Shown here in pieces: positions 1 to 64,000 of a stretch of 64,000 bases of DNA (position 1 is its first letter; each line of letters starts with the position of its first letter). Origin of the DNA: Pseudanabaena sp. Chao 1811. GTDB lineage: Bacteria; Cyanobacteriota; Cyanobacteriia; Pseudanabaenales; Pseudanabaenaceae. Where the stretch lies: NCBI RefSeq assembly GCF_027942295.1, contig NZ_CP101416.1:3520501-3584500 (forward strand). Reading direction: 5' to 3'. The notes under the pieces were generated by a model. That model made no database searches. It was not told the DNA's origin and saw nothing but the letters and a program-made list of their open reading frames with translations. The position numbers and the translations under genes are program-made.

Positions 1-1
1 A

Positions 2-2659
2 TGTTCAACTATCCGCAATTGGGAAGAAGTAGATTTACGTTTACTTCAACAGTTATCAGTGCAACTAGCGATCGCGATTCAACAGGCAGAACTCTATCAA
101 AATCTCCAAAAACTTAATTTATCCTTAGAAGAAAAAGTCCAACAACGGACTGCGGAATTACAAGATCGAGAACAAAAATTACGCCAAAGCGAGGACTTGT
201 TAAAAACTTCCTTTAATAATGCTCCTGTAGGCATGGCAACTCTTAGTTTGGAAGGTAAATTCCTAACGGTGAATCAAGAAATTTGCAAAATATATGGATA
301 TTCTGCAAGAGAATTACTCCACATGAAGGCGATCGACATTACGCATCCAGACTATATAGACATAACTATAGATTCCTTGAACAAATTAATATCTGGGGAA
401 ACAGCAAATATCACCATAGAAAAACAATATATTCATAAAGATGGAAAACCTATTGATGCAGTTAGCCATGTGAGCCTAGTGCATGATATGGATAATAACC
501 CTGTTCAGTTTGTGGTGAGTGTGGAAGATGTCACGGAACGGAAACTGAATGAAGCAAAATTGGCGGCTGCGAAAGTTGCGGAGGCTTCTAACAAAGCAAA
601 GAGTGAATTTTTAGCAGCGATGAGTCATGAGCTTCGTACTCCGATGAATGCGGTAATTGGTATGACTGGGCTATTGAGTAATACCCAACTTTCCAGTCAA
701 CAGCAGCAATTTGTATCAGTTATTCGTCAGGGTGGCGAAGTATTACTGTCGGTAATCAATAAAATTTTAGACTTCTCTCAAATTGAATCGGGCAGTATCG
801 AATTAGAAGAGAGTTCCTTTGATTTAAGGAACTGTATTGAAGAGATTCTCGATTTGATGGCATCTAATACTGCGGAAAAGGATTTAGATCTGTCTGTGTT
901 GATTGATGTTGATGTACCCGAATATATTATTAGTGACTCTACCTGTCTACGTCAGATTTTAGTAAATCTGATTGGTAATGCGATTAAATTTACCCCAAGT
1001 GGTGAAATTGCTATTACGGTCAGTTCTACTTTGATAGAACAAACCACAGATATTTACCAACTAAATTTTACTGTCAGGGATACGGGAGTTGGCATTACCC
1101 CTGAGGCAATCTCACGACTGTTTAAACCTTTCATGCAGGCAGACAGTTCCATTACCCGACAATATGGAGGCACTGGTTTAGGCTTAGCAATCTGCAAAAA
1201 ACTTTGTAATTTAATGGGGGGAGATATTCAGGTCGAGAGTGAAGTTGCTCAAGGTACGACTTTTTCCTTTTCGATCCGAGTTCAAGCGATCGCGACAGAA
1301 TCCTTAGCGATCGCCTCTGAACTAAAAAACAAACATATTCTGGTTGTTAATACCAACCCTACTATTCAAAAAATTATTCTAGTTTATGCACAATCATGGG
1401 GAATGCTTGTGCAATCTGCCTACTCTGAAGTAGAAGCCCTAAAGCATTTAGAACTATTAGACTTTGATGCTGTGATTATTGACTGGAATTTACCATCCGT
1501 TGATATTCTCGAATTAGCTAGAAATATCCATGATATTTTCCCTTCTTTACCCCTGATTCTTCTATCATCAGTATCTAATAATAATTGTCCTAGCCCTCAT
1601 TTATTTGCTGGATATTTGATCAAACCAATTACTACTTCCAAACTTTATCAATTATTCTTAAATTTATTTGCGATTAAGCAACCCCCAATTCAACTACAGC
1701 AAAATTTTACATTAGATAGTGATTTTGCCCATAAACATCCTTTAAGAACTTTAATCGTTGAGGATAACTCAGTAAATCAGCAGATTCTCCTACTCATGTT
1801 AGAACGATTAGGATATCAAGGAGATGCCGTTAGTAATGGATTAGAAGCTGTATATGCCTTAGAAAGACAAGCTTACGATTTAGTCTTTATGGATATTCAA
1901 ATGCCAATTATGGATGGATTAGCAGCTTGCCAACGTATTCGCCAATTGCCAGAACGGAACCCTTGGATTATTGGAGTTTCAGCAAATGCTTTTCGAGAAT
2001 CCCGCGAGGTAGCTTTAGCGGCTGGGATGAATGATTATCTAACTAAACCCTTAAAAATTGACGATTTAATCATTACTTTAAGCAATGTATCTGGACATTT
2101 AAGAATAAGTCAAAATATAAATGAACAGACTTTAGAGCAACCTAAATTACAATCACTAAACAATTTATATCAATCTGAACTAGCATCTCAAAATTTAGAC
2201 ATTAGTTTAGACTTGGAAGTTGATCCGTTAATAAATCAATTGCCATCTAAAGCTCTAGAAAAATCTGTAATACCCTTCGGTATTTATATTCAAAACGACT
2301 TTGCTATTTCTAATCTAGATGTGATTAATACTTCTACACTTAGTATGTTGGAGCAATCTGTAGGTAAAATATTTTTACCTGAAATTATAAGTTCTTATTT
2401 GTCAGAGGCAAACAGAGCGATCGCCTCTATGCAGGAAGCATTTAAACAACTAGATTTTGAGAAAGTTAGTTTTGAAAATCATTCCCTTAAGGGAGGCTGT
2501 GGCACTTTAGGCGCTGACAGAATGTTTGCGATCTGTAAAGATTTACAATCTTTATGCAAAGCTCAGGATCATCCCAGCAGGACTCATTTGATAGAGATAG
2601 CACTGCAAAAGCTAGAATTTGAGTATGACAAGGTCTATCAATTTTTTCATCAGTACTGA
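2..2659 (+). CDS. Hybrid sensor histidine kinase (5' end outside window)
   Basis: The reading frame is open from base 2, and the residues before the first possible start (GTG at 59) look like the end of a GAF domain running into a coiled coil, so the gene starts upstream. Numbering from that GTG, the order is coiled coil (about 15-50), PAS (50-160), HisKA with phospho-acceptor His190 in MSHELRTPMN, and HATPase with the N box NLIGNAIKFTPSG plus DTGVGI and GGTGLGLAI. Next come a first receiver with Asp475 that lacks the usual acidic pair (it reads VVNTNPT), a second canonical receiver (VEDN, Asp612, K in LTKPL), and a C-terminal Hpt domain (His808 in NHSLKGG). It should run a His-Asp-His phosphorelay in the cytoplasm. 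The input signal and the partner regulator are unknown. Confidence 0.95.
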   Translation, partial: CSTIRNWEEVDLRLLQQLSVQLAIAIQQAELYQNLQKLNLSLEEKVQQRTAELQDREQKLRQSEDLLKTSFNNAPVGMATLSLEGKFLTVNQEICKIYGYSARELLHMKAIDITHPDYIDITIDSLNKLISGETANITIEKQYIHKDGKPIDAVSHVSLVHDMDNNPVQFVVSVEDVTERKLNEAKLAAAKVAEASNKAKSEFLAAMSHELRTPMNAVIGMTGLLSNTQLSSQQQQFVSVIRQGGEVLLSVINKILDFSQIESGSIELEESSFDLRNCIEEILDLMASNTAEKDLDLSVLIDVDVPEYIISDSTCLRQILVNLIGNAIKFTPSGEIAITVSSTLIEQTTDIYQLNFTVRDTGVGITPEAISRLFKPFMQADSSITRQYGGTGLGLAICKKLCNLMGGDIQVESEVAQGTTFSFSIRVQAIATESLAIASELKNKHILVVNTNPTIQKIILVYAQSWGMLVQSAYSEVEALKHLELLDFDAVIIDWNLPSVDILELARNIHDIFPSLPLILLSSVSNNNCPSPHLFAGYLIKPITTSKLYQLFLNLFAIKQPPIQLQQNFTLDSDFAHKHPLRTLIVEDNSVNQQILLLMLERLGYQGDAVSNGLEAVYALERQAYDLVFMDIQMPIMDGLAACQRIRQLPERNPWIIGVSANAFRESREVALAAGMNDYLTKPLKIDDLIITLSNVSGHLRISQNINEQTLEQPKLQSLNNLYQSELASQNLDISLDLEVDPLINQLPSKALEKSVIPFGIYIQNDFAISNLDVINTSTLSMLEQSVGKIFLPEIISSYLSEANRAIASMQEAFKQLDFEKVSFENHSLKGGCGTLGADRMFAICKDLQSLCKAQDHPSRTHLIEIALQKLEFEYDKVYQFFHQY

Positions 2660-3077
2660 TGTTATATGGAAGTTTGTAAAGACTTCACCCCTATCTCCTC
2701 TACTGTGGGGAAGTAGAAGAAGAAAATAATATAGATTTTACTCTTTTTTCCTGTGGGAGAAGAGTTTGGGAGATGAATGTTCCACTTAACGTCAGTCAGT
2801 AATCAAAGAAAATGGAGGAGTTAAATTAGCGTTATTCTCTTTTGTGTCTTATTTCTCAACTAAAGTAATTGTATAGAAAGACTAAATCATTTGTAGATTT
2901 TGGGATTTGTGGAAGCACACCCCTGCGGGGTGCTTCCACAAACTATTTAGGATTGCTATAGCTATATCCTAGTTATCGTGATTTCTTATCAAATTATTGG
3001 GTTTTCGTTTAGGGCGCAAAGCGCTATAGTTATGTTCAGTATCGTAATATTCGCAATATTATCAGGGGCCTCAGCTT
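2660..3077. other. Intergenic region with a palindromic repeat
   Basis: This AT-rich gap of 418 bases lies between the kinase and the DHH gene. It holds the palindromic repeat at 2892-2960 and a short GC-rich dyad near 3013 (GCGCAAAGCGC). I see no gene in it. A promoter for the DHH gene is expected here but I cannot place one with confidence. Confidence 0.5.
2892..2960. repeat. Palindromic intergenic repeat, family A copy 1
   Basis: TGTAGATTTTGGG leads into a hairpin with arms TTTGTGGAAGCAC and its complement (tip CCCCTGCGGGG), followed by ATTTAGGATTGCTATA. The same flanks around a hairpin of different arm sequence recur at 57372-57442, so this is a dispersed repeat and not just a terminator. 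Confidence 0.75.
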
Positions 3078-4040
3078 ATGTCAGCCGCAACCAAAAAATA
3101 CCGATTAATTACCCGAAGTGATTTTGACGGTGTTGTTAGCGCAGTATTGCTAAAAGAACTGGATATGATCAACGAAATCCTATTTGTACATCCCAAAGAT
3201 GTACAGGATGGGAAAGTAGAGGTTTGCGATCGCGATATTTTGACCAATTTACCCTATATAGAAGGTGCTTACTTAATTTTTGATCACCATATGAGTGAGA
3301 CCATGCGGGTTTATGATACACCTGAGAACCATATTATCGAAGGTGAAGCCCCATCAGCCGCTAGAGTAGTTTATAACTACTATGGAGGAAAATTAAAGTT
3401 TCCCAATATCTCACAAGCGATGATGCAGGCGGTTGACAAGTGTGACTCGGCTCAGTTCGACATGGATGACATTCTGCATCCTCAAGGTTGGGTATTGTTA
3501 AGTTTCTTGATGGATTCACGCACAGGTTTAGGAAGATTTCGCGAGTTTAGTATTTCCAACTATGCGTTGATGATGGAGTTAGTGGAAGCCTGTCGGACGA
3601 TGACAATTGAGGAAATCATGGAGCTTCCTAATGTCAAAGAGCGGGTAGAACTCTATTTTGTGCAGCAAGAAATCTTTAAGAAACAGATTCAGCATTGTGC
3701 CGAAGTTCACGATAAGCTAGTCGTTCTGAATTTACAAAATGAATCCACGATCTATGCTGGCAATCGGTTTATGGTGTATGCCCTCTATCCTGATTGTAAT
3801 ATCTCGATCCATCGGATGTGGGGCAGACAACACCAAAACACCGTATTTGCGGCAGGGAAGTCCGTTCTCAATCGTACCTGTCCAATCAATATCGGTGAGT
3901 TGATGTTGAGGTACGAAGGAGGGGGACATGCTAATGCAGGTACTTGTCAGATTGACAATGAGCGAGCGGATGAAGTTCAGCAAGAGCTAATTGACATCAT
4001 TACGCGGAATAATGTGGTGCAATCAGTGACTCTAACTTAG
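3078..4040 (+). CDS. DHH-family phosphoesterase
   Basis: The 320-residue protein has the DHH superfamily motifs in order: RSDFDG near the N-terminus (Asp15, Asp17), FDHH (Asp69, His70, His71) and the C-terminal DHHA1-type motif GGGHANAG (from residue 281). DHH enzymes are metal-dependent phosphoesterases; the cyanobacterial members are often labelled exopolyphosphatase or oligoribonuclease-like, but the substrate cannot be read from the sequence. The start is ATG, preceded by a weak AGGGG. Its 3' end overlaps the convergent rdgB gene by 41 bases. Confidence 0.85.
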   Translation: MSAATKKYRLITRSDFDGVVSAVLLKELDMINEILFVHPKDVQDGKVEVCDRDILTNLPYIEGAYLIFDHHMSETMRVYDTPENHIIEGEAPSAARVVYNYYGGKLKFPNISQAMMQAVDKCDSAQFDMDDILHPQGWVLLSFLMDSRTGLGRFREFSISNYALMMELVEACRTMTIEEIMELPNVKERVELYFVQQEIFKKQIQHCAEVHDKLVVLNLQNESTIYAGNRFMVYALYPDCNISIHRMWGRQHQNTVFAAGKSVLNRTCPINIGELMLRYEGGGHANAGTCQIDNERADEVQQELIDIITRNNVVQSVTLT

Positions 4041-4611
4041 AGCGCAGGATAGTGAGAGCATTTGCCCGATGGCTAATTTGCGATTTTACTTCAGGGGCGA
4101 TTTCACCAAAGGTTTGCTGGAGATCTGGCACTAAGAAAATCGGATCATAGCCAAACCCACTATTTCCCCGTGGCATATCGGCGATGATGCCTTTACAAAT
4201 ACCAACGGCATCGGCAGTTATCTTGCCATCGGGTGAGGCGATCGCGATCGCGCAAACAAACTGGGCTTCGCGATTAGGATGATCGCCAAGTTCCTTTAAA
4301 ACGCGATTGATGCGATCAAGATCAGTCTCTGCATATCTCGCCGAAAGTACTCCTGGAGCACCATTAAGGGCAATTACCTCTAGTCCTGAATCATCAGCGA
4401 TCGCCCATTCGTTAGTAGCGATCGCAACTTGAGAGGCTTTGAGATGAGCATTCTCAATAAAAGTTTCTCCTGTTTCTTCAACATCGATACTGTCAGGCTT
4501 GGCAATTAGAGTTACGCCTAGATTAGCCAAATAAGCACGAAACTCTTCTATTTTTCCAGCATTTCCACTGGCAATTACTAACTTTTGCAATTGACTTGAT
4601 AACTCGGACAT
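4000..4611 (-). CDS. rdgB: RdgB/HAM1 non-canonical purine NTP pyrophosphatase
   Basis: This 203-residue protein shows the family motifs ASGNAGKIEEF (substrate-binding Ser/Asn/Lys near the N-terminus), IADDSGLEV, GAPGVLSARYA, GFGYDPIF and SHRANAL. The enzyme hydrolyses dITP, XTP and similar damaged purine nucleotides to monophosphates, keeping them out of DNA and RNA. Length and motifs are complete. The gene runs opposite to the DHH gene, and the two coding ends overlap by 41 bases, so no terminator can lie between them. Confidence 0.95.
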   Translation of the reverse strand: MSELSSQLQKLVIASGNAGKIEEFRAYLANLGVTLIAKPDSIDVEETGETFIENAHLKASQVAIATNEWAIADDSGLEVIALNGAPGVLSARYAETDLDRINRVLKELGDHPNREAQFVCAIAIASPDGKITADAVGICKGIIADMPRGNSGFGYDPIFLVPDLQQTFGEIAPEVKSQISHRANALTILRSKLESLIAPHYSA

Positions 4612-4659
4612 TTTTAAACCATTGTTTTTTATAAATCTTAACGTCAGTTCAAAGGAACT

Positions 4660-4700
4660 GGAAAGTGTTAAGAATCGCTATAAAATTCTTACCACTTTCC
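4660..4700 (-). terminator. Hairpin downstream of the DUF3352 gene
   Basis: GGAAAGTG-TAAGAAT pairs with ATTCTTA-CACTTTCC across a short loop. It lies between the end of the DUF3352 gene and the start of rdgB. There is no good U-run, so it may be a processing or weak termination site. Confidence 0.4.
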
Positions 4701-4764
4701 GCAATTAGCGCCGTACAAAGCACGACACTAATTACTATGAACTCACGTACTTGTTAATAGCTTC

Positions 4765-6825
4765 CTAGTGCTTGATACCCAAGAAGAAATCAGACTGGAA
4801 GCGATCGCTAGTTTCAGAATAGACAAAAACAGCACCACCTAGTTTATTGATTGCTCTTTGAATAGGTTCAGGCAACTCAGATGGTTTGCTCGGATTGTCT
4901 GAATTAGGTGCATCAATATTAGGGAGGAACTCTGACGACAAAAACTTCGCTACTTGTTTGGCAATCGCATTGGCATTGAGATAAAAGTAACCAAAATTAG
5001 GTTGAGGCATATCGGCGATCGCATCGCGGAAATCCTCGGACTCCGCAAGGGCAGGCTTAGGGATGGGAATAAAAGCAGAGGCAGTACTTGCGCCCAAAGT
5101 TAGTAATAAAGTTTGGCGATCGCGCCATCCATAGGCAAAAATACTTTGAGTTTTACCAAGTTCGCGATTGTCAGGGAATTCAAAACTGGTCAATAAAGTA
5201 GTGCCAACTTGACGTTTTTTTACTTGGATGAAATTTTTCCCAACCTTGGTAAGATATTTCGTCAATTTATTGAGGGTAGCATTGGCAGCTTCAGGCTTTG
5301 ATGTACGGATTAATGCTCCCACGGTAAGATCAACGCCAATCTCTTTAAATGGAGCGCGATCGCTAGGGAATAATACCAATGCATATTCGCCATCAATCCA
5401 AGAAATAACATCCTTCTCAAGGTCAATATCTAATCCAGAACCAACAATTAAAGGAGCAAGCATTCGGAATCCCTCAATCAGGATTTTGTAGCTTGGCTGG
5501 AGCTTTGACTCTTCCACAAACCACTGCCATTGACGATTGAGATTGCGGCTAGTAATGGCTCCGTAAACATTGGAAGGCAAAAATGAGAGGAGACGATCAC
5601 GGGTTTGTGTATCCTTGGGTTGTGGCGATCTCACTTCCGAAAAATAGCTATTACTCTGACTCCGTATCCCCTTTGGCGTTATCCATGTAAATAGATCAAC
5701 ACTGTTATACTGGCTCAAGGTATATTTCAATCCCTGAATATATTCTTCACGGCTAAATCCAGGGATTTCGGTGGTTTCAGGGATCTCCGTAGCAAGCGCT
5801 TCCCATAGTTGACCGATATTTTTAAAATCTCCATACCCTGCAATCAGAGAACGATTCCATAGGGGATTATTCAGCGATCGCAAAAAGAGTTGATTATCTG
5901 CTAGTGATGGCAAAGCTTCCTCAGGTTTTGAGGCTAACTGCTCTGGGGAATTAGCAGTAGCGAGATCAATCATCTGCTGAATCGCCTGTTGATCCGAAGC
6001 AATTACTGCAACTCCACTGGGTAACTTGGCGATCGCCAAACGTTTAAATCCAATTTCTGGGAATTTCGGGATATTATCCGCACCTGTATCAGAATGATGA
6101 GGTTTTTCTTGGGGGTCTTGCGCTGAATGGTTAGCGATTGGAGCTTGTAAGCGCTTGAGATTTGGAGATTTTACGGCCTTAGATGGTAATGCTTGCGGAG
6201 ATTCTTCTGGTTCTGAGATATCCGTATCTTGTAATTGCCATTCCCAAATCTTGACATTTCGGTATAGCCTTTCCGTGGGTTTTGGCAAATCCAACCCTTT
6301 TAACTTTTTGATAAAAGCTTCAAATTGTTGATGATCACTCACCGCAGATAGAGCCGCAAATGTTACTTCTACTTTCCGCTCAGGATTGTCCAAAAATGCG
6401 ATCGCCAATTCTGTACCTAGCCAAGGCTGGACATCTTTAGCAAATGATAGTTGTGAAGATTGACCCAAAAAGCTAAGTAATTTATCTATCGCCGCAAGAG
6501 GATTTTGGGCAGGAATTTTAAATTGTTCAGTTGTTTGCCAAGAATCTTGATTTACATCAACAATTAACATGCCAAGGACGCTATTAGGAAGCTGTTTTGC
6601 CATATTTAAAGATCGTTGGGCAAACGTATATACCCTAAGCTCTCTAGACTCTATAAAATTATTCGTTGTCCGACCAGGCAAAACGCTCTGAACCTTCAGA
6701 TCTTTTGATGTTTGACCTATGGGACTATTACTGAATGTCGATAGACTATTAACTGAGGTAGCGATCACGGGCAGAGCCGATGCACTTGCCGTAACCGCAA
6801 AAATCGTAGCAAACAAACTCCTCAC
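4765..6825 (-). CDS. DUF3352-type secreted or membrane-anchored protein
   Basis: This 686-residue protein opens with a basic-hydrophobic stretch (MRSLFATIFAVTASASALPV) that looks like a signal peptide or anchor. The body resembles the cyanobacterial DUF3352 family: LPNSVLGMLIVDVNQ, repeated short Pro/Ser-rich segments and a C-terminal FGYFYLNANAIAKQ region. A low-complexity Pro/Ser/Glu insert lies at about residues 200-250. Function is unknown; the N-terminus suggests an extracytoplasmic location. The start is ATG at 6825. It reads in the same direction as the Hpt gene upstream, with a 44-base gap, so co-transcription is possible. Confidence 0.75.
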   Translation of the reverse strand: MRSLFATIFAVTASASALPVIATSVNSLSTFSNSPIGQTSKDLKVQSVLPGRTTNNFIESRELRVYTFAQRSLNMAKQLPNSVLGMLIVDVNQDSWQTTEQFKIPAQNPLAAIDKLLSFLGQSSQLSFAKDVQPWLGTELAIAFLDNPERKVEVTFAALSAVSDHQQFEAFIKKLKGLDLPKPTERLYRNVKIWEWQLQDTDISEPEESPQALPSKAVKSPNLKRLQAPIANHSAQDPQEKPHHSDTGADNIPKFPEIGFKRLAIAKLPSGVAVIASDQQAIQQMIDLATANSPEQLASKPEEALPSLADNQLFLRSLNNPLWNRSLIAGYGDFKNIGQLWEALATEIPETTEIPGFSREEYIQGLKYTLSQYNSVDLFTWITPKGIRSQSNSYFSEVRSPQPKDTQTRDRLLSFLPSNVYGAITSRNLNRQWQWFVEESKLQPSYKILIEGFRMLAPLIVGSGLDIDLEKDVISWIDGEYALVLFPSDRAPFKEIGVDLTVGALIRTSKPEAANATLNKLTKYLTKVGKNFIQVKKRQVGTTLLTSFEFPDNRELGKTQSIFAYGWRDRQTLLLTLGASTASAFIPIPKPALAESEDFRDAIADMPQPNFGYFYLNANAIAKQVAKFLSSEFLPNIDAPNSDNPSKPSELPEPIQRAINKLGGAVFVYSETSDRFQSDFFLGIKH

Positions 6826-6869
6826 TGAAAACCCTCTTGAGAATTTATTGAATACAGCGTCTAAATAAT

Positions 6870-8009
6870 TTATGGCAAATTACAACTTGAAAGTTTCGCT
6901 AAAAATGTTAAATACTGAGCCTGAAACTCTTTTGCCTTCGCATCTTTAGATTGATGCCACGATGCCAACCACAATGGTGTGGGGAAATGCCCATCAGGAG
7001 GATTCTGTGAATGCACTGCATTGGATGGAATCCACGAACCATTTTGTCGCCAACCGACGCGATCGCTAAAGGATTGCCAACCCTTCATGGCTTTGTCTTC
7101 TTCGATAACTGCCCCAAAGATATTACTGACTTCATCGGCGGAAGTACTTGGAGCAGAACTAACGGGAACCTTAGCTGTCACAGTCTGCTTGTTGGCATCA
7201 GCAGGAATTAACTGCAACAACTGTTGGGAAACCTTAATTTCATTTGCCTTCTGCGCTAGAACCTGTTCTTGAGCCTGTTTTACTTCCTTAATCAGAATTG
7301 GAGCAAGATTGCGAAATTGATTGTTAGGATTGGTGACTGCCGAACGGACGGACTGAATCATCACTGACCAAGCGACAAGATTAAAGCGATCGCCCATTTC
7401 CTGTAACTGTGCACAAATGTTTTCAAGATTTTGGCGACTGCGAGGGCTATCTGGTTGCTTGAATAATTCCAGCATATTGCGTAGCTTAATTGGCACTTCC
7501 GACTGGAAGACTCCCAGCATCGCTCTAGTGTCCGTCTTCGGTGCTGATTTAGCAACGAGTACAGTTTGGGTGTCGATTTCTTGCCCTGAAATTAAATTTT
7601 GTAGGTGGGCTTTCAAGTTCGCAAAGATTTGATCGGAGCCAGACATAATTCCATCAACGGCATCTTTGGTTAGTCCATAGGGACTTTGAAGCAGTTCTAC
7701 TAACTCTTGCAATTTATCAAAGGCTTGCAAAAACAGTGTTTGTAGATGCTGATCAACTTGAAAGTCGTTATTTTCACGCATAACTTTGAAATAGTCTTCA
7801 AAATTATGTGCAACATGTTGAATACTGCTAAAGCCCAACATTGCAGCTCCCCCCTTAATTGAATGGGCTGCACGAAATATCTCATTTACCGACTCCGCAT
7901 TCCCCATGAGCGATTCTAAATTCAGCAGCCCCGATTCAATAGTTTGCAGATGCTCTTTGGCTTCCTCGATGAAGTACATCGTAATCTGCTTTTGCTTATC
8001 TTGATCCAT
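6870..8009 (-). CDS. Orphan Hpt-domain protein
   Basis: The N-terminal 130 residues form a CheA/PilL-like histidine phosphotransfer domain: an acidic helix (FIEEAKEHLQTIESGLLNLE) and the phospho-acceptor motif AAHSIKGGAAMLG with His49. The remaining 250 residues match nothing I recognise, and there is no kinase (HATPase) or CheW domain. It should therefore receive phosphate from a separate kinase or act as a relay shuttle. The start ATG at 8009 has AAGGGA upstream. It lies downstream of the Trypco1-like gene in the same direction, which suggests a shared transcript. Whether it partners the hybrid kinase at the window start is unknown. Confidence 0.85.
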   Translation of the reverse strand: MDQDKQKQITMYFIEEAKEHLQTIESGLLNLESLMGNAESVNEIFRAAHSIKGGAAMLGFSSIQHVAHNFEDYFKVMRENNDFQVDQHLQTLFLQAFDKLQELVELLQSPYGLTKDAVDGIMSGSDQIFANLKAHLQNLISGQEIDTQTVLVAKSAPKTDTRAMLGVFQSEVPIKLRNMLELFKQPDSPRSRQNLENICAQLQEMGDRFNLVAWSVMIQSVRSAVTNPNNQFRNLAPILIKEVKQAQEQVLAQKANEIKVSQQLLQLIPADANKQTVTAKVPVSSAPSTSADEVSNIFGAVIEEDKAMKGWQSFSDRVGWRQNGSWIPSNAVHSQNPPDGHFPTPLWLASWHQSKDAKAKEFQAQYLTFLAKLSSCNLP

Positions 8010-8082
8010 GACACTGATCCCTTTAAATCTTTAAGTTTTTATTGCTAAAGGATTAGCGACGCATTGCGCCTTTTCTCCTAAC

Positions 8083-8661
8083 TCAACCCAGAATGGACGA
8101 CATATAGATTTGATTTTGAGAGCTAAATCCATAATGTCCTTGACTATGTTTCTGCCACAGTCCATCGATAGTTTGCAGGACTTCACAAGGAATTTGTTTA
8201 ATATCCTCTGCCGAAAGTACTGAGCCAAGATTTTTGTTGGCAGCTTGGCACATCAGATTCCATGTTTCTTGATTTGCGTCCTGCCATTTGCTATTGGCTA
8301 GCAAATTTTGTAATTTATCGTAACTGATCCCTGTACTAGGGATTAATGCTGCGGGTGCAGAACCCGCACTTACCACAACTTTACTGGAACGACGAAATCT
8401 TAAAGTAATCGCACCATTGCTTTGTCCATCACCCAATAAAACAGCTTCACCCGTAGCTGTTAGTTTAATTGCTACTTCGACCTCATCTAGAGCTAGCCCA
8501 TCAGATTGATTAGTAGTACTTTCAGTCGCCAGTTGTTGGACTAAGTTGGCAACTCGTTGAATACTTTCTTTAACCTTGTTGGTGCTGATTGACTTGATCG
8601 ACTCACCGTGGGTGCGATCGCCATTTGCCACAAATTCAATTAGTATTTCTTCGCTATTCAT
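8083..8661 (-). CDS. Trypco1-like (CU044_2847-type) protein
   Basis: This 192-residue protein starts with a short beta-rich segment (EEILIEFVANG). The segment LDEVEVAIKLTATGEAV, followed by ITLRFRR, resembles the trypsin-co-occurring Trypco1 domain, which usually reads like EVEFGIKL...GA. The C-terminal 90 residues are unlike that domain and I do not recognise them. AAGGA lies 5 bases before the ATG, so the start is well supported. No trypsin-like protease is adjacent, although that is the usual partner of this domain. The domain call is tentative; the gene itself is secure by context and coding character. Confidence 0.55.
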   Translation of the reverse strand: MNSEEILIEFVANGDRTHGESIKSISTNKVKESIQRVANLVQQLATESTTNQSDGLALDEVEVAIKLTATGEAVLLGDGQSNGAITLRFRRSSKVVVSAGSAPAALIPSTGISYDKLQNLLANSKWQDANQETWNLMCQAANKNLGSVLSAEDIKQIPCEVLQTIDGLWQKHSQGHYGFSSQNQIYMSSILG

Positions 8662-8712
8662 GACATCCTTGTGTGGGCTAGTTACTAGATTAAGACAATT
8701 TCTACTAAAATT

Positions 8713-10797
8713 TTAGGAGGAAATCGTCTCAGAGCTATGAGTATCTAATTCTCTCTGTAAATTGTGATTGGAGGGGGTATGGAGAGCATTGGTTAAACTA
8801 TTGTCTTGATCAAGGCTCTTATCATTACCATTATCGTTACCATTATTGCTAGAACTATTATTCCCAGCAGTTTCTTCATGTCGATGCTCATTATTATGGC
8901 GATTATTGCCATTAATAGCATTAGCATTAGTACTGGTATTAACTATATTTAGCGCATTGGTTGCGATAGTTGCATTATTAGAAATGCTTTGACTCGGTTT
9001 AGTCGCTGTAATTCTAGCAGCGATCGCTCGTTTTGTTAGCGCTGTGTTATAGGCTGTTGTAATTGCAAGCCGATCAACCATACCAATCACTCGTTTCGGT
9101 TGATTACGATCAACTACGGGCATTTGGCGTAAATCCCTTGTTGCCATACGCTTAAGAGCTTCAGCGAGAGATTCATCGGCAAAAGTGCAAAGAACCTCGG
9201 CTGTACAAATATTCTGCACGGTCATTTCTTCAAACGTATTATCGCTAGTGGGTGCAGATAGCACTCGCTTGAGGTCTTGAGTGGTGAGAATACCCTGTAA
9301 GTGGTTAACATCATCAAATACTAAAGCACTGTGATGATAGCCACTGGTGATAAACTGTGCAGCTTGAAGCAAAGGCATTGAGTATTTGACCGAGGCAGGG
9401 TTAAGAGTCATGACCTCCGCAATTTTAATTTTTTCGAGGACTTCGATATCGGCTGGCAAATTTGACCACTGCATGATCATGCGATCGGTTTTGGATGTAT
9501 CGAGCTGATCGAGTACCCATGCACAGAGACCTACAGCAGCCATTAGGGGTAAAACGATGCGATAGTCACGAGTCATTTCAAACAGTAATAGTACTGATGT
9601 TAGGGGAGCGCGCACTGTACCTGCTAACACTGCTGCCATACCAACGAGGGCATAGGCAGGAGAAGCAGCGATCGGAATTGAGGCAGGCAATAAACTAGCG
9701 ATCGCCTGTCCATATAAACTACCAAGTACTGCCCCTAGAAAAATTGAAGGCGCGAAGATTCCCCCCACAAAGCCACTGGCTGAACTAATTGCTGTCAGTA
9801 AAAGTTTAATAACTAATAAAATGCCTAACAACGGAATGGTGAAAGGTGTATCTTGCAGAATTGACTCTACGGTTTCATAGCCAATGCCGATCGCTTCAGG
9901 AAAAGTTAAAGCGATAATCCCCACACATAGACCACCAATCAGCAATTTAACTGGCATCGATAGCTTCTGCATAAATGGGGCGATTGCCCATTCTCCTGCA
10001 AAAAACTTTTTAGCCTGTTTAATGGCGCTAGTAAACATGAGCGCCACGACACTAGCCAAAATGCCCAAACCTAGATAGATCGGCAACTCCCAATAACTTC
10101 GCACTTCATACACAGGCAAGCTAAAGGCAGGACGCTCACCAAGGCTTATTTGCGAAACTAATGCAGAAATTACGGAGGCAATAACCACAACACTGACATC
10201 AGAATTGGGACTCGATTTATTGGTGCGATAGGAATCGCGCAGCAATACTTCAAGGGCAAAAAATACACCTGCGATCGGGGCATTAAATCCTGCGGCTAAA
10301 CCTGCGGCTCCCCCTGCGCCAATCAACAGTCGAATACGTTCACTAGAAAACTGCAACATTTGCCCCAATATAGAGCCAATGCTGCTACCTAGCTCAACAC
10401 TAGGACCCTCAGGACCAAGAGAAGCTCCCGAACCGAGGGAAAGTGCCGCCGCAACTGTTTTTAACGGAGCTTGAGAGTAGGGTAATTGCCCGATATCACG
10501 GACAACCTGTCCTTTACCCACCGCTTTAGCTTCTATTTGATCGAGCCTAAAACGTACAAGGCTAACAACTAATGCGCCTAGCATGGGAATAAACATAATT
10601 GCCCAATGCCATTGGGTACTAAGAACTACTGCGAGGCTATGCCAGTAGATTTCTTGAGCAATTAAAATCAGTTTGCGAAATAGGGTAACACCAGTGCCAC
10701 TAATCACGCCAACAGCGATCGCAGAGATAAGCATAACCGTCTCCGCAGATGGCTGAAGACGGTTTAAGACAGTCACCAGTAGGCGAGAAAGCGACAT
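8713..10797 (-). CDS. ClC-family chloride channel/antiporter with CBS pair
   Basis: This 694-residue membrane protein has the ClC signature segments GSGASLGPEGPSVELG and GFNAPIAGVFFALE, plus GGIFAPSIFLGA further on. A cytoplasmic pair of CBS domains follows (about residues 455-590), ending with RDLRQMPVVD. ClC proteins move chloride, often in exchange for protons; the CBS pair typically senses adenine nucleotides. The GPEGP loop carries the glutamate that gates the pathway. After the CBS pair comes a tail of about 90 residues rich in Asn, Ser, Thr and His, which is unusual and likely disordered. The start is ATG at 10797. Confidence 0.92.
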   Translation of the reverse strand: MSLSRLLVTVLNRLQPSAETVMLISAIAVGVISGTGVTLFRKLILIAQEIYWHSLAVVLSTQWHWAIMFIPMLGALVVSLVRFRLDQIEAKAVGKGQVVRDIGQLPYSQAPLKTVAAALSLGSGASLGPEGPSVELGSSIGSILGQMLQFSSERIRLLIGAGGAAGLAAGFNAPIAGVFFALEVLLRDSYRTNKSSPNSDVSVVVIASVISALVSQISLGERPAFSLPVYEVRSYWELPIYLGLGILASVVALMFTSAIKQAKKFFAGEWAIAPFMQKLSMPVKLLIGGLCVGIIALTFPEAIGIGYETVESILQDTPFTIPLLGILLVIKLLLTAISSASGFVGGIFAPSIFLGAVLGSLYGQAIASLLPASIPIAASPAYALVGMAAVLAGTVRAPLTSVLLLFEMTRDYRIVLPLMAAVGLCAWVLDQLDTSKTDRMIMQWSNLPADIEVLEKIKIAEVMTLNPASVKYSMPLLQAAQFITSGYHHSALVFDDVNHLQGILTTQDLKRVLSAPTSDNTFEEMTVQNICTAEVLCTFADESLAEALKRMATRDLRQMPVVDRNQPKRVIGMVDRLAITTAYNTALTKRAIAARITATKPSQSISNNATIATNALNIVNTSTNANAINGNNRHNNEHRHEETAGNNSSSNNGNDNGNDKSLDQDNSLTNALHTPSNHNLQRELDTHSSETISS

Positions 10798-10838
10798 GGT
10801 GGGAACTCGTGGGGATGAGGTAATGATGACTTGCGAAA

Positions 10839-13154
10839 TTATTCGATATTTGCTGCCTCGATTTCTTCAGGAGTCTCCAAATCAGATTCTGAAATAGAAC
10901 CTAAATTAGAAGAATCGCGATCGCCTTCAGAGGATGTTACAACTGCCACCAAATCAATTTGTTGGCGATAATAATCTACACCCTTAACCTGTACTTCAAC
11001 GCGATCTCCCAAACAATATTGACGACCACTACGACGACCCACTAGTAAAGTCGAAGCTCTTGCTCTCCCCTTACCATTAATCAATGGGAACTCATACCAA
11101 TCATCCTTAAGTGAACTGACATGTACTAGTCCTTCTACTAATAGAGATTCAATTTCAACAAAGAAGCCATAGGACTGAACACTAGTAATGATCCCGTAGA
11201 AGTTCCCACCTGTGTGAGATCGCATAAATTCGGCTTTGCGTAATCCATCAAGATCAGAAATTGAGCGATGGTATAAGGCATCGGCTTGATTGAGCTTTGG
11301 TAGGATTGCTTCTAAATCCTCAATCAACTGACGCTCTGTTTCAGGAGGTAAGACGCTCCAATTGACCTGTCCATGAGCGCTAGAACTCCGTAAATTCACA
11401 CCATCCTTAATCCTGATGCTACGGCGATCACGTCCTTCTTCAAACACCGTGTGCAGAGTACGCTGAACCAGCAAATCTCCATAATGATGTTGGGGAAATA
11501 CACCATGTACATAGGGCTGATCGATCAGTCCCAAACCAAAATGTAGAGAAGGTGTCAGGACATATTCATTAGGCTTAAACATTGACAGCAAAAGATACTT
11601 GAGAATATCGCGAGTTGCTTCTTGTTCCAGTTGATTGACCTGTTGCAAAATGCCATGTAAATCGGCAATCTGGATTTGCTCAGGAGTTTCCAACTGCGCA
11701 GAAATACTCATGCTTTCCAGTAGCTTTGTCCAATCATCCACTTTGCCTTGGTCAGGAGGCACTTGACGTAGATAGATTGCGGGAATTGCTAAGGATTGAA
11801 GATGCAAAGCGATCGCTTTATTTGCCAAGATCATCACTTCCGTCACAGTGCCAGAGATCGGCAGAGTTAAAGGAACCACCGTCACTCCCCTAACTCCCTC
11901 ATCAGCCTCTTGAGAAGGAATCTGTGGCAGTACTAGCCTAATTGCATTGGAATGACCTTGTAGCAATGCACCTACCTTCGCAATTAGATGCACCAACTCT
12001 TCTACTTCTGTATCTATTTCTTGACTTGGAGCATCTTCATCAACAGCCACCTTACCATCGAGAATCTGTTGCGCTCTCTGATAGCTGAGGTTTGCACGTA
12101 CCAAGATTGCTGAAGGCTGAATCTCAAAGGAAAGCACATTGCCATCATGATCCAGTTTAATCAGCACTGACATCGTTAGATATTCAGGCTGATTAAAAAC
12201 ATTCATCTCAGGCAACATCGGCAAAATCGTATCACCTAAGAAAAATGACCGCAGACGTTTGCGAGCTTCTAAGTCCAAAGGTGAACCTGCTGTTACATAG
12301 GTAGCAACATCAGGAATATGGACTCCTAAATCCCAGCCATTTTCACTCTGAACAATGGAAATTGCTGCCGCATTGCCAATTCTGACGGTCAGAGTTTTGC
12401 GGAGATCCAGACGATGTTTGAGATCAGCCTTTCTGACTCCCCTCGGCAAACTTGCTGCTGCCGTCAAAGCCTTAGCACTAAATCTTCTTGGCAAATTATG
12501 CTTGCAACAGACCAAATCAATGTCATTGGTAGATTCGGCATCGTCCCCTAAAATCTGTAGGATTCTTCCTAAAGGTAAATGATTGCCTAGGGAAAATCTC
12601 ACCATCTCTAGATGAACTAGTTTGCCCACCGCCACGTCTAGATCGGGGGTTTCTTCGTCTGGGACTAGCTCAACTTCAAATAATAGGCGATCATCTAGAG
12701 GGACAGCTCGATAACTGCCATCGGTGAGTTTCACAGTCGAAAGTAAAGTGGGATTGGAACGCTCAAGGATTAACCGCACCTCACCCTCAGGCGATCGCCG
12801 TCTCACTCCATCTTTAGTAACTCGCACCAAAACGCGATCGCCATTCCAAGCATTGCTTAAGCGGCTCTCACGTACATAAATATCCTCTGCCCCCTCAACA
12901 TCTTGGATGGCAAAGCAAAACCCTTTACTGGAACAGCGTAAGCGACCTTCCACCAAGCCTTCCTCATGAATGCGGCGGTAACGTCCTTTATCTTTTTCGA
13001 GAATACCAATTTTTTCGAGAGCATCAAGGGCTACTTGGAGCCTACGAACGCTTTTACTATCGTCGCTAATTCCAAGTTTCTTTTCGATCGCTTTGGGCGT
13101 AACTAGCTTGTCATCAGAGAAGTTATCTAACAGTTGAGTAATCGAGAATTCCAT
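10839..13154 (-). CDS. RNase R/Zam-like protein with degenerate catalytic site
   Basis: The 771-residue protein keeps the RNase R layout: an N-terminal winged helix (residues 1-65), a cold-shock domain (CSSKGFCFAIQD...NGDRVLVRV), an RNB domain (about 240-600) and a C-terminal S1 domain (GIITSVQSYGFFVEIESLL). The RNB active-site aspartate cluster, normally TIDP.DA.DFDDA, is replaced by VRIGNAAAISI. The second conserved patch, normally FTSPIRRYPDL, reads HGVFPQHHYGDL. Neighbouring scaffold segments (LGVHIPDVATYV, TILPMLPE) are well kept. I infer an RNA-binding protein without exonuclease activity. The cyanobacterial RNB family member Zam, named for acetazolamide resistance, is the likely relative. 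Confidence 0.85.
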   Translation of the reverse strand: MEFSITQLLDNFSDDKLVTPKAIEKKLGISDDSKSVRRLQVALDALEKIGILEKDKGRYRRIHEEGLVEGRLRCSSKGFCFAIQDVEGAEDIYVRESRLSNAWNGDRVLVRVTKDGVRRRSPEGEVRLILERSNPTLLSTVKLTDGSYRAVPLDDRLLFEVELVPDEETPDLDVAVGKLVHLEMVRFSLGNHLPLGRILQILGDDAESTNDIDLVCCKHNLPRRFSAKALTAAASLPRGVRKADLKHRLDLRKTLTVRIGNAAAISIVQSENGWDLGVHIPDVATYVTAGSPLDLEARKRLRSFFLGDTILPMLPEMNVFNQPEYLTMSVLIKLDHDGNVLSFEIQPSAILVRANLSYQRAQQILDGKVAVDEDAPSQEIDTEVEELVHLIAKVGALLQGHSNAIRLVLPQIPSQEADEGVRGVTVVPLTLPISGTVTEVMILANKAIALHLQSLAIPAIYLRQVPPDQGKVDDWTKLLESMSISAQLETPEQIQIADLHGILQQVNQLEQEATRDILKYLLLSMFKPNEYVLTPSLHFGLGLIDQPYVHGVFPQHHYGDLLVQRTLHTVFEEGRDRRSIRIKDGVNLRSSSAHGQVNWSVLPPETERQLIEDLEAILPKLNQADALYHRSISDLDGLRKAEFMRSHTGGNFYGIITSVQSYGFFVEIESLLVEGLVHVSSLKDDWYEFPLINGKGRARASTLLVGRRSGRQYCLGDRVEVQVKGVDYYRQQIDLVAVVTSSEGDRDSSNLGSISESDLETPEEIEAANIE

Positions 13155-14133
13155 GAGGCGAGGGTCGAGCGATGGTTTAAGGTGAGCAAATTAAAGCAAA
13201 CGAGGGGTTACAAAATAACAAACTACAAACACAATCTTTAGAAACACAAACTAGAAACACAACCTAACATCTCAAATCATCGCAAATTTCGATGCCTACC
13301 TATGGACTGTTAACTCCTAGAGATTCGACTTATCAAAACGAAACAATGGGAGCCGACATATCTTTGTAGAGATGTCCCTGATCGCTCAGAAGATATCATT
13401 TCAGACTCAAAGTACAGCTTATTAGGAAATATATGGATCGAAAAGCATATCTCTATAAGACATACTGAAGAGCTTTCTAAGATAAATGTCTATGAGCCGT
13501 ATAGGGTGTCTAGCAATAGTTCCTTGTAATGTTTATGAGACTTAGATGGTTTACGAATTTGCAGAGTTAGCTTGTATAGTGTTCCCCTACTCGTAGTATT
13601 TTAGCCCAATTGCTCCAGCAAATATCCTTATATTGATCAATTTTCTAGAAACCCCAAAAACATTAGTTTGCGATAGTTGCCAACTTTGACTGGAATCGGC
13701 TCTCACGGTTTGTAACATGCTCCCAGCGTTTGAATCAAAGCTGGCAAATTTTAAAAGCCCAAAAGTAAAAGCCTTGCTTAGCAAGGCTTTTACTTTTGGG
13801 CTTTGAGAGAGGGGTTGCGTAGCAACCCCTCTCTCAAAGCCCGTATCAAATTATCCCGAACTCACGTTAAATACAACGCCCGAAGATAATTGGCAACAAT
13901 TAAGAGCATTTTAAAGTGTTGCTCTTCTGCAAACTCTAAAAATCCCTAAATAATTTAGGTCTTCTATATCTGTCTTTGTGTATATGCTGTAACTGATATT
14001 TTGCTGGTTTACTGGTTTCTAGCGTAAATAGATGGCTAATGTATCTAGCAACACTTAACTTTTTGCTGCTAACATTGATACATTTAGGTAGGCTAGATGT
14101 ACAATAGTCATATTGTGAGGAATGATAAATCAA
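13155..14133. other. Long intergenic region upstream of the Som porin gene
   Basis: Almost 1 kb without a convincing gene; the short open frames here run through palindromes and have no coding look. It contains two adjacent perfect hairpins (13754-13835). The 250 bases before the porin probably hold its promoter: TACAAT at 14100-14105 is a good -10, with TTGATA at 14075-14080 as a possible -35 at a rather long 19-base spacing. Confidence 0.5.
13754..13835. repeat. Two adjoining perfect palindromes
   Basis: The first (13754-13804) pairs AAAGCCCAAAAGTAAAAGCC with its complement around the tip GCTTAGC. The second (13805-13835) pairs GAGAGAGGGGTTGC with GCAACCCCTCTCTC around GTA. An AAAGCCC after the second hairpin repeats the start of the first, so the pair may also fold in alternative ways. 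There is no adjacent gene end for it to terminate. Confidence 0.7.
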
Positions 14134-15729
14134 ATGTCTAAGTTTTCTAAGAAAAATCAAAGCCTAGTTACTCCAGTAGTAATTTCGGCTGCTGTTGCTG
14201 CATCTGCGCTCATTAGCGGTGCTGCCAATGCACAGTCACAAGTTTCCCCTTCTGAGCAAGTACAGTTGCGTCCTAGTGCTGTAGCTCAAAACGTTACCTC
14301 TGTTTCTCAGCTCAGTGATGTTCGCCCTACTGATTGGGCATTCACCGCATTGCAGTCCTTAGTAGAGCGCTATGGTTGCATCGCTGGCTACCCTGACCGT
14401 ACTTTCCGTGGTAAACAAGCAACCAGCCGTTATGAATTTGCTGCTGGTTTGAATGCTTGCTTAGACAAGATCAATGAAATCATTTCGGCAGGTTTAGCCG
14501 ACAAGGTTAGCAAGGAAGACCTCGCTACCTTACAAAAACTTCAAGAAGAATTTGCTGCTGAACTTGCAACTCTTCGTGGTCGCGTAGATGCTCTTGATGC
14601 TAAAGTCACCAAGCTCGAAGCACAACAATTCTCCACCACCACCAAGCTACGTGGCGAAGCAATCTTTGGTCTAGTTGCTGGTTCTGATGGTACTACCACA
14701 ACAGGTGTTGATAAGACTAACGTTGTTTTCAACTATCGCGCTCGTCTTAACTTAGATACCAGCTTCACTGGTAAGGACTTGTTGAGAACTCGCTTGCAAG
14801 CTAGCAATACTGCTAACTTCAATGATTTAGTTGGTGGAACCGCAGGTAACAGTACTCGTCTTTCCTACGATGGATTCTCGACTGCTGCCAATACCTTTGA
14901 ACTCAACCGTTTGTACTACAAGTTCCCAGTTGGCGACAACTTAACAGCTTACATCGCCCCAATTGGTCAAACTGAAGATATCATCAATCCTCTAAATCCT
15001 CTTGAAAGCGACAGCCAAGCGACAATCTCTCGCTTTGGTCGTTTTAACCCCTTGATCCGTATTGGTTCTAGTGGTAACCCAGCCGTTGCTGGTTTTGACT
15101 GGAAACTTTCTGACAAGGTAAACTTCCAAGCTGCTTACACTGCATCTAATGCTGCTGCTGCAACAGGTGCTGGTGGTGTAACTGGTGGTGATACTAAGAT
15201 TGCTGCTCAGTTTGTCTTCAAGCCTGCTGATGCACTAACCCTTGGTGTTGGCTATGCAAATGCTTATACCAATAGCGCAGGTCTAACTGGCAATGGTCTT
15301 GGATCTGGTCTTAACAATGAATCTGTTGTAACTGGAATCTCTGGTGTTAAGAGTGATACCGTTGTTGGTAGCTTGATTTGGGACATCACCAAGAAGTTTA
15401 CCTTCAATACTTGGGGTTCTTGGACTTTTGCTAACAACTCTGCTGGTTCTGCAACTCTTACAAGTTGGGTAGCTGCTCTCTCTGGTAAGGACTTGTTCAC
15501 CGAAGGCGACCTAGCTGCGATTCTGTTTGGTCAACCTCTGTTCACAAGTAGCACTAGTGGTATTACTGCTAGCACTGATACTCCTTATCACCTCGAAGCT
15601 TTCTACCGCTTCCGTGTTTCTAAGAATATCAGCATCACTCCTGGTGTATTCTTCGTATTCAATCAAAACAGTGCAAGTACCAATGGTACAGCAACTGTTG
15701 GTGTAATCCGTACCACATTCTCCTTCTAA
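14134..15729 (+). CDS. Som-type outer membrane porin (SLH + OprB-like barrel)
   Basis: The protein has a signal peptide ending in ANAQ and then an SLH domain (LSDVRPTDWAFTALQSLVER and YPDRTFRGKQATSRYEFAAG). A short coiled coil (about residues 115-165) and a beta-barrel of about 370 residues follow, with alternating polar and hydrophobic strands and a terminal Phe (TTFSF). This is the layout of cyanobacterial Som porins, which tie the outer membrane to the peptidoglycan through the SLH domain and let small solutes or inorganic ions through. Two ATGs are possible: 14122, almost touching GAGG, and 14134, which I prefer on spacing and on the MSKFSKK signal start. Codon use looks like that of a strongly expressed gene. 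It ends at a strong terminator. Confidence 0.93.
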   Translation: MSKFSKKNQSLVTPVVISAAVAASALISGAANAQSQVSPSEQVQLRPSAVAQNVTSVSQLSDVRPTDWAFTALQSLVERYGCIAGYPDRTFRGKQATSRYEFAAGLNACLDKINEIISAGLADKVSKEDLATLQKLQEEFAAELATLRGRVDALDAKVTKLEAQQFSTTTKLRGEAIFGLVAGSDGTTTTGVDKTNVVFNYRARLNLDTSFTGKDLLRTRLQASNTANFNDLVGGTAGNSTRLSYDGFSTAANTFELNRLYYKFPVGDNLTAYIAPIGQTEDIINPLNPLESDSQATISRFGRFNPLIRIGSSGNPAVAGFDWKLSDKVNFQAAYTASNAAAATGAGGVTGGDTKIAAQFVFKPADALTLGVGYANAYTNSAGLTGNGLGSGLNNESVVTGISGVKSDTVVGSLIWDITKKFTFNTWGSWTFANNSAGSATLTSWVAALSGKDLFTEGDLAAILFGQPLFTSSTSGITASTDTPYHLEAFYRFRVSKNISITPGVFFVFNQNSASTNGTATVGVIRTTFSF

Positions 15730-15748
15730 GATTTGGTAGTTACATTCT

Positions 15749-15782
15749 AAAAAAGAGAGGCGCTAAGCGCCTCTCTTTTTTT
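15749..15782 (+). terminator. Terminator of the Som porin gene
   Basis: The hairpin GAGAGGCGCT/AGCGCCTCTC is followed by a run of eight T and preceded by A's, 20 bases after the stop codon. Confidence 0.9.
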
Positions 15783-15832
15783 ATTTTAAAAATGGGTTAG
15801 AAATTTATATCTTAAAATCCTGCAAATATTTT

Positions 15833-16504
15833 TTATTCTGCAATTGAGGATAAAAATGCTTTGGCTGTTTCTGAAACTTGAGGCATAGGATCATTAACGA
15901 GTTTTTCTAAAGCTTCTTTAGCATCGTTGCCACCCAGATGTGCTAATGACTGGGATACACGATGTCTTACTTGCCAATCAGAGTCGTCAATAAGGGCAAT
16001 TAAGAGAGGGACAGCTTCACGGTTTCCTAAGTCACCAAGGGAACCGATCGCCGCAATTTTGACTAAGTCATTAGGGCTTTGTAAGGCTTTGACAAGAAAA
16101 TCAAATCCTTGGGGTGCGCCTAGTTCACCTATTGCCGCGATGATACTAAATTGCAACATCCAGTCATTTGTAGATTCGTAGGCAGCTTTTAGTAAATCAA
16201 AAGCCTGAGTCAGTTGTAGAGAGCCAAGGGAGGCGGCGGCGGCGGCACGGACATCTAACTCAGAATCAACACGTAGGCGATCGCTTAAAATTTCAAAGGA
16301 ATTTTCTAAGTCAACAGTACCAACAGTACCAATTTGACTTACCGCATCATAACGAATACGGGCATTGGAGTCGCTCGAAGCGATCGCTAGTAAAACAAAA
16401 CGTTCAGACATGGGAAGAGAGCGACTAGCATGGATTGCCTTCATCCGTAGACCGATGTCATCCTTGGCTAGTTGCTCTCTTAAATTTTCAAAGGTTTCGC
16501 TCAC
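15833..16504 (-). CDS. HEAT-repeat protein (NblB / phycobilin lyase-like)
   Basis: About 223 residues form a series of PBS-lyase type HEAT repeats: DSNARIRYDAVSQIG, DSELDVRAAAAASLG, DWMLQFSIIAAIGELG, NDLVKIAAIGSLGDLG and DSDWQVRHRVSQSLAHLG. Such proteins in cyanobacteria include the CpcE/F bilin lyases and the phycobilisome-degradation factor NblB; the short single-domain form fits NblB best, but the substrate cannot be fixed from sequence. I chose GTG at 16504 (MSETFENL), which has GAG upstream. A TTG at 16519 that directly abuts the stop codon of the preceding gene is the alternative. It forms a two-gene unit with the 76-residue gene. Confidence 0.75.
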   Translation of the reverse strand: MSETFENLREQLAKDDIGLRMKAIHASRSLPMSERFVLLAIASSDSNARIRYDAVSQIGTVGTVDLENSFEILSDRLRVDSELDVRAAAAASLGSLQLTQAFDLLKAAYESTNDWMLQFSIIAAIGELGAPQGFDFLVKALQSPNDLVKIAAIGSLGDLGNREAVPLLIALIDDSDWQVRHRVSQSLAHLGGNDAKEALEKLVNDPMPQVSETAKAFLSSIAE

Positions 16505-16519
16505 AAGAAAATCTCGCAA

Positions 16520-16750
16520 TTAATACGCTAACGTTTCTAGTGTCTCACGTAAGTAGCTACGCACGAGATCATCGAGAACGCCTTCTTGTGCTACCAAAAT
16601 TTCTTTAGGTTCACCGTGACGGGAGCGCTGCCATTTATCAAATCCTGAACTTGTGGCGATCGCTTGTTTGAGATCGCTCCAGACCTTAGGATCTTTGGCA
16701 GCTTCGCGCAAAGGTAGAGCCAAGTCATTCACTGTTGAGGATAAGTTCAT
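16520..16750 (-). CDS. Small conserved-looking protein upstream of the HEAT-repeat gene
   Basis: This 76-residue protein has no motif I recognise. It is mostly helical, with a charged middle (FDKWQRSRHGEPKEI) and a C-terminal helix (DDLVRSYLRETLETL). AGGGA lies 7 bases before the ATG at 16750. Its stop codon is 15 bases from the preferred start of the HEAT-repeat gene, so the two are almost certainly co-transcribed and may work together. Confidence 0.65.
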   Translation of the reverse strand: MNLSSTVNDLALPLREAAKDPKVWSDLKQAIATSSGFDKWQRSRHGEPKEILVAQEGVLDDLVRSYLRETLETLAY

Positions 16751-16930
16751 AGAGATTCCCTAAGCTTGTGTAGATATTACGAAGTCTTGACCAAAATACA
16801 TTAAGTTAAAAATAAGTTAACTAAAATGGATTATTGGCTTACTAATATTGATTTTATCACTTCAATAAAGGAGCCATAGATTTAGAATTAAATGTATATC
16901 TATAGATAGAAATCAATTATTTAAATCATA

Positions 16931-17335
16931 ATGACTACTTCAAATCCTTTTATTGATCCTAAGATTGCATCGCAGGCTACAGAACTAAATCCAAGCTATG
17001 CAATACCTGTTGTACTAGTATTGGCAAGCATACCGCTAATTTGGGTACAACCAATTGCTGCGGGGGTAGTTTCAATTTTTGGATTGTTTTTAGTTTATCA
17101 AGCAGCGACCATTCGTTTAGTATTTACGGCAACAGATTTAGAGGTTTATCGATCACAAGAAAAATTCCGTACTTTCCCCTATCAAGAGTGGCAAGACTGG
17201 AAAGTATTTTGGTTTGGATTTCCAGTTTTATTCTATTTTAAAGAGATAAAAAGCATTCATTTCTTGCCTATTTTATTTGATGTAAATGTGCTAAGAACTT
17301 GCTTGGAAAAATATATTTCCCTCAAGAAAGTCTAG
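16931..17335 (+). CDS. DUF3119-family membrane protein
   Basis: This 134-residue protein has two hydrophobic stretches (about 24-40 and 43-62), then a soluble part with FPYQEWQDWKVFWFGFPVLF and FKEIKSIHFLPILFD. These match my memory of the cyanobacterial DUF3119 family, whose function is unknown. The ATG at 16931 has no clear ribosome site. Nearby genes offer no functional hint. Confidence 0.7.
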   Translation: MTTSNPFIDPKIASQATELNPSYAIPVVLVLASIPLIWVQPIAAGVVSIFGLFLVYQAATIRLVFTATDLEVYRSQEKFRTFPYQEWQDWKVFWFGFPVLFYFKEIKSIHFLPILFDVNVLRTCLEKYISLKKV

Positions 17336-17396
17336 TTATAAAAATTGTTTAAGCAGGCAAGGGGCTTTAGCCGCTTGTTCTCACTAATGAGACATT

Positions 17397-17501
17397 TACA
17401 GCGCTTTGCGCTGACTTGAAACTCAGAGAAATTTTTGAAAGCGCGGAAAAGCCGCGCTTTCAAAAATTTCTCTGTACTACTTCAAACTTCAACAGGCTGT
17501 A
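17397..17501. repeat. 105-bp MITE-like palindromic element, family B copy 1
   Basis: It begins TACAGCGCTTTGCGCT and ends AGGCTGTA, so the tips (TACAGC/GCTGTA, imperfect) are inverted repeats. A long internal hairpin pairs AGAGAAATTTTTGAAAGCGC with its complement. A second element of exactly the same length with the same ends lies at 36363-36467. This copy ends 4 bases before the start codon of the ribulose kinase gene and thus forms its 5' leader. Confidence 0.8.
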
Positions 17502-17505
17502 GTTG

Positions 17506-18780
17506 ATGAATTATTTTTTAGGGATTGATTTTGGGACTTCAGGGGTACGAGCGATCGCGATTGACATAAATAGTGAAATCGTTGCTATTGCCCGCTCTGA
17601 CTATGAGATACGGGATTGGGCATCATGGCAAAATGCGCTTTATGCAGTAATTAATAGATTGCCGCAGCATATCAAACAAAATATCCGTAAAATTGTCATT
17701 GATGGGACTTCGGCAACGGTTTTAATTTGCGATCGCAATGGCACAGTAATTACTTCGCCGATGATTTATAGTGATGCCTGTAAACCTGAGATTTTAGAGC
17801 AAGTAAAAAAAGTTGCACCAATCCATCATTCAGTTTGTAGTGCCACTTCGAGTTTTGCTAAATTAATTTCTTTACTTGTCAACGGAGATCAAAACTCTTC
17901 ATTGATATATTTCCTACATCAAGCCGACTGGCTAAGTTATTTGCTTCATGGCAAATTAAGCGTAAGTGATTATCACAATGCTCTGAAGTTGGGGTACGAT
18001 CCCGCAGCATTAAGCTATCCTGATTGGTTCAAGGCTTGGAGCTTAAAAAATTCTAATTTGGTCTTACCAGAAGTATTTTCACCTAGTACAACTGTGGGGC
18101 TGATTCAAGAAGGAATCGCTACGCAGTTAGGTTTGCCCCTAGATTGTGAAGTTGGCGTAGGAACAACAGATAGTAATGCCGCTTTTTTAGCTTGTGTGGG
18201 GACAACCGAGCCTGAGATCGGCATAGCCGTGACATCTCTTGGTTCAACTATGGTACTTAAGGTTTTAAGCGATCGCCCCGTTAATAATTCCATATATGGC
18301 ATCTATAGCCATCGCTTTGATCATCCCAAGTTAGGATGTCTATGGCTTGTGGGTGGAGCATCAAATGTCGGTGGGGCAGTATTACGACAGTTTTTTAGTG
18401 ATCAGGAATTGCAAGAGCTGAGCGATCGCATTAATCCCGATCTTCCTAGCCTGCTTGATTATTATCCTTTACCGAAAATAGGCGATCGCTTTCCGATTAA
18501 TGATCCTAACCTCGCGCCACGTTTAGAACCGAGACCTGATGATCCCGTAGAATTTTTACATGGGTTACTGGAAAGTATGGCAAGAATAGAGGCGCAAGGC
18601 TATAAACTTTTGCAAGAGTTAGGTGCGTCACCCATTCAACAAATTTATACCGCAGGTGGTGGGGCGCAAAATCAAGTATGGACAAAAATTCGCGATCGCT
18701 ATCTTCAGATCCCGATGCAAAAGTCTATACAAACCGAAGCGGCTTATGGTGCGGCGTTATTGGCTAAAATACCCCTATGA
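17506..18780 (+). CDS. D-ribulose kinase (FGGY family, SePSK type)
   Basis: This 424-residue FGGY sugar kinase has the N-terminal phosphate loop FLGIDFGTSGVRAI, DGTSATVLICDR, DYHNALKLGYD, VTSLGSTMVLK, GGASNVGGAVLRQFF, DYYPLPKIGDRFPI and the C-terminal adenosine motif TAGGGAQNQVW. The match runs all along the Synechococcus elongatus sugar kinase shown to phosphorylate D-ribulose (as I recall it), so D-ribulose to ribulose-5-phosphate is the likely reaction, feeding or salvaging for the pentose phosphate/Calvin cycle. The ATG at 17506 is preferred over a TTG three bases earlier. Its leader is the family B repeat. The stop overlaps the next gene's start (ATGA). Confidence 0.88.
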   Translation: MNYFLGIDFGTSGVRAIAIDINSEIVAIARSDYEIRDWASWQNALYAVINRLPQHIKQNIRKIVIDGTSATVLICDRNGTVITSPMIYSDACKPEILEQVKKVAPIHHSVCSATSSFAKLISLLVNGDQNSSLIYFLHQADWLSYLLHGKLSVSDYHNALKLGYDPAALSYPDWFKAWSLKNSNLVLPEVFSPSTTVGLIQEGIATQLGLPLDCEVGVGTTDSNAAFLACVGTTEPEIGIAVTSLGSTMVLKVLSDRPVNNSIYGIYSHRFDHPKLGCLWLVGGASNVGGAVLRQFFSDQELQELSDRINPDLPSLLDYYPLPKIGDRFPINDPNLAPRLEPRPDDPVEFLHGLLESMARIEAQGYKLLQELGASPIQQIYTAGGGAQNQVWTKIRDRYLQIPMQKSIQTEAAYGAALLAKIPL

Positions 18781-19457
18781 TTACTCCACTCAAACGTAAA
18801 AATTTTGATGAACTGATCCCTGCTGTTCCTACTTCTGAGCAGTACCAATACTATTCGGGAAATGGACAGAATGTGTTTCGGCGGGTTGCCATTTCGATCG
18901 CTAGTGTGATTATTTTCACGATTCTCTACAACCGTGTTCATGAAAATAATCCCAGCAGTTTTGCCGCATTGGCGATGTTTGTCTGTGCTGCACTGGGAGG
19001 TTTATATTGGATGCTCGAACCCGTGGTCTTAGCAAGTATCCGTAATGCTAAGTTGCGGCGCTTTGCCTATTGTGGCTTTTGGCAAGCAGAGGTGCTGGAT
19101 GTGTATGTCTCCCAAGAGGTCTTGGCAAGAGAAGAGAAGGTCGATTCGCGGGGAAGAATGGATGTTAGTTATGATGCTGAAAGCTTTTTGAATATTGAGC
19201 TTGGGGATGAAACGGATTTTGTGACGACTTTACGTTTACCAATGAGACGTGAACTCAAGCGGATTCAACCAGAACAGACTGTATATATGTTGCTGTTTTC
19301 TAATGATCGTCGCTTTGGTCGTGTTAGTCGCCAAACTTCGGATGCTTATATCCCGCAATACAATCTTTGGGTTGGCGATTATCCCTATTTACGTCGTGAT
19401 GCCTTTGTTGATCTCACTAAATATATGGTTAAGCGATCGCAAAGGGTGGCTAGATAA
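18777..19457 (+). CDS. Conserved cyanobacterial membrane protein
   Basis: This 226-residue protein has two adjacent hydrophobic helices (about 38-53 and 61-80), then a soluble part with YCGFWQAEVLDVYVSQEV and a conserved-looking end. I do not recognise a functional family; similar proteins are sometimes labelled phosphate transporter permease, for which I see no support. Start ATG overlaps the kinase stop by 4 bases, so translation is coupled. The last codons and the stop overlap a hairpin (19452-19487), and the DNA of the gene's 3' end is repeated just downstream. Confidence 0.7.
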   Translation: MITPLKRKNFDELIPAVPTSEQYQYYSGNGQNVFRRVAISIASVIIFTILYNRVHENNPSSFAALAMFVCAALGGLYWMLEPVVLASIRNAKLRRFAYCGFWQAEVLDVYVSQEVLAREEKVDSRGRMDVSYDAESFLNIELGDETDFVTTLRLPMRRELKRIQPEQTVYMLLFSNDRRFGRVSRQTSDAYIPQYNLWVGDYPYLRRDAFVDLTKYMVKRSQRVAR

Positions 19458-19525
19458 AAGTACAAACTTCGTTTTGTACTTTTATCTGCATTTGGTCAAG
19501 CGATCGCAAAGAATAGCTAGATAAA
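19427..19525 (+). repeat. Duplicated 3' gene end flanking a hairpin
   Basis: The 32 bases at 19427-19458 (coding for the last residues, VKRSQRVAR, and the stop) recur at 19494-19525 with 4 differences, where they would read VKRSQRIAR and stop. A perfect hairpin lies between, overlapping the first copy. A second small hairpin (GCAAAAA/TTTTTGC) follows the second copy. Confidence 0.85.
19452..19487 (+). terminator. Hairpin overlapping the stop codon of the membrane protein gene
   Basis: AGATAAAAGTACAAA pairs perfectly with TTTGTACTTTTATCT over a short loop. The stop codon TAA at 19455-19457 lies inside the left arm. AT-rich arms and position suggest termination or 3'-end protection. Confidence 0.6.
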
Positions 19526-19688
19526 CGCAAAAAGAGGTTTTTGCCTTGTTTTTGCCTTTATCGCAAACAGCGATCCCAAAGCTTAAGAAACTTGGAATAT
19601 GTGCGCTATATCACCGCTAGCCATGAGACGATCCCCTACTCTGGGATCATGAGTTGGCACAGATAGCGATTATTCACAGGTAAATACA

Positions 19689-20051
19689 ATGTTAGATATT
19701 CAAGCATACAAAACTAATCCGAACAACCTACAAAATCAAGTCAAACAATTAACTTGTATTTATCGCAACGAAAGCGAAGTGATTCAGATTGTGCGGATAT
19801 CTCAACCTAATAGTTCTTTTTTTGAAAGATCCGTTTTGCCGAATCAATATATTCATTTCTCTACGTCAGCAAATGCGCTATTAGAGATCTATGAAGGCAT
19901 AATGTCTGGATTAGTTCATGCAGATACGATTCCTTGCTATCAACTGGCGATGCCCACGGACATAGACAAATCAGCAAATTTTCCCAATACCAAAGAACCT
20001 AGTAAAGAATCAACTAAAAATTTACAAGGCGTATTTGCTAAAGTTGCCTAG
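19689..20051 (+). CDS. DUF1830 protein
   Basis: This 120-residue protein carries the DUF1830 pattern LTCIYRNESEVIQIVRI, FFERSVLPNQYIHF, ALLEIYEG and DTIPCYQL. This is a small beta-rich cyanobacterial family of unknown function. The ATG at 19689 has AGG(TAA) nearby. It is followed at once by a long perfect palindrome acting as terminator. The N-terminal and C-terminal 20 residues are poorly conserved in character. Confidence 0.85.
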   Translation: MLDIQAYKTNPNNLQNQVKQLTCIYRNESEVIQIVRISQPNSSFFERSVLPNQYIHFSTSANALLEIYEGIMSGLVHADTIPCYQLAMPTDIDKSANFPNTKEPSKESTKNLQGVFAKVA

Positions 20052-20063
20052 ATTGTTGATATG

Positions 20064-20104
20064 TAAAAGAGAAAGAGAGCGCTTTGCGCTCTCTTTCTCT
20101 TTTA
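20064..20104. terminator. Long palindromic terminator after the DUF1830 gene
   Basis: TAAAAGAGAAAGAGAGCGC pairs with its complement around TTT; the arms are a perfect match and the right arm ends in a T-rich tract. Confidence 0.8.
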
Positions 20105-20185
20105 TGGTCATGATTCATCACGTCCCGAAAAAAACTACAATGAAAACCAATAGCAATCGACGATAAATTACAAGAAATTAAGACT

Positions 20186-21481
20186 GTGACATATAAAGTT
20201 GGACTTCTCGGATTAGGAACCGTTGGTACTGGTGTTGCCAAAATCTTTCAAGACCCTGCGGGTCGTCATCCCTTACTCCCTGATATTGAAATTGCGCGTG
20301 TGGGTGTACGATCGCTAAATAAGCAGCGAGATGTGGCGATCAATCCCCATATAGTTACAGATGATTTGGAATCTATCGTTAATGATCCTGAGATCGATAT
20401 CGTGGTTGAGGTAATTGGCGGGATCGAGCCAGCGAAAAGTTTAATTTTAAAGGCGATCGCAAATGGTAAGCATGTCGTTACAGCAAACAAAGCTGTCATC
20501 GCTAGACATGGTAATGAAATTTTCTCTGCTTCTAAACAAAAAGGTGTATATGTAATGTTAGAAGCGGCGGCTTGTGGCGGGATTCCCGTGATTCAAGCGC
20601 TGAAACAAAGTCTCGGTGGTAATCGCATTAGTGAGTTGACAGGTATTGTCAATGGCACAACCAATTACATTCTCAGCCGTATGTATTTTGAGGGTGCGGA
20701 TTTTGAGGCAACTCTTGCTGAAGCACAAAAATTGGGCTATGCAGAGGCTGATCCCACTGCGGATGTGGATGGTTATGATGCTGCCGATAAAATGGCGATT
20801 TTGGCGAGTCTTGCCTTTGGCGATCGCGTCAATCTCGAAGATATTTACCGTGAAGGAATTCGCTCGATCACCAGTGCCGATATTGGCTATGCCAAAGAAC
20901 TTGGCTTTACGATTAAGCTTTTAGGAATTGCGAGAAGAGTTACAGATCAGGATGATGGAAATCTCGAAATCCGTGTCCATCCCACTTTAATTCCGATTCA
21001 GCATCCTCTTGCCAATATTCATGGTGTAACTAATGCTGTGCGTATTGAGGGTGATCCCGTTGGTGAAGTTGTATTTTCAGGCCCTGGGGCAGGTGCGGGT
21101 GCAACGGCTAGTGCTGTAGTTGCCGACATTATCAATGTTGTCGCAGCTTTGAAGTCTGTCCCTAATAACATCAATCAACTGATGGGCTGTTCCCATGAAC
21201 ACTATGCCAAGATTGCGCCCATTGAAAATACGGTGACGCAGTTCTATGCCAGATTGCTCACCCACGATAAACCGGGGGTAATTGGAGATCTTGGTACTGC
21301 CTTTGGTAATCACCATGTTAGTTTGAATGCGATTTTGCAAAAAAATACGATTCACGATGGTCTAGCCGAAATTGTGGTGGTGACACAACAGGTGAGCGAG
21401 TTGAATTTCCAACAGGCGATCGCTGCCATTCGTGAGCTATCTACATTGCATAGTATTCCTACTGTATTACGGGTTTTGTAA
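20186..21481 (+). CDS. hom: Homoserine dehydrogenase
   Basis: This 431-residue protein has the NAD(P)-binding motif VGLLGLGTVGTGVAKI, the catalytic-domain segments GIVNGTTNYIL, ADPTADVDGYDAADKMAIL (key Asp/Lys region) and GPGAGAGATASAVVADI, and a C-terminal ACT domain (from about residue 355, LLTHDKPGVIGDLG). It reduces aspartate semialdehyde to homoserine, the branch point to threonine and methionine; the ACT domain suggests feedback by an amino acid, usually threonine. The start is GTG at 20186. No other threonine pathway gene is adjacent. Confidence 0.96.
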   Translation: MTYKVGLLGLGTVGTGVAKIFQDPAGRHPLLPDIEIARVGVRSLNKQRDVAINPHIVTDDLESIVNDPEIDIVVEVIGGIEPAKSLILKAIANGKHVVTANKAVIARHGNEIFSASKQKGVYVMLEAAACGGIPVIQALKQSLGGNRISELTGIVNGTTNYILSRMYFEGADFEATLAEAQKLGYAEADPTADVDGYDAADKMAILASLAFGDRVNLEDIYREGIRSITSADIGYAKELGFTIKLLGIARRVTDQDDGNLEIRVHPTLIPIQHPLANIHGVTNAVRIEGDPVGEVVFSGPGAGAGATASAVVADIINVVAALKSVPNNINQLMGCSHEHYAKIAPIENTVTQFYARLLTHDKPGVIGDLGTAFGNHHVSLNAILQKNTIHDGLAEIVVVTQQVSELNFQQAIAAIRELSTLHSIPTVLRVL

Positions 21482-21520
21482 ACAGAAAAAACGGCACAAA
21501 ATGCCGTTTTTTCTGTTTTT
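21482..21520 (+). terminator. Terminator of hom
   Basis: Hairpin ACAGAAAAAACGGCA/TGCCGTTTTTTCTGT starts right after the stop codon and continues into a T-run. Confidence 0.9.
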
Positions 21521-21627
21521 GTTAGCGCTTGAGTAGAGTTGTGACACTTTGGGATGGTGGACATAGTGGCGGTTGTCTAGTCTGAGCCGAGATATATGGT
21601 CTATATATTTGAGCCGCCTTACCAGCT

Positions 21628-21823
21628 CTAGCTCCACCGATCAGTCAAATCTTGTACATTAATCCGTAAAAACCTACCTAAGTTTTGCGCTATATTTTGG
21701 GCAACTGTTATAGAAACAAAAACCAAAGGAATAGGACTTTTTTTCCCAGCAATATAGATTTTTATGTAATATAAAATTCCACTTTTACTTCCTCTAACTT
21801 TTGTTAACTGAGATCTTGCAGCA
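21628..21823 (-). pseudogene. C-terminal fragment of an interrupted membrane protein gene
   Basis: About 65 codons, from SQLTKVRGSKSGILYYIKIYIAGKK to IAQNLGRFLRINVQDLTDRWS, without a start of their own; the open frame simply runs out of the adjacent transposase DNA. The sequence reads like the end of the membrane protein whose N-terminal part is at 24356-25090 on the same strand: strand-rich, with a typical A..IAQ.LGRFL.I helix at the end. I infer one gene split by the insertion. The two fragments as they stand are not in the same simple frame, so a small indel at the junction is possible. Confidence 0.55.
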
Positions 21824-22559
21824 TTCGTGAAAGAGTCAAGTGGGAATGGGTTTGAGAATAATTTCAAAGCCATGACGAGCAGCAATATCGGCACTAATTT
21901 GAAGATACCTGAGAAGTTTCAACCAAAGGACAGAAGGGAATAAAACAGAAAGGGTTAAATCACAGGTAGCTTTCCAGTCCAAGATGGGAGGAAACGACCA
22001 TTGATCAATCCAATGAGCCAAAAGATAAGAAAGCAGAGAGAGGATAAGCCAACGATAAACGCCAAGTTTTGTAGATTGCCCAAAACAATGCAAACCAAAG
22101 CGATGTTTGATGGTTTTGAAGAATCCCTCAATCGCCCAACGCTTACGACCTAACATCACCAGATAAGCGCCAGAATAAGGATGAGAAGAGACCACAAAGC
22201 GTAACTCCCGTTTACTATCGGCTCTTTTGAGCCAGAACCAAGAGATCGTCAAAGGCGTACTTAGCCCTTCCAGTAAAATTAGTTGTCCACGTTTGCCATG
22301 GGGATAAAGTTGTTTGACGGTACGTCCATCTTGAAGTTTACGATTGTTGCGGACACCGACAACGATGCGCCAAGACTTGGCGCGGACAGCATTGAAAAAC
22401 TTCACCGTACTAAACTCAGTATCAGCAAGGACAATCACAGTCTTGCCTTGGGTTAGTTGCTTGGGTACTGTCCCCAATAACTTACAAGCTAAGTCAGAGG
22501 GACTGGAGTATCCTTTGCCGCGCCATACTCTAAAACTCCATGGTACGCGCCACTCTCCA

Positions 22560-22567
22560 TAGACCAG
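22560..22567. repeat. Target-site duplication, left copy
   Basis: TAGACCAG directly outside the left inverted repeat of the IS256-type element. The same 8 bases lie directly outside its right end at 23895-23902. Confidence 0.9.
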
Positions 22568-23894
22568 GAGAGTGTAAAGTGAAGTGTGTAAAGTCTGGGA
22601 TATATACAGAGAGATGATCTAGACACACAATTACCAACACTAAAACTGATGAATATACGCAAAGAATTGCTCGACGAATTGCTGCAAGAATGTAAAACAC
22701 CACCTGACCTATTCGGAGAAGGAGGCATTCTGAAACAACTGACAACCGCGTTGGTGGAGAGAGCCTTGGAAGCAGAACTATCAACCCATCTGGGATACGG
22801 TAAGCACGAACCAAGACCAGAAGGACAAACCAACAGTCGCAATGGCTATAGCCAGAAAAAAGTGCAAGGTGACTTTGGCGTAGCCGAAATCGCAGTCCCC
22901 CGAGATCGGCAAGGGGAGTTTGAACCGCAGATGGTGAAGAAAGGACAAAGTCGCTTGTCAGGACTAGATGAAAAGATCATTGCTCTCTACGCACGAGGTA
23001 TGAGTGTCAGGGATATTCAAGCCCAGTTGCAAGAAATGTATGGTGTTGAAGTATCACCAACACTTATTTCCAATGTTACAGATGCAGTAATTGACGAGGT
23101 GAAGCAATGGCAAAACCGTCCCCTTGAAGCAGTCTATCCAATCGTCTTTCTGGACTGTCTAGTCATCAAAGTCCGAGACAATGGCAGAGTGATTAACAAA
23201 TCCTTGTACTTTGCCTTGGGCGTGAATATGGACGGGTACAAGGAATTACTGGGTATGTGGATTTCTCCGAATGAAGGTGCGAAATTCTGGTTGTCAGTAC
23301 TCACCGAAATTCACAACCGTGGGGTCAAAGATATTTTGATTGCCTGTGTCGATGGCTTGACTGGTTTCCCTAATGCGATTGAGACGGTATTTCCTAAAAC
23401 TCAGGTGCAGTTATGCATTGTCCACATGGTCAGAAACTCGGTCGCTTTTGTACCTTGGCAACAACGCAAGCAAGTTTGTGCTGACCTCAAGGCTATTTAT
23501 AGCGCGGCGACGGAATCGGAGGCTGAGTTTAATCTCGAACTCTTTGCTGAAAAGTGGGACAAGCAATATCCATCAATCTCCAAGTCTTGGCGCAGTCATT
23601 GGGCAAACATTATCCCCTTCTTTGCTTTCCCGACCGAGATTCGCAGGGCGATTTATACCACCAATGCGATTGAGTCGATGAACAGTAGTTTGCGGAAGGT
23701 GATTAAATCCCAACAGATTTTTCCCTCTGATGATGCTGCTTTCAAGCTCGTTTATTTAGCAATGCGGAATATCTCGAAGAAGTGGACGATGCCGATTCGT
23801 GATTGGAAACCTGCTCTTAATCGCTTTGCCATCCTCTTCGAGGATCGTCTCCACGTCTAGCTTCTAGACTTTACACATTTTACTTGACAGTCTC
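22568..23894 (+). mobile_element. IS256-family insertion sequence, complete
   Basis: This 1327-bp element has 31-bp imperfect terminal inverted repeats at 22568-22598 and 23864-23894 (25 of 31 positions match; shared core TGTGTAAAGTCT). It has one intact transposase gene and an 8-bp target duplication (TAGACCAG), the duplication size known for IS256 elements. It sits inside the IS4-type transposase gene. Intact ends and frame suggest recent insertion and possible activity. Confidence 0.93.
22649..23860 (+). CDS. IS256-family (mutator-type) transposase
   Basis: The full-length 403-residue protein starts with the family opening ([12 protein letters not shown]) and has the LGYGKHEPR region. The DDE residues lie in [13 protein letters not shown] (first Asp), [10 protein letters not shown] (second Asp) and [16 protein letters not shown] (Glu). 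The sequence shows no frameshift or stop, and it ends just before the right inverted repeat. It should cut and join the ends of the surrounding element. Confidence 0.96.
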
Positions 23895-23902
23895 TAGACC
23901 AG
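23895..23902. repeat. Target-site duplication, right copy
   Basis: TAGACCAG, identical to the left copy. Together they mark the insertion point within the IS4-type transposase codons for Leu-Val-Tyr. Confidence 0.9.
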
Positions 23903-24355
23903 ATACAGTACAACCAGATGTAGTCCTCGCTTTCCGTTGAGGATTCTCACCCATGGGTCTGGTTCGTTTGGGGTGGGATTGCTCAAATGTAAAAACTTGC
24001 CGCTTTTTTCTAAGGTGGTCAGGTCTATCAGTATCTTTAATGGCACTCTCTTCGATGGGCGATGCTTGGCGATTTGCCCCAAAATTGACAGCCTTGTTGC
24101 TCGAATTAGTCCTCTTGTTGACCAGTTATAGTGATTGAGAAATCGGCTTAATGCACTCGCTGATTTTACCTGTGTATGTTCTGGATAGGGATGCCCTTGC
24201 GCTTCCAGAAATAGCCCTAATATTGCATTCAGACTTGCTTTTTGATACACACTTGGCATCAGACAAATTAGGCTATACACTAAACCTTGGGCGTGCTTAA
24301 CGATGCTTTCCATAATCGTTATTTAATTTACTACTACGCCCTTTTTTTCACATCT

Positions 24356-25090
24356 TTACTCTCTTTGCAACCCCTTTCCAGAATGGTGCAAGTTCTCAGT
24401 TAATGTAATTTCCCTAATATCCATTAATAAAAATTGATAGCTCTTGCGACCAAAAATTGTTTGCACATCCCAAACTAAAGATTGCTCATCGTGATCAAAA
24501 GTTAAGCAATGCCATTGCAATATAAGATAAGTTAGAAATAATCCAATTATAGGAAAGAGAATAATTAGACAGGGTAGAAAAGCTGCTGCCATCCACTGTT
24601 GGCTGACAGGATAAGTTAATTCTATTTTTCCCTCACTAGAATTAACGAATTGATTAAACCTTGCTACCCATGAGGTTAACTCCTCCGTTTCCATATTGAG
24701 ATTGAGATAGCTACTACCATCACTAAATATAGGTATCTCTTTGTCCTTAGTTGTTAAAGTAATCCATTGTTCGTCACTACCTTTCTTACGTGGGACTAGA
24801 TGGAAATTAGCTTTGGTAACGTTTTGCAATGTCGTCTCTTCAGGTTTTGCATATCCCAATAAATGCTCAGAGCTTTGTTTGCAAATGACTTTCTTCGATT
24901 GATTATGCTCGCAAATTAGAGTCCTTGTACCAAGGGAATAGAGACTACTATAGGCAATAAAGGGAAATGAGAATAATGGAGAGATGAAAGCAGAACCAAA
25001 CACACCTAAAATGACAATCGCAAAGACTTCGGGTTTCCCTTTAATTGTCATTTTTTGGTGGTTTTCACTTTGGACTATGTTGTATTCCAT
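24356..25090 (-). pseudogene. N-terminal part of an interrupted membrane protein gene
   Basis: These 244 codons start at ATG 25090. Two hydrophobic segments are visible (about residues 22-50 and 170-192, the second AAFLPCLIILFPIIGLFLTYLIL). The last residues (GLQRE) come at the edge of the IS4-type element, and the likely continuation (about 65 codons) lies beyond that element at 21628-21823. The segment VWDVQTIFGRKSYQFLLMDIREITL looks like a beta-rich soluble domain shared by a family of uncharacterised membrane proteins. I do not know its function. It may still give a truncated product. Confidence 0.6.
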
Positions 25091-25115
25091 GAGATTCTCA
25101 ATCTTAAAGATTCAA

Positions 25116-25140
25116 CAAAAAAGCACCCCATTGGAGTGCT
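25116..25140 (-). terminator. Terminator of lpdA
   Basis: On the minus strand AGCACTCC pairs with GGGTGCT, followed by six T, 9 bases after the lpdA stop codon. Confidence 0.85.
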
Positions 25141-25148
25141 TTCTGGAT

Positions 25149-26552
25149 TTAGATATGTGCTGCGCGTTTGTAAGCTTCATCCAAGACTTCGCTGAGCGTT
25201 GGGTGCGCGTGAACAATCGTCGCTAACTTCTGTACCGTTTGGCGATCGCGTATTGCTGCCGATGCCTCATGAATCAAGTCTGAGGCATGGATACCAATGA
25301 TATGCACGCCCAAAAGTTCGCCCGTATCTTCACGGTAAACAATCTTGGCTAAGCCTTCGGTTTCTCCCTCAGCGATCGCTTTAGAATTGCCCTTAAAGTA
25401 AGACTTGGCGGTAGCAACCTTGAAGCCTTCCGCTGCACCCTTTTCCTTAGCCTGTGGTTCGGTCAAGCCGACAAAGCTGACTTCAGGATGGGTGAATGCT
25501 GCCGCAGGGATACTTTGATAATCAACTGTAGTCGCACGACCGCACATATTTTCGACAGCAACAATGCCCTGAGCCGAAGCTGCATGAGCCAACATCATCT
25601 TGCCTGTCGCATCTCCGATCGCCCAAAGATGAGGAACGGAAGTCGCCATTGTGTCATCCACATCAATGAAGCCCCGCTGATTCGGCGCAATACCAACGCT
25701 TTCTAAACCAAGATCCTTAGTAAGCGGGATTCTTCCTGTGGCAACTAAGCAAGCATCCACTTCCAGAACTTCCACTACCTTCTTGGTCTTGGCATCAGTC
25801 AGTTCAATTTTGACAGGAGAACCTGCGGTGATCTTGGTGGCGAATACACCTGTTCTGGTTTCGATATCGCGAGGTTTGAGAAGTACACGCTCGGCAATCT
25901 TGGCAATATCAGGATCGAAGCCGGGCATCAAAATATCTAAGGCTTCGATCATCGTCACTTCAGAACCTAGTGCTGTGTAAACATCGGCAAATTCTAGCCC
26001 GATGTAACCACTACCAATAATTGCCACCCATTGGGGCAAGGTTTCTAGACGCACAGCCTGATCGCTGGTGTAGACAGTTTTGCCATCGATTTGAATACCA
26101 CGAGGCACGAATGGCTCGGAACCTGTGGCGAGAATAATGTCTTTGGCGGTGTAAGTCTTATCGCCAACGCTAACTTTCTGCACGCCAGCCACACGACCAC
26201 GACCTTCCAAAATATCTACGCCTAATCGTTTGAGGCTATTGGTCAAGTCGCCGCGCAATTTTAGTACTAAGTTATCGGCATGACTAGCGATCGCCCCGCG
26301 ATCGAAATTCACTTCACCGACATCAATGCCTAATGCCTTTAGGTGAGACTTTGCCCGCATTTCGCGCACCCGTCCCGAAGCTGCTAGCAATGCCTTGGAG
26401 GGGATACAGCCACGATTAACGCAGGTTCCGCCCATTACGCCATCTTCGACGATCGCAGTTTTTAAGCCACAGGCGACGGCATGGAGGGCTGCGCCATGTC
26501 CACCAACGCCAGCGCCAATAATGATCAAATCGTAATCAAATTTGTCCGACAC
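25149..26552 (-). CDS. lpdA: Dihydrolipoamide dehydrogenase
   Basis: This 467-residue flavoprotein has the FAD fold [16 protein letters not shown], the redox disulfide [13 protein letters not shown] (Cys44, Cys49), the NAD-binding [12 protein letters not shown], a second FAD motif LWAIGDATG, and the C-terminal interface [12 protein letters not shown] with the catalytic His-Glu pair region (HAHPT). It reoxidises dihydrolipoyl groups in pyruvate dehydrogenase and the glycine cleavage system. It stands alone with its own terminator. Confidence 0.96.
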
Positions 26553-26692
26553 CTAATCTTTCTCCAGTAGAATCGATCTACTATTTTGACACCGTTTGCG
26601 CCTCCTGTTAGCTCTGGCAAGATGTAGCTGTTAAGGAAATTGCCATAGTTTGCTCATAAGATTCGTCAAAATATCTTAACTGCAATAATTAC

Positions 26693-27070
26693 TTAGGCAG
26701 AAGTTTGTAATGATTGGTAAGGCTGAATCAGGATCTCTGCGGGAACTCCAAGTTCTTTATGTAGCTTTCTAATCATTTCTAGGGTTAGAGAAAACTTACG
26801 CGCTAATATCTCAGTCGAACTAACTCGACTACCAAGACAAGATTCCAAGTCATGGTGTGACCATCCACGCGCATCCATGTAGTAACTGATTGCTTCAATC
26901 GGATCGGGAAGTTCTATGGGAAAGTGTAATCTTTCATAGGATTCCGCTAAGGTGCTAAGAATATCTAGGCGATCGCATTCGGGGGTATTCGGTTCAGCAT
27001 CAAATAATAATTCAATTTCTTGGAGGACTTGTTGATAATCTGCTTCAGTCCTAATGGGGCGCAGTTCCAT
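26693..27070 (-). CDS. higA: HigA-type antitoxin
   Basis: The protein is about 125 residues: an N-terminal segment MELRPIRTEADYQQVLQEI typical of HigA-like antitoxins, then a helix-turn-helix (YMDARGWSHHDLESCLGSRVSSTEILARKFSLTLEMIRKL). It should bind and neutralise the HigB toxin encoded just upstream, and repress their shared promoter. The start is ATG at 27070 because GAAGG lies 7 bases before it; a longer frame begins at 27112 and would overlap the toxin gene. The toxin-first order is normal for hig loci. Confidence 0.88.
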   Translation of the reverse strand: MELRPIRTEADYQQVLQEIELLFDAEPNTPECDRLDILSTLAESYERLHFPIELPDPIEAISYYMDARGWSHHDLESCLGSRVSSTEILARKFSLTLEMIRKLHKELGVPAEILIQPYQSLQTSA

Positions 27071-27095
27071 AGGTTTACCTTCACTAGAGTAATCA

Positions 27096-27389
27096 CTAAA
27101 TTGTTGCTGCATCTACTCCGTCATATTCGGTATGAGTGCCAATAAACTTGATAAACACAGTGCCAATATCATAGCGAATTGCCACAATTAGCCGATAGCT
27201 GTTGCCTTTGATATTAAAAACCACGCGATTATTGGCAATGATGCTGGCGTTACGATGATTAGCTTTTATATCGGCGGGACTTTGCCAATTGGCATGAGAG
27301 GCTTCGTAATACCAAGTTTTCAGAGCTTCTTCGGCATCTGGATGAGATTCCCAAAAGTCTCGCAATGTATTGCGGGATAGGATACGCAT
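27096..27389 (-). CDS. higB: HigB-type mRNA interferase toxin
   Basis: This 97-residue protein matches the HigB family: MRILSRNTLRDFWESHPDAEEALKTWY at the start, then SIIANNRVVFNIKGNSYRLIVAI and FIKFIGTHTEYD. HigB toxins of the RelE/ParE fold cleave mRNA at the ribosome. The toxin gene comes first in the operon and its stop is 25 bases before the antitoxin start. It begins an accessory stretch that runs to about 30.8 kb. Confidence 0.9.
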   Translation of the reverse strand: MRILSRNTLRDFWESHPDAEEALKTWYYEASHANWQSPADIKANHRNASIIANNRVVFNIKGNSYRLIVAIRYDIGTVFIKFIGTHTEYDGVDAATI

Positions 27390-27522
27390 TGTGTTTTTGA
27401 AATAGTTACCAGAATAGTCTGCAAATTTTTTTGATTATTTAATCATTGCAAGTTTTGTCATAAAGTCTCAGTTACAGCTAAAATTTGGTAAACTGAAAAT
27501 ACTAATTAGGGCTAGATGAGCT

Positions 27523-28146
27523 ATGACCCTTGCGATCGCACAAGTACAGCATCAACCTGTCAGCCTAGATGAGTTTATTGCCCGTTATGGTGGTGATAAT
27601 CGCTATGAGTTGATTGATGGAGAGATATTCGACTTGGAACCAACGGGGCAGCATGAAGAAGTTGCGGCTTTGATCACGGCAAAAATCTGTGTGCAGATTG
27701 ATCGATTAGGTTTGCCTTGGTTTGTGTTGCAAAGGGGTTTGTTTCGTCCCTCAAGTGCAAGTATGACGGCTTTTCGTCCTGATGTGATGGCTGTAGATCG
27801 GACGGAAGTTGCAAAAGAATCTCTCTGGCAAGAACAATCGATCATCTCAAGGGGTAGCTCAATCAAGTTTGTTGCAGAAGTTGTAAGTAGTAATTGGCAA
27901 AATGATTATGCGCGTAAGGTTGAGGATTACGCAGCTTTAGGTATTCCTGAATATTGGATTGCCGATTATTTAGGTTTGGGTGGGATTCGACATATTGGTA
28001 AGCCTAAGCAACCTACTCTTTCTGTTTGTACGTTGGTAGATGGGGAGTATGAAATTAATTTGTTCCGCGATAATGATGCGATCTTTTCGCCCACATTTCC
28101 ACATTTGAACTTAACTACTAAACAAGTTTTGAATGCAACTCCGTAA
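27523..28146 (+). CDS. Uma2-family endonuclease-fold protein (DUF820)
   Basis: This 207-residue protein has the PD-(D/E)XK-like pattern of Uma2: SLDEFIARYGGDNRYELIDGEIF, FRPDVMAV (Asp), KFVAEVVSSNW (Glu) and DYARKVEDYAALGIPEYWIADY (Lys, final Asp). The family is strongly expanded in cyanobacteria; nuclease activity is assumed from the fold and rarely shown. It stands alone on the plus strand, next to the HigBA pair but divergent from it. Confidence 0.9.
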   Translation: MTLAIAQVQHQPVSLDEFIARYGGDNRYELIDGEIFDLEPTGQHEEVAALITAKICVQIDRLGLPWFVLQRGLFRPSSASMTAFRPDVMAVDRTEVAKESLWQEQSIISRGSSIKFVAEVVSSNWQNDYARKVEDYAALGIPEYWIADYLGLGGIRHIGKPKQPTLSVCTLVDGEYEINLFRDNDAIFSPTFPHLNLTTKQVLNATP

Positions 28147-28314
28147 GCATAATATCTGAAACTTTGTATACTAGGGGCTGCAATTAAAAGTTGTCTAAAT
28201 AACAAGAAATATGATTATTTAAATTAGTTAAGTATCGAAATTTATTGTGATTATAAACGATTATAGATGTTATAATCTGATATTGTCATCTATATTTCAT
28301 CTTAATGTTTAATA

Positions 28315-29169
28315 ATGAGCGATAAGTCCCCCCTATTTGTAAGTTCGATGGAATTGATCGCACATGCAGTTGAGCTTTATCTGGCAAACAAACCTCGTAA
28401 ATTCAAATTTGTTATTCTACATCTTGCGAACTCTATCGAACTCATTCTAAAGGATTTGTTGCTTGACAAGGGTGAGAGTATTTATAAACATAAACAACAA
28501 CAAACGCTTGGTATTTGGGAATCATTTGATAAATTAGCCGATTACAATGTAATCATTCCAGAACGTCCTATTATTGAATTGCTTGTTGATGACCGAAATA
28601 CAATTCAACATAGATTTGGCTTTCCTGATGCAGAGAGTGTCTTCTATTACCTAGAATGTGTAATTACATTCTTCAAACGTCTATTAAAGGATGAATATGG
28701 TGTTGATTTGGCAGAAGTTCTAAAGTCTCATTTGTCACAAGATGATCTCGCATTTATTGGGCTTTCTCAGAAGCTTGCCGAAAATGAACATGCGCTAGAT
28801 CCGTTGTTTCAGATTTCACCTGAGTCCGCTTTACTTCATGCTTATAATTTAGTCGAAGAACGTGTGTTGCGGCTGACATTGAAGGCAGATGCTCCAGTTG
28901 ATCGTCAAACATTGATTGGATTGTCCCGTAAGCTTCCTTATCTTATCAAAAACCTTGAAATTAAAGGATATATTCCAAGGGAGACTGCACATGAATTCCA
29001 ATTCTTTCGCGACCTACGAAATCGTGCTGCCCATTCGGCTCATTTCAGAGGTGAAGACCAAGATGTTGATTGGGCTAAGGGATTAGAATTAGCTAAGAAG
29101 CTTCTCGAAAGTCTTGATCGTGCTATAACAGATGACTTTGACCCATCAGAGCCACAAGATGTTGAATAA
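28315..29169 (+). CDS. Protein with two HEPN-like domains
   Basis: This 284-residue, mostly helical protein has two HEPN-type active-site motifs: RNTIQH (Arg94-His99) and RNRAAH (Arg235-His240). Each has the Arg-Asn-x3-His form typical of HEPN ribonucleases and lies near the end of a helical bundle of about 120 residues. HEPN proteins act as RNases in toxin-antitoxin and antiviral systems. A tandem arrangement could form both halves of the active site in one chain. No MNT or other known antitoxin partner is adjacent; flanking genes are Uma2 and a GNAT. The domain call rests on motifs and helical character only. Confidence 0.65.
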   Translation: MSDKSPLFVSSMELIAHAVELYLANKPRKFKFVILHLANSIELILKDLLLDKGESIYKHKQQQTLGIWESFDKLADYNVIIPERPIIELLVDDRNTIQHRFGFPDAESVFYYLECVITFFKRLLKDEYGVDLAEVLKSHLSQDDLAFIGLSQKLAENEHALDPLFQISPESALLHAYNLVEERVLRLTLKADAPVDRQTLIGLSRKLPYLIKNLEIKGYIPRETAHEFQFFRDLRNRAAHSAHFRGEDQDVDWAKGLELAKKLLESLDRAITDDFDPSEPQDVE

Positions 29170-29225
29170 CAAATCTTTTGGCTCTGAAGAGAGCCTTGCT
29201 TGGTTTAATGATATTTTAGTGTTTT

Positions 29226-29642
29226 ATGTATAAAAACATTGATATTCTCACTGATGAGCAAGCAACACAACTTTATGAGCTTTATCAGCATGAGTGGTGG
29301 ACGAAAGGAAGAACATTAGATGATGTTCATAAGATGTTAATTAACTCCGATTATATATTCGGAATTTGTGAATCTCATGCTCAGAAACTTGTAGCATTTG
29401 CGCGTGTTGTTAGCGATCGCACCTATAGAGCGATCGTCTATGATGTCATTGTGGCAGCAGATTATCGCCATCAAGGGTTAGGTTCATTACTTATTGAGCA
29501 AATTGTGTCACATCCCGAAATATCACAGCTTGAGTGTATTCAACTATTTTGCTTGCCAGAGATGATACCTTTTTATCAAAAATTTGGGTTTGCCAAACCT
29601 GAGACATCTTTGTTAGTGCGCCAAAGAGTAGAAAAAAGTTAA
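29226..29642 (+). CDS. GNAT-family N-acetyltransferase
   Basis: This 138-residue protein has the acetyl-CoA binding motif AIVYDVIVAADYRHQGLGSLLIEQIV (R-x-x-G-x-G/A form: RHQGLG) and a C-terminal MIPFYQKFGFAKPE, the usual GNAT ending. The substrate is unknown. It could be a free-standing enzyme or a stress gene within the toxin-antitoxin stretch; no adjacent ribbon-helix-helix antitoxin marks it as a TacT-type toxin. Confidence 0.9.
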   Translation: MYKNIDILTDEQATQLYELYQHEWWTKGRTLDDVHKMLINSDYIFGICESHAQKLVAFARVVSDRTYRAIVYDVIVAADYRHQGLGSLLIEQIVSHPEISQLECIQLFCLPEMIPFYQKFGFAKPETSLLVRQRVEKS

Positions 29643-29760
29643 CCTGTTTTTTTGATTACTTATCGCTTTTGCTCTTCCTAATAATCTCTTTTTAGATCGA
29701 GTTGAGTTTGCAAATTTAAATCTTTCTTCGTAACTTTAATCAAATTAAGAAAAGACAACT

Positions 29761-30033
29761 ATGCTGCCCACAACAACTTTTCAAAATATAGAAAAAAGCT
29801 TAAAGCAACTACCTGATTATTTACAAATTGAGGTACTGCATTATATTGAATTTCTTAAGAGTAACTATGTAAAGCAAATTGATAGTAAAACTCAATCTCT
29901 TGATCAAGCCAGTATAGAAGCTCTGGAAGATAAAAAAGTTAAAAAGCGTGATGGATTTGGTATTTGGCAAGGTCAAATCACAATGTCAGAAGATTTTGAT
30001 GTGTCAATGGAAGAACTTGAGGAGTATATGTAA
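29761..30033 (+). CDS. vapB: VapB-like antitoxin (DUF2281)
   Basis: This 90-residue protein has LKQLPDYLQIEVLHYIEFL near the N-terminus and DGFGIWQGQITMSEDFDVSMEELEEYM at the C-terminus, the two halves of the DUF2281 pattern: a dimerising helix pair, then a tail that inserts into a PIN toxin. It is followed after 2 bases by a PIN-domain gene, the normal vapBC arrangement. Confidence 0.88.
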   Translation: MLPTTTFQNIEKSLKQLPDYLQIEVLHYIEFLKSNYVKQIDSKTQSLDQASIEALEDKKVKKRDGFGIWQGQITMSEDFDVSMEELEEYM

Positions 30034-30035
30034 AT

Positions 30036-30422
30036 ATGAATGTACTGTTAGATACACATACATTCATTTGGTATATTGAAGGCAATTTAAGCCTGACAGA
30101 AAAAGCTAAAGATACTATTGAATTTTCTGCGGATAATGTCTATTTGAGCATCATTAGCCTTTGGGAAATTGCAATTAAAACAGGCAAAAATAAGCTGACT
30201 ATGCAAAATGAATATGATGATTTGTTAGACGTTCTAAATTCATTGAATATTGAGATTTTACCAATTATCTTTGCCGATACCCAAATCTATAAAAATTTAC
30301 CTTTGCATCATGGCGATCCCTTTGATCGCATGATAATTTCTCAAGCAATAAATAACAACTTAACGATTATCGGCTGCGATCGCGCTTTTAATGATTATTC
30401 AGTACAAATGCTGTGGCAATGA
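30036..30422 (+). CDS. vapC: VapC toxin (PIN domain ribonuclease)
   Basis: This 128-residue PIN-domain protein has acidic residues in VLLDTHTFIWYI (Asp6), SLWEIAIK (Glu) and HHGDPFDRMIISQAI (Asp pair), then TIIGCDRAF. VapC toxins cleave tRNA or rRNA with bound magnesium until VapB blocks them. The 3' end overlaps the next gene (ATGA), so this toxin-antitoxin pair has a third, translationally coupled member. Confidence 0.93.
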   Translation: MNVLLDTHTFIWYIEGNLSLTEKAKDTIEFSADNVYLSIISLWEIAIKTGKNKLTMQNEYDDLLDVLNSLNIEILPIIFADTQIYKNLPLHHGDPFDRMIISQAINNNLTIIGCDRAFNDYSVQMLWQ

Positions 30423-30820
30423 ATCAGTCTTTATTTGATGAAGATTATATACTTTGGGTTCAGGAAAATGTCGCCAAGCTTAAAGCCAAGGATTTTGAAA
30501 ATCTGGACTTAGACAACCTGATTGAAGAATTTGAAAGCTTGATCTATATCCTCAAAAGAGATTTAGATGACGATCTGAAAAATCTGCTCGTAAATATGCT
30601 CAAACGGCTATATGTCCCCTTACCCAATCAATTTGAGAGATGGCTAAGCGACATTAGCTTTTATCGATGCGGTATTGAGCTTATTTTTAGAGATGCCCCT
30701 AGCTTAAAAGAAAATTGGGATGAAAGATTTGACTTTAACTACTCATCTGCACTCTACGCTCTAACTGCTGACTATCCAGATACGAATTTTCCTGAAACAT
30801 GGGAATTTGAGAGATATTGA
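30419..30820 (+). CDS. DUF29 protein coupled to vapBC
   Basis: The protein is about 133 residues: FDEDYILWVQENVAKLKAKDFENLDLDNLIEEFESL at the start, then a helix with LKNLLVNMLKRLY. This is the DUF29 pattern, a cyanobacteria-rich family of unknown function. The ATG at 30419 shares bases with the vapC stop (ATGA); a GTG at 30413 is a weaker alternative. The coupling implies co-production with the VapBC pair, so it may modulate the toxin or antitoxin; that is inference. Confidence 0.85.
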   Translation: MNQSLFDEDYILWVQENVAKLKAKDFENLDLDNLIEEFESLIYILKRDLDDDLKNLLVNMLKRLYVPLPNQFERWLSDISFYRCGIELIFRDAPSLKENWDERFDFNYSSALYALTADYPDTNFPETWEFERY

Positions 30821-30864
30821 GACAATTTTGAATAAAAGATTTTGGCAATAGCGATCGCAAAATT

Positions 30865-31905
30865 ATGTACCAGTTCTCCAATAAACGCAGATTAAAATTC
30901 CAGATTATTAGTAAACCAGCATTAATTCGTCTAGCTATATTCTTCGGGATTTTACTAATTCTCAGTGCATGGGGATGGTTCACCATGTTTGCGATGCCAG
31001 CACAAAGTTACAGAGGTCAATTTACAACTTTAAATAATGAAGAAATAGCATTGCAAGCTTTGCTAAAACAGGACATTCAAAAAATCGCCTCGGAAATTGG
31101 AGCTAGAAACTCTGGACAATATACAAAGCTAAATGCTACTAAAGCTTTTCTTGAAGAAGCTTTTACTAAAGCAGGTTATAAGCCAAAATTACTTGAGTAC
31201 AAAATTCGGGGCAAATCATACTACAACTTAGAAGTTGAAAAAATAGGAACCGATAAGCCTCAAGAAATTGTGGTAGTGGGCGGTCATTATGACACCGCTT
31301 TTAGTAGTCATGGTGCTAATGACAATGCTACAGGCGCAGCAGCAACCCTAGAGCTAGCGAGAATATTTGCCACAAAACCCACAAAGAGAACTATTCGTTT
31401 TGTGGAATTTACTAATGAAGAACCACCCTATTTCTGGACAAAGGACATGGGAAGTTTAGTGTATGCCAAACAATCACACCAGCAAGGCGAAAATATTGTG
31501 GCAATGTTGAGCCTAGAGACGATGGGATACTTTTCAGATATTGAGAAAAGCCAGAAATATCCTTTTCCTATCGGCTTACTTTATCCAAACCAAGGGAATT
31601 TCATTGGTTTTATTGGCAATATCCAATCTGGAGATTTGGTGCGAAAAGCGATCGCCTCTTTTCGTAATCATGCCCAATTCCCCTCTGAAGGCGCTTCTTT
31701 ACCCAATTGGATACCTGGAATTGGTTGGTCAGATCATTGGTCTTTTTGGCAACAGGGATATCCTGCAATCATGGTTACAGACACTGCTACTTACCGCTAC
31801 CCGCATTACCATACAGAACAAGATACTTTTGACAAAATTAATTTTGATAAGTTTACAAGAGTTGTAACTGGCTTAACCGAAGTTATATCTGACCTAGCAA
31901 ATTAG
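30865..31905 (+). CDS. M28-family zinc aminopeptidase, membrane-anchored
   Basis: This 346-residue protein has an N-terminal transmembrane helix (about 20-42, RLAIFFGILLILSAWGWFTMF). The M28 motifs follow: VVGGHYDTAFSS (zinc His, Asp), GANDNATGAAATLELARIF (bridging Asp), FVEFTNEEPPYFW (catalytic Glu pair), SLETMGYFSD, and the last zinc His in YPHYHTEQDTFDKI. It should cleave N-terminal amino acids from peptides on the periplasmic side. The spacing from the DUF29 gene (44 bases) allows read-through, but the role looks unrelated. Confidence 0.92.
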   Translation: MYQFSNKRRLKFQIISKPALIRLAIFFGILLILSAWGWFTMFAMPAQSYRGQFTTLNNEEIALQALLKQDIQKIASEIGARNSGQYTKLNATKAFLEEAFTKAGYKPKLLEYKIRGKSYYNLEVEKIGTDKPQEIVVVGGHYDTAFSSHGANDNATGAAATLELARIFATKPTKRTIRFVEFTNEEPPYFWTKDMGSLVYAKQSHQQGENIVAMLSLETMGYFSDIEKSQKYPFPIGLLYPNQGNFIGFIGNIQSGDLVRKAIASFRNHAQFPSEGASLPNWIPGIGWSDHWSFWQQGYPAIMVTDTATYRYPHYHTEQDTFDKINFDKFTRVVTGLTEVISDLAN

Positions 31906-31959
31906 ATTGTGGATGAACTCTATCCGCAATCACCTGTAACCACCTAGCATTAATTATTT

Positions 31960-32562
31960 ATGACACTGACAAGTATTTCTAAAGAACTCTCAACTCTCGC
32001 GTCATGGATGTCAGGAGAATTTAGCAACCGTGAACAATCGCTAGATCAACCTGTTTGGTTTGTGAATTTAGTTTGGTGGCAGCGTCCCATCCGATTTAAC
32101 GTTTTGGGCAGCATTGCTATCTTTGCTGAACAAGCCAATGCCCTGATCCTCGATCGCCCCTATCGTCAGCGTATTTTGCAATTTGTGGAAAATGACGGCA
32201 AAATTCAAGTGAAATATTGGGGATTTAAAGATCCTGTGGCATGGACTGGGGCTGGACGCGATCGTGATCGGCTTAATCAGATCACGATTAATGATATTGA
32301 ACCCCTCGCTGGTTGTTTACTAGATATCTCATTTGCCAATGGTCGCTACAAAGCCGAAATGCCCAAGGAGGCAAAATGTTGTTTTCAATATTTAAACGAA
32401 TCGCGTCAAGTTGTCTTAGGCTTTGAGGTTAGCGCTGATGAATTTTGGAGTGGCGATCGCGGAGTCGAGCCTGAAACAGGCACAGCCATCTGGGGCGCAA
32501 TCATGGACTTTTATAAATTTAAAAAAATCCATGATTTTAGTCCTGAAATTACCCATCACTAA
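31960..32562 (+). CDS. cpcT: CpcT/CpeT-family phycobiliprotein bilin lyase
   Basis: This 200-residue protein shows the CpcT/CpeT pattern: LASWMSGEFSNREQS, FAEQANALILDRPYRQRIL, GFKDPVAWTGAGRDRDRLNQI, LAGCLLDISF and EFWSGDRGVEPETGTAIWG. Members attach phycocyanobilin (CpcT) or phycoerythrobilin (CpeT) to a beta-subunit cysteine of phycobiliproteins. Which bilin and site cannot be decided here; no phycobiliprotein genes lie in this window. The symbol is a family label. Confidence 0.85.
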   Translation: MTLTSISKELSTLASWMSGEFSNREQSLDQPVWFVNLVWWQRPIRFNVLGSIAIFAEQANALILDRPYRQRILQFVENDGKIQVKYWGFKDPVAWTGAGRDRDRLNQITINDIEPLAGCLLDISFANGRYKAEMPKEAKCCFQYLNESRQVVLGFEVSADEFWSGDRGVEPETGTAIWGAIMDFYKFKKIHDFSPEITHH

Positions 32563-32593
32563 TGCTATAGCAATGAAAGAGATAGCTAGAGAA

Positions 32594-32630
32594 GATATGA
32601 ATGGCAGCGCTTCGCGCCGCCATTCATATC
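32594..32630. terminator. Hairpin after the CpcT gene
   Basis: GATATGAATGGC pairs with GCCATTCATATC around a GC-rich loop (AGCGCTTCGCGCC). No T-run follows, so termination is uncertain. It lies 32 bases after the cpcT stop. Confidence 0.5.
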
Positions 32631-32730
32631 TAACTGGTTTTGGGGCATCATTAGCAATGACCGTACTTACCGAACCGCGACGATTAGTGACATAATATAC
32701 GGGAAAACTTAGAACAAGACTGATACTGCT

Positions 32731-33069
32731 ATGTCAGACGGAAAAGGATTTGGCTTTGGTTTAGGCAAAATGAAAGAAGCCTTCCAAAAAGCGCAACAAA
32801 TTCAAGAAGGCGCTAAAAAACTACAAGAAGAATTAGATCAACTACGTCTAACTGGCGAATCGGGCGGCGGCTTAGTCAAAGTAACCCTAAGTGGCAACCA
32901 AGAACCCCAAAGTGTAGAAATTGCCCCTGAAGCCTTGAATGAAGGTGCAGAAGTTTTATCAGACTTGGTACTTGCAGCACTAAAGGATGCTTACCAGCTC
33001 TCTACTGGTACTATGAAGCAAAAAATGGAAGACCTCACTGGTGGCTTAGGTTTACCCGCAGGTTTCTAA
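32731..33069 (+). CDS. ebfC: YbaB/EbfC nucleoid-associated protein
   Basis: This 112-residue protein has a helical start ([26 protein letters not shown]), then [23 protein letters not shown] and [28 protein letters not shown]. This is the complete YbaB/EbfC fold, a dimeric tweezer-shaped DNA-binding protein that shapes the nucleoid. It is followed by a terminator and then a short DUF3134 gene. Confidence 0.94.
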
Positions 33070-33134
33070 ATAATTTCCAAATAAGTATGCCAAATATGCT
33101 TATTTTAATTAGTCAATAATTTTCTCAAATGATC

Positions 33135-33162
33135 AAATAAGGGCGCTGTGCGCCCTTATTTT
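33135..33162 (+). terminator. Terminator of ebfC
   Basis: AAATAAGGGCG pairs with CGCCCTTATTT around CTGTG and runs into TTTT. Confidence 0.85.
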
Positions 33163-33189
33163 GATTACTAACAATAGGTGTTTTGAAAT

Positions 33190-33432
33190 ATGAATAACCC
33201 CGCATTACGTGTACAGCGACGTAACGAACCAGCAGCATTGATCCCCACAAGACAACAAGCATCAATTCTTGATTGGCTTGAGTCCACTGGTCGTCTCATT
33301 GCTAGAGAAGGTACAGAGTCCAGCTTGAAGTTTGATGATGAAGCTGAAGAACTAAGCGAATTAATGCTTGGTGATGATGCTAGCTACATCGATGATGATG
33401 ATGATGATCTTGATGATGATGATGTTGACTAA
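33190..33432 (+). CDS. DUF3134 small acidic protein
   Basis: This 80-residue protein starts MNNPALRVQRRNEPAALIP and has SILDWLESTGRLIARE, the DUF3134 pattern, then ends in a run of aspartates. The family is small and cyanobacterial, with no known function. The stop codon overlaps the terminator hairpin. Confidence 0.88.
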   Translation: MNNPALRVQRRNEPAALIPTRQQASILDWLESTGRLIAREGTESSLKFDDEAEELSELMLGDDASYIDDDDDDLDDDDVD

Positions 33433-33456
33433 AAAATTGCCCTAGGGCAATTTTTT
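33431..33456 (+). terminator. Terminator of the DUF3134 gene
   Basis: AAAAAATTGCCC pairs perfectly with GGGCAATTTTTT around TA. It begins inside the stop codon, and the next gene's GAAGG ribosome site follows 5 bases on. Confidence 0.88.
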
Positions 33457-33467
33457 GGTGAAGGTTT

Positions 33468-33698
33468 ATGCCCAAGAAACAAAAATTTCCTCATTTAATT
33501 GGATCAAAATGGACTGCCATGCAGGAAACCTTCGGCTGGCGACATTTTGTCGTGGTCAATCGCAAAAACGAAGGGGATTTAGTTTTTGCAGAAATCAAAG
33601 CTGCCTGTGATGATTCGGTGAGATTTTGGCTCAATGCGAAATCACTAAAACGAGCATCACTATGGACACCTGGTTGGAAAACTTTAAATGAGATGTAA
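33468..33698 (+). CDS. TIGR02450-type Trp-rich small protein
   Basis: This 76-residue protein has the family layout: HLIGSKWTAMQETFGWRHFVVV, then a variable part, SVRFWLNAKSLKRASLWTPGWKTL. Four tryptophans fall at the conserved places. Function is unknown. GAAGG 6 bases before the ATG supports the start. It is convergent with the phosphotransacetylase-family gene and shares its terminator. Confidence 0.9.
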   Translation: MPKKQKFPHLIGSKWTAMQETFGWRHFVVVNRKNEGDLVFAEIKAACDDSVRFWLNAKSLKRASLWTPGWKTLNEM

Positions 33699-33727
33699 AA
33701 AAGCCTGCTCATGAGCAGGCTTTTTTA
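33696..33727. terminator. Bidirectional terminator
   Basis: AAAAAAGCCTGCTC/GAGCAGGCTTTTTT around AT. It serves both the TIGR02450 gene (plus) and the phosphotransacetylase-family gene (minus, ends at 33730). Confidence 0.92.
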
Positions 33728-33729
33728 GC

Positions 33730-34833
33730 TTAGAGGGTGGCATAAGCCTTAATATTCATCAGTTTTAAGAAGCGATCAAAATTAAAGTGTTTAGCCATCA
33801 TGTCGCAAATGCTTGTGACCTTCACTCCTTCATGGAGACGGACTTGACCTAGACAGCTCTCAATAATACTCACAGTGCTGAGGGTATCTTTATTCACAGC
33901 GAGAACAGGTACACCTAGTTCCATCGCTTTATGGGCAACATCATCACTAATATAGGGGCGACCTGTGAGAATTAAACAATTGGTGGAGGTTTCTAAAGCC
34001 GCAAACTGAAGGTCAATGCGACTGCTACCTGTAATTACAGCTTTGTTATAGGACTTGCGAAAATAGCTTTGGGCAGAGTTAACATCCATTGCCCCAATTT
34101 TCAACTCTTCGACCATCACTTTGCTTAAATCAATATTTTCGGGACAGCTAAGGATGGTTGCGCCAAGTTGATCGATGAGTTCGGAAACACTGACGCTTCG
34201 CAAAGTACGATTTTCAGGCATGAGCGCAAATACAGGAATGCCTTGCTCTTCGAGGTAAGGATGCAGAATTTCGATCGCCGTTTCATACTGGTCATCAGGA
34301 ATATCATTGATTACCACACCCAAGAGGCGATCGCCAAAGCGATTTTTTGCCATCAAGATATGGTCAACAACTAGCAATGATCCAAACCGCATTACTAATA
34401 GAATTGGCGCATCTAAATTGTCTGCCATCTGTTCTAAGGACAACCCAAAAATCGTTCCTTCAGCAGTATTTGCAGGTGCTTCTAAAAGAACAAGATCGCC
34501 TTCAATAATTTTTTTGTATTCCTCCAGTTTGGTACTGTAATCAGCTTTATCTTCACCAGAGAGGCGACGCTGGAGGGCGGCGCGGTCAAGATTGAGGAGC
34601 GTGGGACGCAACAGTGACGATGGCAAATTTAGCGTTTGCTGAATGAAGTCCACATCAGCTTCGCCATGCTCTGCTGATTCGGGTAATTCTTTGGTCGTAA
34701 AGGTGCCAATTGGTTTACCGTAGCCAACTTTGTAACCCTTGGCTTGCAAATGATATGTTAAACCCAAAATAGTTGCTGATTTCCCACTACCTGCTCTGGT
34801 AGAACCAATCAACAAATGCTTAGCCTGTGGCAC
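33730..34833 (-). CDS. Phosphotransacetylase-family protein (BioD-like + DRTGG)
   Basis: The protein has 367 residues. The N-terminal 210 residues resemble a BioD/CobB-type P-loop domain (LIGSTRAGSGKSATILGL, YKVGYGKPIG, VLLEAPANTAEGTIFGLS). The rest is a DRTGG domain (MDVNSAQSYFRKSYNKAVITGSSRIDLQ). This pairing is seen in Pta N-terminal regions, but the phosphotransacetylase catalytic domain is absent, so the usual product name overstates the case; it is more likely a regulatory or nucleotide-binding protein. The GTG start at 34833 has AGAGGG 8 bases upstream. Confidence 0.82.
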   Translation of the reverse strand: MPQAKHLLIGSTRAGSGKSATILGLTYHLQAKGYKVGYGKPIGTFTTKELPESAEHGEADVDFIQQTLNLPSSLLRPTLLNLDRAALQRRLSGEDKADYSTKLEEYKKIIEGDLVLLEAPANTAEGTIFGLSLEQMADNLDAPILLVMRFGSLLVVDHILMAKNRFGDRLLGVVINDIPDDQYETAIEILHPYLEEQGIPVFALMPENRTLRSVSVSELIDQLGATILSCPENIDLSKVMVEELKIGAMDVNSAQSYFRKSYNKAVITGSSRIDLQFAALETSTNCLILTGRPYISDDVAHKAMELGVPVLAVNKDTLSTVSIIESCLGQVRLHEGVKVTSICDMMAKHFNFDRFLKLMNIKAYATL

Positions 34834-34975
34834 GTCTTGCCCTCTAAAAAATGATTACAAACTTTACAAGATTGTATTAAAGCCTACATCCTGTTTGGTT
34901 ATTGTAACTGATGGACTGTAACTGATCCTTTTTGTTCTGTGCTAATTGTGCATAGAAATGATGCAATTTATGCGA

Positions 34976-35854
34976 TTATCGCCAAATTGCATCACTCAAA
35001 CGACAAGCATCCGCAATTTCTTTAGGATCGTGAACACGCAAAATATCAGCTCCACCTGCGATACAGGCCGTGCAAGCAGCGATTGTGCCATAGAGTCGAT
35101 CGCTAGGCTCTGGGCGATCGCAAAGTTTACCAATAAAGGTTTTGCGAGATACCCCTAACAAAAGAGGTGCTTTAATCGTCTTAAAAACACTTAAATTTCG
35201 GATCAGTTCCAAATTATGTTCTAGGGTTTTCCCAAAGCCAATCCCAGGATCGATCGCGATGAGATGTGGTGGAATGCCCCAAGCCTTGGCTACGGAAATT
35301 GCATCAATGAGAAATTGCTTCACGTCCTGCACGACATCGCGATACTGGGGATTGACTTGCATGGTGCGAGGTTCCCCTTGCATATGCATCAAAAAAATTG
35401 GTACTTGCAACTTTCCTACTAAGGGCAGCATATCGAGATCAAATCTGCCTGCGGAGACATCATTGAGCATATCTGCGCCTGCGGCGATCGCTGACTTTGC
35501 CACACTTGCCTTGACGGTATCGACAGAAATCGGCAAATTCGGATATTCGGCACGGACTGCTTCGATAATCGGCAAAATGCGATCGCTTTCTTCGGCAGCA
35601 CTAACGGGCTGAGCATTTGGTCTTGTCGATTCGCCGCCAATATCGAGGATGTCAATATAGGGCAACATTTGCGCCACCTGTTGTAGCGCTGCATCCCGTG
35701 AGTTAAATTGACCACCATCGCTAAAGCTATCGGGCGTAACATTCAAAATGCCCATGATGTAGGTGCGATCGCCCCAAATAAATTGGCGATCGCGAATTAT
35801 CCAAGGTTCAGCAACGGGCTTAGTGATACTTGGTTCCAATTTAATAAACCTCAA
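34976..35854 (-). CDS. folP: Dihydropteroate synthase
   Basis: This 292-residue TIM-barrel enzyme has MGILNVTPDSFSDGGQF, DIGGESTRPNAQPVSAAEE, PISVDTVKASVAKSAIAAG, DPGIGFGKTLEHNLELI, LLGVSRKTFIG and RVHDPKE. It joins p-aminobenzoate to hydroxymethyl-dihydropterin pyrophosphate in folate synthesis. The only early start is TTG at 35854, with AAGGA just upstream at short spacing. It follows the peroxiredoxin gene by 8 bases on the same strand, so the two are probably co-transcribed. Confidence 0.95.
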   Translation of the reverse strand: MRFIKLEPSITKPVAEPWIIRDRQFIWGDRTYIMGILNVTPDSFSDGGQFNSRDAALQQVAQMLPYIDILDIGGESTRPNAQPVSAAEESDRILPIIEAVRAEYPNLPISVDTVKASVAKSAIAAGADMLNDVSAGRFDLDMLPLVGKLQVPIFLMHMQGEPRTMQVNPQYRDVVQDVKQFLIDAISVAKAWGIPPHLIAIDPGIGFGKTLEHNLELIRNLSVFKTIKAPLLLGVSRKTFIGKLCDRPEPSDRLYGTIAACTACIAGGADILRVHDPKEIADACRLSDAIWR

Positions 35855-35862
35855 ACATCCTT

Positions 35863-36318
35863 TTAGATATCTGCTAAAACTTGGGCAGGATGTAACTCTG
35901 CTTTAACGCCAAGATAAATTTTTTCAATATTACCCTCTGCATCAATCACAAAGGTATTACGGAAGACACCCACATATTCTTTACCCATAAATTTTTTGAG
36001 TCCATAGCTCTCGTAGGCTGTGGCAACTTGACCATCGGCATCGGTGAGTAATGGAAAGGGTAGATCAAACTTTTGCGTGAATTTTTGATGAGACTTTGCA
36101 TCATCGGTACTGATACCAAAAATCAAAGTATTTTTCGCTTGGAATTGAGCGTAATTATCGCGAAAACCGCAGGCTTCCTTGGTGCATCCAGGGGTATTGT
36201 CACGAGGATAGAAATATAAAACTACACGGCTACCTTTGAGACTAGAAAGAGTCACGATGTTGCCGTTAGTATCTGGCAAGCTAAACTCTGGAGCGCGATC
36301 GCCAACCTTTAAAGCCAT
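35863..36318 (-). CDS. Peroxiredoxin, BCP/PrxQ type
   Basis: This 151-residue protein has YFYPRDNTPGCTKEACGFRD with peroxidatic Cys45 and resolving Cys50 five residues later, the PrxQ/BCP arrangement. FRNTFVIDAEGNI lies near the end. It reduces peroxides using thioredoxin. The start ATG at 36318 is clear. It is upstream of folP in a likely two-gene unit. Confidence 0.95.
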   Translation of the reverse strand: MALKVGDRAPEFSLPDTNGNIVTLSSLKGSRVVLYFYPRDNTPGCTKEACGFRDNYAQFQAKNTLIFGISTDDAKSHQKFTQKFDLPFPLLTDADGQVATAYESYGLKKFMGKEYVGVFRNTFVIDAEGNIEKIYLGVKAELHPAQVLADI

Positions 36319-36362
36319 AAATTTTCTTGATAAATAATCTTTACAATCGTTTACTCAAAGCA

Positions 36363-36467
36363 TACAGCGCTTTGCGCTTACTGAAGCCCTAGAGAAATTG
36401 TTGAAAGTGCGGCTCCGCCGTGCTTTCAACAATTTCTCTGTATTACTCAAAACCTCAATAGGCTGTA
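36363..36467. repeat. 105-bp MITE-like palindromic element, family B copy 2
   Basis: It has the same ends and exactly the same length as the element at 17397-17501. The internal stem AGAGAAATTGTTGAAAG pairs with CTTTCAACAATTTCTCT: where copy 1 has T-A pairs, this copy has G-C at the matching position on both arms. It lies between the prxQ start and the end of the DUF1537 gene. Confidence 0.8.
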
Positions 36468-36480
36468 ACGCTTGGTGCAG

Positions 36481-36520
36481 AAAAAACATGAAGCAATGCT
36501 AGGCAATGCTTCATGTTTTT
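36481..36520 (-). terminator. Terminator of the DUF1537 gene
   Basis: AAAAACATGAAGCA pairs with TGCTTCATGTTTTT. The end of the DUF1537 gene touches its edge. Confidence 0.8.
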
Positions 36521-37862
36521 AGTCTTCAATGCCCATTGCCAATCTGGTATAAACCGTCGCTAGAGCATTTGCATCACCCACGTTTCCGGGAAACAAAACC
36601 ACAGGTAAATCAGGGAAACGGGGATGATCGGCGGGAGTACGGACTACGGAGCAACCTGCCAAAATTTGACCTAATAGCCTTGCCGTGGGCAGATTTAAGC
36701 CTGTACTCAAGACATCGTTAGAAGTAATGCCACCTTTGCTAATCAAAAAGCCAATATCGGTAGGTAGTCCCTGCACGATCGCCATTAGTAATGCCGATAC
36801 CGACTGACCAAAAGCGAGGCGAGTGGAGGTATCCGCAAATTCTAATTCTTTGCGACTGGTAAACACGACGGCGGTTTTCCCTGAGGCGTGAGCCTGTGTA
36901 ACTTGGGCTAGGGCTTCCTGTTTGAGAATTGCCGATTGGGCTTCCGTATCGCTCAATAAACGCGCCACGTCAATCTCAACGGGAACGGTATTGGGAGCCT
37001 TGAGTAGATTCTCCAACTGCTCGGTGGTCTTTTTGACATGGGAGCCAACGATCGCAACACCAGCTTTGTGCGATCGCATATATTTAGACATTTCTTCCGC
37101 AGGAATGGGTTGCGGTGGGAGCTTAGCAAGGGCAGTCAACAAACTCGCTGCACTACGGAAGAGAAAGCGTTTACCAGTAGCGGCGATCGCTAAAACATCG
37201 GAGGCAAATTGATTGAGGTCAGCTTGATTTTCGGCATCAACCACACCACATTGATTGTTATGGAGTCTCGCTAAGCGTAACCGAATCCCTGAGCGAATAT
37301 CCCCTAATAAAAATCGCTCCACCTGATCCGCAGGAATGCGTCCCTGAGTTTTTTCTTCAACATAATCGGGCAAGTAGCTATGCTTGTAGCCAAATACTGA
37401 ATCCTTGGCAAATTCAGTCTCATGCACTGGCGTAGGCACACCATTAACTACTAAGTAATGCACACTTGATTTGGTAAAGCGCCCACCTTCAAAAAATGCT
37501 GGCACAAGAAAATGTGCATCAAAGTCACCCAATTCCTCAGCGATCGCATCGGTTTCAACTGGATAATGTCCCCGCAAAGTCGAGTCCGAACGACTGACGA
37601 TCAAAAATTCATGGATGCCTTCTGCTTCCAGTGCAGGTTTGAGATTGCGGCAAACTTCGCGGGTGACTTTGGTTGCATCTTCGGGAGTCAGCGATCGCGT
37701 ATTTGTCAACACAAACATAATTGGAGATTCATCGGCTAGCCCAATCCGTAGGGTTTCCACATCCCATTTCGTAAGCAATAGGCAGCTATGCACAGTCTGC
37801 GAACCCGTCGGATCGTCATCAAGAACAATAATTTTCGGCTTGGAGGAAGAATTAGCTGCCAT
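36519..37862 (-). CDS. Four-carbon acid sugar kinase family protein (DUF1537)
   Basis: The protein has 447 residues. It starts with IIVLDDDPTGSQTVHS and has SRSDSTLRGHYPVET in the N-terminal substrate domain. VAIVGSHVKKTTEQLENLL follows in the nucleotide-binding half, with FLISKGGITSNDVLS and FPGNVGDANAL near the end. Members such as OtnK/DtnK phosphorylate four-carbon sugar acids (erythronate, threonate). The actual substrate in cyanobacteria is unknown, and no aldolase or epimerase partner lies beside it. Confidence 0.9.
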   Translation of the reverse strand: MAANSSSKPKIIVLDDDPTGSQTVHSCLLLTKWDVETLRIGLADESPIMFVLTNTRSLTPEDATKVTREVCRNLKPALEAEGIHEFLIVSRSDSTLRGHYPVETDAIAEELGDFDAHFLVPAFFEGGRFTKSSVHYLVVNGVPTPVHETEFAKDSVFGYKHSYLPDYVEEKTQGRIPADQVERFLLGDIRSGIRLRLARLHNNQCGVVDAENQADLNQFASDVLAIAATGKRFLFRSAASLLTALAKLPPQPIPAEEMSKYMRSHKAGVAIVGSHVKKTTEQLENLLKAPNTVPVEIDVARLLSDTEAQSAILKQEALAQVTQAHASGKTAVVFTSRKELEFADTSTRLAFGQSVSALLMAIVQGLPTDIGFLISKGGITSNDVLSTGLNLPTARLLGQILAGCSVVRTPADHPRFPDLPVVLFPGNVGDANALATVYTRLAMGIED

Positions 37863-37964
37863 TAAGTTTCATCTAAGTGGTTGATCTTCAGTCTACTAAA
37901 AAAGCGATCGCCAATACTCAGGAGGTTCTAGCGCTTTTCATAACAATTTTTGTGAGTTATGAAT

Positions 37965-38000
37965 AAAAAATAAAGCACCCCATTTGGGCGCTTTATTTTC
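37965..38000 (-). terminator. Terminator of accC
   Basis: On the minus strand AAATAAAGCGCCC pairs with GGGTGCTTTATTT, followed by T's. It starts 5 bases after the accC stop codon. Confidence 0.85.
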
Positions 38001-38005
38001 AGTCT

Positions 38006-39370
38006 TTATTTTTGATCTTCTAGTCTGGCTTGCAGCAAAGGCACATAATTGGTGTAAACGTGACCCTGTCTAAATTCCTCATCATCTAAAACCTTTTGAT
38101 GGAAAGGAATTGTCGTCGGTACGCCTGTAATTGCACATTCACGCAAAGCTCGCTTCATCCGCAAAATTGCGGAAGGGCGATCGCTACCCCAGACAATTAA
38201 CTTGGCAATCAGCGAATCGTAATAGGGGGGAATTACATAATCGGTATAAACGTGGGAATCCATACGGACACCCGGACCTCCAGGGGGCAAATAGCCACTA
38301 ATCCGACCGGGGTTAGGACGGAAATTGTGATCGGGGTCTTCAGCATTGATCCGACATTCGATCGCATGACCACGGATTTCAATATCCTTTTGCTGGAAGC
38401 GAAGCTTATCACCTTGGGCAACGCGCAACTGTTCCGCAATCAAGTCAATTCCTGTGATCATTTCTGTTACAGGATGCTCAACTTGAATCCGAGTATTCAT
38501 TTCCATAAAATAAAACTTGCCATATTTATCCAGCAAGAATTCCACAGTCCCTACGCCAACATAGTTAATTGCCTTAGCCGCTTTTACCGCCGCTTCCCCC
38601 ATTTTTTCGCGCAATTTTGGATTAACAGCACTGCTAGGAGCTTCTTCTAATAATTTTTGGTGGCGACGCTGAATCGAGCAATCCCGTTCGCCCAAATGCA
38701 CCACATGACCATGCATATCCGCCAAAATCTGAATTTCGATATGGCGAGGATCTTCGATCACCTTCTCGATATAAACCCCACCATTGCCAAAGGCAGCCTC
38801 TGCTTCACCTTGGGCAGCCCGAAGTAGACGCAATAAATCATCGGGATTGGTGACTAGACGCATCCCCCGCCCACCACCACCTGCGGTAGCCTTAATCATT
38901 ACTGGAAAGCCAATATCATGGGCAATCTTAATTGCTTGTTCTTCCGACTCGATTAAGCCTTCACTCCCAGGAATAGTTGGCACGCCAGCCTTTTGCATGG
39001 TCTTCTTAGCTGTAGACTTATCACCCATCGAACGAATCGAATTAGGGCTAGGGCCAACAAACAATAAGTTGTGATCGGCGCAGATTTCTGCAAATCGGGC
39101 ATTTTCTGACAGGAATCCATAGCCGGGGTGAATGGCTGTAGCGTTGTGGGTCAGAGCTGCCGAAATGATATTTGGGATATTCAGATAGCTTTTGCTGCTG
39201 GGTGAATCGCCAATGCAGACCGCTTCGTGGGCTAGCTGTACATGCAACGAGTTGCGATCGACATCGGAATAAACAGCAACTGTTGGGATTCCTAGTTCTT
39301 CGCAAGTCCGAATGATTCGGAGGGCAATTTCACCTCGATTGGCAATCAGTAGTTTGGCGATGGGAGCCAT
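38006..39370 (-). CDS. accC: Acetyl-CoA carboxylase biotin carboxylase subunit
   Basis: This 454-residue enzyme has [39 protein letters not shown], the ATP-grasp glycine loop [48 protein letters not shown] and [16 protein letters not shown]. It carboxylates biotin on AccB in the first step of fatty acid synthesis. Length is normal. The start ATG is at 39370; accB is not adjacent. Confidence 0.97.
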
Positions 39371-39739
39371 GTTTCGGTTTCTTAATGAACAGTGTCTATT
39401 TGGTGATTGGTAATCGGTTATCGGTAAATATTTGATTTGATTTGGTAAGCTTCAAATCCCGATCGCGCTTTGAGTTATCGATTAATGCTGTTGTTAGTAG
39501 CTGATGACTTAGAGCTTTTGAATTTTAACTTTTTTTGGTCTGCTTATTTCAGGAGAATCAGACTTTGAATTTGAAAAGACTTAGAAAATTAGAGACAGTG
39601 CATCGTGCTGCTTAATTATTACTACTACTAATCAAATTTTTGGCTCCCTTAGATCTGAGTGGCTGGTGCATCAGATCTAAGAGAGCCGTTTTCTATTTTA
39701 GGTAATCGCATCTATATTCAAATTTCCCCTTGTTGCAAC
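39371..39739. other. Intergenic region with a hairpin
   Basis: These 369 bases lie upstream of accC and downstream of the zinc-ribbon gene. A hairpin at 39642-39687 pairs GGCTC-TTAGATCTGA with TCAGATCTAAGAGAGCC and may end the zinc-ribbon gene transcript. The accC promoter should lie nearer 39400-39600, but I cannot point to one. Confidence 0.5.
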
Positions 39740-40003
39740 TTAAACGCTTACAGTAGCAATATCTCTAGTTCGTGAGTTATTGCTTTGGCGTTGAGGTAGG
39801 GAAGCGAGACGAGTAGCTATTGGCTGGAGTGGTCGTGGTGATGGTAAGCCTGGTGCATAGGACTCTAGTACATGACCACTGCGAGTACACATGACTAATA
39901 AATAGTCACATTCTTCGCATTGGGTTTTGACTTGAGCAAGGTAGGCAAGATGGTGGCGCTCAGCGATCGAACCACAATTAGGGCAGCGAATAGATTCAAT
40001 CAT
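39740..40003 (-). CDS. Small zinc-ribbon protein
   Basis: This 87-residue protein has two Cys pairs, IRCPNCGS (Cys7, Cys10) and TQCEECDYLL, forming a zinc ribbon. GHVLESYAPGL and a basic Ser/Arg-rich tail follow. AAGGAG lies 9 bases before the ATG, a strong ribosome site. Related cyanobacterial proteins are often mislabelled as PriA helicase; only the zinc ribbon is present. It may bind nucleic acid or another protein. Confidence 0.8.
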   Translation of the reverse strand: MIESIRCPNCGSIAERHHLAYLAQVKTQCEECDYLLVMCTRSGHVLESYAPGLPSPRPLQPIATRLASLPQRQSNNSRTRDIATVSV

Positions 40004-40719
40004 TTTGAGTAGCTCCTTTTTATAGGGTAAATTTAAATGTTTTATTTATAAAAAACTTGTAAATGTAGTTTTAGGGTGATTTTAGATGTTTTTTGAACGA
40101 ACTAGCACTCTATGCACAATCTGATTCAGTTATTTAGCGATTGTCACGGGTTCACTACAGTAACAAGTTGGATTTCTTAGGAACTAGAAAGTTAGCAGGA
40201 ATTAATTGAAGGTATTTATAAAGGAGTAGTTCCCAAAAATTAGATTTGTTTAAAAATTCAGTTTCAGATAATTAGGTATCTGATAAATTTTTAAATCCTG
40301 CATTAGCTATGTAATGATTATAAGCATAAAAAATGGGGATCATTACTAGATGAGCGATCCCCGTCTCAAAAAAGATAAGAATTAAATGCCAGATCTTGCG
40401 TAGCTGTAAGGAATCAATCGATGATTAAAAAATAGTTAAGCATCAATATTTATTGGAATTCCCTTATAAATCTTTACAGGTTTTTTATCCCCACACAAAT
40501 ATAAATATTTTTAAAGACAAATGTATATCTTTAAATATTTCTTCACAATGCTATTGTAACTGCTGAGCCTATTAATATTTATTCTCAAATCATATTAAAA
40601 GCTGTACCTTACTACAAGGTTGCCTCTCATAAACAACATTGCCACGAATATATATTTGTCGTTTTTGTGAAATTTGCAAATATAGCTATGCTCGTATGGT
40701 CGTTTTAGTTAAGATACAA

Positions 40720-40758
40720 AGCCCCAAAGAGATTTACTTTGCAAATCTCTTTGGGGCT
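40720..40758. terminator. Palindrome in the hemH downstream region
   Basis: AGCCCCAAAGAGATTT pairs perfectly with AAATCTCTTTGGGGCT around ACTTTGC. Confidence 0.6.
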
Positions 40759-40814
40759 GTAATTTTGTTTAAAGTCAGTGCAAATGGCTATATCAAACTC
40801 ACTTTAATAAAAGT

Positions 40815-40851
40815 CAAAAGAGGGGTAGTACTTTGTACTACCCCTCTTTTG
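40815..40851 (-). terminator. Terminator of hemH
   Basis: CAAAAGAGGGGTAGTAC pairs perfectly with GTACTACCCCTCTTTTG around TTT, 12 bases after the hemH stop codon on the minus strand. Confidence 0.8.
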
Positions 40852-40863
40852 GTTCAAAATCTC

Positions 40864-42015
40864 TTATTGCAAAATTTGCCCACGTCCTAGCCATAACTCT
40901 AGCAACAGGATCAAGAATCCGAGCATTGCTAAGCGTCCATTCCATACTTCTGCGGAAGGAGTCATGCCCCATTCCCAACGTTCTTGAGGATAGAGTTTGG
41001 TGTTTTTCTGCGGTTGAATTGTTGCTGAGAATGGGATTGGGCGATCACCTAAAGCTTTAAGTACCACATCAGCTAAGGCTTGGATAAATGTGGGGTCAGT
41101 ATCTGGGGCAGGGACTCGCGCAAAGGTCTCAATTCCCGCATGTTCAGCAATTTCTCGATATTCCATATCGATTTCTTCGAGGGTTTCGATATGCTCCGAG
41201 ACAAAACTGATAGGTACTACTACTAACTCCTTAACCCCTTGTGCTGCTAATTCTTCGATCGCGACATCGGTGTAGGGTTGCAACCATTCAACGGGTCCAA
41301 CACGACTTTGATAAGCCAACTTATAAGGATTTGGTCGATTTAGCTTTTGCATAATTAAAGCTGCACAAGCCTCGATTTCCTTTTGGTAAGGATCACCTGC
41401 TTCTTCGATGTAACTAACTGGCACACCGTGGGCGCTAAAAAAGACATGGGCTTTGCTAGGGTCTTTGACCTGATCAAGTTTAGTGGCGATCAGGTTTGCC
41501 ATTGATTGTAAATACCATGAGTTGTCATACCAAGAAGGCACAACTGTATATTTGATCTTCTGTAATTCAGGATCGGTTTTCCAAATGCGATCTAGTAAGC
41601 GGAAGCTGGAACCTGTAGTGCTGATCGAAAACTGTGGATACAAAGGTAGAACTACTAATTCTTCAATTTTGTCCTTTTTGATCTGAGCGATCGCCTCTTC
41701 AGTGAAGGGATGCCAATAGCGCATTCCCACATAAACTTGAGCTTCATGTCCATTTTGGACGAGCTGTGTACGCAATGCCTGAGCTTGAGCCTCGGTAATG
41801 CGACGGAGAGGAGAGCCACCACCAATTTTTTTGTAGTTTTGCTGAGACTGTTTAGCACGGAGACTGGAAATGAGCCATGCGAGGGGTGCTTGCAACAATG
41901 GCGATGGCAAGCGAATAATTTCTGGGTCAGAAAATAAGTTATACAAAAATGGGCGGACATCCTCTAACTTGTCTGGTCCACCGAGGTTCAGCAGTAAAAC
42001 TCCTAATCGCCCCAT
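40864..42015 (-). CDS. hemH: Ferrochelatase with C-terminal chlorophyll-binding-like segment
   Basis: The protein has 383 residues. The ferrochelatase core (to about residue 320) has [53 protein letters not shown] (catalytic His) and [18 protein letters not shown]. The remaining 60 residues end in a Lhc/HLIP-like motif, [20 protein letters not shown], which forms one membrane helix and can bind chlorophyll. The enzyme inserts iron into protoporphyrin IX. The extension is known in cyanobacterial and plastid type II ferrochelatases, where it is linked to dimerisation and to coordinating heme and chlorophyll synthesis. Confidence 0.96.
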
Positions 42016-42314
42016 ATCAATCGCTATATCCTTTTATACAATTTATATACTATGAGTTTGTTCTATGTAGCACTGATAAAAAGCTCTAAGAATCTTTGAT
42101 CAATACTCTAAAATTTTGCCAGTAGTGCTGAACAGCATACTGAATCTTGTCAGTACTTAAACAATACATTTATTTGGCAGACGGCAAAACTAAATTATTG
42201 CCATTTATTTTCATTATGCCAATAAGTCTATCTCGTTAGCCTATGGAACTGTTAGCAATCCTAACGCATCGGTAAGATTTTGCTGGTTATAGGAAACACA
42301 TGACTAAGTTATGC

Positions 42315-42357
42315 AGATTTCTGTACCCACTCGCATAGCGTGCGGGTACAGAAATCT
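42315..42357. repeat. Hairpin 1 of the hemH/CpcD-like intergenic region
   Basis: AGATTTCTGTACCC pairs with GGGTACAGAAATCT; the loop contains a further CGCA/TGCG dyad. Confidence 0.7.
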
Positions 42358-42437
42358 CGGTTTTAATTTTACTTATGCTTGACTACTTACCTATCATAGG
42401 TTGCAGATTTCTCTACCATGGCTATTACCAACCACAT

Positions 42438-42483
42438 CCCAGAAATGAGTGATGAAGCGAAGCGTCGCCACTCACTTCTGGGG
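42438..42483. repeat. Hairpin 2 of the hemH/CpcD-like intergenic region
   Basis: CCCAGAAATGAGTG pairs with CACTCACTTCTGGG with one mismatch. The tip is rich in GCGAAGCG. Confidence 0.65.
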
Positions 42484-42644
42484 TGTAGATTTCTCCTAAT
42501 GTTAAGTGACGATAGCTATATATTTTTTAGGCTAGAGAATTTGTTTTAGTAGCCATTTTTACGGAATACTTATATAGACAGATTCTTTAGATAAATTATT
42601 TTGACGTGTGATCGTAAAAATGCGATCGCTAGGATGAGTTTGAT

Positions 42645-44099
42645 ATGAAAAGTGTAGATATTGATTCTGTAACTCCATCTGTGGATGATTACAGAAACCA
42701 CCAAGTCCAAATTGAGTTTACAGGTGGCATTCAGCAAGGAAAAGTGCAAGGCAAGACTCAGATAGTCACTATTGCCTATAGCTCCCTTTCCAAAAGAATG
42801 CAAACAATTCGTCGGCTAGGTGGAAAGATTGTCAATGTCTCTATTCTTCGCTTTCAGGCTGATGATATATCAAGGATTGACGATGAGCATGTTGATGCTA
42901 ATCCCGCGATCGCAACCAGTATTGACAATATTCATACGATCGCAGAATCCGCAGCATCTATCGAGCCATCCGATAAGGCGATCGATCAGCCTGCTGAGGT
43001 GAACACAGAAAGTACTTTTTTAGAAGAATCTCATACACCTATTGTTGAAGAGATTGCTACTGAGCCATCTCTTGCTCAAAATGAGCATCATAGCCATGAT
43101 GTAGAAAACTTGGAGAGTAATGCAGATATTACTTCGCAAGATATTTCGGAAGATATTGTTGTAGTAGTGCCAGAAGCGATCGCCCTTGTCTCTGAAGTTA
43201 CGACTGAAGAGACTTTAGAAATGATTGCTGAGCCTAGAGTTATTCCTGAGAATATTCTTGAGGAGCCTGTAAAAACTGTTGATGAACCAGAAACTATTTC
43301 TAAAAATGTTGCAGAGCCGACGGTAGAAACTGTTGCGAAAAAGGGGGATATCGCTGGAGAAAATATAGCAGCAGAAATATTACCAATAGCTGCTCCGAAA
43401 AAATCCAAGTCTAGCTTAGTAGCACCTAAGTCCAAAAAAACACGGACTTCCGCTAAACATGGGTTTAATAAACTTGATTCTAAGCTCAAAACCCACGAAC
43501 CTATAACCAATACCCCTATAGCTCCTATAGCCAATATAGAGTTAGAGATCGCAATACCAGCGCCAGTGGTAGAACCAGAAATTTATACGCCAGTGGTAGA
43601 GTCAGTCCCAGAAATTGACGTGAAGATTACCGACCCCGTGATAGAGGCTTCAGAAACTGTTGTAGAAGAAGCAGTTGTAGAAGAAGCAGTTGTAGAAATT
43701 CATGGAGCAACTAATGTAGAAAGCATAGAAGAAGCAGTTGTAGAAACTAATCCAGAATCTGTAGGTGAATCTGTAGAGACTAATCTAGTAGAAGAAGCAG
43801 TTGTAAAAACTAATCTAGAAACTGTAGATGAATCTGTAGAAATTCATCAACCTGTTGTAGAGCCACAAAACCAGCATGTTGATGAGGTTATTCCAGAACC
43901 TGAGTTACAAACAAGTCTTGCTGATGTTGTAACGCCAGATCCAGAGACAGTTAACGCAGAGACTCCTGCGATCGCAGATGAACACACATCTATAGCTCTT
44001 CCGCAAACCGAAGTCATTGCCACATCAGCTAAATCTAAAAAATCAAAAACTGCTAGTAAATCGGGTCATGGTTTTAGTAAACCTAAATCTCGTAAGTAG
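42645..44099 (+). CDS. CpcD-like linker domain protein with long acidic repeat region
   Basis: The protein has 484 residues. Residues about 20-70 look like a CpcD-type phycobilisome linker domain: QVQIEFTGG, then IAYSSLSKRMQTIRRLGGKIVNVSIL, where VPYSSL..MQ.I.R.GGKIV.I is the family pattern. The next 380 residues are low-complexity and acidic, rich in Glu, Val, Ala and Thr, with EEAVVE repeats (DNA copies at 43665, 43680, 43728, 43791). Two basic Lys/Ser segments are alike: KKTRTSAKHGFNKLDSK (mid) and KTASKSGHGFSKPKSRK (C-terminus). I infer a disordered scaffold that may dock to phycobilisomes or ferredoxin-NADP reductase-like partners. I know no described protein with this layout. Codon use is like the neighbours. 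Confidence 0.7.
   Translation: MKSVDIDSVTPSVDDYRNHQVQIEFTGGIQQGKVQGKTQIVTIAYSSLSKRMQTIRRLGGKIVNVSILRFQADDISRIDDEHVDANPAIATSIDNIHTIAESAASIEPSDKAIDQPAEVNTESTFLEESHTPIVEEIATEPSLAQNEHHSHDVENLESNADITSQDISEDIVVVVPEAIALVSEVTTEETLEMIAEPRVIPENILEEPVKTVDEPETISKNVAEPTVETVAKKGDIAGENIAAEILPIAAPKKSKSSLVAPKSKKTRTSAKHGFNKLDSKLKTHEPITNTPIAPIANIELEIAIPAPVVEPEIYTPVVESVPEIDVKITDPVIEASETVVEEAVVEEAVVEIHGATNVESIEEAVVETNPESVGESVETNLVEEAVVKTNLETVDESVEIHQPVVEPQNQHVDEVIPEPELQTSLADVVTPDPETVNAETPAIADEHTSIALPQTEVIATSAKSKKSKTASKSGHGFSKPKSRK
43665..43805 (+). repeat. In-gene short repeats encoding EEAVV
   Basis: GAAGAAGCAGTTGTA occurs exactly at 43665-43679, 43680-43694, 43728-43742 and 43791-43805, all in frame. This suggests recent expansion by slippage or unequal exchange. 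Confidence 0.85.
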
Positions 44100-44113
44100 C
44101 TGGGTGCAAATAT

Positions 44114-44168
44114 AAAAAACCAAAACCTGTGGCGCACGCGCAGCGTGCGCCACAGGTTTTGGTTTTTT
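44114..44168 (+). terminator. Long palindromic terminator of the CpcD-like gene
   Basis: AAAAAACCAAAACCTGTGGC continues into CGCACGC and pairs with its full complement around GCA, ending in six T. With more than 25 paired bases, it is one of the longest hairpins in the window. Confidence 0.88.
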
Positions 44169-44421
44169 AATTATGCTTAGATACTTAAATGAGCCCTAAC
44201 TTAGTGAGGTCTGAAAATCTGCAACTTTAATAACTTTGCCATTTGAGTAATTAGTACTAGAATCTTTTAGTGACTCAGAGGTTAGGATAGATTGCACAAA
44301 GCGCTCCTATCCTAGCGTCGTCATAAATACCAACTTAATTGTCAAAGTCTACATAGGGCAGTACATTTATAGATTTGGTATAAGCTAGGAAAAGCTTGAG
44401 ATACTGTTCGTTAACAAATCA

Positions 44422-45261
44422 ATGGATAGGGCAATGGATGAATTAAGCAATGTTCTGGCATTGGCAACCGATGAAGAGCTATATCAAATTGCGGATATAC
44501 TGTTTCGGCGTAAATTCAACCCCATTGATTATGTGGCTACCCCGCCTGTGCAAGAGTTACAAAGCTGGGATCGAGATGAACTAATTGAGGCGATCTCAAA
44601 GCGTTTTCGATTTTTGGCTGCCGATGGCTTGACGGTGCTCCGCCGCAAAACTAGTGATGTTAGCTATCGAGAAGTCCTAGAGCGTGTCTGTCAGCACCTC
44701 AATATTAAATATTCCAAGAAGCAAAGTGTTGAAGATATCGAGTCTGAATTATTTCTCAATTTAATTAGCAATTCATGGAAAAAGCTCTCACCTCAGGAGC
44801 GTTCTAGTATTGATGATTCTGTCCAAACAGCTCTTACGGAGTCAAATCTTAAAAAATCCTTGCCCCTTGATGCTCAGCGTAACCCGATGAGTTTGCTAGT
44901 CAAAGGTGGTAGTGCGATCGCGGTGAGTACTGTCATTCGTTCGGCGGTATTAAATGCGATCGCCCGCCAAATGGCATGGCATTTTGCCTCTTACCAAGTG
45001 GGCTATGAAGTTTTGAAGGCAGGAGGCACAGCGATCGCGACAAGGTTAAATGCCTATGTCTCTACCTATTTAGCAAAACGTGGGATGGCAGTTGCAGCAA
45101 CCCAATACACCGCCGCTAGAACCGTTTTTTCAGTAATTACGCCTGCGCTTTGGGGGTTATTTTTTGCGGATCTGGGTTGGCGGGCGATCGCTACTAACTA
45201 CGGACGGATCATTCCTGCTATTTTCATCATTGCTCAAATCAGATTATTGAGAATGTCTTAG
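44422..45261 (+). CDS. YaaW-like (UPF0174) protein
   Basis: The protein has 279 residues. It starts with a short helical module (ELSNVLALATDEELYQIADIL, DUF3944-like). SWDRDELIEAISKRFRFLAADGL and VSYREVLERVCQHLNIKYSKKQSVEDIE resemble the YaaW/COG4735 family. The C-terminal third is hydrophobic and Ala-rich with two to three possible membrane helices. Function is unknown. The assignment rests on remembered family pattern. An ATG at 44434 is a possible alternative to ATG 44422. Confidence 0.6.
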   Translation: MDRAMDELSNVLALATDEELYQIADILFRRKFNPIDYVATPPVQELQSWDRDELIEAISKRFRFLAADGLTVLRRKTSDVSYREVLERVCQHLNIKYSKKQSVEDIESELFLNLISNSWKKLSPQERSSIDDSVQTALTESNLKKSLPLDAQRNPMSLLVKGGSAIAVSTVIRSAVLNAIARQMAWHFASYQVGYEVLKAGGTAIATRLNAYVSTYLAKRGMAVAATQYTAARTVFSVITPALWGLFFADLGWRAIATNYGRIIPAIFIIAQIRLLRMS

Positions 45262-45279
45262 TATTTATCGCTGAGATGC

Positions 45280-45320
45280 AAATAAAAAAGAAACTCGCAT
45301 AGCGAGTTTCTTTTTTATTT
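45280..45320. terminator. Terminator after the YaaW-like gene
   Basis: AAATAAAAAAGAAACTCGC pairs perfectly with its complement around ATA and ends in a T-rich tract. Its symmetry makes it usable from both directions. Confidence 0.9.
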
Positions 45321-45366
45321 GAACTACAATAGAGAATATGTTACGGATTGTTAAGAGAAATCCTGT

Positions 45367-45987
45367 ATGACCCTCACCTCAGCTCAAAGCATCCAAAGTA
45401 CTACCGCTCGACCTTGGAATCGGATTGAAGAACCCATGTGGCAAGGCAGCGAAGATGATATTCGTAAAGGCTTGCCCTTTAATTTGCTATCTCCGACTTG
45501 GCAAATGTTTTTAATGGGCGATGGTGCGCCGACGCGACATTTACAGCTATTGACTCAATCAGATATTTCGGTTGAGGTGCTAGCAATGACTAATATTGGT
45601 GATGATGACGACAATGCCCCATCGGATATTTCCTTGATTGCTGCACCAAGAATTCGTCGCCAAATCTTTTTGCGATCGCAAAAGACAGGAGAGATTTTTT
45701 CCCATGCGACTTCATGGTGGTCAGAGGCAGCGATGCAAAAATATTTGAAAGATCCATCTTTGCCGATCTGGGTCAGTCTCAATCAAAAGTACACGGAGCT
45801 TTATCGCGATCTCAAAGGTATTTACAAGGGTGCTTGTCCTCAATTAGCACAGGCTTTTGGCTATCCAGAGGTTAAGGAGTACTGGGCAAGACATTATTTG
45901 CTATGGCATGGCGGCGAACCAATCACTATGCTCTATGAAATTTATTCGCCAGCGATCGGCAAATATCTCGGTTCAAGCAGCCTCTAA
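45367..45987 (+). CDS. Chorismate lyase (DUF98/PF01947 type)
   Basis: This 206-residue protein has LLSPTWQMFLMGDGAPTRHLQLLTQ, NIGDDDDNAP, RIRRQIFLRSQKTGEIFSHATSWW and LPIWVSLNQKYTELYRDLKGIYKG. This is the cyanobacterial chorismate lyase pattern, which is distinct in sequence from UbiC. It releases 4-hydroxybenzoate and pyruvate from chorismate, giving the head group of plastoquinone. The neighbouring genes (YaaW-like, CoaD) are unrelated to this pathway. Confidence 0.9.
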   Translation: MTLTSAQSIQSTTARPWNRIEEPMWQGSEDDIRKGLPFNLLSPTWQMFLMGDGAPTRHLQLLTQSDISVEVLAMTNIGDDDDNAPSDISLIAAPRIRRQIFLRSQKTGEIFSHATSWWSEAAMQKYLKDPSLPIWVSLNQKYTELYRDLKGIYKGACPQLAQAFGYPEVKEYWARHYLLWHGGEPITMLYEIYSPAIGKYLGSSSL

Positions 45988-45990
45988 CCC

Positions 45991-46025
45991 CAAAGCTAAA
46001 AATGGCTACGCCATTTTTAGCTTTG
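45991..46025 (+). terminator. Terminator hairpin 1 after chorismate lyase
   Basis: CAAAGCTAAAAATGGC pairs perfectly with GCCATTTTTAGCTTTG around TAC. The core AAATGGCTACGCCATTT also occurs at 46664-46680. Confidence 0.75.
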
Positions 46026-46034
46026 AAAAAACTT

Positions 46035-46069
46035 AAAAGAAGCACCACACTTTGTGTGGTGCTTCTTTT
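46035..46069 (+). terminator. Terminator hairpin 2 after chorismate lyase
   Basis: AAAAGAAGCACCACAC pairs perfectly with GTGTGGTGCTTCTTTT around TTT. It lies 40 bases before the coaD start, so coaD must have its own promoter between or rely on read-through. Confidence 0.75.
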
Positions 46070-46108
46070 AGGCGCAGTAGCGCTATATAATCGCGTTGTA
46101 GCGAGTCG

Positions 46109-46591
46109 GTGACTGCATTGATTGCCATTTATCCAGGTAGTTTCGATCCAATTACCTTTGGGCATCTCGATATTATTAAGCGCGGCAGTCATCTTTTTGA
46201 TCGTGTGATTGTTGCCGTATTACGCAATCCCAATAAAACGCCTCTCTTTACGATGGAGGAACGGATGACACAGATCCGTGAGGCAACACGACATTTAGAT
46301 AATGTTGATGTCGATACGTTTACGGGCTTAACTGTCACCTATGCCCATCTCATGAAAGCGCAAGTTCTGATTCGAGGTTTACGCGCAGTTTCCGATTTTG
46401 AAATGGAATTGCAGATGGCGCATACCAATAAGACCTTAGCTAATGATATTGAAACAGTATTTCTCTCTACTTCCAATGAATATAGTTTCTTGAGTAGTAG
46501 TGTAGTTCGGGAGATTGCCAGATTTGGCGGCGAGATCGATCATCTGGTTACTCCCGAAGTAGCGATCGCCCTAAGACAAAAGTTTCTCTAA
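46109..46591 (+). CDS. coaD: Phosphopantetheine adenylyltransferase
   Basis: This 160-residue protein has [19 protein letters not shown] (nucleotidyltransferase HIGH-type motif as FGHL), [20 protein letters not shown] and [21 protein letters not shown]. It adenylates 4'-phosphopantetheine in coenzyme A synthesis. The start is GTG at 46109. Length is normal. Confidence 0.96.
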
Positions 46592-46593
46592 TA

Positions 46594-46631
46594 CCAAATC
46601 AAAAAAGTGTAACTACACTTTTTTGATTTGG
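46594..46631 (+). terminator. Terminator of coaD
   Basis: CCAAATCAAAAAAGTG pairs perfectly with CACTTTTTTGATTTGG, 2 bases after the stop codon. Confidence 0.85.
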
Positions 46632-46655
46632 AAAACAAACCCAGTATGGATTTTG

Positions 46656-46688
46656 AAATAAAGAAATGGCTACGCCATTTCTTTATTT
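46656..46688. repeat. Middle palindrome between coaD and argF
   Basis: AAATAAAGAAATGGC pairs with GCCATTTCTTTATTT around TAC. It shares the 17-base core with the hairpin at 45991. Confidence 0.75.
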
Positions 46689-46698
46689 GGTACAAAAC

Positions 46699-46723
46699 AA
46701 AAGCCTCGCATCGCGAGGCTTTT
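46699..46723 (-). terminator. Terminator of argF
   Basis: AAAAGCCTCGC pairs with GCGAGGCTTTT, 2 bases from the argF stop codon; on the minus strand it ends in TTTT. Confidence 0.88.
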
Positions 46724-46725
46724 AA

Positions 46726-47637
46726 CTATAAAACGCTAGCTAGCAAAGCTTTTTGGGCATGGAGGCGATTTTCTGCTTCATCCCAAATACGTGACTGATC
46801 ACCTTCCATCACTTCATCGGTAATCTCTTCGCCGCGATGGGCTGGCAAACAATGCAAAGCGATCACATCGCGATCGGCTAAAGCCATAAGTTCAGAATTC
46901 AGTTGATAGGGTTGGAAAATTGGAATGCGATCTTCTGCTTCCGACTCCTGCCCCATACTTGCCCAGACATCGGTATACAACACATGAGCCGCTTGGGAAG
47001 CGAGTTTAGGATCATCGGTGACAATGACTTCAGAATTAGTTGCTAAAGCCTTTGCCTGAGCTACAACTGCGGGATCTGGTGTAAAGTTTTTCGGAGAAGC
47101 AATCCGCACATTCATGCCAACGAGCGCACAGCCAATCATCAGGGAATGCGCCATATTATTACCATCACCGAGATAGGTCAGGGTCAGCCCTTTGAGTGTG
47201 CCGAAATTTTCTAATACGGTGAGCAAATCAGCTAATACTTGGCAAGGATGCTCTAAATCACTCAAAGCATTAATAATGGGAATCTTAGAAAATTTGGCAA
47301 AGGTCTCTAGCTCCGCTTGCTCAAAGGTGCGAATGGCGAGAACATCCAAGTAGCGATCGAGAACTCTGGCAGTATCTTGTATTGGTTCACCACGACTGAC
47401 TTGGGTCACACTTGGATCAAGATCGATGACATGTCCTCCCAATTGATGCATGGCAACGGTGAAGCTCACACGAGTTCGGGTTGAGGCTTTGCGAAACAGC
47501 AAGCCAAGGGTTTTGCGCTGAAAGTCAAACTTTACTTCTCCTGCCTTGAGTTGTTGAGCAAGGGTGAGTAATTCTTGAATCTCGTTGGGTTGTAAGTCTG
47601 CCAGACTAAGAAGATCGCGTCCCTGAAGGTTTCCCAT
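46726..47637 (-). CDS. argF: Ornithine carbamoyltransferase
   Basis: This 303-residue enzyme has FRKASTRTRVSFTVAMHQLGG (carbamoyl-phosphate STRTR loop), HPCQVLADLLTV, YLGDGNNMAHSLMIG, VWASMGQESEAEDR and LHCLPAHRGEEITDEVMEG (catalytic Cys). It makes citrulline from ornithine in arginine synthesis. Length is normal; it stands alone with its own terminator. Confidence 0.97.
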   Translation of the reverse strand: MGNLQGRDLLSLADLQPNEIQELLTLAQQLKAGEVKFDFQRKTLGLLFRKASTRTRVSFTVAMHQLGGHVIDLDPSVTQVSRGEPIQDTARVLDRYLDVLAIRTFEQAELETFAKFSKIPIINALSDLEHPCQVLADLLTVLENFGTLKGLTLTYLGDGNNMAHSLMIGCALVGMNVRIASPKNFTPDPAVVAQAKALATNSEVIVTDDPKLASQAAHVLYTDVWASMGQESEAEDRIPIFQPYQLNSELMALADRDVIALHCLPAHRGEEITDEVMEGDQSRIWDEAENRLHAQKALLASVL

Positions 47638-47727
47638 TGTTGTTATTAAATTAAATAAGCTTGTGATGAATTGATCTTGAGATTATAAGTTACCGAGCAA
47701 TTAGACAAATAACTGTTCTACCAACAC

Positions 47728-47766
47728 AAAATTTAAGGCAGTGCTTTGCGCTGCCTTAAATTTTTG
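47728..47766 (-). terminator. Terminator of the yqeG gene
   Basis: AAATTTAAGGCAG pairs with CTGCCTTAAATTT around TGCTTTGCG; it lies 8 bases past the stop codon on the minus strand. Confidence 0.8.
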
Positions 47767-47773
47767 TTGACTT

Positions 47774-48310
47774 CTAAATCTTGACCCCAGATTTGCGAGC
47801 GATCCAAATTTCCCAATTGCGGAGGAAGCTCGATCGCGCTTTAAAAATAGTTGCAATATTAGGTTTAAATACTAGCTCCTCACAAGGAGGCTGTACCAAA
47901 ATCGTAAACAAGCCAAGACGATTGCCTACAATCGTATCGGTGAATAGGCGATCTCCCACCATCGCAACTTGGGCAGGTGGTATTTGCATTGCTTCGAGAA
48001 CTTGACGCACGACGCGGCGGGATGGCTTACCTGCGCGACTACGATAGGGAAGATTGAGGCTTTCGGCGACCTTTTGAATGCGGCGATCGCTAAAGTTATT
48101 ACTTGCTAACCAAATGGGATATTGCTGGCGCATTAGTTCTACCCATTGACGAATCTCATCTGAAACATCGGACTCATCATCACCGATGAGGGTATTGTCA
48201 ACGTCCAAAATGAGACCACTTAACCCATGTTTTTGCATTAACTGTGGAGTAATCGTGTAAATCGGTGCTGACAAAACTAAGTCAGGAGCAATCAGTCGCC
48301 AAGGTTTCAC
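47774..48310 (-). CDS. YqeG-family HAD-IIIA phosphatase
   Basis: This 178-residue protein has GLILDVDNTLIGDD (HAD motif I, nucleophile Asp), WLASNNFSDRRIQKV (motif II), KPSRRVVRQVLEAM (Lys) and VAMVGDRLFTDTIVGNRLGL (motif III/IV). The physiological substrate is unsettled; relatives include mitochondrial and plastid phosphatidylglycerophosphate phosphatases, so a role in phosphatidylglycerol synthesis is plausible. The start is GTG at 48310. It follows the Mrp operon on the same strand with a 70-base gap. Confidence 0.9.
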   Translation of the reverse strand: MKPWRLIAPDLVLSAPIYTITPQLMQKHGLSGLILDVDNTLIGDDESDVSDEIRQWVELMRQQYPIWLASNNFSDRRIQKVAESLNLPYRSRAGKPSRRVVRQVLEAMQIPPAQVAMVGDRLFTDTIVGNRLGLFTILVQPPCEELVFKPNIATIFKARSSFLRNWEIWIARKSGVKI

Positions 48311-48380
48311 AAGGATTTTAGTGTTTTAATTAAATAATTAAGAATATCTTAACTCAGAATTGCCCCAGTAGCATGAAGTG

Positions 48381-49040
48381 CTATAGCAAGCCACGATAGC
48401 GAATGAAGACTAAAACAACTGACCATGAGCCTAGCGCCACCTTAATCGCAACAAGCATATTCAGAATTGGGATGATGCCACCACTAATTAGCTCTCCCAT
48501 TTGACCATGGGGTAGTTCTATGCCAGAAAGTGTGATTACTGATAAAACAATAAAAATTAGAACCGATATCTTTTCCCAAGTTGCGGCGTACCATCGCTTA
48601 TACAGGTTCTGAAGTCTCTCTGGAGAAGAAGTAATCGCAATCAAGCCGATCGCCGTTCCACCTGCCACACCTGCGGCAAAGCCTCCTCCTGGACTGAGAT
48701 GCCCACGAATTGCTAACTCGATCGCTACCAATGCCGCAATAGTAGCTCCCAATTGAGCAAGGACAATCGAAGTTTGATCGGTAAATTGGTAAATCCTTGT
48801 AAAGGGTTTCTCATTGGCAAGTAAAAAGTTTGCCCCCATAATTGCGATCGTAAAGACAATTACTTCAAAAATGGTGTCATAGAGGCGATTGCGAAAAATG
48901 ATTCCTGATACGACATTACTCACACCACTATCTTGGGCGATCACCTCGACAATCGAGAAAGGCAAACTAGGCGCGGGGTTGGGCAGGAATAGCATTTTTA
49001 TAAAAAAAGCAATCCCTGCGATTATATAAATCCATTTCAT
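48381..49040 (-). CDS. mnhB: Mrp antiporter subunit B with MbhE-like N-terminal part
   Basis: The protein has 219 residues. The first 90 (GIIFRNRLYDTIFEVIVFTIAIMGANFLL) resemble the MbhE/MnhA C-terminal segment. The rest (IVLAQLGATIAALVAIELAIRGHLSPGGGFAAGVAGG) is the MnhB subunit, with several membrane helices. It is part of the Mrp-type sodium/proton antiporter complex in the cytoplasmic membrane. Last gene of the seven-gene operon. Confidence 0.88.
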   Translation of the reverse strand: MKWIYIIAGIAFFIKMLFLPNPAPSLPFSIVEVIAQDSGVSNVVSGIIFRNRLYDTIFEVIVFTIAIMGANFLLANEKPFTRIYQFTDQTSIVLAQLGATIAALVAIELAIRGHLSPGGGFAAGVAGGTAIGLIAITSSPERLQNLYKRWYAATWEKISVLIFIVLSVITLSGIELPHGQMGELISGGIIPILNMLVAIKVALGSWSVVLVFIRYRGLL

Positions 49041-49097
49041 TGTTCTTGGGGGAGTAATTAAGATGGTAGGAGTTTAGAGTTATCGCAAAATTAACCG

Positions 49098-49769
49098 CTA
49101 GATGCGAATTAATTGGACATTAGCCAAATCTGGATTCGCTTGCATAATCTCATAAAGCCGACGCAAACGGATTTTGATTTGATAGAATCTGGCTTGATTA
49201 ACTTCTTGAGTCTCAGCATCATGCAAAGTGGCATGAACAAGCTTATCAATTAATGCTTGTTCTAATTCTGCTTCGTTCTCATAGGGAACTAATTCAACTC
49301 TCATATAGTATTTACTGAAAGTATTTTTGAGGATATCGATCAGTTTCTCAAAATTAGATATAGAGGCATAATCTTGATCTATTCCATTATCTATAACCGA
49401 ATGTTCGTCAAACTGCTCAGGTTGTTGTAATTCTTTTTGCTCTAATTGCTCAAAGGGAAGATCGATCTTATCTAATTCTTCTTCTAAATCGTGAGCGATC
49501 GCCATCTCCTCAACCACACCCAAACGCAATACTAAAGAGGATCGTACCGCAACCGCTTGGAGCATTGTCGCTAAAAAAGCTCCGACTAGAGCCTCGGTCA
49601 GCGCTACATCCGCCGCGCCTAAAATAGTATAGACTAGCGCTGATATTGCTCCTAAAATGCCACGAATAACTAGAGCTTTGTAGGGATTAGTTTGGAACAC
49701 CAACATTGATGCTGATATTGGTAGCAGCACTGCGATCGCATAGACATAACCATCGTAATTACTAATCAT
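49098..49769 (-). CDS. Mrp antiporter MnhA C-terminal-type subunit (DUF4040/MbhD)
   Basis: The protein has 223 residues. The first 80 form three membrane helices with the DUF4040/MbhD pattern (ALVIRGILGAISALVYTILGAADVALTEALVGAFLATML). These correspond to a small piece of the usually very large MnhA. The remaining 140 residues are hydrophilic and acidic, and I do not recognise them. The large ND5-like part of MnhA is absent from this operon. It lies between mnhG and mnhB, as in other cyanobacterial Mrp operons as I recall them. Confidence 0.85.
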   Translation of the reverse strand: MISNYDGYVYAIAVLLPISASMLVFQTNPYKALVIRGILGAISALVYTILGAADVALTEALVGAFLATMLQAVAVRSSLVLRLGVVEEMAIAHDLEEELDKIDLPFEQLEQKELQQPEQFDEHSVIDNGIDQDYASISNFEKLIDILKNTFSKYYMRVELVPYENEAELEQALIDKLVHATLHDAETQEVNQARFYQIKIRLRRLYEIMQANPDLANVQLIRI

Positions 49770-49833
49770 TTACTGTTCTAATCTGGGGGAATGCTTAATT
49801 GTTTTTAGGACGTGTTAATGCAACGCAACGAAT

Positions 49834-50133
49834 CTATTTCTTCTTAGTCGTACTGCTAGAACAGTACGCCAGCACATAGCACAGCATCGTATTCCATAGA
49901 GCTAAGGAAATAATTGCCAGAATCAGTAATGGCAACTCCTTGGGGCGAAGTAAAACTAAGCCGAATATAATCGCGATCGAGCCAAGGGTGTCCGATACCG
50001 AAAGGCTATGAAGTTTAAAAAGTACCGATCGCTTTGTTAGTAAAGCTGAGGTTCCCCAAAACCAGAATACTAATCCACTTAGAATACAGATATAGCTGAG
50101 GATATGGACTAACGTTGTCATGGTTATGGACAT
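49834..50133 (-). CDS. mnhG: Mrp antiporter subunit G
   Basis: This 99-residue protein has three membrane helices; LSYICILSGLVFWFWGTSALL and VLFKLHSLSVSDTLGSIAIIFGLVLL match the PhaG/MnhG family. The 2-base gap from mnhF indicates operon co-translation. It ends in a Lys-rich tail. Confidence 0.9.
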   Translation of the reverse strand: MSITMTTLVHILSYICILSGLVFWFWGTSALLTKRSVLFKLHSLSVSDTLGSIAIIFGLVLLRPKELPLLILAIISLALWNTMLCYVLAYCSSSTTKKK

Positions 50134-50135
50134 GG

Positions 50136-50420
50136 TTATAGCTCTCCTGTGCGTTGAATGATATGGGCTAGGAGCATAAATCCTGCATTACCCACACTCA
50201 AAATAATCACGCCGATTACGCCAATCATCCAATCGTCTCGCAACACTGCGATTACTAAAATCATCACTGCGGATTTGGCAGCAATACTAGAAAAAGCAAG
50301 CATAATTTCCCAAATATCGCCATCGTATTTCCAAGCCTGATAAAGGGGAATTAGTAAAGACAAAACCATTGCGCCGACGACAAAATTTAATACAAAATTG
50401 GGAGATAGATCGATATTCAT
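50136..50420 (-). CDS. mnhF: Mrp antiporter subunit F
   Basis: This 94-residue protein has three membrane helices; the pattern FVVGAMVLSLLIPLYQAW followed by SAVMILVIAVLRDDWMIGVIGVIIL fits MnhF/PhaF. The start overlaps the mnhE stop by 4 bases (ATGA). Confidence 0.9.
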   Translation of the reverse strand: MNIDLSPNFVLNFVVGAMVLSLLIPLYQAWKYDGDIWEIMLAFSSIAAKSAVMILVIAVLRDDWMIGVIGVIILSVGNAGFMLLAHIIQRTGEL

Positions 50421-50812
50421 GAATTACGCCTCCTCTGGATGCGCCGCACAACATGATGCACCACATACCAGTCATCTTCTTGATGTCTCAACACAACAGT
50501 TTTAGGTGTGAAAGTAATCAAGAAAATATCCAAGAAAACTAGGGCTGCTGATCGACGATTTTTAGCTTTTTCCATAATCACTTCTTCATGTTTATGGGGT
50601 TGACAGATCATCTCGATTGCTTCGATATAGGCTTGAGGAACTGCCACAATTATCTTTTTGATGCCATAAATAACATCCTTAAACTGAATCGCTTCCGATC
50701 GGTAATAGGGCATGAGCAGAGAGATGCTTACACCAATGATGATATTGGTAATACTTAAATTAGCGGTTAACAAAAACCAGATCACGATTCGCAAAATAAA
50801 TTGTCCAATCAT
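50417..50812 (-). CDS. mnhE: Mrp antiporter subunit E
   Basis: This 131-residue protein starts with two membrane helices (GQFILRIVIWFLLTANLSITNIIIGVSISLLM). A soluble part then ends FLDIFLITFTPKTVVLRHQEDDWYVVHHV, the MnhE pattern. Start ATG overlaps the mnhD stop (ATGA). Confidence 0.92.
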   Translation of the reverse strand: MIGQFILRIVIWFLLTANLSITNIIIGVSISLLMPYYRSEAIQFKDVIYGIKKIIVAVPQAYIEAIEMICQPHKHEEVIMEKAKNRRSAALVFLDIFLITFTPKTVVLRHQEDDWYVVHHVVRRIQRRRNS

Positions 50813-52254
50813 GCCAGCACCATCCAGAACAGTAGAATTAACGTCAGGCTCATAACACCAATCAGATTCTCAAAATCCTCGAACAACGTGGAAAATTTGA
50901 CCACAGCGTGTTTAAAAATTAGCCAATATGCTATCCAACCGATCGCGATCGTTGCCAGAGGTTTGACGGCATTTTCCAGAGTATAGGCTTCATAGTAAAC
51001 GGCATTTGCCACAAACAAGCCACCCAATAAAATGGCGATCGCTACCCAAAACTCACCCCGCAAGGGTGCTTTAATCCCTGATTGAGCTTGATGGTTATGG
51101 GGCAAGAAAATAAACTTAGCAAAGGAGATCGCAGTACCTAAAGCTGCAATGTTCATGCCGATCACCTGCCAAGGCTGAAGATTTTCCATAGTTAATACTT
51201 TTGCCCCAAATCCAGATAGTAAGGGAAACCCAGAAATGGAAAAGCTAGCAATCACCAAAGGTATCCAGAGTTGGGTAGGAATAGGCTGATGCTGCAATTC
51301 TTTGAGGTTACGGCTAGGCAAATTGCCCACAATTAGAAATAGAGACGATTTGACTAAGCCATGGGTGAGCGCATAGAAGCCGCCAACCTCTGGTGCAGCA
51401 AGGATAAAACCTAACTGCGAAATGGTATGAAAGGCTAACATCCGCTTGGCATCTTTCTCAAACACAGCAAAAAAAACGCCAAGTAGGGCTGTTAAAACCC
51501 CAAATATGCGTACGATTGGGTCAAGTTCTTCGATCAATAATGCACAACGCACTAATGGCAAAATTCCCGCCTTTACGACTACTCCCGACATCAGTGCCGA
51601 GACTGGTGACTCGGATTCGGCATGGGTTAATGGCAGCCATAGTCCTGATACAAAGATGCCGCCCTTGGCTAACAGCCCTAAAAAGATCAAGGCAATCGCT
51701 TCGGGAGGTGAGCCTCGCAGTCCGCTAAAAGTAAAGGAATGGTTGGCTTTATATACCAACACTGCGCCAATTAAATAAAATAACATGGCGACATTGCTGA
51801 CAAATAAATAGCGCAAACCAATCCAAATGGAGCGATCGCTACGGGGATAGGCAATCAATAAAAAGCTGGCAATGCTAATTACTTCTAGAGCCACATATAA
51901 ACTGATGAAGTCAGAGCAGGCAAAAGCCGCATTGATACTGCCATGCAGCAATATGACTTGAGCATAAAAAAAGGCGGTGCGATCGCTATTCCAGCAGTAA
52001 ATAATCACGGCTGCCGTGACCAAAGCATTGGTCAAGATAAAAAATCCTGCCAAGGGATCAAGAACCAAGGTCACACCAAAGTTATCGAGCAATTGTAAGT
52101 TGATCGGTGTTTGCTGGACAAACAGAGGAATCACGTATAGTGCCGACGCAAATGTACCGACTAAAGCCAAAATGCGATCGCACTTTGGAAATATATAGAT
52201 AATGAATCCCACCAAAAACGGCAAGACAATCCAGAGCAAAGTTAGAAAAGTCAT
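50809..52254 (-). CDS. mnhD: Mrp antiporter subunit D
   Basis: This 481-residue ND2/4/5-like proton-translocating subunit has about 14 membrane helices, with LYVALEVISIASFLLIAYPR (Glu in helix 5), GLWLPLTHAESESPVSALMSGVVVKAGI (the conserved HAEAPSP-VSALLSG..VK region) and RMLAFHTISQLGFILAAPE. It is the ion-moving core of the complex. Only one MnhD-type gene is present here. The start overlaps the mnhC stop (ATGA). Confidence 0.94.
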   Translation of the reverse strand: MTFLTLLWIVLPFLVGFIIYIFPKCDRILALVGTFASALYVIPLFVQQTPINLQLLDNFGVTLVLDPLAGFFILTNALVTAAVIIYCWNSDRTAFFYAQVILLHGSINAAFACSDFISLYVALEVISIASFLLIAYPRSDRSIWIGLRYLFVSNVAMLFYLIGAVLVYKANHSFTFSGLRGSPPEAIALIFLGLLAKGGIFVSGLWLPLTHAESESPVSALMSGVVVKAGILPLVRCALLIEELDPIVRIFGVLTALLGVFFAVFEKDAKRMLAFHTISQLGFILAAPEVGGFYALTHGLVKSSLFLIVGNLPSRNLKELQHQPIPTQLWIPLVIASFSISGFPLLSGFGAKVLTMENLQPWQVIGMNIAALGTAISFAKFIFLPHNHQAQSGIKAPLRGEFWVAIAILLGGLFVANAVYYEAYTLENAVKPLATIAIGWIAYWLIFKHAVVKFSTLFEDFENLIGVMSLTLILLFWMVLA

Positions 52255-52586
52255 AACAAATCACTCTTCTCAATCTCATGAATTTCCAATGTGGGATTAT
52301 TGCGTGCGAGTTTGATCACCCCAACCAACATCAAGGCTTGAATTGAGAAGCCAATCACGATCGCTGTCAAAATTACAGCCTGAGGTACTGGATCAGCATA
52401 GTTAGTCCTTGGGATATCACCAAGGATGGGTGTAAATACTCCTTGTCGGGATGCAATTACTACAAAATAGGCGATTACGCCCGTACTCATCACATCCATA
52501 GAAATGATTTTCATAACAAGGTTCTTTTTAAGAATAATTCCTAAAAAGCCACAGAGTATAGTTGCAAGAACAAAGGCTTCTAACAC
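52251..52586 (-). CDS. mnhC: Mrp antiporter subunit C
   Basis: This 111-residue NuoK-like protein has three helices; LVMKIISMDVMSTGVIAYFVV and DPVPQAVILTAIVIGFSIQALMLV (DPLPQALVLTAIVI is the family hallmark). First gene of the operon. The start is GTG at 52586; an overlapping ATG is in another frame and stops at once. Confidence 0.92.
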   Translation of the reverse strand: MLEAFVLATILCGFLGIILKKNLVMKIISMDVMSTGVIAYFVVIASRQGVFTPILGDIPRTNYADPVPQAVILTAIVIGFSIQALMLVGVIKLARNNPTLEIHEIEKSDLL

Positions 52587-52689
52587 ATCAATTTTCTCTG
52601 ACAGTATTACTAATAGAGTTTACTTTAGGCTTTTATGTAGCTTTTACACTCCGATTAAACCCAGAAAATTCTCTATATATAGCTGCTAT

Positions 52690-52746
52690 AAAAAACTAAG
52701 AGAGAGTCGCAGCACAAAGCGCTGCGACTCTCTCTTAGTTTTTTTT
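52690..52746 (-). terminator. Long terminator of mltG
   Basis: AAAAAACTAAGAGAGAGTCG continues into CAGC and pairs with its full complement around ACAAAGC, flanked by A and T runs. It separates mltG from the Mrp operon. Confidence 0.9.
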
Positions 52747-52748
52747 GC

Positions 52749-53840
52749 TTATTGTTTTGGTGTTTTTTGTTGGATCTTTTTATCGATCGCCTGTAATGCT
52801 TTTTCGTGATCTTCTAAATTACGGCTAAAGACATGACTGCCATCATATTTAGCCACAAAGAACAGATAGTCAGTACTGGCAGGATCAAGCGTTGCCTTAA
52901 GGCTAGCTAATCCCACTGAAGCGATCGCCCCCGGAGGTAAACCTTCATTGAGATAAGTGTTATAGGGCGAAGATGTCCGCACCTGATCTAGTGTCAGTGG
53001 ATTTTCGGGAGTCTGCTTAATATTTAAGCCATACTCCACGGTGGGATCTGACTCTAGGCGCATATTCTTTTTCAGGCGATTCCAGAAAACCCCCGATATA
53101 ATGCGACGCTCTGAATCAATTACTGCTTCTTTTTCGACAATACTCGCCAGCGTTACCCAATCTTTGAGACTAACTTTAACCTTTGGTTTACCAGATTGAT
53201 TGTCTTTGTAAACAGGTAAAGCTACTTGCTCAAAGCGATCAAGCATCAGATCAATAATTCGATCTGGAGTTGCTTCCGATGGCAGAATTTGATAGGTATC
53301 AGGAAATAGAAATCCTTCTAAACTGGGGATATCCTCAGGTAGCCAAGGACGACGCTTGGGGCTAGTGCGTTGAGCTGCTGCCACAAAGTCCTTTGCTGCA
53401 AAAAAACCTTGCTTCTCAAATAGATCTGCCATCTGAGCGATCGACCAACCCTCAGGAATTGTGAAGCGAACTTCTGTCAATTTCGCTGTTTGGATCTGGG
53501 CAACGACTTCTGGCAAAGATTGGTTAGTGGAGAAATCATAGGTTCCCGATCGCAAGGAGACTGCTTCACTACCTCGCAAAGATTGCCATTGTAGCCACAG
53601 GCGCAACGCTAAGCTAGAGCGAATTACGCCTGCGGCTTCTAGCTCTTGGGCGATCATTTGAGTTGGCATCCCGTCAGGTATAGTAAGTCTGACTTTTGCT
53701 CCAAAGGTGCTAGGAGCAGCACTTGCCCAAATCCACCAAGAGCTACTGACTAGGCCAGTAAATAAAATCGTTAGTGGGAAAGCAACACCATAAAACAGCC
53801 AATTAGAACTCTTCTTCGGCATCTTCTGTGCTGAGGACAT
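52749..53840 (-). CDS. mltG: Endolytic murein transglycosylase MltG
   Basis: The protein has 363 residues with an N-terminal membrane anchor (about 15-37), a LysM-like segment (IPDGMPTQMIAQELEAAGVI) and the YceG catalytic domain: PSLEGFLFPDTYQI, VTLASIVEKEAVIDSERRIISGVFWNRL (catalytic Glu), MRLESDPTVEYGL and SPYNTYLNEGLPPGAIASVG. It cuts nascent glycan strands. The start ATG at 53840 lies inside the end of the DUF3727 gene (38-base overlap), which couples the two. Confidence 0.94.
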   Translation of the reverse strand: MSSAQKMPKKSSNWLFYGVAFPLTILFTGLVSSSWWIWASAAPSTFGAKVRLTIPDGMPTQMIAQELEAAGVIRSSLALRLWLQWQSLRGSEAVSLRSGTYDFSTNQSLPEVVAQIQTAKLTEVRFTIPEGWSIAQMADLFEKQGFFAAKDFVAAAQRTSPKRRPWLPEDIPSLEGFLFPDTYQILPSEATPDRIIDLMLDRFEQVALPVYKDNQSGKPKVKVSLKDWVTLASIVEKEAVIDSERRIISGVFWNRLKKNMRLESDPTVEYGLNIKQTPENPLTLDQVRTSSPYNTYLNEGLPPGAIASVGLASLKATLDPASTDYLFFVAKYDGSHVFSRNLEDHEKALQAIDKKIQQKTPKQ

Positions 53841-54357
53841 GGTCTAGATATTGCTCCACATAAGGCTCAAGGGCTGCCATTTCCGCAGGGGTAAGAACTT
53901 CAGGTTGACCATCATCTCCCACCTTGGCAATAAACATTAGAGGGTCAAGGGCAGTAAATACAGAAAAAGCCTGCTCTTCATAGTAGAAGTGGGCTAGCTC
54001 TTGGAACTCGCCACAATTACCATCTTCTTCAGTATCAATTTCGATGATATCTTCTTCAGTTGGCTCAGGTAATTCACCTGAAACTGTTAATGTGTAAGCA
54101 GAGCGCCGTAACGTAAGGTTTTGTTCCGATAAAACAGCTTGAGCAGTTGAGAAAATTAAATCGATTTCTTCTTCGGTGACATCGACTAATTCAGTTTCTT
54201 CTTCGTCATCTGTTTCTTGCCATGCAAAGATTTGCACAGAAAAGTCAACTGGTTGCAGCAACAAGTATTCGGTGCTGTCCACTTTAAACTTGGTTTCGAC
54301 AGTGCAAGGCAAGCTCTTACCTGTTTCATCCGTGAGTACAATCGTCGATCCTTCCAT
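53803..54357 (-). CDS. DUF3727 protein
   Basis: The protein has 184 residues. Its N-terminal DUF1292-like strand region (IVLTDETGKSLPCTVETKFKV) is followed by the DUF3727 part (YLLLQPVDFSVQIFAW, ELAHFYYEEQAFSVFTALDPLMFIAKV, LTPAEMAALEPYVEQYL). It is very acidic. The family occurs in cyanobacteria and plastids and its function is unknown. Its 3' end overlaps mltG, which suggests a functional link to the cell envelope. Confidence 0.85.
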   Translation of the reverse strand: MEGSTIVLTDETGKSLPCTVETKFKVDSTEYLLLQPVDFSVQIFAWQETDDEEETELVDVTEEEIDLIFSTAQAVLSEQNLTLRRSAYTLTVSGELPEPTEEDIIEIDTEEDGNCGEFQELAHFYYEEQAFSVFTALDPLMFIAKVGDDGQPEVLTPAEMAALEPYVEQYLDHVLSTEDAEEEF

Positions 54358-54496
54358 AGATTGCTTTTTTGTATCCTATAGCACTACTAGCTCAGAGAAA
54401 CCCTCTTATATAAGGCTTTTGGCGCTCTTAAGCATTATGACAGCAAAGGGGACAAAAAATTAGAGACGCTAACAAGCTCTATAGGAATGCTTGATC

Positions 54497-54535
54497 AAAA
54501 AATGATGGCAGTGCGAAGCACTGCCATCATTTTTT
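54497..54535 (-). terminator. Terminator hairpin downstream of ruvX
   Basis: AAAAAATGATGGCAGTGC pairs perfectly with GCACTGCCATCATTTTTT around GAA. It lies between the ruvX end and the DUF3727 start. Confidence 0.85.
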
Positions 54536-54564
54536 GTGGAAATTTGCAGTAAAACAAAAACTGG

Positions 54565-54601
54565 AAGTAGAGTCATGGTGCGAAGCACCATGACTCTACT
54601 T
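54565..54601. repeat. Palindrome overlapping the ruvX stop codon
   Basis: AAGTAGAGTCATGGTGC pairs perfectly with GCACCATGACTCTACTT around GAA. The ruvX stop (TAG on the minus strand, 54596-54598) is inside its arm. The GTGCGAAGCAC tip is the same as in the hairpin at 54497, apart from flanking bases. Confidence 0.75.
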
Positions 54602-55024
54602 AATTGATTGCTGTTTGATGGCTAACCATTGTTGCAAGATAATGGCGGCGGCTTTACGATCAATCATCGCTTTGTTTTCTCTAGTGGAAATACCTTGCGA
54701 TCGCATTATTTCTTCAGCCTCATAGGAAGTAAGGCGTTCATCGACAAATTCTACGGTTATACCTAAATGTTTCGCTGCGCCATTGGCAAATTTTTGGACT
54801 TGCTTGGCTTGATAGCCTAACGATCCATCCATGTTATAAGGTAAGCCAATTACGAGGGTGTCAATATTGCGCTCAAGAATCAGTGATCGCAGTTCTGCCA
54901 TGTCGTCTTGCCATGACTTACGGATAATTGTGGTAATGCCATGGACAGTGATGCCAAGGCGATCGCATCCAGCTATGCCGATACGTTTGCGACCTACATC
55001 TAGTCCTAGTGCTGCATACTGCAT
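54596..55024 (-). CDS. ruvX: RuvX/YqgF pre-16S rRNA nuclease family protein
   Basis: This 142-residue RNase H-fold protein has ALGLDVGRKRIGIAGCD (first Asp), LVIGLPYNMDGSLG, VEFVDERLTSYEAEEIM (Glu) and MIDRKAAAIILQQWL (last Asp). The family matures 16S rRNA 5' ends or acts on Holliday junctions. It reads toward DUF3727-mltG on the same strand. Confidence 0.94.
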   Translation of the reverse strand: MQYAALGLDVGRKRIGIAGCDRLGITVHGITTIIRKSWQDDMAELRSLILERNIDTLVIGLPYNMDGSLGYQAKQVQKFANGAAKHLGITVEFVDERLTSYEAEEIMRSQGISTRENKAMIDRKAAAIILQQWLAIKQQSIK

Positions 55025-55058
55025 AAATCTTCTAGGGATAAGGGGCGTTTCATGGTAC

Positions 55059-55727
55059 TTATCCCGCCTGAAATGGTTGAACTTTTTGAATTAAAGCTTG
55101 CGATCGCGAAATAATTGTTGTCCAGTCATCCTCAGCGATCACCTCTGGTGAAAATAAATGGCTAGAGATACCTACTGCGATCGCCCCTGCCGCTAGAAAT
55201 TTATCGGCATTTTGGAGACTAACTCCACCTGTAGGAATGAGAGGGATATCACGTATTACTGGTTGTAAGCATTGGATATATTCCACACCACCAATAACTT
55301 TGATTGGAAAAACCTTGACAGCAGCAGCGCCTGCTTGCCAAGCCGTAATAATTTCTGTCGGGGTTAAAGCCCCTGCAATTACAGGAATATTATTTTCTAA
55401 ACCCTTAGCAATGAGTTCAGGATTGGTATGGGGCGTAAATAGAAAGCTACATCCACAGGCGATCGCGCGTTCAGCATTCTCAAGATCTAAAACCGTGCCT
55501 GTACCAATTTTGCAATCTGGTAGTTCCTGTTGCAGCTTAGGAATCAATGATTCAGCGCGATCGGTATTCCATGCAATTTCAATCAGCTTAATTCCCCCTG
55601 CCGCTGCTGCAAGTGCCATTTCTCTAGCAATACTGACATTATCTGCCCGAATAACGGCAATAATGCGATGCTGCTGCAACAAACTGAGCCAAGGATTCAC
55701 AGGATTTTGTAAAAAAGGACGATCCAA
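55059..55727 (-). CDS. eda: KDPG/KHG aldolase
   Basis: This 222-residue class I aldolase has HRIIAVIRADNVSIAREMALAA, GIKLIEIAWNTDRAESLI (Glu), IGTGTVLDLENAERAI, FLFTPHTNPEL and VKVFPIKVIGG (Schiff-base Lys), then LIPTGGVSLQNADKFLAAGAIAVG. It splits 2-keto-3-deoxy-6-phosphogluconate (Entner-Doudoroff) and/or 4-hydroxy-2-oxoglutarate. The start is uncertain: TTG 55727 gives the longest frame, GTG 55700 is next, and neither has a good ribosome site. Confidence 0.93.
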   Translation of the reverse strand: MDRPFLQNPVNPWLSLLQQHRIIAVIRADNVSIAREMALAAAAGGIKLIEIAWNTDRAESLIPKLQQELPDCKIGTGTVLDLENAERAIACGCSFLFTPHTNPELIAKGLENNIPVIAGALTPTEIITAWQAGAAAVKVFPIKVIGGVEYIQCLQPVIRDIPLIPTGGVSLQNADKFLAAGAIAVGISSHLFSPEVIAEDDWTTIISRSQALIQKVQPFQAG

Positions 55728-55760
55728 TTAACTGCCACAGATCATGGCATAAGGACATGA

Positions 55761-55795
55761 TTTTTGAAAGTGCTACAAAGCAGCACTTTCAAAAA
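55761..55795 (-). terminator. Terminator of glgC
   Basis: TTTTTGAAAGTGCT pairs perfectly with AGCACTTTCAAAAA, 11 bases from the glgC stop; the minus-strand transcript ends with T-rich sequence. Its stem core is like that of the family B repeats. Confidence 0.75.
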
Positions 55796-55805
55796 TTGGA
55801 TTGAT

Positions 55806-57095
55806 CTAGATAATGGTGTTATCAGGGATCACAGCATTTTTAACGACGACAACGATACCATTGCAAATGCAATAGCCTTGTTCTTCACGATTGACATCTT
55901 GGACGCGATCTTTATTGATAATCTGCACATTTTTACCAATTCGTGCATTTTTATCGATAATTGCGCGACGGATGATTGTATTTTCGCCGATTCCCATAGG
56001 CACTTTGTTAGTAGCAAGATCGGAAGCACGCTCTTCCTGTGGTTGATAAAAATCACAACCCATCAGTAGCGTATCTTCAATTGTGCAATTGGCTTCGATA
56101 TGCATTCTGATACCAACTACTGAGTTAGTAATGGTTGCTTGGTTGAGAATACAGCCTTCACCAATGACCGAATCTTTAACTTTACAATCATGAACCTTGC
56201 TAGGTGGCAAATAACGAGCGCGAGTATAGATGGGCTTTTCGGTCTCGTAGAAATTAAAGGCAGTAGCAGGATGACGAGTTAAGTCAAGATTGGCTTGATA
56301 GAAAGATTCGATGGTTCCAATATCTTCCCAGTAGCCAGAATATAGGTATGCCTGTACATTCAAGTTTTGAATTGCCGCAGGGATAATTTCCTTACCAAAA
56401 TCTGTATATTCTGGATTATCACTGAGCAATTTCATCATTGCTTGTTTGTTAAAGACATAGATACCCATCGACGCAATAAATGGATTAGCGATCGCTTCAG
56501 TAGCATCTAAGCCAAGCTTGGTGGTATCTACTCGCATTCCCTCTAGAGCTTCACCCTTAGGCTTCTCAAGGAATTTAATAACTTTGCCTTCGCTGTCAGT
56601 TTTCAATAAACCAAAGGCAGATGCTTTTTTCTGATCGACAGGTAATACAGATAGGGTGATGTCAGCGCCTGTTTCGCGGTGATGTCTGACAAATTTTTCA
56701 TAGTCCATGTTGTACAGATGATCGCCAGAGAGGATCAAATATTCACTTACGTTCCATGATTCTAAAAGCCACGCATAGCGACGTACTGCATCGGCTGTAC
56801 CTTGGAACCAATCTGGACTATCAGGGGTTTGTTGAGCCGCAAGAATTTCTACAAATCCGTCAGAATAGGACGCTGGACGATAGGCCTGATTGACATGGCG
56901 ATTGAGAGAGGCGGAGTTAAACTGTGTCAGGATATAAATTTTTTCAATACCTGAGTTGATACAGTTGCTCACAGGAATGTCGATCAGTCGATATTTTCCT
57001 GCTACGGGGACTGCGGGTTTAGCCCGTGTTTTTGTGAGGGGATATAGTCGGCTTCCCTGTCCACCGCCCAGAATAATAGCCAGTACGTTTTTCAT
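55806..57095 (-). CDS. glgC: Glucose-1-phosphate adenylyltransferase (ADP-glucose pyrophosphorylase)
   Basis: This 429-residue enzyme has the nucleotide motif [67 protein letters not shown] and [13 protein letters not shown] (glucose-1-phosphate site), and a left-handed beta-helix C-terminal domain ending in the Ile/Val repeats with [14 protein letters not shown]. It makes ADP-glucose for glycogen and is usually activated by 3-phosphoglycerate. Complete. Confidence 0.97.
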
Positions 57096-57512
57096 AAATT
57101 CTTCGGATTATCTTGGCTTTTTTATATGCTTACTTTTCTGAATGCAAACATTGTCTATCTTTGCGGGGATCGTTGCAAGTGATGTAAGAACACAATGCCC
57201 ATAAATCAAAAAAGTTGAGACTCCTGAAAGTAATAGGCTAGAGAAGCGCAGCAAAATTAAAGAACCAATTTTTGGTGGCGTGGTTTTGCCACGTCACCAA
57301 AAATCTAAACCTCAAAACCTTTTATGGACGCAAGGCAATTCTTCGCATCTATAACAAAGGTTTATATAGCATGTAGATTTTGGGGTTTGTGGAAGTGCAT
57401 CCCGAAGGGGTGCACTTCCACAAACCATTTAGGATTGTTATAGGAACAATATGAACAATAAATACGTCGAGCGGGGTAAAGTTACAATCATGCGATTAGG
57501 AAAATTCTGAAG
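57096..57512. other. Intergenic region with a hairpin and family A repeat
   Basis: These 417 bases lie between the divergent glgC and thioredoxin-fold genes. A hairpin at 57268-57304 (ATTTTTGGTG-CGTGG/CCACG-CACCAAAAAT) and the repeat at 57372-57442 fill the middle. No coding potential is seen. The glgC promoter should lie in 57100-57260. Confidence 0.5.
57372..57442. repeat. Palindromic intergenic repeat, family A copy 2
   Basis: TGTAGATTTTGGGG, hairpin TTTGTGGAAGTGCA/TGCACTTCCACAAA around TCCCGAAGGGG, then ATTTAGGATTGTTATA. It is the partner of 2892-2960. TATAGCA just before it and TGTTATA at its end form a short imperfect inverted repeat. Confidence 0.75.
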
Positions 57513-58820
57513 ATGCTTGTAAAGAAAATGTCGGCTAATTCATGGATGATTAGCATTGGCTTAGGGGCGATCGCTTTAACAAACATCGCTACACCGCAGG
57601 CTAGAGCTGAACAGCCCATTTTAGAAAACCTTGTCCAGCAAGCAGCATCCAAGGATCAAACCACATCGCAACAGGCGATCGCCAAATTACGGGAATTTAA
57701 AAATGCAGGGGTGGATGTATTTTGGACTGCCTACCAAAAAGATTTGCCCAATAATTCACAATTACGAGCTACTTTAGATGCCATTTGTCAGCAAAAGGAC
57801 TGTGATGCCTCCCGCTTATATTGGTACAAGGATTTGGAAGCTGCAAAGACTGCTTCTAAAGAAACTGGCAAACCAATTTTGTCTCTGCGTTTACTTGGTA
57901 ATCTCGCCGATGAATTGAGTTGTGCTAATAGTCGATTTTTCCGCACTGCTCTATATCCTAATGCGGAGGTATCGCAACTACTGCGCGATCGCTTTATTCT
58001 GCATTGGCAGTCAGAGCGCCCTGTCCCCAAAGTCACGATTGATTTTGGGGATGGTCGCAAGCTAGAGCAAACGATTACGGGTAATAGTATTCATTACATT
58101 CTTGATAGTGAAGGTCGTCCCATTGATGCGATTCCGGGGTTATATAGCCCACAGGCTTTTATAGACAATCTCAAGGATGCTGAAGGTGTCGCGCGATCGC
58201 TGCAAACTAATAATGTGAACCGGCGTGAAGTGGTAGTTAAATACCATCGCGATCGCTATGCCAAGTTAGAGAAAAAATGGCGAGCCGATTTAACACGCTT
58301 ACGCTTGCCGCTACAGCCATTACTACCTCTAGCAGTGACAGATCCTAAAGCTAGTGCTGCTCTTGCTAGTCGGTTAACAGTGGGCAAAATGATGGTGGAA
58401 TTGCCAACATTAAGCCGTACCGTTGGTGAACCCTTAACTGAACTCAATCCCACCTCTCCCTTTGACAAACTCAGTGATGCTAATTGGGCAAGATTAGCAA
58501 GTCTTTATCAAAATCGGGTCTATCTCGATCAAGGTAGTCTAAAAGTGATGGAACGTAAGCTCTCACCTACTGCCTCCATGCGTACCGTGGTGAATAGTTT
58601 TGAAAAGGCGATCGCGCAGGATACAGTTCGTAATGAATATGTATTTCATGCCCAAATCCATAACTGGTTTGCTAATGGTGAATTTATCACTGGTGATACC
58701 AACCTGTTAACAACACTCAATCGGCGCGTCTACGATCAACTGTTTTTGACACCTGCTAGTGATCCTTGGTTAGGATTAGTTAATGAGAATATCTATACAG
58801 GAATCAGTAAAGCCCAATAA
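57513..58820 (+). CDS. Secreted protein with thioredoxin-fold-like domain
   Basis: The protein has 435 residues. Its signal peptide (MISIGLGAIALTNIATPQARAE) ends in ARA. The segment LEAAKTASKETGKPILSLRLLGNLADELSCANSRFFRTALYPNAEVSQLLRDRFILHW looks like the start of a thioredoxin-fold domain of the type seen in DUF255/SSP411-like proteins, but with a single Cys and no CxxC. I do not recognise the C-terminal 200 residues. Probably periplasmic; not a redox enzyme of the usual kind. Start ATG 57513, with ATG 57528 as alternative. Confidence 0.7.
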   Translation: MLVKKMSANSWMISIGLGAIALTNIATPQARAEQPILENLVQQAASKDQTTSQQAIAKLREFKNAGVDVFWTAYQKDLPNNSQLRATLDAICQQKDCDASRLYWYKDLEAAKTASKETGKPILSLRLLGNLADELSCANSRFFRTALYPNAEVSQLLRDRFILHWQSERPVPKVTIDFGDGRKLEQTITGNSIHYILDSEGRPIDAIPGLYSPQAFIDNLKDAEGVARSLQTNNVNRREVVVKYHRDRYAKLEKKWRADLTRLRLPLQPLLPLAVTDPKASAALASRLTVGKMMVELPTLSRTVGEPLTELNPTSPFDKLSDANWARLASLYQNRVYLDQGSLKVMERKLSPTASMRTVVNSFEKAIAQDTVRNEYVFHAQIHNWFANGEFITGDTNLLTTLNRRVYDQLFLTPASDPWLGLVNENIYTGISKAQ

Positions 58821-58850
58821 AAATAAGCCCTGCTAGCAGGGCTTATTTTT
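58819..58850 (+). terminator. Terminator of the secreted protein gene
   Basis: AAAAATAAGCCCTGC pairs perfectly with GCAGGGCTTATTTTT around TA, right at the stop codon. Confidence 0.88.
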
Positions 58851-58878
58851 AGGCATATATATTTTGGAGGGATTATTT

Positions 58879-60099
58879 ATGAGTCGCAATATTCGCGATC
58901 GCATTCTGCAATTTAACGCTAGTAAATCGAGAGATCCCATTCCCAATCTGCTCGAAGCCAAATATGCCGCAATGCGGGAAGATAAAGAAAATCCCTTCGT
59001 TTTCTTTCGAGCAACTTGTCATCTTTTTTATGAAGATTTACCCATTGTTTCTTGTTTTAAAAATGCTCCATTAGCATGGATATGCGGCGATCTACATATT
59101 GAGAATTTCGGGAATTATAAAGCGGATAATCGTCACGTTTATTTTGATATCAATGACTTTGATGAAGCAGTACTAGCCCCATGTACTTGGGATATTACAA
59201 GACTATTGACAAGTATTCTTGTTGCCTGTCAAACGTTTTCCGTCAAGCAATCATTGGCGGAAGAGCTTTGTCAGAAATTTCTCCATGTCTATGCCCAAAC
59301 GATTATTGAGGGGAAAGCCTATTGGATGGGAGCCGATACTGCTCCTAAGGTGATCGCTGATTTGTTATCTCGCAAAACAGAAGTCAAACGCAAAGAAATC
59401 CTTGAAGAACGCACGGATCTAAGTAAAGACAAAAAAAATCGAGCAATTAAGCTTGATGGATGTAAGGCACAAGAGATTTCTGAAAAGAAAAAACAGAAAG
59501 TAAAAGATGCGATGAAAGTGTTTGCGGCTAAGCAGTCTAATCCTGATTTCTTTAAGGTGTTAGATGTGGCACAACGGATTGCGGGCAAAGGAAGTTTAGG
59601 GCTTGAGCGTTATGTTGTGTTGGTGGAAGGTAAAGGTTCCCCCGATGAGAACTATCTCATCGATCTAAAAAAATCAATGCCTTCGTCCTTAGAACCCTAT
59701 GTTATTTGGGAGCAACCAAAATGGAATAATGCATCCGATCGCATTGTGTCAATTCAAATGCGATCGCAAGCGATACCAAGCGCATGGCTAGAGACTGTAA
59801 CCATTGGTAAAGACTCTTTTGTATTGCGAGAGTTGCAATCTACTCAAAGTCCAACGGATCACTTAAAAATCAAAAAATGGGATGATCAACTAGAACAGTC
59901 TGAAGAATTGATGCAGGCTTTGGGACAGGTAGTTGCTTGGTCACATTTGCGGAGTAGTGGTAGACAGGGTTCTGCTATATCTGATGAATTAATTGATTTT
60001 GCAAACCAATCTCAATGGAAAAATGAAGTCATGGAATATGCTAAGTCATATAGCCAGCAAGTTCATCAAGATTGGCAAGAGTTTTGTCATGACAAATAG
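58879..60099 (+). CDS. DUF2252 protein
   Basis: This 406-residue protein has FVFFRATCHLFYEDL, APLAWICGDLHIENFGNY, VYFDINDFDEAVLAPCTWDITRLLTSI and a C-terminal ALGQVVAWSHLRSSGRQGSA. GDLHIENFG and FDINDFDEA resemble the catalytic and metal sites of aminoglycoside phosphotransferase-like kinases, and DUF2252 is thought to share that fold; the substrate is unknown. The start is ATG 58879 because GGAGG lies 8 bases before it; a longer frame from TTG 58864 would use the ribosome site as codons. Confidence 0.9.
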   Translation: MSRNIRDRILQFNASKSRDPIPNLLEAKYAAMREDKENPFVFFRATCHLFYEDLPIVSCFKNAPLAWICGDLHIENFGNYKADNRHVYFDINDFDEAVLAPCTWDITRLLTSILVACQTFSVKQSLAEELCQKFLHVYAQTIIEGKAYWMGADTAPKVIADLLSRKTEVKRKEILEERTDLSKDKKNRAIKLDGCKAQEISEKKKQKVKDAMKVFAAKQSNPDFFKVLDVAQRIAGKGSLGLERYVVLVEGKGSPDENYLIDLKKSMPSSLEPYVIWEQPKWNNASDRIVSIQMRSQAIPSAWLETVTIGKDSFVLRELQSTQSPTDHLKIKKWDDQLEQSEELMQALGQVVAWSHLRSSGRQGSAISDELIDFANQSQWKNEVMEYAKSYSQQVHQDWQEFCHDK

Positions 60100-60237
60100 A
60101 ACATTGCCTCTAGCTCATTCTTGAGATCGGCGCGTGTTAGCATAAATTAATGCGTGTAAATGGGTGTTTTTGTTAATGCTAACCCAGCACCGCCTTAGAC
60201 CGAATCATTCAGACAATCAGCACAGAAGCTCAGAAAA

Positions 60238-61536
60238 ATGACCAATTTGTTTTCCCTCCTCGCCGCATCCGATCCTACTATCGCAGGCTTTATCGGTAAA
60301 GAAATCGAGAGACAGCGCAACAATATCGAACTCATTGCCAGCGAAAATTTTACCTCCCTTGCGGTGATGGCAGCGCAGGGATCAGTTTTGACCAATAAGT
60401 ATGCCGAAGGTTTGCCCTCTAAACGCTATTACGGGGGGTGTGAATTTGTAGACGAGATCGAGTCGATCGCGATCGAGCGCATCAAAGAATTATTCGGTGC
60501 TGCCCATGCAAACGTCCAGCCCCACTCTGGCGCACAGGCAAACTTTGCCGTATTTCTCACCCTGCTTAAACCAGGGGATACTTTCTTGGGTATGGACTTG
60601 TCCCACGGTGGACATTTGACCCACGGCTCACCCGTGAATGTGTCAGGGCTGTGGTTTAACAAAGTCCATTACGGCTTAAATAAAGAAACTGAGCAGCTAG
60701 ATTTTGATTTGATTCGTGATTTGGCGTTGCAGCACAAGCCCAAATTAATCATCTGTGGTTATTCCGCATATCCTCGGATTATTGATTTTGCGAAATTTAG
60801 AGCGATCGCTGATGAAGTCGGTGCATATCTGATGGCAGATATTGCCCATATTGCAGGGCTAGTTGCTTCTGGTCATCACCCTAATCCCATCCCCTACTGT
60901 GATGTCGTCACCACTACTACCCACAAAACCCTACGCGGGCCCCGTGGTGGTTTGATCATGACTCGCGATGCAGCCCTCGGCAAAAAGTTTGATAAGTCGG
61001 TTTTCCCTGGATCGCAAGGTGGTCCCCTCGAACATGTGATTGCCGCTAAAGCTGTTGCCTTTGGTGAAGCCTTGCGTCCTGAGTTCAAGACCTATTGCGG
61101 ACAAGTAATTGCTAACTCCCAAGCCCTTGCTGCCCAATTACAAGAACGTGGTTTGAAATTAGTTTCTAATGGCACTGACAACCACTTGCTGCTAGTTGAC
61201 CTACGTTCCATTGGTATGACTGGTAAGGTTGCTGACCTATTAGTAAGCGGTATCAATATCACGGCTAACAAAAATACAGTTCCCTTCGATCCTGAATCGC
61301 CTTTTGTCACCAGTGGTTTGCGTCTCGGCTCTCCTGCAATGACCTCTCGTGGTCTCAAGGAAGCTGACTTCCGCGAAATTGCGAATATCATTGCCGATCG
61401 CTTACTCAATCCTGAAAGTGATGCCGTCCAAGCGGATTGTATTGCAAGAGTTCAAGCTCTATGCGATCGCTTCCCTCTCTATCCTGAATTGGATTACCCC
61501 ACGATTGCTGATAAAGAACCTGCCTTAGCAGTTTAA
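60238..61536 (+). CDS. glyA: Serine hydroxymethyltransferase
   Basis: This 432-residue PLP enzyme has [89 protein letters not shown] (PLP-binding Lys in THK) and [16 protein letters not shown]. It interconverts serine and glycine with tetrahydrofolate and works in photorespiration. Complete and alone, with its own terminator. Confidence 0.97.
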
Positions 61537-61540
61537 AGTC

Positions 61541-61584
61541 AAATAAAAAAAGCTAGGGGGCTTTGCCTCCTAGCTTTTTTATTT
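61541..61584 (+). terminator. Terminator of glyA
   Basis: AAATAAAAAAAGCTAGG pairs with CCTAGCTTTTTTATTT with a GGGCTTTGCC tip; T-rich exit. Confidence 0.9.
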
Positions 61585-61693
61585 GTATCTAAAGGTGTAG
61601 GTTGCAACTCCAACTCGAAACATTCAATCCTGTATGATCTGATCGTTATTTTAAAAAACTTTACAAATCTTTCATACTCAGGAGTATCTAGTC

Positions 61694-62059
61694 ATGGCTA
61701 AAGTCAAAATCGCTACCACTAAAGATGTCAGTGCTGACAAGGTCTTGAAAACCAGTGCTAATGGTCAATCAGTGATCGTGGCAAAAGTTGGAGACAAACA
61801 TTGCGCGATCGCTAACAAATGTCCTCACCTTGGACTGCCTTTAGCTAAGGGTAAATTTGAAAATGGTGTCATTACTTGTCCTTTTCATGGTTCTAAGTTT
61901 GAGATCTGCACTGGTAAAAACGTCGAGTGGGTAGATTCTGTCGTAGGTATTCCCTTGCCCGATTTTGCCAAGAAGATTGTTTCGATGGGCAAATCTTCTA
62001 CCGATGTTGCTAGCTTCACTGTTACCCAAGAAGGTGAAGATCTATTTATTGATGCTTAA
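61694..62059 (+). CDS. Rieske-type [2Fe-2S] ferredoxin
   Basis: This 121-residue protein has the two cluster motifs NKCPHLG (Cys43, His45) and TCPFHGSKFEICTGKN (Cys62, His65). No membrane anchor or dioxygenase catalytic domain is present, so it is a small soluble Rieske ferredoxin carrying electrons to an unknown partner. Ribosome site AGGAG is about 10 bases before the ATG. Confidence 0.93.
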   Translation: MAKVKIATTKDVSADKVLKTSANGQSVIVAKVGDKHCAIANKCPHLGLPLAKGKFENGVITCPFHGSKFEICTGKNVEWVDSVVGIPLPDFAKKIVSMGKSSTDVASFTVTQEGEDLFIDA

Positions 62060-62143
62060 TCACAAGCTGTTTCCCCTTCTTTGGCAGGAAAACATCTTGC
62101 TGGAAAAATGCTACCTTGAATTAGCACTACAAGTATTTTGAAT

Positions 62144-62168
62144 ATGGGCGACGCTAAGCGTCGCCCAT
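62144..62168 (+). terminator. Hairpin after the Rieske gene
   Basis: ATGGGCGACGCT pairs perfectly with AGCGTCGCCCAT. No T-run follows, so it may be a 3'-end stabiliser or a weak terminator. Confidence 0.5.
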
Positions 62169-62227
62169 CATTGTCTCAAAGGCTTGCTAGGAAAGCTTTT
62201 GCCAAAATAAAGTAGTATGGATATATT

Positions 62228-63982
62228 ATGGCGCGATCGCAATTTCAAAATCTTCAAAAGTATCTCCGTCCTTACTGGAGTGACTTAGCTATTGGCACAG
62301 TTGCCCTACTACTGGCAAATATTCTGGGTACATATATTCCTTCACTGATCAGGGGTGCAGTTGACGATCTTGGTAAGATTAAAACTGGGGATTTTCATCA
62401 CCTGATGAATTACGTGTGGCTGATTGCGGGTTTGTCATCATTGATGTGGGGCATCCGCATGACATCCCGCGTCTGGATCTTTGGAATTGGGCGCAAAATC
62501 GAGTTTAGTCTCAAGCAGCAAATTTTCGAGCATTTACTCAAGCTCCCCCCAAGCTACTTTGCCAACAATTCCGCAGGGGAAACGATCAGTATTGTCACCA
62601 GCGATGTCGAGAATATTCGCCGCTTGATGGGGTTCGCACTACTCAGTATCATCAACTCAGTATTTGTCTATAGCCTGACATTGCCAGCAATGGTGGCAAT
62701 TGACCCTTTATTAACTTTGCTATCAATTTCGGTGTATCCGATCATGTTAGCGATCGTGCAGCGCTTTAGTGGTCAGTTGCGCGATGAGCAGTTAGAAGTG
62801 CAGGAAGAGCTATCGCAGGTTAGTTCCTTGCTCCAAGAAGATCTCAATGGCATGGCACTGATTAAAACCTATGCACAGGAGCAGAATGAACGGGATGCGT
62901 TTGGTAAGCTAAATGATCGCTTGCTCGATGCCAATTTACGCATGGCGCGTAGTCGTAATATTTTATTTCCATTACTCGGTGGTATTGCCAGTATTAGCTT
63001 TTTAGTATTGATTTGGTTTGGTGGCGAAAAGCTCGCTAACCCCGCCAATACTACTTTTAAGATTGGTGATCTACTAACACTAATCATTTATGTAGAACGC
63101 TTGATCTTCCCAACAGCGATTTTGGGATTTGTGATGGTGACTTATCAACGGGGTATCGTCAGCATTGAGCGAATTCAGGGTATTCTCGATATCCCCCCTG
63201 CGATCATCGATCCACCCAATGCGATCGCCCTCAACAAAGAGCAAGTTACAGGCAAAATTGAGGCAAGAGATCTCTGTTTTACCTATCCTAATGCGAGTCA
63301 ACCTGCCCTTGATCATGTCAGTTTTATGATTCATCAAGGAGAAACGGTCGCAATTTTAGGAACGGTAGGTTCTGGAAAATCCACGTTAGCTAGTGCCTTG
63401 ATGCGCTTAGTGGAAGTTCCATCGGATCAAATTTTTATCGATGGGGTGGATATTACCAAAATGCGGATCGAAGACTTGCGATCAATCATTTCCTTTGTAC
63501 CACAGGATAGTTTTCTATTCAGTGCCACCATGCGTGACAACATCCGCTATGGTAAACCCCAAGCCTACGATCATGAAGTAGAAAACTTCGCGAATCAAGC
63601 TCGTATTGAGCAGGAAATTTTAAAATTTCCTAAGCAATACGATACACTGGTGGGTGAACGTGGAATTACCTTATCTGGTGGGCAAAGACAGCGCACTGCC
63701 TTAGCTAGAGCCTTGCTAGTGGATACGCCGATTTTGGTACTAGATGATGCACTGTCTAGTGTTGACAATCAAACAGCAACGGGAATTTTAAGTAATTTGC
63801 CGCGCAACAAAACAGTTCTCTTTATTACGCATAATCTATCGGCTGCCTCAACTTGCGATCGCATTATTTTGATGGATGCAGGCAAAATTGTCCAAGTAGG
63901 CAATCACGCCGAATTACTCGCCGATTCGTCGCTCTATCAAAAACTCTGGAATCAACATAAACTTGAAGTTTCCCTTCGCTAA
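62228..63982 (+). CDS. ABC exporter half-transporter with degenerate Walker B (MdlA/YheI-like)
   Basis: The protein has 584 residues. Six membrane helices span about residues 15-310 (ABC transporter type 1). The nucleotide-binding domain follows, with Walker A ILGTVGSGKST, Q-loop FVPQDSFLFS, signature LSGGQRQR, Walker B ILVLDDALSSVD and H-loop FITHN. The catalytic glutamate after Walker B is Asp507 (LDD, not LDE), as in the degenerate half of heterodimeric exporters (MdlA, YheI, TM287). It therefore probably needs a partner half, which could be encoded just beyond the window end. The cargo is unknown; such pairs export lipids or drugs. Confidence 0.94.
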   Translation: MARSQFQNLQKYLRPYWSDLAIGTVALLLANILGTYIPSLIRGAVDDLGKIKTGDFHHLMNYVWLIAGLSSLMWGIRMTSRVWIFGIGRKIEFSLKQQIFEHLLKLPPSYFANNSAGETISIVTSDVENIRRLMGFALLSIINSVFVYSLTLPAMVAIDPLLTLLSISVYPIMLAIVQRFSGQLRDEQLEVQEELSQVSSLLQEDLNGMALIKTYAQEQNERDAFGKLNDRLLDANLRMARSRNILFPLLGGIASISFLVLIWFGGEKLANPANTTFKIGDLLTLIIYVERLIFPTAILGFVMVTYQRGIVSIERIQGILDIPPAIIDPPNAIALNKEQVTGKIEARDLCFTYPNASQPALDHVSFMIHQGETVAILGTVGSGKSTLASALMRLVEVPSDQIFIDGVDITKMRIEDLRSIISFVPQDSFLFSATMRDNIRYGKPQAYDHEVENFANQARIEQEILKFPKQYDTLVGERGITLSGGQRQRTALARALLVDTPILVLDDALSSVDNQTATGILSNLPRNKTVLFITHNLSAASTCDRIILMDAGKIVQVGNHAELLADSSLYQKLWNQHKLEVSLR

Positions 63983-64000
63983 TAGAGACTTAGGCTAAAG

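Follow-up and report, generated by a model that had tools for sequence, protein, structure and literature searches.

The locus and its CpcD-type domain

The locus lies in a window of 64,000 nucleotides from the complete, 4.73 Mb genome of Pseudanabaena sp. Chao 1811 (genome G000). Its central feature is an open reading frame on the forward strand (42645..44099) that starts with ATG and encodes a long-tailed CpcD-domain protein of 484 amino acids, here termed X, a shorthand that also covers its relatives in phycoerythrin (PE) operons. Immediately 5′ of the start codon, a HIP1 octamer (GCGATCGC) followed by a Shine-Dalgarno-like element (AGGATGAG) can be read on the forward strand (42622..42644), and this stretch is kept upstream of most X orthologues. 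Just past the stop codon, a hairpin followed by a T-run (44115..44168, forward strand) is a likely terminator. The left neighbour is hemH, encoding ferrochelatase (40864..42015, reverse strand; PF00762 and synteny). The C-terminus of this ferrochelatase weakly matches chlorophyll a/b-binding proteins (E 0.004), a trait familiar from cyanobacterial ferrochelatases. Upstream of X lie two hairpin-like imperfect palindromes (near 42310-42360 and 42415-42500) with the appearance of mobile or structural repeats. On the 3′ side, an ORF of 279 amino acids (44422-45261) is without a Pfam match and weakly resembles MsyB in NCBIfam; it also adjoins X in G020, G021, G039 and G040, all of them close relatives.

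The first-pass annotation of this DNA assigned the N-terminus of X to the CpcD-type linkers, and both profile search and predicted fold bear this out. PF01383 (CpcD) matches residues 30-66 with 30.4 bits (E 5e-7) against a gathering score of 27 bits, and relatives reach 33-45 bits in genome scans. The match is N-terminally partial, missing the first ~11 profile positions. In an AlphaFold2 model built on the orthologue alignment, residues 18-70 (42696..42854, forward strand) form a folded domain of three strands (20-27, 39-44 and 60-68) and one helix (45-57), mostly at high pLDDT; the CpcD fold is thus predicted to be complete, although the Pfam match is partial. The top PDB neighbours found by Foldseek are phycobilisome CpcD, ApcC, rod-linker and FNR CpcD domains (probability 1.00), with CpcL-PBS (8hfq) among the top chains; the E-values are weak overall (best 1.8e-3), probably because the disordered tail dilutes the comparison. 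Searches of PDB sequences gave no match with the single X sequence, matched rod linkers, FNR and CpcD with the X family profile, and recovered only other CpcD-type chains with a Gloeobacter homologue.

No other folded unit was recognized. PF01383 was the sole family matched in the Pfam search of X, in which the FAD and NADP domains of FNR were not found, and neither Pfam nor NCBIfam matched a DNA- or RNA-binding domain. The pectinated linker domain, noted earlier as absent, is likewise not found by Pfam search of the 484-residue protein (PF00427), which distinguishes X from the rod linkers CpcC, CpeC, CpeD and CpeE, all with an N-terminal PF00427 domain. X also falls below the cut-offs of the CpcD equivalog model NF058509 (24.3 bits against 80) and of the FNR models NF045929 and NF058510 (18.3 bits against 600). 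NCBIfam matches to KduD and YscX lie far under their cut-offs and were discarded as products of chance or composition.

The acidic tail and the basic GF motif

The domain is followed by a long acidic tail (42855..44027, forward strand), as the first reading of the sequence had it, of which ~400 residues are predicted to be disordered. In the AlphaFold2 model, most of residues 71-468 score under 50 in pLDDT, and the final 15-20 residues of the protein show a slight rise. Residues 76-449 carry a net charge of -62, and ~73% of them are E, V, A, P, I, T or S. The exact in-frame repeats reported in this tail are genuine and go beyond what codon shuffling produces: repeats of GTAGAAGAAGCAGTT (VEEAV) occupy 43659..43808 on the forward strand, a 20-nt unit recurs at 43663, 43678, 43726 and 43789 (spacings of 15, 48 and 63, all in frame), and a 15-nt unit forms a tandem array of 2.6 exact copies. 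The longest exact repeat measures 24 nt, whereas 500 codon shuffles of the tail gave none above 16 nt (mean of the longest, 10.9). Across species, the tails of X orthologues vary in length between about 80 and 430 residues.

Two alike Lys-rich HGF segments had also been pointed out, with HGFNK beginning at residue 272 and HGFSK at residue 475, and profile and alignment show them to be copies of one motif. The internal copy (PKSKKTRTSAKHGFNKLDSK; 43425..43484, forward strand) matches the motif profile with E 6e-8, and the C-terminal basic tip (AKSKKSKTASKSGHGFSKPKSRK; 44028..44096, forward strand) with E 7.5e-8; a search of the window genome with this profile returned exactly these two matches and none in other proteins. 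The consensus of 20 aligned copies from the genus is xKxKKSKTSSKSGxGFNKPKS, in which one K, the G and the F are invariant. The tip itself follows the pattern KSKTxSKSGxGFNKPK, with K472, G476, F477, K479 and K481 invariant in 20 orthologues. The search for homologues by the HGF motif, suggested by the first-pass annotation, covered 291 genomes of the class and found it in the X proteins of 22 Pseudanabaena genomes (1-4 copies each), with no occurrence outside X or outside Pseudanabaena. In G004, a 68-residue unit bearing the motif is repeated within X.

Orthologues of X are present in 22 of 26 Pseudanabaena genomes. They have the N-terminal domain in common (a draft copy in G008 is cut at its start) and all possess the C-terminal tip, the G012 copy being interrupted by a run of N. 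X was not detected in G005 (82% complete), G015 (76% complete), G006 and G014, the last a nearly complete genome in 460 contigs. Selection is unevenly distributed along the protein: between relatives, dN/dS is 0.27-0.33 in the first 75 codons (where computable) and lies at 0.41-0.77 in the tail, exceeding 1 in one pair, whereas the last 35 codons have the lowest values of the protein, 0.16-0.19. As these regions are short, single ratios are noisy, and dS of the tip is low in the pair G022/G011. The pattern nevertheless recurs across pairs, including G000/G021 and G020/G039, strains without CpeC and CpeR. In a sliding-window control, 3/66 and 8/54 tail windows were as conserved as the tip in the two closest pairs, and none in three other pairs. 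The constrained parts of X are the domain and the C-terminal tip, and the tail between them is loose.

Origin in the phycoerythrin operon and retention beyond it

Around X in G013, the genes run in the order hemH / DUF2656 - ankyrin - HEAT - cpeC - cpeD - cpeE - X - cpeS - cpeT - cpeR-like. CpeS and CpeT were identified by Pfam, and the three linkers carry PF00427 and PF01383; the names cpeC/D/E and cpeR follow from position and resemblance to the cpeCDESTR operon of the literature, no model having matched cpeR. X adjoins PE linkers and cpeS-T-R in six species (G001, G007, G013, G016, G018 and G022), and comes after a cpeC-like gene in G010. Outside the genus, nine loci, among them those of Nostoc sp. 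CMAA1605 and Tolypothrix brevis, have a gene with the same domain between the PE linkers and cpeS, with cpe genes on either side, and in Symploca and two Gloeobacter-type genomes an X-type gene lies directly downstream of the linkers. The proteins outside Pseudanabaena are mostly 75-170 amino acids long; several (G256, G208, G157 and G307) contain an acidic segment and finish in a basic end, and in many PE-operon homologues the tail is short or ends differently. For phycobilisomes of Gloeobacter, detection of the full set of small capping linkers has been stated (PMC12525769).

In a tree of CpcD domains, built on only 77 columns, five X proteins from outside the genus join those of Pseudanabaena in one group (100/99), separate from CpcD, PetH and the C-terminal domains of rod linkers. 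The tree does not bring every X protein into a single clade, some falling elsewhere, so that orthology across genera rests mainly on operon position. Given the PE-operon position in six species and the equivalent slot elsewhere, X is the CpcD-type, cap-like linker of the PE operon, which has been elaborated in Pseudanabaena. The first-pass annotation knew of no described protein of this layout; that statement has to be withdrawn to the extent that X belongs to a family of CpcD genes downstream of PE rod linkers. Among the papers covered by the literature search, none was found to name the small gene between cpeE and cpeS, to which X draws attention, or to describe a protein of the layout of X.

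In the window genome, X stands outside any such operon. Genome search found neither a CpeC-like linker nor a CpeR-like gene, and, on reading of the sequences, only two phycocyanin (PC)-like alpha/beta pairs are present besides allophycocyanin-type and divergent members. The second PC-like beta/alpha pair (G000:C1:4345070-4346105) has HEAT-repeat (CpcE/F-like) neighbours. X is found alone beside hemH, a site that looks like a remnant of the PE cluster, since hemH flanks this cluster in G013 and the order hemH - HEAT - X occurs in G002. Eight genomes without CpeC and CpeR keep X (G000, G002, G017, G020, G021, G038, G039 and G040), several of which are closely related and do not represent independent losses. 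The gene thus persists in most genomes of the genus that lack CpeC and CpeR, and its role therefore extends beyond PE rods.

Candidate roles at the rod end

The first-pass annotation offered X as a phycobilisome-associated scaffold or regulator. Association is strongly supported by the operon position beside PE linkers, a regulatory function is unsupported, and a rod-end cap or tether is the better reading. CpcD domains are an established plug for rod ends, and it is most likely that the domain of X caps a rod while the flexible tail presents an electrostatic tether. By analogy with its family, the domain would dock at the rod end, the ~400-residue acidic disordered tail would serve as a flexible spacer, and the basic tip, with its 0-3 internal copies, would act as a short linear binding motif combining electrostatics with a GF anchor. 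Candidate acidic partners include a neighbouring phycobilisome, the anionic thylakoid surface or a photosystem, and a soluble enzyme (e.g. FNR). Taken as a whole, this reading of X as a PE-linker-operon cap whose basic tip tethers the rod end to an acidic partner across a disordered acidic spacer is reasonably probable. X fits the general form of a disordered tether with short linear motifs, having a predicted disordered spacer and a conserved motif in 1-4 copies. The tip is absent outside the genus and many homologues have short or different tails, and tethering through it would be lineage-specific.

A counterpart to this architecture exists in cyanobacterial FNR, which combines a CpcD domain, a flexible linker and a cargo and likewise counts against an orphan layout. 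In Synechocystis, FNR attaches to the rod end through its CpcD domain, which binds the PF00427 domain of CpcC2; because the linker is flexible, the remainder of FNR is not seen in CpcL-PBS (PMC10322944). FNR on CpcL-PBS is the closest mechanistic precedent for X (PMC10322944). Like three-domain FNR (PetH), X has an N-terminal CpcD domain and a flexible linker, and would hold something at the rod end; unlike it, X is without the FNR catalytic domains, and its cargo would bind via a short motif instead of being fused. Separate CpcD (NF058509) is similar in that a PF01383-type domain is the sole folded unit, with docking expected at the distal rod end, but it comprises ~80 amino acids and is encoded with PC linkers, whereas X has a tail of ~400 residues and groups apart in the tree. 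The window genome encodes such a CpcD separately, in its PC operon. In its layout, X is a novel variation on the CpcD-type cap.

The means by which phycobilisomes attach to one another, to membranes and to electron-transfer enzymes are incompletely understood. An extension of the tether reading, possible but less likely than not, casts X as a disordered, multivalent tether at the rod end: Pseudanabaena would have made a scaffold out of a small PE-operon CpcD-type cap, and its basic GF motifs, being repeated, would cross-link neighbouring phycobilisomes or recruit anchor-less FNR or a photosystem. If true, this would represent a new way of organising antennae, one that outlasts the loss of phycoerythrin genes.

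Alternatively, the tail and tip may bind no partner and serve assembly or solubility. On this account, which we regard as rather unlikely, X is a rod cap with a passive tail, an acidic bristle that keeps rods soluble or spaced, the tip serving stability or assembly only; the lack of constraint on the tail (dN/dS up to above 1), its variable length and the operation of homologues elsewhere with little or no tail all agree with it, but it does not predict that the C-terminal ~35 residues should be the most conserved by dN/dS, nor that copies of the GF motif should be duplicated as 68-residue units in G004.

An improbable alternative, which draws on the form of FNR in the genus, is that X uses its basic tip to recruit FNR (or ferredoxin) to rod ends. 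PetH with a CpcD domain was not found by profile search in any of the 26 Pseudanabaena genomes; the PetH match in 25 of them spans profile positions ~105-112 to 411 (about 299 amino acids), and in G012 only CpcD-type pieces matched the profile. In Synechococcus 7002, the attachment of FNR via its CpcD domain is of importance to photoheterotrophic growth (PMC9319322). Against it, FNR of a congener has a calculated pI of ~7 and is not clearly an acidic partner, the heterocystous-type G128 has a PE-operon homologue yet full-length FNR, and short FNR also occurs in lineages without long-tailed X. Among 145 sampled genomes of the class, FNR is mostly full, with short forms in Gloeobacter-type and some other lineages, and short FNR has been described for Gloeobacteria (PMC10696076); the short FNR of Pseudanabaena may therefore be ancestral. 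The idea that X originated when PetH was split and its N-terminal domain came away (split FNR) was rejected, given the short FNR of several lineages and the separation of X from PetH and CpcD domains in the 77-column tree. The coexistence, in most species, of CpcD-less FNR and a separate tipped CpcD protein provides a testable handle on rod-end function.

It is very unlikely that X acts on the cpe operon as a regulator or assembly factor, for instance with a nucleic-acid-binding basic tip and a CpcD sensor domain. CpeR is a known activator of PE genes, X lies near cpeR and its motif is rich in Lys and Ser/Thr, but X is kept in genomes without CpeC and CpeR, and its predicted fold is that of a linker, with no match to a DNA- or RNA-binding domain. 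That X is a functionless relic left by loss of the PE operon, as its isolation beside hemH in a strain without PE genes might imply, is scarcely credible against an intact ORF, purifying selection on domain and tip in G000/G021 and G020/G039, and retention in most genomes without CpeC and CpeR.

Among other systems, ApcG of Synechocystis is small, associates with phycobilisomes and has a flexible extension for which contact with a photosystem has been proposed, and it binds at the core; to our knowledge it is not a CpcD-domain protein. The PE-operon CpcD genes of other genera (Nostoc CMAA1605, Tolypothrix brevis, Symploca SIO2E9 and Gloeobacter-type) share slot and domain with X, but none has the GFNKPK tip, the Nostoc protein ending in GDYTFIDEW and that of Symploca in PWWRKIQWW. 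The ends GDYTFIDEW / GEYTFTEEW are conserved in Nostoc/Tolypothrix-type homologues (L120:5971-6414, L160:5974-6438 and L119:5965-6408), which suggests a different partner for the tail. Symploca sp. SIO2E9 has three tandem CpcD-domain genes after the PE linkers (L122:5968-7882); the second encodes a protein of 350 amino acids with about ten copies of a 23-residue repeat (APEPEPIAEVPVTEETVAETVTV) and a Trp-rich end (PWWRKIQWWPG), and looks like an independent long-tailed version.
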